This document shows positions 1 through 24,849 of a stretch of 24,849 bases of DNA, in pieces. The notes under the pieces are model-generated. The model had not been told where the DNA came from. It saw nothing but the letters and a program-made list of their open reading frames with translations, and did no database searches. Origin of the DNA: a virus. Where the stretch lies: positions 1-24,849 of the IMG/VR virus record IMGVR_UViG_3300008267_010598. One strand, written 5' to 3'. The translations under genes were made by a program, and so were the position numbers. The stretch's first letter is position 1. Each line of letters starts with the position of its first letter.

Positions 1-2
1 AC

Positions 3-830
3 AAATGGTCAATGGAAGAAGAAGAAACTTCGGAAGGTAATGCATTTACAGACAAATTAAGAAACACACCAAAAGGAGGAAAATTTAAACTCGGTAATAA
101 AGAGTACACAGATAATTCTTCATTAGAAGAATCAATCTTATATAGATTACGTTCAGATAATGATTCTGAATTATTTACCGAAAATGAAATTATTGACATA
201 ATTGAACAAATTGTAATGGAAGAAAAAGATAATATCAAAAAAGGTAAATCACCTGCTGGTTTAGATGCATATGAAAAAGCGCATAAAGGGTCAGGTAAAG
301 AAAACGATGCTTACATGAAAGAGTTTACTAAAAAAATTACTGAATATGTTAAAGATGGATCTAAAGAAAAATTTACTACAGAACCAAAACATTTTCCTAA
401 AGGAAATGGTGAGTTAGAAAAAATGAGTAAAAAGGCTTATGTTATGTCTGACGGTGGAAAAGAGTTTTTAGATGATTACATGAGACCTGGAATGGAAGAT
501 TTTGTTCCCGAAGAGATTGAATACGATGAAGATTGGGTAAAAGATAATATCAAAGGTTCGGCTAGAACCGGTAATAATCCTGAGTGGGCTAATGCGGAAG
601 AAACTGAATTAGGTGAAAAATTAGTTAAAAAACAAAAGGCAAAAAAATTCCATAAAGCAAAAGAAACTGCATATAGAAAATCTAAACAACCTGTAACTGA
701 TGGTACTGGTGAAAACTCAGGAAGTGGGGTTAACATTAAACTTGAAAGTGTTGATAAAAAAACTGAAAAATTAAATGAAGAGTTTGATAGAATGAAAACT
801 TTAATGGGATATAAAGAAAAAACGCAATAA
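3..830 (+). CDS. C-terminal part of a probable phage structural protein (open at left edge)
   Basis: The frame is open to the left edge of the window, with Lys-Trp-Ser before the first ATG at 12, so the true start probably lies upstream. The visible 272+ residues are highly charged (rich in Lys and Glu) and low in complexity, with no enzyme motif I recognise. Residues 55-71 from the ATG at 12 (FTENEIIDIIEQIVMEE) resemble the N-terminal ESDL/TESQ peptides of three other proteins in this window. The C-terminus ends in an amphipathic segment, EEFDRMKTLMGY, of a type I associate with proteins of uncultured Bacteroidetes phages (from memory, not searched). I infer a virion or capsid-associated protein. 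No function can be assigned. Confidence 0.7.
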   Translation, partial: KWSMEEEETSEGNAFTDKLRNTPKGGKFKLGNKEYTDNSSLEESILYRLRSDNDSELFTENEIIDIIEQIVMEEKDNIKKGKSPAGLDAYEKAHKGSGKENDAYMKEFTKKITEYVKDGSKEKFTTEPKHFPKGNGELEKMSKKAYVMSDGGKEFLDDYMRPGMEDFVPEEIEYDEDWVKDNIKGSARTGNNPEWANAEETELGEKLVKKQKAKKFHKAKETAYRKSKQPVTDGTGENSGSGVNIKLESVDKKTEKLNEEFDRMKTLMGYKEKTQ

Positions 831-859
831 TTTACATATACCATATCTTTGTTATAATT

Positions 860-893
860 TCTCCATAGGTATTAATCTATGGAGAATTTTTTT
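860..893 (+). terminator. Hairpin plus T-run overlapping the next start codon
   Basis: The stem TCTCCATAG (860-868) pairs perfectly with CTATGGAGA (877-885), with an 8-nt loop, and is followed by a seven-T run (887-893). This has the form of a Rho-independent terminator for the upstream gene. However, the ATG of the next reading frame (879-881) lies inside the 3' arm. A TATCTTTG (844-851) just upstream could be a -7 box, but no -33 TTTG is visible at the right distance. The hairpin may be a terminator, a translational lock, or both. Confidence 0.6.
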
Positions 894-1346
894 AATTATA
901 TAACCCAACCAATGAAACCTGAGGATGTTGACATTTGGTTTAGGATCAATAATATAATCCCCGAAAAGATGGATTTATATTATGATTTTACTTTTTCACT
1001 TTATTATTTAATTGTGGAAACCTACTTAGGTGACGATGAAAGTGGATCCGAGACAAAAATTAATATGACTGATGATGATAAAAGAAATCACTTTCAATGG
1101 TGTTGGAAGAAGACAATTGAAAATTTCAATAAAGAGGGAATTATATTTAATCATGACGGAGAACATTTAGATTATTTTATGGATTTTTTCATGGAAATTT
1201 TTTATAACCAAAAAGAGGACAAAATAAAAAAATCAATAGGAACTTTTTTTAGTGATGTTTTTGATAGAAGAAAACCTTTTACAAAGTCAGATTTGGATAT
1301 GATTTCAAGTATCTATAAGTCCTTAGACAAAAATATGACGATATAG
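879..1346 (+). CDS. Hypothetical acidic protein, 155 aa
   Basis: I do not recognise the family. The protein is rich in aromatic residues (Tyr, Phe, Trp) and acidic residues, with no signal peptide, membrane segment or cysteine motif. The ATG at 879 lies in the 3' arm of a terminator-like hairpin. A second in-frame ATG at 912 (MKPEDVDIW) would avoid the hairpin and is a credible alternative start. The frame is open over 468 nt on AT-rich DNA and no competing frame is better, so I regard it as a real gene. It is followed by 68 nt of AT-rich DNA in which I see nothing clear. Confidence 0.65.
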   Translation: MENFFNYITQPMKPEDVDIWFRINNIIPEKMDLYYDFTFSLYYLIVETYLGDDESGSETKINMTDDDKRNHFQWCWKKTIENFNKEGIIFNHDGEHLDYFMDFFMEIFYNQKEDKIKKSIGTFFSDVFDRRKPFTKSDLDMISSIYKSLDKNMTI

Positions 1347-1414
1347 TATTTACATTCAATATATATTAATTTAGATTTTACTATATAATCAAATAAACAA
1401 TTATTTTAAAAAGA

Positions 1415-1588
1415 ATGGAAACTTTAGAAAAAATTAAAGCGTTAACAGAAGAATTAAATGTTGATGTAACCAAATTCTATGGTGGTAATAAAAGTGCTGG
1501 TACACGTGCTAGAAAAACATCACAAGAATTGAAAGCATTGTTACAAACACTTAGAGGAGAGATTTTGGAAGCAAGAAAAAATGACTAA
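1415..1588 (+). CDS. Hc1-like histone H1 family DNA-binding protein, 57 aa
   Basis: This is a small basic, helical protein. Its core, FYGGNKSAGTRARKTSQELK (residues 21-40), matches the conserved heart of the Bacteroidetes histone H1-like Hc1 family: a short helix, a G-N-K-x-A-G-T-R-x-R-K motif, then a second helix. Cellular members of about 55-60 aa bind DNA non-specifically and help compact the nucleoid. In a phage it could condense phage DNA, be packaged with it, or compete with host nucleoid proteins. The stop overlaps the start of the next gene (ATGACTAA), indicating translational coupling. The family call is from motif recognition and the phage role is inference. Confidence 0.8.
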   Translation: METLEKIKALTEELNVDVTKFYGGNKSAGTRARKTSQELKALLQTLRGEILEARKND

Positions 1589-1769
1589 TATTAGTACAAT
1601 ATATTTATTTGTTTTTGTTTTCTCTGCTAGTTTATTAACGAGAACAACTTTTAAATTTATTATTTCCCTACTACAAGAAAATCCTGAACGAATGGTTATG
1701 AGTAGTAGGGAAATTTTGATCAATGGATTATCAATTAGTTATTTAATAACATACTTAATACAAACATAA
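1581..1769 (+). CDS. Small membrane protein, 62 aa
   Basis: The ATG overlaps the Hc1 stop by 8 nt and the stop directly abuts the next ATG (TAAATG at 1767-1772), which supports a real gene in an operon. Residues 5-20 are strongly hydrophobic (IYLFVFVFSASLL) and a second hydrophobic stretch lies near the C-terminus (ILINGLSISYLITYLI). This suggests two membrane-spanning helices joined by a short polar loop. I do not recognise the family. An inner-membrane location is inferred from hydrophobicity only. Confidence 0.6.
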   Translation: MTNISTIYLFVFVFSASLLTRTTFKFIISLLQENPERMVMSSREILINGLSISYLITYLIQT

Positions 1770-2207
1770 ATGAGTTTATTCAAAGAGTTCACAATATTAT
1801 TTCCTTATTTACAATCAGTTAGGAAATTGAAAACATACCTATCATTTGACATTGAATTTCCTGACACATGGAGATTACCTAAAAAATTTGTTAACGAAGA
1901 AAAGGTAGTAGAGAATGAAAAGTCAAAACAAGGGTTCAGATTCTTCTCTTTTGTTTCAGAATTTGATGAAAAATCTGTCGATGAAACAATATCAAATATA
2001 AAGAATATAATTGCATATAACAAGGAGAGGGAAGAAAAAGAAAGATTGTTCCAATTGAAAGTTGATGAATTGAAAAAAATGTTTGAAAAAGAAAATTTAG
2101 GTAATTTACAAGCATTAAAATTTGAAATCACCGAAGAAAAAATTAAATTAGATGACACAGAAGAAACCATCAAGCCGGTTGGAGGGAATGCAACAATGGC
2201 TAAATAA
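1770..2207 (+). CDS. Hypothetical protein with C-terminal coiled coil, 145 aa
   Basis: The start directly abuts the stop of the preceding membrane protein, so the two are probably translated together. Residues 1-70 form a mixed globular segment and residues ~75-125 are a charged heptad-like stretch (KEREEKERLFQLKVDELKKM) consistent with a coiled coil. There are no catalytic motifs or cysteine clusters. The C-terminus overlaps the next gene. I do not recognise the family, and a scaffold or adaptor role would be guesswork. Confidence 0.65.
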   Translation: MSLFKEFTILFPYLQSVRKLKTYLSFDIEFPDTWRLPKKFVNEEKVVENEKSKQGFRFFSFVSEFDEKSVDETISNIKNIIAYNKEREEKERLFQLKVDELKKMFEKENLGNLQALKFEITEEKIKLDDTEETIKPVGGNATMAK

Positions 2208-2358
2208 TGAAATTGAAAAAGATCAAATTGATTTATTGAGTGAAAAAAATAAATTCATAGATCAAATAAAAAAAATTAATAAAGAAGATATTATTCCGGT
2301 TAAAAAAGAAATAAAACTTACCTTATGGCAGAAAATCAAAAAAGTATTGATGGGATAA
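2188..2358 (+). CDS. Small basic helical protein, 56 aa
   Basis: The reading frame opens at an ATG at 2152, but I prefer the internal ATG at 2188 (MQQWLNNEIEKDQ). It reduces overlap with the upstream gene from 56 to 20 nt and is preceded by GGAGGG, although the spacing is too short for a classic Shine-Dalgarno site. The protein is a single charged helix-rich chain ending in LTLWQKIKKVLMG, an amphipathic basic tail that could touch a membrane. Overlaps on both sides suggest translational coupling. Function unknown. Confidence 0.6.
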   Translation: MQQWLNNEIEKDQIDLLSEKNKFIDQIKKINKEDIIPVKKEIKLTLWQKIKKVLMG

Positions 2359-2654
2359 TTGAAAAACTTGCACTTATAACAGATGCAACTCAAAATTTAT
2401 TTCCTAGTGGGAAAACAGCAATAATATTTGAGTTAGATTATGAAGATTACAAAAAGGTACAACAAAATTTTAGACAAATAGATCAAGGATATAAACAATT
2501 CAAAATAGATCTTTCCGGTGTTGAAGTAATTTTTATTTTAAAAGGTACATTTGATGTGAATGAACCTCAAACCCCAAAAGAAGAAAAAAAAATAGGTTTT
2601 TTTCGTAAACTAGTATTATCTTTTATAAGTCGTAAATTTACGGTAAAGAACTGA
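2325..2654 (+). CDS. Hypothetical protein, 109 aa
   Basis: It overlaps the previous gene by 34 nt and, tail to tail, the minus-strand gene ending at 2616 by 39 nt. The first ~75 residues alternate helix and strand patterns (KTAIIFELDYEDYKKV, SGVEVIFIL), suggesting a small alpha/beta fold. The last ~25 residues are basic and hydrophobic (KKIGFFRKLVLSFISRKF). I see no recognisable motif. It belongs to the coupled chain running from 1415 to 2654, whose co-conservation would be the best clue to function. Confidence 0.6.
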   Translation: MAENQKSIDGIIEKLALITDATQNLFPSGKTAIIFELDYEDYKKVQQNFRQIDQGYKQFKIDLSGVEVIFILKGTFDVNEPQTPKEEKKIGFFRKLVLSFISRKFTVKN

Positions 2655-3251
2655 TTTAGAAAAACCATTTTTATGCAAAAGATTATAAATATACTTCTTT
2701 TGTTCTTTAGAAGAATCTTTAACTAATATACAATCAACTCTTCCTTCATTCATCATATGTGAGGATAAACAATCAATCAATCTATCACAATCAGTTTCAC
2801 TTTTAAGTGAAAAAAGATAAATCTTATCATCGTTTTGTATAACAATTTTATTATTCAATTTTGATATTAATTTCACACCAACTTTAGGTAAATATTGTTT
2901 CAATAAAGTTTGAACAGATATTCTTTTTGATTTATTCAAATCATATATTAACTCTTCTTTATTATATTTGTTAATAATAGTTATGTTGAAATCAGGGTCA
3001 TCTAAATCGACTTTAACTTGTCTGCCAAACTCATCTCTTACAAAGTATGGTCTATGAGATATTATTCTTTCTAAAAAACCGATTTCATAAGTGCAAGGTT
3101 TTCCGTTTTCAGTTTCCATAGAAAATATAACAGAATTACTTTCTGAAATAAGATTATCATAAAACTTTTTTGCTCTATCAAAAGTTTTAAATTTCTTGAT
3201 AATTTTCTTTTTTGTTTTATTTTTGAATAGTACAATTATATAGTTATCCAT
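2616..3251 (-). CDS. Hypothetical protein, 211 aa
   Basis: Runs opposite to its left neighbour and is divergent from dnaJ on its right. The N-terminus is basic (NKTKKKIIKKFKTFDRAKKF) and resembles small phage proteins that open with a beta-hairpin followed by a Lys-rich helix. The rest is mixed alpha/beta without cysteine or catalytic motifs. The start at 3251 is the first ATG after the AT-rich divergent region. A nucleic-acid-binding role is conceivable from the basic N-terminus, but I would not assign it. Confidence 0.65.
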   Translation of the reverse strand: MDNYIIVLFKNKTKKKIIKKFKTFDRAKKFYDNLISESNSVIFSMETENGKPCTYEIGFLERIISHRPYFVRDEFGRQVKVDLDDPDFNITIINKYNKEELIYDLNKSKRISVQTLLKQYLPKVGVKLISKLNNKIVIQNDDKIYLFSLKSETDCDRLIDCLSSHMMNEGRVDCILVKDSSKEQKKYIYNLLHKNGFSKSVLYRKFTTYKR

Positions 3252-3261
3252 TTGGTTAGTA

Positions 3262-3278
3262 TATATTTGTTAAATATA
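3262..3278. repeat. Inverted repeat in the divergent promoter region
   Basis: TATATTT (3262-3268) and AAATATA (3272-3278) form a perfect dyad around GTT, between the divergent starts at 3251 (-) and 3302 (+). On the + strand it contains TATATTTG, matching the Bacteroidetes -7 consensus TAnnTTTG, but there is no TTTG at the expected -33 spacing. It could be an operator or part of a promoter. Confidence 0.35.
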
Positions 3279-3301
3279 ATTGAAAAAAACTTAAAATAAA
3301 T

Positions 3302-4231
3302 ATGGAAGATTTTTATGGTGTGTTGGGAGTCAAAGAAAATGCGACTCAAGAAGAAATAAAAAAAGTTTATAGGAAACTTGTAAAAGAAAATCATCCTGAC
3401 AAAGGTGGGGATGAAGAAAAGTTTAAAAAGATATCAACGGCTTATGATGTGTTAGGGGATGAAAATAAAAGAAAACAATATGATCAACAAAAAAATAATC
3501 CTTTTGGAAACATGAATGGTTTTGGGGGTCAGACAATGGAAGATATGTTGAATAATATGTTTGGAAATAATCGTAGGCAACAAACTAGAGTTCATGACAC
3601 CGTTATTGATGTTCATATTGGAGTATTAGAATCTTACAGAGGTGGTAAAAAAACTATTACATACAATAGAAAAGGAAAATGTGATCCATGTAATGGTACT
3701 GGTGGAGAGAAAAAAATATGTACAACTTGTAATGGTCAGGGATTTACAATCAAACAAATGGGTTCAGGTATGTTTATCCAAGTTATACAGGTTGCTTGTG
3801 GAACGTGTAACGGAGTAGGTAAAATAACAACCGCGGCTTGTTATGCTTGTGGAGGTCAAGGTTCAAAAAACGAATTAAAAAATATTGATATCCAATTACC
3901 CCATGGTATTGACGATGGTCAATTTTTGAGATTACAAGGTCTTGGTGATTACAGAGATAATGGTTACGGAAATTTAGTTATCAGAGTAAGGGCTATATCT
4001 GAAAATAATTTCGAAAAAATGGGACCAAATCTCATTTACAATGCTTTTTTAAATATAAATGATTTTGAAAAAGGTTCGTTTGATGTCCCACATCCTGATG
4101 GAGTTTTAAATATAAAATTCCCAAATAACGTAGATACCTCAACTCCATTGAGGGTAAGAGGAAAAGGTTTTAGATCTCAACAACAAGGAGATTTGTTGAT
4201 CAATCAATATTTAAAATATAATAGAAATTAA
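3302..4231 (+). CDS. dnaJ: Type I J-domain co-chaperone (DnaJ)
   Basis: The layout is complete for a class A DnaJ: J-domain at residues ~1-62 with the HPD signature at 31-33; a short Gly/Phe linker (~65-95); four CxxCxGxG zinc motifs starting at C127 (CDPCNGTG), C140 (CTTCNGQG), C166 (CGTCNGVG) and C180 (CYACGGQG); then the C-terminal substrate-binding beta domains. At 309 aa it is shorter than the usual ~370-380 aa, with a reduced linker and C-terminus. DnaJ stimulates DnaK ATPase and delivers substrates. No DnaK or GrpE is encoded nearby, so it presumably works with host DnaK, perhaps in phage replication or virion assembly. All zinc cysteines are present, so it should be functional. The start is set by the first ATG after the divergent region. 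Confidence 0.95.
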
Positions 4232-4395
4232 AATAAAGATTTGATATCGTAAATTAATGATATTAAACCATAAATTGATAATCCAAAGATTAGTCCACCA
4301 AAAATAAAAACAAACCTTTGTGTTTTTCCTGTTGTTTGGTTACATTTTCTACATCCAGTAACTTGAGTTGCTTCAGTTTTCATAATTTCTTCCAT
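4228..4395 (-). CDS. Small membrane protein with CxxC motif, 55 aa
   Basis: The open frame extends to 4485, but the upstream part is AT-rich and overlaps the next gene's start. I choose the ATG at 4395 ([11 protein letters not shown]). A second ATG at 4383 is also possible. The N-terminus carries GCRKC, a CxxC pair that could bind metal or be redox-active. It is followed by a hydrophobic helix ([21 protein letters not shown]) that should span the membrane. Its tail overlaps dnaJ by 4 nt. A TATTTAT element lies 19 nt upstream of the chosen start. Confidence 0.6.
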
Positions 4396-4414
4396 GTTAT
4401 CTTTTTTATTAATT

Positions 4415-4421
4415 ATAAATA
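4415..4421 (-). promoter_or_regulatory. TATTTAT element
   Basis: On the minus strand this reads TATTTAT, 19 nt before the ATG at 4395. It is one of a set of similarly placed elements in this window, proposed as a phage-specific promoter motif. Evidence is positional recurrence only. Confidence 0.3.
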
Positions 4422-4471
4422 CTAATGATTGACATATAAACCTAAAATAACTATTTTTTAAATAAAAAATT

Positions 4472-5311
4472 ATGCTATCATACATTGGAGGAAAAAGTAA
4501 GATTGGTAAATGGATTGTTCCATACTATGATAAAAATATGGAGGTCTATTTGGAAACTTTTGGGGGTATGTTTTGGTGTTTCTATAACATGGACCTCAAA
4601 CAATTCCCAAACTTGAAACAAGTGGTTTACAATGATTTTAATCCACTTAATTATAATTTGTTCAAATGTGTACAAAATCCAAATGAACTTCTAAGAGCAA
4701 TCAACGATATTGATTGTCAAAAGTTTGGTGTAGATCTTACGCCGGAAATTTATAAACAACAATTTGTAAATTTTCAAACTGAGTTATTCAATGAAGGTTT
4801 TAGTGTTGAAGCTGGTGATTATGAGGTAGCTGCTAAATATGTTTATATTCTAACACAAGTTTTTAGTGGATCAAAACCTGAGACATCAAATTTTATTGAC
4901 CTTAAAGGAAAATACAAATCAAAATATCTTACATTTAGAGATAAGTTATCTAAACCTGATTGGGTTGATCACTTTTTAAAAATCACTGATGTTGAAAATA
5001 TGGATTTTGCTGATGTAATTAATAAGTACGATTCACCATCAACCTACATTTATTTGGATCCACCATATTGGAAAACCGAAAACTATTACTCCAACCACGA
5101 TTTTGATCGTCAAGACCATGAGAGATTAGCAAACGTACTACATGGAGTTCAAGGTAAGTTTTCTTTATCTTATTATGATTTTGAACTCCTTCACGAATGG
5201 TTCCCCGAAGACCAATATAGTTGGGTTAAAAAAGAGTTTGCAAAGGCGGCAGCGGCTAAGAAAGGCGAAAAACAAAACATGGGTGAAGAATTACTTATCA
5301 TGAACTACTAA
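4472..5311 (+). CDS. D12-class N6-adenine DNA methyltransferase (Dam-like)
   Basis: The N-terminus SYIGGKSKIGKWI is the typical D12 opening (the usual form is YxGGKxxL). Residues 29-35 (TFGGMFW) correspond to the AdoMet-binding F-x-G-G motif, YNDFN (53-57) to the conserved acidic motif, and DPPYW (196-200) is the catalytic DPPY loop. At 279 aa it is of normal size for the Dam/DpnM group. It transfers a methyl group from AdoMet to adenine N6 in DNA, probably to protect phage DNA from host restriction. No nuclease gene accompanies it, fitting an orphan phage methylase. The target sequence cannot be read from the protein. Confidence 0.9.
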   Translation: MLSYIGGKSKIGKWIVPYYDKNMEVYLETFGGMFWCFYNMDLKQFPNLKQVVYNDFNPLNYNLFKCVQNPNELLRAINDIDCQKFGVDLTPEIYKQQFVNFQTELFNEGFSVEAGDYEVAAKYVYILTQVFSGSKPETSNFIDLKGKYKSKYLTFRDKLSKPDWVDHFLKITDVENMDFADVINKYDSPSTYIYLDPPYWKTENYYSNHDFDRQDHERLANVLHGVQGKFSLSYYDFELLHEWFPEDQYSWVKKEFAKAAAAKKGEKQNMGEELLIMNY

Positions 5312-5329
5312 TTTTTTTTATCTTTTAGA

Positions 5330-5336
5330 TATTTAT
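5330..5336 (+). promoter_or_regulatory. TATTTAT element
   Basis: TATTTAT lies 16 nt before the ATG at 5353, in the 41-nt gap after the D12 methylase. It is one of the recurrent elements proposed as a phage promoter motif, based on position only. Confidence 0.3.
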
Positions 5337-5352
5337 ATTATAAAAAATCATT

Positions 5353-7302
5353 ATGGAATTAGTTGGAATTTTATCTAAAATAGTAAAAGAGAATGTTAAT
5401 ATAAAAAAAATTCTTTTAGAATATCCCGAATCAACAGTAAAAAAATTGGTTGACAAGTTTTCCAACGAAACCGATGAAACTGAAGATGAAATTAAAAAAA
5501 CAATTTCCGATTTCGAGAGATTCAAAAGTGGTTTTGATAATGAAGATAAAGATATTTTTAGACACTCATACGAAAAGGTTAAACAACTTGTTGCTGATAA
5601 ATCAACAAAACAAAAAACTAAAAAAGATTTAGAAGGATTGGCTCAAGAATTTGTTACAAAACATAAAGGTGCTGATTTACAACTTGTTAAATTAAATATT
5701 AAAAAGTTTTTTGAGTTGAAAACACTTTTTCCTGAACAAAAATTATTCAAAAGAGAGCTAATAAATTTTTCACCATCTGAACTAAATGACCTTGTTAATA
5801 GATATTTTGGTAGATTTAATGATAATGGTGAAAATGAGTTAACAAGAAGAATGACCGAAAAATTCTCTAAAGATAATCCTGATGACGATCCACTGACTGT
5901 AATTTTACCAAGGGTTAAAAGGTTTGTAAGACAATTTGATTCAATACCATTGAATGCTAAACTGAGTGCGTTCATGTCATTTGATGAATTTGAACATATT
6001 GTTGATGGATATACTGACGCTGGTGAGGATGAATATACTTTACCTGATATTGATTTAGATGACGTGGAAATAGCGTATGAAGATGATAACGTACTAATTT
6101 TTGCGCCAAATGAAAAACAACAATGTATCAATATCAGAAAAAAACACGCACCAGACAGAAGGTGGTGTACTTCGTGGGAAGGATCAAGTAACTATTACTA
6201 CAATTACAGATTGAATCAAAATTTAACTTTATATTATGTAATAAGTAAAAACTTACCTGAATCAGATGTAAATTACGCTGTGGTTGTTCTCGTTGATAGA
6301 TATGGTGATATGAGATTAGCGGACGGTACAAATTCGGGAAGATTTGCTGGTGCTCAAACAATTCCATGGAGAGAAATAGTAGAAAAAGTACCTACTCTAA
6401 GAGGAAAAGAAGAATATTTAAAAGCAAAACCTTTCTCAAATGAGGATATGGATAAAATGCAAAAGTATAAATCATATAACCTTAAAACGGACGATCCGGT
6501 ACAAGAATTAGGAAGTGTTGAAGAAGTTGAACTTTGGATGGAGTTGAGAGGACCTGATTTCCAAAATATGTCAAACGGAGTAGAAATATTTGCAAATCTA
6601 CCTGAAGAGTTACAGAAAAAATACATAGGACTTGGAACTGAATTGAGTGGAGGAATGGTAAGGGTATTAAAAGACGGAGCAATGTCTTATTATATTTCAA
6701 AGAAAAAAGAGAAACTATTAACCAAAACACTTAATCAACTTTCGTCAAGTGATATTGAGGCTATAAAAAGTAAGGAAATGAGACCTTACTTCAGACAACT
6801 AAAAAGAAAATACGCTGAAGAATTAACTAGTAAAGAAATGAGTACCATGATTCAATTGGAATATCCAAAAGATGATGCTTCCAAGTATATTGCTTTATTT
6901 GGATTTGAAGAATATTTTGATTCTATTCCTGAAAATGTTGAATTTATAAATATGGAAAATAAATCCAAAGATGAAATTGCTATGGATTTACCTGAATCAA
7001 TTGGTAGATTTACTGAGTTAAAAACTTTAGTCATTGATAACATGATCAAATCATTACCAGAAAGTATTGGTAATTGTAAACAACTATCGTTTTTGAATTT
7101 GACTAACAACCCTCAATTAGATAAACTACCTGAGTCACTTGTTAATTTGACTTGTTTGGAATTTTTCTCTATTATAGGATCAGATCCAAATATTAAAATA
7201 CCTAAAAAATTGGAAGAGTATATGACGCCAGATGAAGATTTTTGGTTGATACATTTCCCTGAAGATATGAAACAACATTGTACTGGTATAGTAGGATTTT
7301 AA
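5353..7302 (+). CDS. Large WC-motif and leucine-rich-repeat protein, 649 aa
   Basis: Three regions are visible. Residues 1-230 are charged and helical. Residues ~240-345 form a domain centred on DRRWCTSW (W271-C272), followed by a Tyr-rich stretch and YYVISKN; the same layout (TKWCVTQ...IIYVINRS) occurs in the protein at 21461-22195. Residues ~545-625 contain at least two leucine-rich repeats of the LPESIG...L..L.L/I type (LPESIGRFTELKTLVI, LPESIGNCKQLSFLNL). LRRs usually make protein-protein contacts, for example with host factors. The gene runs 10 nt from the next small gene, suggesting one operon. The WC domain has no function that I know. A virion or host-interaction role is inference. 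Confidence 0.8.
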   Translation: MELVGILSKIVKENVNIKKILLEYPESTVKKLVDKFSNETDETEDEIKKTISDFERFKSGFDNEDKDIFRHSYEKVKQLVADKSTKQKTKKDLEGLAQEFVTKHKGADLQLVKLNIKKFFELKTLFPEQKLFKRELINFSPSELNDLVNRYFGRFNDNGENELTRRMTEKFSKDNPDDDPLTVILPRVKRFVRQFDSIPLNAKLSAFMSFDEFEHIVDGYTDAGEDEYTLPDIDLDDVEIAYEDDNVLIFAPNEKQQCINIRKKHAPDRRWCTSWEGSSNYYYNYRLNQNLTLYYVISKNLPESDVNYAVVVLVDRYGDMRLADGTNSGRFAGAQTIPWREIVEKVPTLRGKEEYLKAKPFSNEDMDKMQKYKSYNLKTDDPVQELGSVEEVELWMELRGPDFQNMSNGVEIFANLPEELQKKYIGLGTELSGGMVRVLKDGAMSYYISKKKEKLLTKTLNQLSSSDIEAIKSKEMRPYFRQLKRKYAEELTSKEMSTMIQLEYPKDDASKYIALFGFEEYFDSIPENVEFINMENKSKDEIAMDLPESIGRFTELKTLVIDNMIKSLPESIGNCKQLSFLNLTNNPQLDKLPESLVNLTCLEFFSIIGSDPNIKIPKKLEEYMTPDEDFWLIHFPEDMKQHCTGIVGF

Positions 7303-7311
7303 AACAAAATT

Positions 7312-7608
7312 ATGAAAAATATTGATGTAGAAGTATACATTAGTCAAATGATTACTTTCTTCGAAAACAATCCCGGAGATTTTATGGCTTTGGTTGGTGA
7401 TGTTCAAAAAGAAGAATTTTATACAAAATTAAGAGAAAAATGTTTTGAAAATATTGAAAATGGTGATGACTATGTTTTAACCAAACAACAAATACTTGAT
7501 ATTGTGTTAGAATTAAAAGCACCAGAATTAATCGATAAATTAGGTTCGGTAGAAAAAATTGAGAAACATATCATGAAAACAAAATTTGGTGATATTTTCA
7601 TGAATTGA
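7312..7608 (+). CDS. Conserved-looking phage protein, 98 aa
   Basis: Starts 9 nt after the LRR protein and is probably co-transcribed with it. It is a compact acidic helical protein (MKNIDVEVYISQMITFFENN...). Its form resembles small proteins I associate with large Bacteroidetes phage genomes (from memory, not searched). It has no cysteines suggesting metal binding beyond one, no membrane segment and no catalytic motif. Function unknown. Confidence 0.7.
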   Translation: MKNIDVEVYISQMITFFENNPGDFMALVGDVQKEEFYTKLREKCFENIENGDDYVLTKQQILDIVLELKAPELIDKLGSVEKIEKHIMKTKFGDIFMN

Positions 7609-7626
7609 AAAAAATTTCCCAAAGTA

Positions 7627-7656
7627 TTGTGGTTTCGAAAAAAAGTATTATCTTTG
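7627..7656 (+). promoter_or_regulatory. Bacteroidetes-type promoter for the DUF932 gene
   Basis: TTG (7627-7629), a 19-nt spacer, then TATCTTTG (7649-7656), matching the Bacteroidetes primary-sigma consensus (-33 TTTG/TTG, -7 TAnnTTTG) at the correct spacing. The ATG follows 24 nt later (7680), leaving a short leader. The unit ends at a strong terminator at 8442, so it looks like a single-gene unit read by the host sigma factor. Confidence 0.75.
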
Positions 7657-7679
7657 TATAGAATTTAAAATTTATACAA

Positions 7680-8435
7680 ATGATTTACACACCCGAATTA
7701 ATCAAAGAAGTTGCTCCATCTATTTTCGCAACTTCTTACTCTGACAAATTGAGTAACAAATACGCATTTGTCCCAACCGATCAAGTAATTGAATTTTTTG
7801 ATAGAGAAGGTTGGAAAGTATCCTCCGTACGACAAAATGGAAAAGGTATTCACGCTCTTCACGAAGTTAAGTTTAGAAACAACCAACTTCCAAACGTGGG
7901 TGATACTCTTGTTGAGGCTATCGTCCGTAACTCACACAATGGAACCTCAGGTTTTTCATTAGGCGCGGGTTTATATCGTTTAGTTTGTAGTAATGGATTA
8001 GTTGTCCCAACTTCAGTTTCTGAGAAATTCAATATCAGACATAAATCTTTTACTTTGGATGAGGTTAAAGAATTAACTGAAAGTTTCAGTAAAAAATTAC
8101 CTAAAATTGAAACTTCCGTTAGTAGAATGATGCAAAAGGTATTAACCACTGATGAACAAATTGAATTTGTTGAAAAAGCATCGAAATATCGATGGGCTAC
8201 CGGATCTGTACCATCTACTTTGAATTTTGATGAGATATTGACACCTAATCGAGTTGAGGATAATGAAAGTACTCTTTGGAATACATTCAATGTTGTCCAA
8301 GAAAAATTTGTGAGAGGTGGTGTTGGTTATAAAACTAAAACAGGAAGAACGGCTAATCTTAGAAGTTTGAAAAACATAGTTTCTCTTAATTATGTAAATA
8401 CCAAACTTTGGGAAACTGCTGAATCAATGTTGTAA
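7680..8435 (+). CDS. DUF932 family protein, 251 aa
   Basis: The middle of the protein matches the DUF932 (plasmid/phage) family pattern: YAFVPTDQVIEFF near residue 30, then a basic-strand region, RNSHNGTSGF (about residues 84-93), and GAGLYRLVCSNGLVVP (about 96-111). Members are common on plasmids and phages and their biochemical role is not established. The gene has its own host-type promoter and a strong GC-rich terminator, so it is probably well expressed as a single-gene transcript. Length is somewhat below the ~270-350 aa seen in many members. The fold call rests on motif recognition, not a search. Confidence 0.8.
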   Translation: MIYTPELIKEVAPSIFATSYSDKLSNKYAFVPTDQVIEFFDREGWKVSSVRQNGKGIHALHEVKFRNNQLPNVGDTLVEAIVRNSHNGTSGFSLGAGLYRLVCSNGLVVPTSVSEKFNIRHKSFTLDEVKELTESFSKKLPKIETSVSRMMQKVLTTDEQIEFVEKASKYRWATGSVPSTLNFDEILTPNRVEDNESTLWNTFNVVQEKFVRGGVGYKTKTGRTANLRSLKNIVSLNYVNTKLWETAESML

Positions 8436-8441
8436 AAACAT

Positions 8442-8464
8442 GGGGGTCTTTGGACCCCCTTTTT
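8442..8464 (+). terminator. Strong Rho-independent terminator
   Basis: GGGGGTC (8442-8448), loop TTTG, GACCCCC (8453-8459), then TTTTT (8460-8464). It is a perfect 7-bp GC-rich stem in otherwise AT-rich DNA, 7 nt after the DUF932 stop. Confidence 0.9.
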
Positions 8465-8469
8465 ATACT

Positions 8470-8805
8470 ATGGAAGATAAATATTTTTTAAAAGAAAAAG
8501 ATTTTTTGGATGTTATCAAAAACAGAGAACAAAAACTTTATGGTGTTCTGAAAGTTAATACTCATTTGAGTTTAACGCCTGATTTGTTGATAAAAAAAGA
8601 TTTCGATATTGAGTACCTTAATTGTGATGAATTTAATGGAGAAATAACTTACAATGAAGGTATTTTCAAACATAGATCTGGTTTCTTCATATATTTATCT
8701 AAGAGTACAATTTCAGAAATAACTTTCAAAGTTAGAGTTTATTATGACGTTGTTCAATTAGAAGAGGTAAAGTTCTTCATAAAAAATTTAATTAAATCAA
8801 AATAA
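8470..8805 (+). CDS. Hypothetical protein, 111 aa
   Basis: The frame opens at an ATG at 8440, but that ATG precedes the terminator hairpin, so I choose the ATG at 8470 (MEDKYFLKEKDFLDV), immediately after the T-run. The protein is mixed alpha/beta with Tyr/Phe-rich strands and no cysteine or catalytic motif. It ends 1 nt before the thioredoxin start, which suggests translation from the same mRNA. No separate promoter is obvious after the terminator, so transcription may depend on read-through. Family not recognised. Confidence 0.6.
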   Translation: MEDKYFLKEKDFLDVIKNREQKLYGVLKVNTHLSLTPDLLIKKDFDIEYLNCDEFNGEITYNEGIFKHRSGFFIYLSKSTISEITFKVRVYYDVVQLEEVKFFIKNLIKSK

Positions 8806-8806
8806 A

Positions 8807-9121
8807 ATGGAAATTACAAGTGTAGAATTACAAGAAAAAATTAACAAGGGTGAGAAACTAATTGTCGAATTTTGGGCAGAATGGTGTGGACCATGCCGAA
8901 TGATGAAACCAATTTTTGAAAGAATCTCCAATGAAAACACGTCTGAAGTTCAAATGTATACCATGAACGTTGACTTGAATCGTGAGATTGGGGCTTCCAT
9001 GGGAATTAGAAGTATTCCAACAATCAAAGTTATCAATGGTGGTGAAGTTACTGAAACAAAAATTGGAATGTTGAATGAAGGTCAACTTAAAGAAATGTTA
9101 ACCGAATTGATCAATGGATAA
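8807..9121 (+). CDS. trxA: Thioredoxin
   Basis: A full-length single-domain thioredoxin (104 aa) with the redox site WCGPC (C27, C30) and the cis-proline loop IRSIPT near residue 75. The N-terminal strand-helix layout is standard. It reduces protein disulfides and typically recycles ribonucleotide reductase for dNTP supply, and in some phages it serves as a polymerase processivity partner. It overlaps the glutaredoxin gene by 8 nt, so the two are co-translated. No signal peptide, so cytoplasmic. No ribonucleotide reductase gene lies in this window. Confidence 0.95.
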   Translation: MEITSVELQEKINKGEKLIVEFWAEWCGPCRMMKPIFERISNENTSEVQMYTMNVDLNREIGASMGIRSIPTIKVINGGEVTETKIGMLNEGQLKEMLTELING

Positions 9122-9395
9122 GATAGCGGTTTTATTCACAATGAAACAATGTCCTTTTTGTCATATGTTAAAAGAGATGTTGGACAAAGAGGGTATTGAT
9201 TATATCGATCGTGATATACATGAATATGAGGAAGAATATAATTTATTCGTTGAAGTAACGGAAAATGAATTTGTACCCGCATTTATGTTAATCGATTCAC
9301 CAGAAGATAACCCTGTTACAAGGTTATATGCGCCTGATAGAGATTTCCAAGATATCAATGAGGGGGCAAAAATTATCAAAGAATTTTTGAAATAA
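9114..9395 (+). CDS. Glutaredoxin-like protein
   Basis: A 93-aa thioredoxin-fold protein with the active-site motif CPFC (C13, C16) after a typical first strand (KIAVLFTMKQ). The region EFVPAFMLI supplies the Val-Pro cis-proline turn of glutaredoxins. It probably reduces ribonucleotide reductase or mixed disulfides. The acidic loop after the second strand (EYEEEYN) differs from cellular Grx and the family's GG motif is not evident. It starts inside the thioredoxin gene (8-nt overlap). It is followed by a long hairpin at 9399-9434 that probably ends the transcript. Confidence 0.85.
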   Translation: MDKIAVLFTMKQCPFCHMLKEMLDKEGIDYIDRDIHEYEEEYNLFVEVTENEFVPAFMLIDSPEDNPVTRLYAPDRDFQDINEGAKIIKEFLK

Positions 9396-9398
9396 TCG

Positions 9399-9434
9399 GA
9401 TAGATTAGAAGACAATACAGTCCTCTAATCTATC
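9399..9434. terminator. Long hairpin between convergent genes
   Basis: GATAGATTAGA (9399-9409) pairs perfectly with TCTAATCTATC (9424-9434). After one A/C mismatch the stem continues GAC/GTC around the loop AATACA. The T-tract typical of an intrinsic terminator is missing. It lies 3 nt after the glutaredoxin stop and inside the last codons of the opposing gene, so it may act as a two-way transcript end or RNA-stabilising hairpin. Confidence 0.55.
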
Positions 9435-10100
9435 TTGTGTTAAATATGGTTTTTCTCCCATAGGGTTAATTATATCTTGAGTAAAGTCATAACCCTTCAG
9501 TTTTTCAGAAAACTCTTTCAGATCAAAGTTAAATACGTCCAATATAAGGGATTTAATCATTTCAGGGTTAAGTCCCTTTTTTGTTTCAATTTGAATATCG
9601 AAATCTTCATTTGAATTTAGTTCTTTAGTGAAGTAAAAATTAATTTCATCGGTCATTATCGAACTGAATATATGATTGAACATATAGTGTGAATAGTATG
9701 TCATTAATCTTCCACAATTCATACTATGACCATAAGGGAATTCTGAAGTAATAGTGATTTCACTTAATGGTTCATATTCAGGAATAAAAGGGGTTTTGTT
9801 TATTTTAATCCAACCATTTTCCAAGTTATCAACTTTTTGGTCATATTTGATAACATCAACAACATTGATAGATTTGATGTCTAAATAATCTAATAGATCT
9901 TTATATTTTTCAACAAATTCGTCTCTTAAAGAGTTTATGTCCAAAAATGATTCACTTGTTGTTATACCATTGACAAGATAAAAATAACCTGAATCTGAAA
10001 TTTGTATTATTGAATTTTCATTTTGATCAATTTTTGATAAAATGAAATCGGCAAATAGATTAACAATGCCTCTTTTTGAATTTTTATTTATTAATCTCAT
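9405..10100 (-). CDS. Hypothetical acidic protein, 231 aa
   Basis: Family not recognised. The first ~20 residues are basic (MRLINKNSKRG), and the rest is acidic with alternating strands and helices. There are no transmembrane segments and no conserved cysteine or histidine cluster. Its 3' end carries half of the long hairpin shared with the glutaredoxin unit. A TATTTAT element lies 39 nt upstream of the ATG. It is codirectional with the two minus-strand genes to its right but is separated from them by 47 nt. Confidence 0.65.
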   Translation of the reverse strand: MRLINKNSKRGIVNLFADFILSKIDQNENSIIQISDSGYFYLVNGITTSESFLDINSLRDEFVEKYKDLLDYLDIKSINVVDVIKYDQKVDNLENGWIKINKTPFIPEYEPLSEITITSEFPYGHSMNCGRLMTYYSHYMFNHIFSSIMTDEINFYFTKELNSNEDFDIQIETKKGLNPEMIKSLILDVFNFDLKEFSEKLKGYDFTQDIINPMGEKPYLTQDRLEDCIVF

Positions 10101-10139
10101 ATCTTTTTTTTACAATTGATATGGATTTTTAATTAATAT

Positions 10140-10146
10140 ATAAATA
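10140..10146 (-). promoter_or_regulatory. TATTTAT element
   Basis: Minus-strand TATTTAT in the 47-nt gap upstream of the gene starting at 10100. One of the recurrent elements discussed in the findings, supported by position only. Confidence 0.25.
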
Positions 10147-10147
10147 G

Positions 10148-11254
10148 TTAAAGGTAATCATGAAACATTTCGTTTATGTTTTTTTGTGTTCTTGACCAAT
10201 CAGGGTAGTCAGGGACACTAATATCAATGCATTCATATTCATCATTATAAAACATTGATTTCATCAATTCTGTATAACTACCATAATAATCCAAAAAAGA
10301 ATCAGAATATGTGCCACCCTTATTGTATTCTAAAAACTTAATAATATCTCCAACAAAATTTCTTATTTTAATATATTGATCGTATTTAGTTACTTCACCA
10401 ACCTTTCTCGGAACCTCATCTATTCTCCCTTCGAAAAATTCATCCAATCCATTATAAACTGAATCATAAACCTCATCTTCATATGCCGTATTTTCAGAAT
10501 TCCAGTAAAGGCTTTTTAACTCATCACCAATCCATTCCAAATCATTATTAAGTAGTTCATTTATTGCATCCTCGTCTCTTAACAAATCATCCATGTCTTC
10601 AGGTCGTATTCTAAAATATCCTTCTGTTCCTTGCTCCTCAGATAAGGATGAAAAAAAATCCGAATCATAATCCTCCAAATATAATTCCGCATTGCCAATT
10701 TCTTTATATATTAAATCTCTTAATGAGATTAAGTTTGAACTATTTAATTCTTGGATAGTATTAAATGCTGTTATATCACTATCATAGTACCAATCATGAC
10801 CTAAACCTTCTTCACCTAAAATTAATCTTGCAACGTATTTAGGATCAGCATTACTTCTTCTACTATGACTACAAAAATATTCACTTAACTCTTCCCTGTC
10901 TCTCAATTTCAAATAAAAACCACCATTTTTAATTGCAACATCCGTAATAAGGTTTTCTATAATAAAAGTTATTGTGTCTTCGTAGTTATGTTCCAATCCC
11001 TCTAAAAGTATATGATTTTTGAATTCTTCGGGAGATTCATCATAATCAAAATTTTTGGTTAAATCATTTTCTCTTAAAAACTCCCATACAGAATCATCAA
11101 CTAATTCTGATGGCAATTGGTTAACATCAATTCTATCCAAAAGGTTTTTACCTTTCAAAAACTTCAAAAATGTTGTAATTCTATTATTGAAGATAGGCGA
11201 AATATCTTTCCAATCACCATTATTGAACGACCATAAAACATCCTTTAAATTCAT
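10148..11254 (-). CDS. Large acidic hypothetical protein, 368 aa
   Basis: The frame is open to 11299, but that start would run through a terminator hairpin and promoter-like DNA. I choose the ATG at 11254 (MNLKDVLWSFNNGDWKD), 9 nt after a TATTTAT element. The protein is strongly acidic (many Asp, Glu, Tyr, Ser) throughout, with no signal peptide or membrane segment. Its acidic, Tyr-rich style resembles the large protein starting at 11547, suggesting both belong to the same class of phage proteins. No catalytic motif is seen. Confidence 0.7.
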   Translation of the reverse strand: MNLKDVLWSFNNGDWKDISPIFNNRITTFLKFLKGKNLLDRIDVNQLPSELVDDSVWEFLRENDLTKNFDYDESPEEFKNHILLEGLEHNYEDTITFIIENLITDVAIKNGGFYLKLRDREELSEYFCSHSRRSNADPKYVARLILGEEGLGHDWYYDSDITAFNTIQELNSSNLISLRDLIYKEIGNAELYLEDYDSDFFSSLSEEQGTEGYFRIRPEDMDDLLRDEDAINELLNNDLEWIGDELKSLYWNSENTAYEDEVYDSVYNGLDEFFEGRIDEVPRKVGEVTKYDQYIKIRNFVGDIIKFLEYNKGGTYSDSFLDYYGSYTELMKSMFYNDEYECIDISVPDYPDWSRTQKNINEMFHDYL

Positions 11255-11263
11255 AACTAATAT

Positions 11264-11270
11264 ATAAATA
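11264..11270 (-). promoter_or_regulatory. TATTTAT element
   Basis: Minus-strand TATTTAT, 9 nt before the ATG at 11254 and just downstream of a terminator for the preceding gene on that strand. This is where a new promoter would be expected. Confidence 0.4.
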
Positions 11271-11271
11271 T

Positions 11272-11301
11272 AAAAAAAGGTGGAAATATTTATCTCCACC
11301 T
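11272..11301 (-). terminator. Rho-independent terminator (minus strand)
   Basis: On the minus strand, AGGTGGA (11301-11295), a 10-nt loop, then TCCACCT (11284-11278) followed by a T-run (11277-11272). It lies 22 nt after the stop of the 46-aa gene and ends that transcript before the 11254 gene. Confidence 0.85.
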
Positions 11302-11323
11302 CAACTTAATAGCGTTACACCTA

Positions 11324-11464
11324 TTACTTATTCTTGTAATATTTCTCAACAATTTTTTTCACAGATTCCTGAACCGTAGCATTTTGTGGTGCTGGTTGAG
11401 GTTGTGCTTGCGTTTGAGGTTGAGGTGCTGCTTGAGCTTGATTTTTTTTACATCCGCATCCCAT
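11324..11464 (-). CDS. 46-aa Cys-rich, Gln/Pro-rich small phage protein
   Basis: A short gene with three parts: MGCGCKKN at the N-terminus (Cys-x-Cys plus Lys), a low-complexity linker made almost only of Gln, Ala and Pro (residues 9-27), and a C-terminal amphipathic basic helix (SVKKIVEKYYKNK). It has its own terminator (11272-11301), which supports a real gene. Small MGCGCKK-type proteins are, to my recollection, common in large uncultured phages, but their role is unknown. The start is the only ATG. A TATTTAT element lies 30 nt upstream. Confidence 0.75.
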   Translation of the reverse strand: MGCGCKKNQAQAAPQPQTQAQPQPAPQNATVQESVKKIVEKYYKNK

Positions 11465-11494
11465 GGTCAATTATTTTATTAGGTTTATTTTTCT

Positions 11495-11540
11495 ATAAAT
11501 ATCTAAAGATTATTATATTTGTAAAGAATTGAATATTTAT
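11495..11540. promoter_or_regulatory. Divergent promoter region with two TATTTAT elements
   Basis: TATTTAT occurs on the minus strand at 11495-11501 (30 nt from the ATG at 11464) and on the plus strand at 11534-11540 (6 nt from the ATG at 11547). The plus side also has TATATTTG (11514-11521), a -7-like box, but no -33 TTTG at the right distance. Confidence 0.4.
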
Positions 11541-11546
11541 TGTTGT

Positions 11547-13079
11547 ATGTCAAGAATTTTACAAATAAAAGAAAGTGATTTGGTCAACATGATCAAAAAT
11601 ATTATAATTGAAGAAACTGATTCAGAAGAAATTTTTTATGATTTAACACCTGAACAATATTATAAATTATTACAATCGGTTGGTAATCAAGCTCAAGCGA
11701 TACCAAAATTACCTATGTTCAAAGGAAAAAAAGTAAGGGTAAATGGAGGTTTAGATCTAAATGGTAAACCGATAAAAAGTTTAGGAGAAATTGTTGTAAC
11801 AGGTAGATTAAATTTTCCTTATACTGAAATTAAAAGTTTGGAAGGGGTTTCATATGGTAGCCTTGGATCTTATTATGGAACACCATTCGATGAAGAAATT
11901 AAAAGAAAAAAAAGACAAAAAGAGAAGAATGATGCTGATCAAAGAAGAATTGATGATGAATGGAATTTAATGGATACCGATAAAACTGGTGAAATGGCTC
12001 ATGCCGTTTTTTCTTTTATGGTTAATGAGGGTGATATTGATGAATTAAGTTATCCCGAAGTTGAAGAATTAATAGGTTTAAAACGAAAGTTAAAAGAACT
12101 TGAAGATAGGTTAGAGACAGAAGAAGATGACGAAGTTTATGATGAAATATATACAGAAATTGAGGAAGTACAAGAAGAGATTGATGATTTAGAAAAGAAA
12201 GACAATGATGTTTATGGTTTGATTGAAGATGGAGGTAGTTTTTTTATGACAAATTTCAGATCTATTCATGATGACACTTATGGAAATATTTACGCTGTTG
12301 GTACGACATATGATGCCGATAAATCAATGAGGGAGTATTATGAGGACCTAACAGATGATTTGTCCAATTTTAATAGAGATACTTTATCATATCACATAGA
12401 TGGTGATGAAGTTGCGGAATATTTTGAGGATATGGTTCGAGAGTGGATTTATGACGACCCGTCAAATTATGATGTGAAAAGAGATCTTTCGGATTATCAA
12501 GAAAGACAAATAAAAGATTCGCAACTTGAAATAGATTCTTTGAAATTAGAGGCGTTTTTATTGGATTATGGGTTTTTACCCCCATTAGAATTTGTTGTTA
12601 ATAGAGAAAATAACTGGGAATATACAGATGGTGAAAATAATAAAATAAATTTAGTTGTTGGGCAAGATGGTAAATACGATGTTTTCAAAAATGGGACACC
12701 AACTCTAAAAAACCCAATATATGATGAGGGTATCGATTGGGATGAAATATCCGATTTAGTGGAAGAAAGAAAATCCGAAATAGAAAGTGAAATAGATAGT
12801 ATTGAATATGATATTGAACAAATAAAAGAAGAACCAGAAGGTGATCCTGATGAGGATGATGTTGAAAATGAAGTCGAAAGTTTATTAGATCAAATAAAAG
12901 ATGATCCTGTAAGATGGCTCGATGATTATTCTATCGATTATAAGCAATTCATTGATATAAATAGTTTAATAAGGGACTTGATTGACGAGGGTGATTATGA
13001 TGTATTGGCGACATATGATGGAACATATGATGAGATAGACATCAATGGAGAATCTTATATTGTATATAGAGTTGATTAA
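11547..13079 (+). CDS. Large acidic probable virion protein with beta-solenoid-like repeats, 510 aa
   Basis: The frame can be opened by TTG at 11529, but the ATG at 11547 fits the upstream TATTTAT element. The N-terminus, ILQIKESDLVNMIKNIIIEE (residues 4-23), belongs to the TESQ/ESDL peptide class seen in other proteins here. Residues ~60-100 hold two repeats of the form G-x-L-x-L-N-G-x-x-I-K-S-L (DLNGKPIKSLG, FPYTEIKSLEG), as in LRR/solenoid phage proteins. Residues ~170-230 and ~405-455 are acidic coiled coils. The whole protein is unusually Asp/Glu-rich. I recognise this kind of protein from large phages, but no function is known. Confidence 0.75.
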   Translation: MSRILQIKESDLVNMIKNIIIEETDSEEIFYDLTPEQYYKLLQSVGNQAQAIPKLPMFKGKKVRVNGGLDLNGKPIKSLGEIVVTGRLNFPYTEIKSLEGVSYGSLGSYYGTPFDEEIKRKKRQKEKNDADQRRIDDEWNLMDTDKTGEMAHAVFSFMVNEGDIDELSYPEVEELIGLKRKLKELEDRLETEEDDEVYDEIYTEIEEVQEEIDDLEKKDNDVYGLIEDGGSFFMTNFRSIHDDTYGNIYAVGTTYDADKSMREYYEDLTDDLSNFNRDTLSYHIDGDEVAEYFEDMVREWIYDDPSNYDVKRDLSDYQERQIKDSQLEIDSLKLEAFLLDYGFLPPLEFVVNRENNWEYTDGENNKINLVVGQDGKYDVFKNGTPTLKNPIYDEGIDWDEISDLVEERKSEIESEIDSIEYDIEQIKEEPEGDPDEDDVENEVESLLDQIKDDPVRWLDDYSIDYKQFIDINSLIRDLIDEGDYDVLATYDGTYDEIDINGESYIVYRVD

Positions 13080-13121
13080 TATTCTTTACAGAATAAAAAA
13101 GTATTAGTATGTTTATGTTCA

Positions 13122-13904
13122 ATGGGAAGAAAGAAAAAAATAGAATTTTTGATGAACACCGAATGGATGTTTGAAAAACCAATTGATCAAGAACACAAAG
13201 AATATAAGTTATTGTCATACTTTCAAAAAATGGGTAAAAAACTTGACAATATGGAATTGTATCCGAGTTTCATAGAGTTATCTCTACACTTAGCAAATAT
13301 TCAAACACTAATTAAGGATAAAAAAATCATTTATACCGACAAAAAGTTTTCTACTATAGATGATGAATTATTAGTGAAAGATTTAAAGATTAAAGAAATC
13401 CCAAAATTAGAAATTGAAGAAATAGATGAGTTTACCAAAATTTTATCTTATAGTGCACCAAGAATGTTGGAATATTTTAATATTGCAAAATCTGTTTGGG
13501 AAATCGTTTTTGATAGTATTGTAATGAAAATCAAAAAAAATAAAGATAATGTTTTAGAGAAAAAAGGTTATTTTTATTACACAAATCCCAAAGATGAACA
13601 ATTATATATTTGGGAGTTTGACATCAAACCTGTCAATAAAAAATCCCCTGAAAGTAAAACTTTGGTCAATTTAATATATTCAGATAAAAAAAATAATTTG
13701 ACTATTACAAAAATTATAAATACATTTAGTCATTGGAACGTTGAAAATAAAACAAAGTTACCATTATTCGAAATGACTTGTGATGGGGAGTTTCCAATAA
13801 ATGAAACTTTATTACCTTTATTCAAAAGGAAATTAATAAGTTACGTTAACCAAGTACAAATTTTAGAAAACTACAAAAAAAACAAGGAACAATTAAATTC
13901 TTAA
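13122..13904 (+). CDS. Conserved-looking phage protein of unknown function, 260 aa
   Basis: Begins MGRKKKIEFLMNTEWMFEKP; the N-terminal block around TEWMF...PID and the later ELSLHLANIQ resemble a protein I associate with large Bacteroidetes phages (from memory only). Mixed alpha/beta, with Lys-rich and acidic patches, no membrane helix. The 42-nt upstream gap holds a small dyad, TATTCT-TTAC-AGAATA (13080-13095), and TATGTTTA, a weak -7-like box. It heads a chain of overlapping genes that reaches 17645, so transcription probably continues into the glutamine synthetase cluster. Confidence 0.75.
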   Translation: MGRKKKIEFLMNTEWMFEKPIDQEHKEYKLLSYFQKMGKKLDNMELYPSFIELSLHLANIQTLIKDKKIIYTDKKFSTIDDELLVKDLKIKEIPKLEIEEIDEFTKILSYSAPRMLEYFNIAKSVWEIVFDSIVMKIKKNKDNVLEKKGYFYYTNPKDEQLYIWEFDIKPVNKKSPESKTLVNLIYSDKKNNLTITKIINTFSHWNVENKTKLPLFEMTCDGEFPINETLLPLFKRKLISYVNQVQILENYKKNKEQLNS

Positions 13905-13905
13905 C

Positions 13906-14058
13906 ATGGATAAAAAATTCGAAAAGTTAATTGAAAAGTTAATTCAAGAATACCCAAACGACATGGAATTGGGTAGAAAAATTAGAAAAATATTTTGGAA
14001 TAAAGCCAAAACAACCAAGTTAGAAACCATTAAAAATAATTCAAATGGGATTCAATAA
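13906..14058 (+). CDS. Small basic protein, 50 aa
   Basis: The ATG lies 1 nt after the previous stop, and the end overlaps the next start by 14 nt, a layout typical of coupled translation. The sequence is a charged helical peptide, with MDKKFEKLIEKLIQEYPND as an amphipathic first helix followed by GRKIRKIFWNKAKTTK, a basic second helix. No homolog recognised. The basic helix could bind nucleic acid, but this is speculation. Confidence 0.55.
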   Translation: MDKKFEKLIEKLIQEYPNDMELGRKIRKIFWNKAKTTKLETIKNNSNGIQ

Positions 14059-14227
14059 AAGAATTTTCTCCAAAAAAAACATACTGAAAAATTTAGAAAA
14101 CATCGAGAAGTATTTAGATGTTGATGCCGCTTATTTAACTGATAATTTTTCACTCAATGTTTATAGATTGTTCAATCAAGGTAAATCAAAAGAAGAAATA
14201 TTAAACTATATAAATAAAAACAAATGA
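14045..14227 (+). CDS. Small basic protein, 60 aa
   Basis: Starts 14 nt inside the previous gene and overlaps the glutamine synthetase start by 4 nt (ATGA). Basic N-terminus (GFNKRIFSKKNILKN) followed by two predicted helices ending KEEILNYINKNK. No recognised family, metal site or membrane segment. The strict overlap with glutamine synthetase suggests it is always co-translated with it, so a regulatory partner role is possible but unproven. Confidence 0.55.
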   Translation: MGFNKRIFSKKNILKNLENIEKYLDVDAAYLTDNFSLNVYRLFNQGKSKEEILNYINKNK

Positions 14228-15261
14228 AAATAAAATTGGAATATGTCTGGTTAGATGGTTATAAACCTGAACCAAACCTAAGAAGTAAAGTTAAAATTGT
14301 TGATTATGAATCTGTTAAGAATGCATTTCTTGATGGAAATTTTCCTATGTGGAACTTTGATGGATCTTATATTTTATGTGAAGTATTAAACCCTGATGGA
14401 ACACCACATGAATCAAATAAAAGATCAGAAATCGGTGAAGGATTTGAAGATCTTTGGTTTGGTTTCGAACAAGAGTATTTTATTCGTGAAGAGGTGAATG
14501 GAAACATTTTGGGTCATAAGAGAAATATACTTAAAGGGCAGGGTGAATATTATTGTGGGGTTGGACACAATGTAGTTGGCCGTCAATTTGTTGAAGAACA
14601 TTTAGATATGTGTTTACATTATGGTATTAACATTACTGGAACAAACGCTGAAGTTGCTTTAGGTCAATGGGAATATCAAGTTTTTTCACAAGGTAAATTA
14701 AAAGGTGGTGATGATCTTTGGATGAGTAGATACTTCCTATTCAAGATTGCTGAGAACTATGGTTACCATATTGAACTTCACCCAAAACCAATTACACATG
14801 GTGAGTGGAATGGATCGGGTCTTCATACCAACTTCTCAACTGATATGATGAGATTCGATGGAAACGAAGAATACTTTATGTCACTATTCAATGCATTTGA
14901 ATCAAGACATGAAGATCATATCAAAGCTTACGGATCAAACAATAATCTTCGTTTGACTGGTGAATATGAGACACAAGCAATTGATAAGTTCAGTTGGGGT
15001 GTATCCGATCGTGGAGCGTCAATTAGAGTTCCGCAGGACACGGCAAAAGAATGGAAAGGATATATAGAAGATCGTAGGCCAGGATCAAACGCGGATCCAT
15101 ATAAAATCATTCGTGAAATTGTAAAATCATTAGAAGTTACGCAAAATTTATATGATACAAAAACTATGATGAATAAACTTGTTGATTTGAAAAGTTTAGA
15201 TGGTAAATACGGCACGATATCTAGAGATGAATTATTAAATGTTTATAGAGAAGAAGAATAA
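14224..15261 (+). CDS. Glutamine synthetase, type II (GSII)
   Basis: A 345-aa enzyme with the GSII landmarks in order: WNFDGSY (43-49), GFEQEYF (80-86, metal-binding E82 and E84), GINITGTNAEVALGQWEYQV (134-153, E143 and E150), GSGLHTNFST (197-206, H201), RGASIRVP (263-270, R268), DRRPGSNADPY (283-293). All main catalytic and ATP/metal residues are visible, so it is probably active in joining ammonia to glutamate. GSII is the eukaryotic-type form also found in some bacteria, including Bacteroidetes. Phage copies are unusual and would act as a nitrogen-metabolism auxiliary gene. It overlaps the next gene by 1 nt. Host origin by transfer is likely but untested. Confidence 0.92.
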   Translation: MKIKLEYVWLDGYKPEPNLRSKVKIVDYESVKNAFLDGNFPMWNFDGSYILCEVLNPDGTPHESNKRSEIGEGFEDLWFGFEQEYFIREEVNGNILGHKRNILKGQGEYYCGVGHNVVGRQFVEEHLDMCLHYGINITGTNAEVALGQWEYQVFSQGKLKGGDDLWMSRYFLFKIAENYGYHIELHPKPITHGEWNGSGLHTNFSTDMMRFDGNEEYFMSLFNAFESRHEDHIKAYGSNNNLRLTGEYETQAIDKFSWGVSDRGASIRVPQDTAKEWKGYIEDRRPGSNADPYKIIREIVKSLEVTQNLYDTKTMMNKLVDLKSLDGKYGTISRDELLNVYREEE

Positions 15262-15539
15262 TGGATAAAGAATGTGTATGTGGTGGAACAGGACCTTGTC
15301 AGTGTCCACCAATTAAAATAGAACAAGTTAATCACCCCCAACATTATGGTGGAGAAAATAACCCTTACGAAGCGATCAAGGTAATTGATGCTTGGGAATT
15401 AGGGTTTAGTTTAGGAAATACGGTAAAATATATAAGTCGTGCAGGAAAAAAAGGAAAAGATAAAGAACTTGAGGACCTCAGAAAAGCACTCTGGTACCTC
15501 CAACACCACATCGAAACAATCGAAAAAGAGAGGTCTTGA
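15261..15539 (+). CDS. DUF3310 family protein, 92 aa
   Basis: The core NHPQHYGGENNPYEAIKVID (residues 24-43) and GNTVKYISRAGKKGKD...DLRKALWYLQHHI (52 onward) is the DUF3310 signature, widespread in phages and described by some databases as a nucleotide-kinase-like protein, though its reaction is not settled. The N-terminus is an extra Cys-rich leader (CVCGGTGPCQCPP) with CxC and CxxxxxCxC spacing that may bind metal. The start overlaps the GSII stop by 1 nt. The end lies in DNA that is also open in the +1 frame (next entry). Confidence 0.9.
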   Translation: MDKECVCGGTGPCQCPPIKIEQVNHPQHYGGENNPYEAIKVIDAWELGFSLGNTVKYISRAGKKGKDKELEDLRKALWYLQHHIETIEKERS

Positions 15540-15582
15540 TACTAAGATTACGGTATTAGATGCAATCACAACACCAAACGAA

Positions 15583-15831
15583 TTGATACGTGAAACCCTC
15601 ATTAACTTTACGTGGGGTTTACTTGGGAATTCAGTTGTGGTATTTGTGTCTAAGGAAATGGACTTTATGGTTTTAATTAACTATATTATATATTATATCT
15701 TAATCTCTTACATAGTTAATAGAAAAAAATATGAAACTATGTTAGGTAAATTTATTGTACTTCCTGGATCTGCGGCAATTGGGGCATTTACGGGATATAA
15801 ATTAGCACAAATAATAGTAAATTCATTATGA
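15583..15831 (+). CDS. Small membrane protein (start unresolved)
   Basis: The frame is open from an ATG at 15439 inside the DUF3310 gene, but the part before 15540 reads as low-complexity shadow. The convincing part begins near 15540 (TKITVLDAITTPNELIRETL) and contains three to four hydrophobic segments, including FTWGLLGNSVVVFV, YIIYYILISYIV and AAIGAFTGYKLAQIIV, so it should be a multi-span membrane protein. No ATG lies between 15439 and the membrane part. TTG at 15583 is the best alternative start, which I use here. A +1 frameshift fusion with DUF3310 is a less likely option. It overlaps the next gene by 4 nt. Confidence 0.55.
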   Translation: MIRETLINFTWGLLGNSVVVFVSKEMDFMVLINYIIYYILISYIVNRKKYETMLGKFIVLPGSAAIGAFTGYKLAQIIVNSL

Positions 15832-16757
15832 AAATAGTTGTAACAGGAGGAGCCGGGTTTATTGGATCGGCATTTATAAACCATTTATTAGATAACTTTG
15901 AGTGTGATGTTCTTTGTGTTGATAAACTAACATATGCTGGTAGTAGAAAGAATATTAAACATAATGTTTCATTTTTACAAAAAGATATATGTGATGTATA
16001 TGCGGAGGATTTAGGTGAATTTGATTATATTGTTCACTTTGCGGCTGAATCACACGTCGACAATTCAATTAGTAATGGATTACCATTTGTAAGAACTAAT
16101 GTTGAAGGAACATTTAATCTAATTGAAATTTCAAGGAAAAACAGGAACTTAAAAAAGTTTATCCACATTTCAACAGACGAAGTTTATGGTGATATGGATG
16201 AACATTTTTCTATAAACCACATAGCCAAAGAAGAAGATAATCTTAAACCAAGTTCATATTACTCGGCAACCAAGGCGGCATCCGATATGTTGGTATTGTC
16301 CGCAAATAGAACTTATGGGTTACCTTATCTGATCACTCGAACTTGTAATAATTTTGGTGAACATCAATTTGAGGAAAAGTTTCTCCCAACAATAGCAAGG
16401 TCCATCAAGGAGAACAAACCAATACCGGTTTATGGTGATGGAAAACAAGTTAGGGAGTGGATGTATGTTTACGACAATGTTAAGGTTATATGTGATTTGA
16501 TGTTTGACGATACTGTTGTTAACCAAGTAATGAATATTGGAACAGGATTTAGAGTTACGAATTTAGAAATTATCAATAAAATTGCATCAGTTTTAAATAA
16601 ACAAGTACAAGTAAAACACGTAGAAGATCGATTAGGTCATGATAAAAAGTACGGACTTTTTTCAAAAAAGATGATGTGGTTTTACCAAAACAAAGAAGAA
16701 ACAATTGAATTCAAAAATCTTTATGAATATTTAGAAAAAGTTTATGGAATGGAATAG
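15828..16757 (+). CDS. dTDP-glucose 4,6-dehydratase-like SDR enzyme (RmlB family)
   Basis: Extended short-chain dehydrogenase with the NAD-binding GGAGFIG (residues 7-13), substrate/cofactor region HFAAESHVDNS (70-80), catalytic STDEVYGD (115-122; Thr116, Asp117, Glu118 as in RmlB) and YSATK (145-149; Y145, K149). It converts a nucleotide sugar to its 4-keto-6-deoxy form, the entry to deoxysugar synthesis. At 309 aa it is slightly shorter than the usual ~330-350. No RmlA, C or D partner lies in this window, so it may feed a host pathway or modify host surface sugars. Start overlaps the upstream stop by 4 nt (ATGA). Confidence 0.88.
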   Translation: MKIVVTGGAGFIGSAFINHLLDNFECDVLCVDKLTYAGSRKNIKHNVSFLQKDICDVYAEDLGEFDYIVHFAAESHVDNSISNGLPFVRTNVEGTFNLIEISRKNRNLKKFIHISTDEVYGDMDEHFSINHIAKEEDNLKPSSYYSATKAASDMLVLSANRTYGLPYLITRTCNNFGEHQFEEKFLPTIARSIKENKPIPVYGDGKQVREWMYVYDNVKVICDLMFDDTVVNQVMNIGTGFRVTNLEIINKIASVLNKQVQVKHVEDRLGHDKKYGLFSKKMMWFYQNKEETIEFKNLYEYLEKVYGME

Positions 16758-16881
16758 AAACGAATGGCAAGGAAGGTCCAAAGAACAGGTAGATCGAAAT
16801 AATAAAGTTTTTGGATTATCAATTATAATAAGTTTTGTAGTAACTACTGGACTTTTAATATTTTATTTACTATCTTTATAA
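16744..16881 (+). CDS. Single-span membrane peptide, 45 aa
   Basis: Starts 14 nt inside the RmlB-like gene. Polar charged N-terminus (EWNRNEWQGRSKEQVDRNNK) followed by one 20-residue hydrophobic helix (FGLSIIISFVVTTGLLIFYL), which reads as an N-in/C-out or reverse single-span membrane peptide. Its 12-nt distance to the methyltransferase fits the operon. Length and composition are typical of phage membrane peptides, but the family is unknown. Confidence 0.6.
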   Translation: MEWNRNEWQGRSKEQVDRNNKVFGLSIIISFVVTTGLLIFYLLSL

Positions 16882-16893
16882 AAATTAGAAAAA

Positions 16894-17493
16894 ATGATAG
16901 AAACAGGAAAAATTATAAATGGGGATTGTATTGAGGTGATGAAGACGTTACCTGAGGGGTCAGTAGATCTAATTGTAACATCTCCACCCTATGGGGTTGG
17001 AATTGATTATGATGTACATAATGATGATTTAGAATTTAATGAATATATTGAATTTGCAAAAAATTGGTTAAGTGAATCATATAGATTATTAAAAGATGAT
17101 GGTCGTATTGCTTTGAACATTCCATACGAAATTAACAGACAGAAAAAAGGTGGTCGTATCTTTTTTGTTTCTGAGATGTGGCAGATTATGAAAGAAATCG
17201 GTTATGGATTCTTTGGGATTGTTGACCTTGAGGAAGAATCCCCTCATAGAAGTAAGACAACTGCTTGGGGATCTTGGATGAGTCCATCGAGTCCTTACAT
17301 CTATAATCCAAAAGAATGTGTTATTTTGGCTTATAAAAAACAACACATAAAAAAAATCAAAGGTCAACCACAATGGACTGGAGAATTAACTGAAATTGAA
17401 AATGAAGATGGATCAAAAAGAAATAAGATGGTCTATGACGAAAACGATAAGAAAGAATTTATGTTAAGATATTATCCTACAAAAACGATGTAG
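16894..17493 (+). CDS. Beta-class DNA methyltransferase, N-terminal part (frame broken)
   Basis: The first 199 residues contain the catalytic TSPPYG (residues 29-34) and the usual region after it (GRIALNIPYE), as in N4-cytosine/N6-adenine methylases of the beta group, where the SPPY motif precedes the AdoMet motif. The frame ends at a TAG (17491-17493) just after CCTACAAAAACG, while the expected C-terminal half continues in the -1 frame. Either one A is missing from a run of five, or the ribosome slips back one base on the AAA codon. No restriction gene is near. It probably protects or marks phage DNA if active. Confidence 0.85.
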   Translation: MIETGKIINGDCIEVMKTLPEGSVDLIVTSPPYGVGIDYDVHNDDLEFNEYIEFAKNWLSESYRLLKDDGRIALNIPYEINRQKKGGRIFFVSEMWQIMKEIGYGFFGIVDLEEESPHRSKTTAWGSWMSPSSPYIYNPKECVILAYKKQHIKKIKGQPQWTGELTEIENEDGSKRNKMVYDENDKKEFMLRYYPTKTM

Positions 17494-17645
17494 TATTGGA
17501 TCCATTTGCAGGATCGGGAACTAGTTTAGTTGCTGCTGAAATCTTAGATCGTAGATGGTTAGGTATTGAGTTGTCACCGAAATATACCGAAATAGCATGG
17601 GAAAGGGTTAGTTCATTTGTAAATCAAAAATCACTCTTTGATTAA
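17484..17645 (+). CDS. C-terminal part of the same methyltransferase (-1 frame)
   Basis: Fifty-three codons in the -1 frame contain DVVLDPFAGSGTSLVAAE, the AdoMet-binding motif, and WLGIELSPKYTEIAWERV, the conserved tail of beta-class methylases. It has no start codon of its own and begins where the upstream frame would need one extra base. No stop codon or decay is seen in these codons, so the break is recent, programmed, or a sequencing error. It overlaps the DUF192 gene tail to tail by 15 nt. Confidence 0.85.
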   Translation, partial: NDVVLDPFAGSGTSLVAAEILDRRWLGIELSPKYTEIAWERVSSFVNQKSLFD

Positions 17646-17987
17646 AACTGAATCACCTTCAACTATATCGTATTTAACGCAATCACCACCTTTTATTTCT
17701 AATATCATATCGCCTGTCCCTTCGTATCTAGTACATTTGGATTCATCTTCCATCCAACAAGGTGGGCAGTCACTATAAATTTTTTGGATTTTACCATCAG
17801 AAATGAAAATTATATCAAGGTATTCTAAACAATCTTTCATCCAAAAAGAGTGGATACCTTCGTTCATTATGAATAACATACCATTGAATGTGTTATCAAA
17901 ATGTTTATTTTTCATTCCATCTTGAATGTCTTTATCGGTTATTGCTGATTTGACATTAAAAAGATTATTGTTTATTATTACTTCCAT
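17631..17987 (-). CDS. DUF192 (COG1430) family protein, 118 aa
   Basis: The core FNGMLFIMNEGIHSFWMKDC followed by LDIIFISDGKIQKI is the DUF192 pattern (GMLF...FWMKNT...LDIIFI), and the end (MILEIKGGDCVKYDIVEGD) matches the family's Ala/Glu-Gly-Asp closing motif. Cellular members are usually secreted proteins. This copy, starting at MEVIINN (ATG at 17987), has no signal peptide. It also has additional cysteines (CPPCWMEDESKC) not typical of the family. Function of DUF192 is unknown. The longer frame start at 18089 would run through the neighbouring Nudix gene, so I reject it. Confidence 0.85.
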   Translation of the reverse strand: MEVIINNNLFNVKSAITDKDIQDGMKNKHFDNTFNGMLFIMNEGIHSFWMKDCLEYLDIIFISDGKIQKIYSDCPPCWMEDESKCTRYEGTGDMILEIKGGDCVKYDIVEGDSVLIKE

Positions 17988-17998
17988 ATTTATAAATA
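17987..17998. promoter_or_regulatory. Palindromic TATTTAT element shared by DUF192 and Nudix
   Basis: The dyad TATTTATAAATA (17987-17998) supplies TATTTAT to both strands: 4 nt before the DUF192 ATG (17987, minus) and 13 nt before the Nudix ATG (18007, plus). Only 19 nt separate the two starts, so both transcripts must begin inside or beside this sequence. Confidence 0.45.
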
Positions 17999-18006
17999 TA
18001 GTTACT

Positions 18007-18426
18007 ATGAAAAAAAATAAAAGGTTTTCGGGTGTATTAGTCAAGTGTAATGATAAAGTATTATTATGTAAAAGAAGTAATACTAACACATTACCGGGTA
18101 TGTGGTCAATACCAGGAGGTGGAGTTGAAGATGGTGAAAGTCCTGAAGAAGCGGCACGAAGAGAATTTTTTGAAGAAACTAATATTCAATTAGATGGTAA
18201 TCTTAATTTGATTGGTTTTGTTGATCGTTATAATAAAGATGGGACATATCTTAAAGGCTTCATGTATGTATATTCAATTGAAGTTGATGAAGAAGTTTAT
18301 CCTGATTTAGATAACGCAAAAGATGGGGGAGAACATAGTGAATGTGGTTATTTTGGATTGGAAGAGTTACCCTTAGACGAAAAAAATGATGCTTTTTATA
18401 AAATAATTGTAAAAAATATGAAATAA
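18007..18426 (+). CDS. Nudix hydrolase
   Basis: A 139-aa protein with a complete Nudix box: Gly, five residues, Glu, seven residues, then REFFEET-N-I (the region GVEDGESPEEAARREFFEE), matching GX5EX7REUXEEXGU except for Asn in place of the last Gly. It cleaves nucleoside diphosphates linked to another moiety; the substrate (oxidised dNTP, NAD, capped RNA, or other) cannot be told from the box. The longer open frame starts at 17926, inside the opposing DUF192 gene. I choose the ATG at 18007. Confidence 0.9.
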   Translation: MKKNKRFSGVLVKCNDKVLLCKRSNTNTLPGMWSIPGGGVEDGESPEEAARREFFEETNIQLDGNLNLIGFVDRYNKDGTYLKGFMYVYSIEVDEEVYPDLDNAKDGGEHSECGYFGLEELPLDEKNDAFYKIIVKNMK

Positions 18427-18518
18427 TTTGTTTTTTTAAAAATATCAATATATTTATTACATACAAAAAACAACCAAAATCCTCTTTCTCACTTATTTAA
18501 TGGTTAATCAAAAAAAAT

Positions 18519-18553
18519 AATCCCGTAGTTTGAAAAAAATTATGGGATTTTTT
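18519..18553. terminator. Terminator hairpin with flanking A and T tracts
   Basis: AATCCCGTA (18519-18527) pairs with TATGGGATT (18541-18549), one G-T wobble included, with A-rich DNA before it and a T-tract after it (to 18553), so it could end transcription in both directions. It lies 93 nt after the Nudix stop. The DNA between 18427 and 18519 is AT-rich and holds one TATTTAT (18454-18460) but no clear gene. Confidence 0.75.
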
Positions 18554-18561
18554 ATTTTATG

Positions 18562-18592
18562 TTTGGCAGTTCAAAAAAAAGCATTACCTTTG
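18562..18592 (+). promoter_or_regulatory. Consensus Bacteroidetes promoter
   Basis: TTTG (18562-18565), exactly 19 nt, then TACCTTTG (18585-18592), a perfect match to the TTTG/TAnnTTTG consensus used by the Bacteroidetes primary sigma factor. The ATG is at 18619. This is the strongest host-type promoter in the window. Confidence 0.88.
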
Positions 18593-18618
18593 TTGTATAA
18601 TTAAAAACATAAACAATT

Positions 18619-19080
18619 ATGACAACCACAAAAACCAACACCCAGATTATCAAAGTTAATGAAGGAACAATGTCAGGAGACGTATTCTACGGATCTTTCA
18701 AAACTATTATTAAAGACAAGATTACTAACGTAATGGTTTCTAACCATTTGAAAGATAGTGATAAAGAATATGAATTTCGTATAGCTGGAAAATGTCAAGC
18801 AGGATTCATTTCTATTCACGATACAAAAGGGACTCCCGCAAGTATCATTCGTGGTTATAAGAAAAATACCCTTGTAAACATCCAAGTAAAAAATGAATAC
18901 GGTAATTGGATGAATGTCTACACTACTAAGGGTGGTAAATGGTATTCAATTGATAAAGGATTCTTAGAGACAATCACTGTTGGTACTATGAGAGAATCAT
19001 TTCCTGATATGTGTGATATGAATATTTGGACCCGAATGGGGGCAAAAACTTGGGCTGATAAAGCGTTCACTCAAAATTAA
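18619..19080 (+). CDS. Strongly promoted hypothetical protein, 153 aa
   Basis: Lies between a perfect host-type promoter and a GC-rich terminator, so it is a single-gene unit likely to be well expressed early by host RNA polymerase. The protein is a moderately basic, beta-rich chain with a Thr/Asn-rich N-terminus. It has no membrane segment, only two scattered cysteines and no enzyme motif. I do not recognise the family. The location makes it a candidate host-takeover protein, which is inference. Confidence 0.75.
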   Translation: MTTTKTNTQIIKVNEGTMSGDVFYGSFKTIIKDKITNVMVSNHLKDSDKEYEFRIAGKCQAGFISIHDTKGTPASIIRGYKKNTLVNIQVKNEYGNWMNVYTTKGGKWYSIDKGFLETITVGTMRESFPDMCDMNIWTRMGAKTWADKAFTQN

Positions 19081-19089
19081 ATTATTTCG

Positions 19090-19114
19090 GTCCCCCTTAA
19101 TTGGGGGACTTTTT
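19090..19114 (+). terminator. Strong Rho-independent terminator
   Basis: GTCCCCC (19090-19096) pairs with GGGGGAC (19103-19109), followed by TTTTT (19110-19114). It is 9 nt after the stop of the 18619 gene. Confidence 0.92.
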
Positions 19115-19151
19115 AAAAAATTATTATTATATTTGTATAAAATTACAAGAT

Positions 19152-19436
19152 ATGTCAAAACCAACAATTACAGGATACACACTAAAAGTCATTAATGAAA
19201 GTATGGGTGTGTTGATTAATGAGACCTTTATGGATCAGATTCAATTTAAGATCTTCTTAAAGGCGATTCACGGATCTATTGAATTGGGTCATGATTTGAG
19301 TTTTTATAATGGTGATACATTTTTAGTTCACATTCCGAATAAAATTTTACTCAATTCGGTAATTATTAGTAATGTGGATGAAATCTCAATGACTGAACAC
19401 GTTAAAAGTAAAATTGAAGCATTAATAACAAAGTAA
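19152..19436 (+). CDS. Hypothetical protein, 94 aa
   Basis: The open frame begins at an ATG at 19101, which lies inside the terminator; the sensible start is the ATG at 19152 (MSKPTITGYTLKVINES). TATATTTG (19128-19135) is a -7-like box 16 nt before it, but I see no TTTG at the -33 position. Small alpha/beta protein with a hydrophobic core, no cysteines, no motif. It ends 3 nt before the lipoprotein gene, with which it is probably co-transcribed. Confidence 0.65.
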   Translation: MSKPTITGYTLKVINESMGVLINETFMDQIQFKIFLKAIHGSIELGHDLSFYNGDTFLVHIPNKILLNSVIISNVDEISMTEHVKSKIEALITK

Positions 19437-19439
19437 GAT

Positions 19440-19889
19440 ATGAAAAGAATATTGTTTTTATTAGTATTAATCATAGGTTTGTTTTCTTGTGAGAAACAAG
19501 TAATTGAACCTGGAACTATTGAACCACCAGTACCCACTAATCCAACACCACAGGATAGTTCATATTCATTGGTTGGTCAAACTTGGGTTATCAAACAATA
19601 TAGAATTGGTGAAATAGGATTACCATCAGACATGGTTCCTGTTGATACTATCAAATTCATCACAAAAAGTAAGTACTCTTACAATTCCTTACCTTTAGAA
19701 AATTATAGTTTTTACTCTGTTGGTACGGTATATTCACTTACTTTGAATTATACACCATTTGGTTATCTAACCGGTAACGTTAATAAAGTAAATTTAGAGT
19801 TGGGATATATAATTGGTGGTAAATTCACCGACATTTCAATCGGGGTGGTAAATCCACCAAATTATTATCTTTGGATGGAAAGAATTTAA
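19440..19889 (+). CDS. Phage-encoded lipoprotein, 149 aa
   Basis: Signal peptide MKRILFLLVLIIGLFSC with a type II lipobox (LFSC, C17) and charged N-terminus. After acylation of C17 the mature protein begins CEKQVIEPG, then a Pro/Thr linker (to about residue 40). The rest (SLVGQTWVIKQYRIG... onward) is a beta-rich domain of the lipocalin-like kind common in Bacteroidetes lipoproteins. It should sit at the periplasmic face or cell surface. By analogy to phage lipoproteins such as T5 Llp it could block superinfection by other phages. That role is inference. The stop is 2 nt before the next ATG. Confidence 0.8.
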   Translation: MKRILFLLVLIIGLFSCEKQVIEPGTIEPPVPTNPTPQDSSYSLVGQTWVIKQYRIGEIGLPSDMVPVDTIKFITKSKYSYNSLPLENYSFYSVGTVYSLTLNYTPFGYLTGNVNKVNLELGYIIGGKFTDISIGVVNPPNYYLWMERI

Positions 19890-19891
19890 TT

Positions 19892-20383
19892 ATGGGAACA
19901 AATTATTATAGAATACCTAAATCACCGGAAATAGTTGCTAGACACCAAAAATTAAGTGATCAGGTTGCAAGATTGGACTTATGGAATATTTCTAAAGTAA
20001 GTAGAAATTTTTCCGAACAAAAGAATGATAGTTATGATTATCAAAATGCTTGGGATGAATTCATTGAGGACATGAATGTTCACTTAGGTAAAAGAAGTAT
20101 GGGTTGGAAATTCTGTTGGAACTTCCATAAAAATAAATTTTATTCCAATAAAGAAGAATTATTATCTTTTATCAGATCAGGAAGAGTTATAAATGAATAT
20201 GGTGAATTACAAGATACTGAAGAATTTATCAATATGGCGCTCACTTGGTGTGAGGATGGTTTGGACAATCAAACTTATTATGAGACAAACCCATCAAAGA
20301 AAGTACATTGGATTCCAAGTTCAAAATATGATGATAAGTACGTTGATGGTTTAAGAATCTCAAGTTCCACGGATTTTTCATAG
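19892..20383 (+). CDS. Conserved-looking phage protein (MGTNYY type), 163 aa
   Basis: I start at the ATG at 19892 (MGTNYYRIPKSP), 2 nt after the lipoprotein stop. The frame is open from an ATG at 19871, which overlaps the lipoprotein. The opening MGTNYY and the middle block HLGKRSMGWKFCWNF are features of a small phage-protein family I know from several phages, typically with LGKSSAGW in that place. The CxCG zinc site of some relatives is absent. Function unknown. Confidence 0.75.
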   Translation: MGTNYYRIPKSPEIVARHQKLSDQVARLDLWNISKVSRNFSEQKNDSYDYQNAWDEFIEDMNVHLGKRSMGWKFCWNFHKNKFYSNKEELLSFIRSGRVINEYGELQDTEEFINMALTWCEDGLDNQTYYETNPSKKVHWIPSSKYDDKYVDGLRISSSTDFS

Positions 20384-20386
20384 TTT

Positions 20387-20434
20387 CCTTGTTTAGAAAA
20401 ACAAGGTGGTGGAGTCGGACAATTCATTGTCGAC
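20387..20434 (+). ncRNA. Two consecutive hairpins in the 3' UTR (possible structured RNA)
   Basis: Hairpin 1: CCTTGTTT (20387-20394), loop AGAA, AAACAAGG (20399-20406). Hairpin 2: GTCG (20414-20417), one bulged G, ACAAT, then ATTGTCGAC (20426-20434). A terminator hairpin follows at 20442. Three helices in 73 nt between convergent genes suggest a stable 3' UTR or small RNA. No known family recognised. Confidence 0.4.
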
Positions 20435-20441
20435 CTAAATT

Positions 20442-20467
20442 GGGAAGGTTATCCTTCCCTTTTTTTT
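20442..20467 (+). terminator. Terminator overlapping the end of the sigma gene
   Basis: GGGAAGG (20442-20448), loop TTAT, CCTTCCC (20453-20459), then a T-run (20460-20467). The loop contains the stop codon of the opposing sigma-factor gene and the 3' arm its last codons, so coding sequence doubles as a terminator for the plus-strand genes. Confidence 0.88.
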
Positions 20468-21009
20468 GCCAATTTCTCTAAGAAACTTTTTACTTTTGCT
20501 TTTGCTTTGAACAAATTTGATTTTGATGTACCATCACTTATCCCTAATTCTTGACCAATTTCAATATGAGACATATCTGCGAAATAATACATTTCAAAAA
20601 CTTTTCTATACATCGGAGAAAGTGTCTCCATTGCACTTTTTATATCTGCAAGAGTATATGGAGATTCTTGAATTTCGTCATCCTCAATATCGAAATCATG
20701 TCGAGAAAAATCTATTTCTTTCTTTTTTGGAGATCTTGCTTCTTTTCTCAATTCATCGATGATTGTATTTGTAATAATACGTTGTATCCAAGAATCAATA
20801 CTTCCAGTTCCATCATACATATGTAATTTCTGATAAACTTTAATAAAACCTAATTGACAAAAATCTTGTGCTTTTTCCCTATCATTGTTTGCGTATCTCA
20901 AACAAACTTGTCTAAAAATTTTAGGATATAATCTTTTGTATTCGGTATCAAAATTGATTCCCTCAGTTAACATCGCTTTATATTGAGATTCAGTGACAAT
21001 AATTTTCAT
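20449..21009 (-). CDS. ECF-type sigma factor with an N-terminal TESQ targeting-like peptide
   Basis: Residues 24-92 form sigma region 2 (RLYPKIFRQVCLRYANN, DFCQLGFIKVYQKL, SIDSWIQRIITNTIIDEL) and residues 119-180 region 4 with a helix-turn-helix (MSHIEIGQELGISDGTSKSNL). The ECF form, with no region 1 or 3, is clear. It redirects RNA polymerase to specific promoters. The N-terminus MKIIVTESQYKAMLTE|G is not part of the ECF fold and matches the HExxH protein at 22888. The T4 prohead-protease consensus (L/I)xE|(A/G/S) is met at E16/G17. I choose the ATG at 21009 over the one at 21045, because TATTTATTAGT precedes it exactly as in the other gene. Confidence 0.9.
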   Translation of the reverse strand: MKIIVTESQYKAMLTEGINFDTEYKRLYPKIFRQVCLRYANNDREKAQDFCQLGFIKVYQKLHMYDGTGSIDSWIQRIITNTIIDELRKEARSPKKKEIDFSRHDFDIEDDEIQESPYTLADIKSAMETLSPMYRKVFEMYYFADMSHIEIGQELGISDGTSKSNLFKAKAKVKSFLEKLAKKREG

Positions 21010-21013
21010 ACTA

Positions 21014-21020
21014 ATAAATA
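21014..21020 (-). promoter_or_regulatory. TATTTAT element before the sigma gene
   Basis: Minus-strand TATTTAT, then TAGT, then ATG at 21009. It is identical to the arrangement before the gene at 22888, in a 23-nt identical block (20998-21020). Confidence 0.5.
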
Positions 21021-21056
21021 GTTGTTTATCTAAAAAAAAATTCATATACTTAAATT

Positions 21057-21458
21057 ATGGAAAAAATATTATACATAGTAAGAGGTATTCCTGGTAGTGG
21101 AAAATCAACATTTGCCAAATCATTAGGTGGAACCCATTTTGAAACTGATATGTTTTTTATGGTTGATGGTGAATACAAATTTGATGGATCAAAAATAAAA
21201 GATGCTCATAAATGGTGTCAAGATAGTGTTCACACGGCGATGCTTTTGAATCATACTGCGCAGCTAAATAACATTATTGTAGTTTCAAACACATTTACTC
21301 AGGAGTGGGAAATGAAACCATATTATGAAATGGCCGAATATTTTGAATATAAAGTGTTTTCAATTATTGTAGAAAATAGACACGGAGGGATTAACGAACA
21401 TAATGTTCCTGAAGAAGTATTAACTAAAATGCGTGAGCGTTTTGAAGTAAATTTATAG
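21057..21458 (+). CDS. P-loop kinase (polynucleotide-kinase-like)
   Basis: Walker A GIPGSGKST (residues 10-18), then FETDMFFM (residues ~28-35) as the Asp-containing strand, AHKWC (about residues 50-54), and NNIIVVSNTFTQEWE as the Walker B-like strand. The ordering resembles the kinase half of T4 Pnk and NEDD4-binding-protein-2-like P-loop proteins, which phosphorylate nucleic-acid 5' ends. No phosphatase domain is attached. At 133 aa it is compact, with a possible substrate such as a 5' end or a small molecule. It runs into the next gene at a 2-nt gap. Confidence 0.85.
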   Translation: MEKILYIVRGIPGSGKSTFAKSLGGTHFETDMFFMVDGEYKFDGSKIKDAHKWCQDSVHTAMLLNHTAQLNNIIVVSNTFTQEWEMKPYYEMAEYFEYKVFSIIVENRHGGINEHNVPEEVLTKMRERFEVNL

Positions 21459-21460
21459 TT

Positions 21461-22195
21461 ATGTCAAGATTAGATAAATTAAAAGAGCAACACCCGGAAT
21501 TAAACATCACGGTTATTGACCTTATCCGTATGATCGACCCAACCGATACGTATAAGTATTGTGACTTTCTAATTAAAAGATTAAAACTTTGGTATTCAAC
21601 AACGGATATTCAATATGGTTTAGGTGTTGATTTATTTGGTGAAGATAATGTTAAAACTTTAAATGAGTTTGAGAAACATTGTAACGCAAAACGAATTGAA
21701 AAAAATGACATTAGTTCTCACGACGATTTTAAATCTTTGGAGGTTGAGGTTAAAAAGGCGGAAGAGATAGTAAGATTGAAAGAGTTGGAAAAACAAACCA
21801 AAAAATTATTTGATAATAATGAATGGTTGGTTTTAATACCATTAAGTTATGAAGCCGCGAAATTATATGGCACAAATACAAAATGGTGTGTAACTCAAGA
21901 AAGATATTGGGATGATTATATTGATAACTACAAAATTATTTATGTGATTAACAGAAGTACTAATGATAAGTATGCAATATCAAGAGACAAAACAGATGAT
22001 AAAGATCTTAAGGCTTGGTTGGCGGATGATACGGAAACAAGTCCACTATTGTTATCATTAAATATGTTAAGTGCAATGCGTAGAATAGTTAGTGGTTATA
22101 GTTCTAATACACTTAGTTACGGTAATAATAGTTATGATGGTTTTACGGATTACCTTAAGCAATATATGATTACAGATGGTGATGAATTACCTTAA
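21461..22195 (+). CDS. WC-motif protein, 244 aa
   Basis: Residues ~120-200 hold the same domain as the 649-aa protein at 5353: WLVLIPLSYEAAKLYGTNTK, WCVTQ (W142-C143), a Tyr-rich stretch, YVINRS and a basic/acidic tail with AWLADDTE. Residues 1-115 are helical and charged. The domain has no function known to me. Two copies in one window suggest a phage-specific module. It lies 2 nt after the P-loop kinase and 12 nt before the metallophosphoesterase, in an operon of nucleotide and end-processing enzymes. Confidence 0.75.
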   Translation: MSRLDKLKEQHPELNITVIDLIRMIDPTDTYKYCDFLIKRLKLWYSTTDIQYGLGVDLFGEDNVKTLNEFEKHCNAKRIEKNDISSHDDFKSLEVEVKKAEEIVRLKELEKQTKKLFDNNEWLVLIPLSYEAAKLYGTNTKWCVTQERYWDDYIDNYKIIYVINRSTNDKYAISRDKTDDKDLKAWLADDTETSPLLLSLNMLSAMRRIVSGYSSNTLSYGNNSYDGFTDYLKQYMITDGDELP

Positions 22196-22207
22196 AATAA
22201 AAAAAAT

Positions 22208-22861
22208 ATGAAATTTGATAAAATATTAACAACAGGTAGAGTATGGATTACATCGGATCCACACTACAACCACAAAAATATTTGTAGAGGTGTAACCGGT
22301 TGGAGGACGCTTGATGGGAAGGTACCGGATTGGAGTACCAGAGATTTCCATACATTAGAGTTAATGAATAACTCATTGGTAGATAACATCAATTCAAAAG
22401 TTGGACAGAATGATACCTTAATTATGTTAGGTGATATTGCCTTTGGTGGATTTGAAAATATAAAAATTTTCTTGGATCGATTGGTGTGTAAAAATATTCA
22501 TTTGGTTCTTGGAAATCACGATCATCATATTAGAAATAATCGAGAAGGTATTCAGGATATGTTCTTGTCAGTGCAAGATTATTTGCAGGTTCATATTGAT
22601 GGTGCTGATTTCGTAATGACTCACTATCCATTTGAAAGTTGGAATGGGCTTAATAAAGGTGTTATTCACCTCCATGGTCACGTTCATTTACCGGCAAATA
22701 AAAAGTGGGGTAAAGGTAAAAGATTGGATGTTGGTGTTGATGGTAATAATCTTTATCCATATAGTATAACTGAAATCGTCCATATGATGGATAAACGAGA
22801 GATCGTTCCTGAGATGGAGGGTGATCACCATTTAGACAATTTAGTTGGTGTTGTGGGTTAA
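22208..22861 (+). CDS. Calcineurin-like metallophosphoesterase
   Basis: Motifs in order: SDPHYNH (16-22; D17, H19), GDIAFGG (75-81), GNHDHH (102-107), THYP (138-141), GHVH (157-160). This is the dimetal phosphoesterase layout. Small members cleave phosphodiesters or phosphate groups and can process nucleic-acid or cyclic-nucleotide ends. Cytoplasmic, no signal peptide. A position beside a P-loop kinase suggests an RNA/DNA end-repair or nucleotide-editing role, which is inference. It ends inside an 11-bp hairpin. Confidence 0.9.
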   Translation: MKFDKILTTGRVWITSDPHYNHKNICRGVTGWRTLDGKVPDWSTRDFHTLELMNNSLVDNINSKVGQNDTLIMLGDIAFGGFENIKIFLDRLVCKNIHLVLGNHDHHIRNNREGIQDMFLSVQDYLQVHIDGADFVMTHYPFESWNGLNKGVIHLHGHVHLPANKKWGKGKRLDVGVDGNNLYPYSITEIVHMMDKREIVPEMEGDHHLDNLVGVVG

Positions 22862-22874
22862 ATCACAACACCAA
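22845..22874 (+). terminator. Long hairpin over the stop codon
   Basis: TTGGTGTTGTG (22845-22855) pairs perfectly with CACAACACCAA (22864-22874). The stop codon TAA (22859-22861) is in the loop. It is followed by TATATTTATTAG, only a short T-rich stretch, so termination may be partial. It separates the phosphoesterase from the next transcription unit. Confidence 0.65.
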
Positions 22875-22876
22875 TA

Positions 22877-22883
22877 TATTTAT
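22877..22883 (+). promoter_or_regulatory. TATTTAT element before the HExxH gene
   Basis: TATTTAT, then TAGT, then ATG at 22888: the same layout as the sigma-factor gene, within a 23-nt identical block (22877-22899). Confidence 0.5.
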
Positions 22884-22887
22884 TAGT

Positions 22888-24129
22888 ATGAAAATTATTA
22901 TAACAGAAAGTCAATTAGAATTAATCAATGAAGCATTGGGTGTTCCTGATTACATTTTGGATGCTGCGGATATGTTATATGATATTGTTGAAAGGGATAT
23001 CAGATCTATAGACACTATCGAAGACAATTACGAATTTGATGGAAAAATAAAATTTACGTTGGGTGATAAGAAAAAAATCAAAATTGATTCTTATGAACTT
23101 AAGGTAAATATTGAAGAAATTGAAAATCAAGAAGGTGTTTTGGATATACTTTCTATGGGTATGGCGGGTGATTTTGGTTTCAACAGAGATGTATATATGA
23201 AGGAAGTTGAATTTTCAACAACTTTAGGGTTAACAATAACATTTGCCGTAGGTGAAAATTGGAAACCACAGGAACTTATTGAAAAAATGGAGGAAGAAAG
23301 GGATGAGCACGTTTCATCTTTGGCTCACGAAATTAAACACAAATATGATAAACAATCAAAAAGATATAGTTTAATTGGTCCTGATGCAAGTTATCATGCG
23401 ACACAAAAAAGAGGGAATTTTGGGATACCTGCACTTGATCAAGTTTTTTTCAGACATATGTATTATGTTTCCGGAGTAGAAAATCTTGTAAGACCTACTG
23501 AAGTTGCTTATTCCATGAAAAGAAAAAATATTACAAAGTCACAATTTAAAGAATTTTTGGAAAACAATAGAGTTTACAAACAACTGATTGAAATTAGAAA
23601 CTACACCTTCGATGATCTTATTTCCCAATTGAAAGATCAAGAAGAAAGATTAAATAAACTACTTGAACACATCGGAGAAGATCCATCGGATATGAATGTT
23701 GATGAAAAAATAAATAGAGTATTAGAAGTTGCTTATATTGATTTTGTTAATAACAAAATGGAATTATTTGTAAAAATGACCGGACACGCAGTTGATGACT
23801 TATTAGAATTTGCTGCACAAGTAGGATTTATACCTCCAGGATCGGAGGAAAAAGTTAAAGGGCTTATGAAAACTAATGAAATCAGACAAAGGTTTTTATC
23901 ACAAACAATGAAATACGAAAAAAATCCAATAAAATTTTTTGAGGATAAAATTGAAAACTTCCAATACGTTGCAAATCAGATGATAAAAAAAATATCAAAA
24001 CTTTATGCCATGGCAAAAGACGACGAACAAGTTACTGAATCTATTATAAATTGGGAGTTACACCAGAAACTTATGGAAAAGAAGTATGGTAAAAGAAAAA
24101 TCCACACAAACTATATATTTAAAAAATAA
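22888..24129 (+). CDS. Putative zinc metallopeptidase-like virion protein, 413 aa
   Basis: HEIKH (147-151) in SSLAHEIKHKYD fits the HExxH zinc-binding helix, and E205 in RPTEVAYSM could be the third ligand, as in gluzincin-type proteases. The N-terminus MKIIITESQLELINE|A matches the sigma factor's and ends in a T4-prohead-protease-type site (I13-N14-E15|A16). The rest is charged and helical, with a coiled-coil stretch (~240-260) and C-terminal basic tail. It could be a packaged or host-acting protease. No signal peptide. The start follows a TATTTAT element by 4 nt. The protease call is by motif only. Confidence 0.75.
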   Translation: MKIIITESQLELINEALGVPDYILDAADMLYDIVERDIRSIDTIEDNYEFDGKIKFTLGDKKKIKIDSYELKVNIEEIENQEGVLDILSMGMAGDFGFNRDVYMKEVEFSTTLGLTITFAVGENWKPQELIEKMEEERDEHVSSLAHEIKHKYDKQSKRYSLIGPDASYHATQKRGNFGIPALDQVFFRHMYYVSGVENLVRPTEVAYSMKRKNITKSQFKEFLENNRVYKQLIEIRNYTFDDLISQLKDQEERLNKLLEHIGEDPSDMNVDEKINRVLEVAYIDFVNNKMELFVKMTGHAVDDLLEFAAQVGFIPPGSEEKVKGLMKTNEIRQRFLSQTMKYEKNPIKFFEDKIENFQYVANQMIKKISKLYAMAKDDEQVTESIINWELHQKLMEKKYGKRKIHTNYIFKK

Positions 24130-24161
24130 TTTGATTAATTAAATAAAATTATTTATCTTTG
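24130..24161 (+). promoter_or_regulatory. Host-type promoter, probably giving a leaderless mRNA
   Basis: TTTG (24130-24133), a 20-nt spacer, then TATCTTTG (24154-24161), the Bacteroidetes -33/-7 pattern. The ATG at 24169 is only 7 nt after the -7 box, so the transcript should begin at or next to the start codon. Confidence 0.75.
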
Positions 24162-24168
24162 TCCTTAT

Positions 24169-24360
24169 ATGAGAAAACCGTGTAAGGAATGTCCACATTT
24201 TATTCGTAATCGTCATAATGATATGATTGTTAGTTTTGCCAAAAAAACCGGTAAAAAACACAATTGTCATATGACTGATGGTAAAAAAGATTTGTGGAAT
24301 GTCACGGAAAAAAAATTAGAATGTTATGGATCAAAGAGAGATAATTTACGGAGTGTGTGA
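24169..24360 (+). CDS. Small cysteine-rich protein, 63 aa
   Basis: Cysteines at 5 and 8 (PCKECPH), 33 (HNCHM) and 52 (ECYGSK) could form a zinc site, with nearby histidines. The N-terminal KPCKECPH pattern resembles the DUF6283-type small Cys-rich phage/bacterial proteins, though I am not sure of the assignment. Basic overall. The gene begins almost at its promoter's start site and overlaps the next gene by 35 nt. Function unknown. Confidence 0.65.
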   Translation: MRKPCKECPHFIRNRHNDMIVSFAKKTGKKHNCHMTDGKKDLWNVTEKKLECYGSKRDNLRSV

Positions 24361-24547
24361 TAAGACAGGATCTTGTGAAACATATTTTGGATTTTTCAAA
24401 ACTAAAGAAGATGCTGAACATGAAGTTTTGGTTCAGGCACAGAGAATCAAAAATGAATTAGGTTTTATGGATATTGAAATAAAATCAGACCGAGCAATGT
24501 CTAATGGGAAATTGGTAATAGTAATTCACCAATATGTTCTTCGATGA
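24326..24547 (+). CDS. Hypothetical protein, 73 aa
   Basis: Starts at ATG 24326, inside the Cys-rich gene; GTG at 24353 is a possible later start that would reduce the overlap. Alpha/beta mixed (IIYGVCDKTGS, YFGFFKTKEDAEHEVLVQAQ) with the look of a small ferredoxin-like or DUF1653-like fold, but I cannot name it. The stop overlaps the next ATG by 4 nt (ATGA), so it is part of the same coupled unit. Confidence 0.6.
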   Translation: MDQREIIYGVCDKTGSCETYFGFFKTKEDAEHEVLVQAQRIKNELGFMDIEIKSDRAMSNGKLVIVIHQYVLR

Positions 24548-24807
24548 TTAAAAAATATTTGATTGTTTTCTTATCGGCACTTATATTAGAAATTGGAAGT
24601 ACATTCTATATTACTGTAGTAGCGGACAAGAACTACATTGGAATGTTATTTTTTGCATTCATTGGACCATTCTTATCATTACCTTTCGTGGGATTTATGG
24701 TTGAGTCAAAAACTTGGAAGGAAAGATTGAAATTAGCATTATGTTCGGGACTTGGATATTTGTTCGGGTCCGTTGTTGTAATAATATTTTTAGAATTATT
24801 AAAATGA
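24544..24807 (+). CDS. Small multi-span membrane protein, 87 aa
   Basis: About three hydrophobic segments: LIVFLSALILEIGSTFYI, GMLFFAFIGPFLSLPFVGFM and LGYLFGSVVVIIFLELL, separated by a charged loop (ESKTWKERLK). An inner-membrane location is expected. Coupled to the gene before by a 4-nt overlap and to the gene after by ATGA. No family recognised. Confidence 0.65.
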   Translation: MIKKYLIVFLSALILEIGSTFYITVVADKNYIGMLFFAFIGPFLSLPFVGFMVESKTWKERLKLALCSGLGYLFGSVVVIIFLELLK

Positions 24808-24849
24808 AAAAAATAGAAACTAAATTTGGAACCTATATGGAAAGAGAAA
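24804..24849 (+). CDS. Start of a gene cut by the right edge
   Basis: The ATG at 24804 overlaps the preceding stop (ATGA) and the frame stays open to the end of the window: MKKIETKFGTYMERE. Only 15 residues are visible, too few to identify the protein. Confidence 0.5.
   Translation, partial: MKKIETKFGTYMERE

Follow-up and report, generated by a model that had tools for sequence, protein, structure and literature searches.

Short, interchangeable peptides at the start of otherwise unrelated phage proteins are probably capsid-targeting propeptides of the T4 kind, greatly expanded and with an ECF sigma factor among their cargo; we give this reading a probability of roughly 0.78. Our analysis concerns 24,849 nucleotides of viral DNA (IMG/VR record IMGVR_UViG_3300008267_010598, positions 1 to 24,849), here called the window, in which two divergent genes carry the same N-terminal peptide, referred to below as tag A.

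Two tagged proteins of the window

The first gene, on the minus strand (20449-21009), encodes an ECF-type sigma factor of 186 aa. Its identity, proposed in the first-pass annotation from the letters alone, was borne out by matches to Sigma70_r2 (E=6.6e-14) and Sigma70_r4_2 (E=7.7e-14), by PHROG 1740 and by a set of orthologues (L294-L351); sigma regions 2 and 4 are the only ones present (PF04542 and PF08281), as is characteristic of the ECF type. The tag of this protein, MKIIVTESQYKAMLTE, occupies 20962-21009 (minus strand), with a cut predicted before G17 from the peptide pattern and the orthologues. Among 50,697 phage records, the matches to the sigma factor were crAss-like or otherwise distant, and none came from a cultured phage with tag A.

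The second gene, on the plus strand (22888-24129), encodes a metallopeptidase-like HExxH protein of 413 aa, whose tag, MKIIITESQLELINE, lies at 22888-22932 with a cut predicted before A16 from the junctions of its orthologues. The codons of the HEIKH motif (residues 147-151) are found at 23326-23340, and across 42 aligned relatives H147, E148 and H151 are invariant, as are E198, N199, R202 and E205 and, downstream, the motif ENxVRxxE. The protein had no match in Pfam or in the 50,697 phage records, nothing significant in a PDB sequence search, no Foldseek match at E<=0.001 and nothing in VIA-align at Z 5 or above. Within 23326-24129, the protein has a conserved C-terminal ESIINWELHQKLMEKKYGKRK that follows a low-confidence linker and is possibly a C-terminal tag.

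On both proteins the tag is 15-16 aa long, within the 10-20 aa of an N-terminal capsid-targeting sequence (CTS), and the two peptides match as MKII(V/I)TESQ...(L/I)xE. AlphaFold predicts the tags to be low-confidence leaders with one short helix, lying outside the folded domains; in the sigma model, the leader appears flexible, with a helix at residues 7-15 and low pLDDT over residues 1-20. The two genes are divergent and 0.5-2.6 kb apart in the window and in 27 other retrieved loci that hold both (several of these being overlapping stretches of a single contig), and this conserved neighborhood suggests that the sigma factor and the HExxH protein have a joint role.

A swappable tag with a fixed junction

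Scanning IMG/VR for the tag-A pattern gave at least 119 stretches. Among the loci retrieved, tag A heads 228 distinct proteins, whose mature parts form 82 families without mutual BLAST similarity. The pattern had 0 matches in 84,980 prokaryotic species genomes (257 Gb), and in six large contigs (~457,000 residues) all 34 occurrences of its core were N-terminal and 0 were internal. The first-pass suggestion of a movable tag thus holds across these unrelated families, and it extends to exchanges of tags between orthologues and to polyproteins with internal tags; the reading of the peptide as a strictly N-terminal, swappable tag of viral proteins is strongly supported. The cargoes with recognized domains include ECF sigma factors, a phage lysozyme, a cell-wall hydrolase and a DHH protein, and the tagged genes lie mostly outside the head cluster. 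A pterin dehydratase (L117), one of the 82 families, was dropped as cargo since its tag match is probably due to chance, and an ADP-ribosyltransferase-like cargo (L205) is not claimed, its best PARP match having only E=0.019. The string MKIIITESQ did not occur in the literature searched.

Both window tags had been noted to end like the cleavage sites of the T4 prohead protease gp21, as LTE|G in the sigma factor and INE|A in the HExxH protein, and the orthologues, with P1=E fixed, strongly support this gp21-type junction in both proteins. Among 61 distinct N-termini of HExxH orthologues, P1 is E in 61/61, P3 is I or L in 60/61 and P1' is A in 58/61. The N-terminal peptides of these relatives vary in length and are of at least five kinds (MAKIIITEKQMDLMVTQLLSE, MELNKIIKKVLRE and MKDLIKKLLRE are among those that replace tag A), and the mature A(L/V)GVP starts directly after (I/L)xE although the preceding tag varies. 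In the sigma orthologues, P1 is Glu in 26/26 by a count made by eye, and (L/I)xE is retained just ahead of the sigma domain while the tags differ, with lengths from 15 to 27 residues or more. In L348, a sigma orthologue, the tag is one of Flavobacterium phage immuto, MENFDLKKFLVENKL. Others are polyproteins: L335 consists of tag A, a domain, a second kind of tag (tag B) and sigma, and six more (L320, L326, L328, L332, L333, L346) of tag A, a hydrophobic domain (ILNTIADIVGIFDPTGIVDIGNAISYW...), which had no match in Pfam, a second (L/I)xE junction and then sigma.

Over all tag-A families, weighted by family, 59% have (L/I)xE with its E at about residues 12-19, the figure for shuffles being 22+/-3.6% and that for control windows 8-18%. 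The P1' residues (S, D, E, N, A, Q) are broader than a strict A/G. Thirteen of the 82 families lack (L/I/V/M/F)xE by residue 28, and nine of these have an RR motif instead; families 13, 15, 16, 31, 37, 53 and 69, of about 100 aa, show the RR motif and no (L/I)xE, and many contain DPC(D/N)(Y/F). The families without a cut site suggest that docking and cutting reside in separable parts of the tag, as was found in T4 IPIII (PMC9026906).

Tag B, MKKIIKLTESDLxRIVKRVIKE, was found on 34 proteins in 33 clusters. In the window it heads a 510-aa protein (11547-13079, plus strand; tag MSRILQIKESDLVNMIKNIIIE at 11547-11612, recovered with the tag-B regular expression), besides which it heads 33 unrelated families. 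P1 is E in 34/35, although E was no search requirement. A weaker candidate, from sequence only, lies at 5353-5391 (plus strand), where a 649-aa protein may have a short tag, MELVGILSKIVKE, similar to the MELNKIIKKVLRE of an HExxH orthologue. A charged protein encoded at 12-830 of the window contains FTENEIIDIIEQIVMEE, which is internal and resembles tag B; the C-terminus of this protein, EEFDRMKTLMGY, resembles the scaffold C-terminus of relatives, YENPQFLRMKDLMGKLK.

Head genes are absent from the 24.8 kb fragment that makes up the window, so the gp21-like protease called for by the first-pass annotation was found not in it but in related tag-bearing records, for example at 69583-70293 of G001. 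The gp21-type prohead protease (PF03420) is present in 11/20 and 3/16 tag-bearing records, many of which are fragments. When 13 records were tested for both the gp23-type capsid gene and gp21, nine had both and four had neither; because the two genes are present or absent together, the best explanation for an absent protease is that the record lacks the head cluster. The capsid propeptide ends in QAS(F/H/Y)LINE|A in six of six related contigs, and the HExxH and lysozyme tags share this LINE|A or INE|A ending. In one 269 kb record (IMGVR 3300032296_003307), the gp21-type protease and the gp23-type capsid gene each occur twice, at about 31-35 kb and 233-238 kb, so that it may have two head clusters or be a chimeric assembly.

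An alternative that we consider unlikely is that the tag docks its carrier to some other phage or host structure, such as a membrane, a replication factory, the host RNA polymerase or a phage protease that is not in the head, with (L/I)xE being part of a docking helix. Such docking would accommodate the 13 families without a cut site, the many cargoes that are small proteins of unknown kind, and residue L/I13, which is conserved in 91% of the tag-A families even where no E follows. It accounts poorly for sigma and HExxH orthologues in which the tags vary in sequence and length but E and (L/I) stay fixed at the mature start, for a capsid maturation site with the same LINE|A, and for polyproteins in which a further tag precedes the sigma domain.

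The 23-nt block and the TATTTAT element

The two gene starts share an identical block of 23 nt, at 20998-21020 on the minus strand and 22877-22899 on the plus strand, both reading TATTTATTAGTATGAAAATTATT. The degenerate pattern ATGAARATHATHRTHACNGARWSNCAR, which encodes MKII(I/V)TE(S/x)Q, matches exactly these two sites in the record, which is the window itself, whereas 100 dinucleotide shuffles gave a mean of 0.00. The block had been described as a shared start cassette; the identity stands, but the single copied unit does not, and the block is better described as two independent things, one a promoter-like element and the other a tag conserved as protein. The first of these is TATTTAT, located at 21014-21020 (minus strand) before the sigma gene and at 22877-22883 (plus strand) before the HExxH gene.

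This heptamer is found 11-13 nt ahead of many genes in these phages. Each of five large related contigs has 47-79 genes with the heptamer 8-22 nt ahead of the start, where about 2-3 are expected; a sixth has 20, with 3.0 expected. Two spacings occur: in one, the start codon occupies +11 to +13, and in the other AAA stands there and the ATG follows later. No conserved -35 accompanies it. The excess of counts and the two spacings indicate a promoter-like element that is distinct from the tag. In the window, TATTTAT occurs at 22877, 21014-21020 (minus strand), 11534 (ahead of the tag-B gene), 5330 and 24150; there and in related genomes (G001-G009), dozens of genes per genome have it at 11-13 or 19-24 nt from the start. 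One of its spacing classes would yield leaderless mRNAs. The T4 late box, TATAAATA, reads TATTTATA on the opposite strand.

A recent gene conversion or shuffling of this stretch of DNA, with a peptide devoid of function, would fit a block that covers both the promoter-like element and the start codons, and when tagged genes of unrelated families are compared in pairs, 259 of the 24,887 pairs (1.0%) have identical runs of 23 nt or more across the start. Since TATTTAT is common upstream and the peptide is shared, such identity is not rare between tagged genes, and its exactness in the window is a by-product. The codons speak for the protein: Ser8 is TCA, TCT or AGT and thus drawn from two serine codon boxes, Ile is ATA, ATT or ATC, and the two window genes themselves differ synonymously just past the block (Ser8 being TCT in one and AGT in the other), which indicates that selection acts on the peptide. 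Moreover, over half of the tagged genes keep the tag without TATTTAT, which is present at -13 to -11 in only 91/227, and many untagged genes are also preceded by it. The 23-nt identity is therefore no copied cassette, codon diversity contradicting conversion as its source, and a functionless peptide spread in this way is very improbable. Equally improbable is a role of the peptide in setting the amounts of early proteins, as a degron or as an element of translation start; such a role would suit the A/T-rich start codons and the predicted flexibility of the leader but leaves unexplained why the (L/I)xE junction is fixed, why polyproteins have internal tags, why tags are exchanged for unrelated ones and why protein-level conservation extends to residues 13-16.

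Proposed route and comparison with known systems

What the sequences themselves show is a modular tag with an (L/I)xE junction and, in related genomes, the protease and the capsid site. In the capsid-targeting scheme that we propose, MKIIITESQ-x-x-x-(L/I)-x-E would be a head-targeting propeptide in a lineage of large T4-like phages. The peptide would pull its carrier protein into the assembling prohead core, where the gp21-type prohead protease of the phage would cut after the Glu of (L/I)xE, freeing the mature protein in the head for delivery to the host together with the DNA. The cargoes of the window would be the ECF sigma factor and the putative HExxH metallopeptidase, and the delivered sigma factor would confer on the host RNA polymerase a promoter specificity proper to the incoming genome. 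Natural tag swaps lend indirect support to the idea that the peptide might suffice to bring a foreign protein into the head. Packaging, cleavage, ejection or injection, and this effect on the host polymerase are what we infer from the sequences; virion proteomics of a phage with tag A was sought in the literature and none was found. For a bolder version, the odds appear even: in a widespread group of large uncultured phages, interchangeable tags of at least three classes, some of them internal to polyproteins, would load dozens of proteins from each genome into the head, and the injected sigma factor would seize the polymerase at once.

If the capsid-targeting reading is correct, gene starts of this type would mark virion cargo by sequence alone and would allow a listing of injected proteins in uncultured large phages that does not depend on their function. 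A packaged sigma factor would join the known routes by which phages start transcription, and the tags would offer natural, swappable packaging signals for the engineering of T4-type heads.

The closest parallel is T4, in which internal proteins are loaded by N-terminal propeptides of 10-19 residues and gp21 cuts after L/I-X-E (PMC9026906). The tags described here resemble those of IPI, IPII, IPIII and Alt in being short N-terminal propeptides on unrelated proteins with an (L/I)xE cut, and the phages that bear them have a gp21-type protease and a gp23-type capsid. T4 IPI starts with MKTFKEFTSTTTPVSTITE|A, the cut position being presumed from the known consensus, and our tags resemble it only in MK, in a middle part prone to form a helix and in (L/I)xE|A; we claim no homology to the T4 CTS. 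T4 has a handful of cargoes, whereas we found about eighty families with tag A and over thirty with tag B, several classes of tags, their exchange between orthologues and internal tags in polyproteins.

Flavobacterium phage immuto (NC_055915) has a T4-like head with gp21 and gp23 and recurrent N-terminal peptides of its own, among them MKKSQLxxIIKxEL, and it puts the MENFDLKKFLVENKL tag on four of its proteins. Its recurrent N-termini (L210-L213; at 1803, 25061 and 102294-123576) head unrelated proteins, mostly encoded beside terminase and head genes, and one of them resembles the C-terminus of its scaffold, RWQKLAGIIK. In the closest cultured head relatives, the MKIIITESQ tag is absent from the whole of immuto and from 17.6 kb of Mel-JY01, and the main text of the immuto paper contains no virion proteomics.

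In the head proteins of SPN3US and phiKZ, a gp21-like protease (gp245 and gp175, respectively) cuts after a short motif ending in Glu, and a diverged pair of giant-phage paralogues shares an identical N-terminus of 15 residues (PMC5694885). Most propeptides of these phages differ from ours in exceeding 100 residues, and their virions carry an RNA polymerase, whereas the transcription cargo here is a sigma factor. A phage sigma factor packaged in the virion was not directly reported in the literature searched. N4 and phiKZ-like phages carry RNA polymerases in their virions, and the parallel is that phage transcription could begin at once if a transcription factor arrived along with the genome; the difference is that here a sigma subunit would redirect the polymerase of the host.
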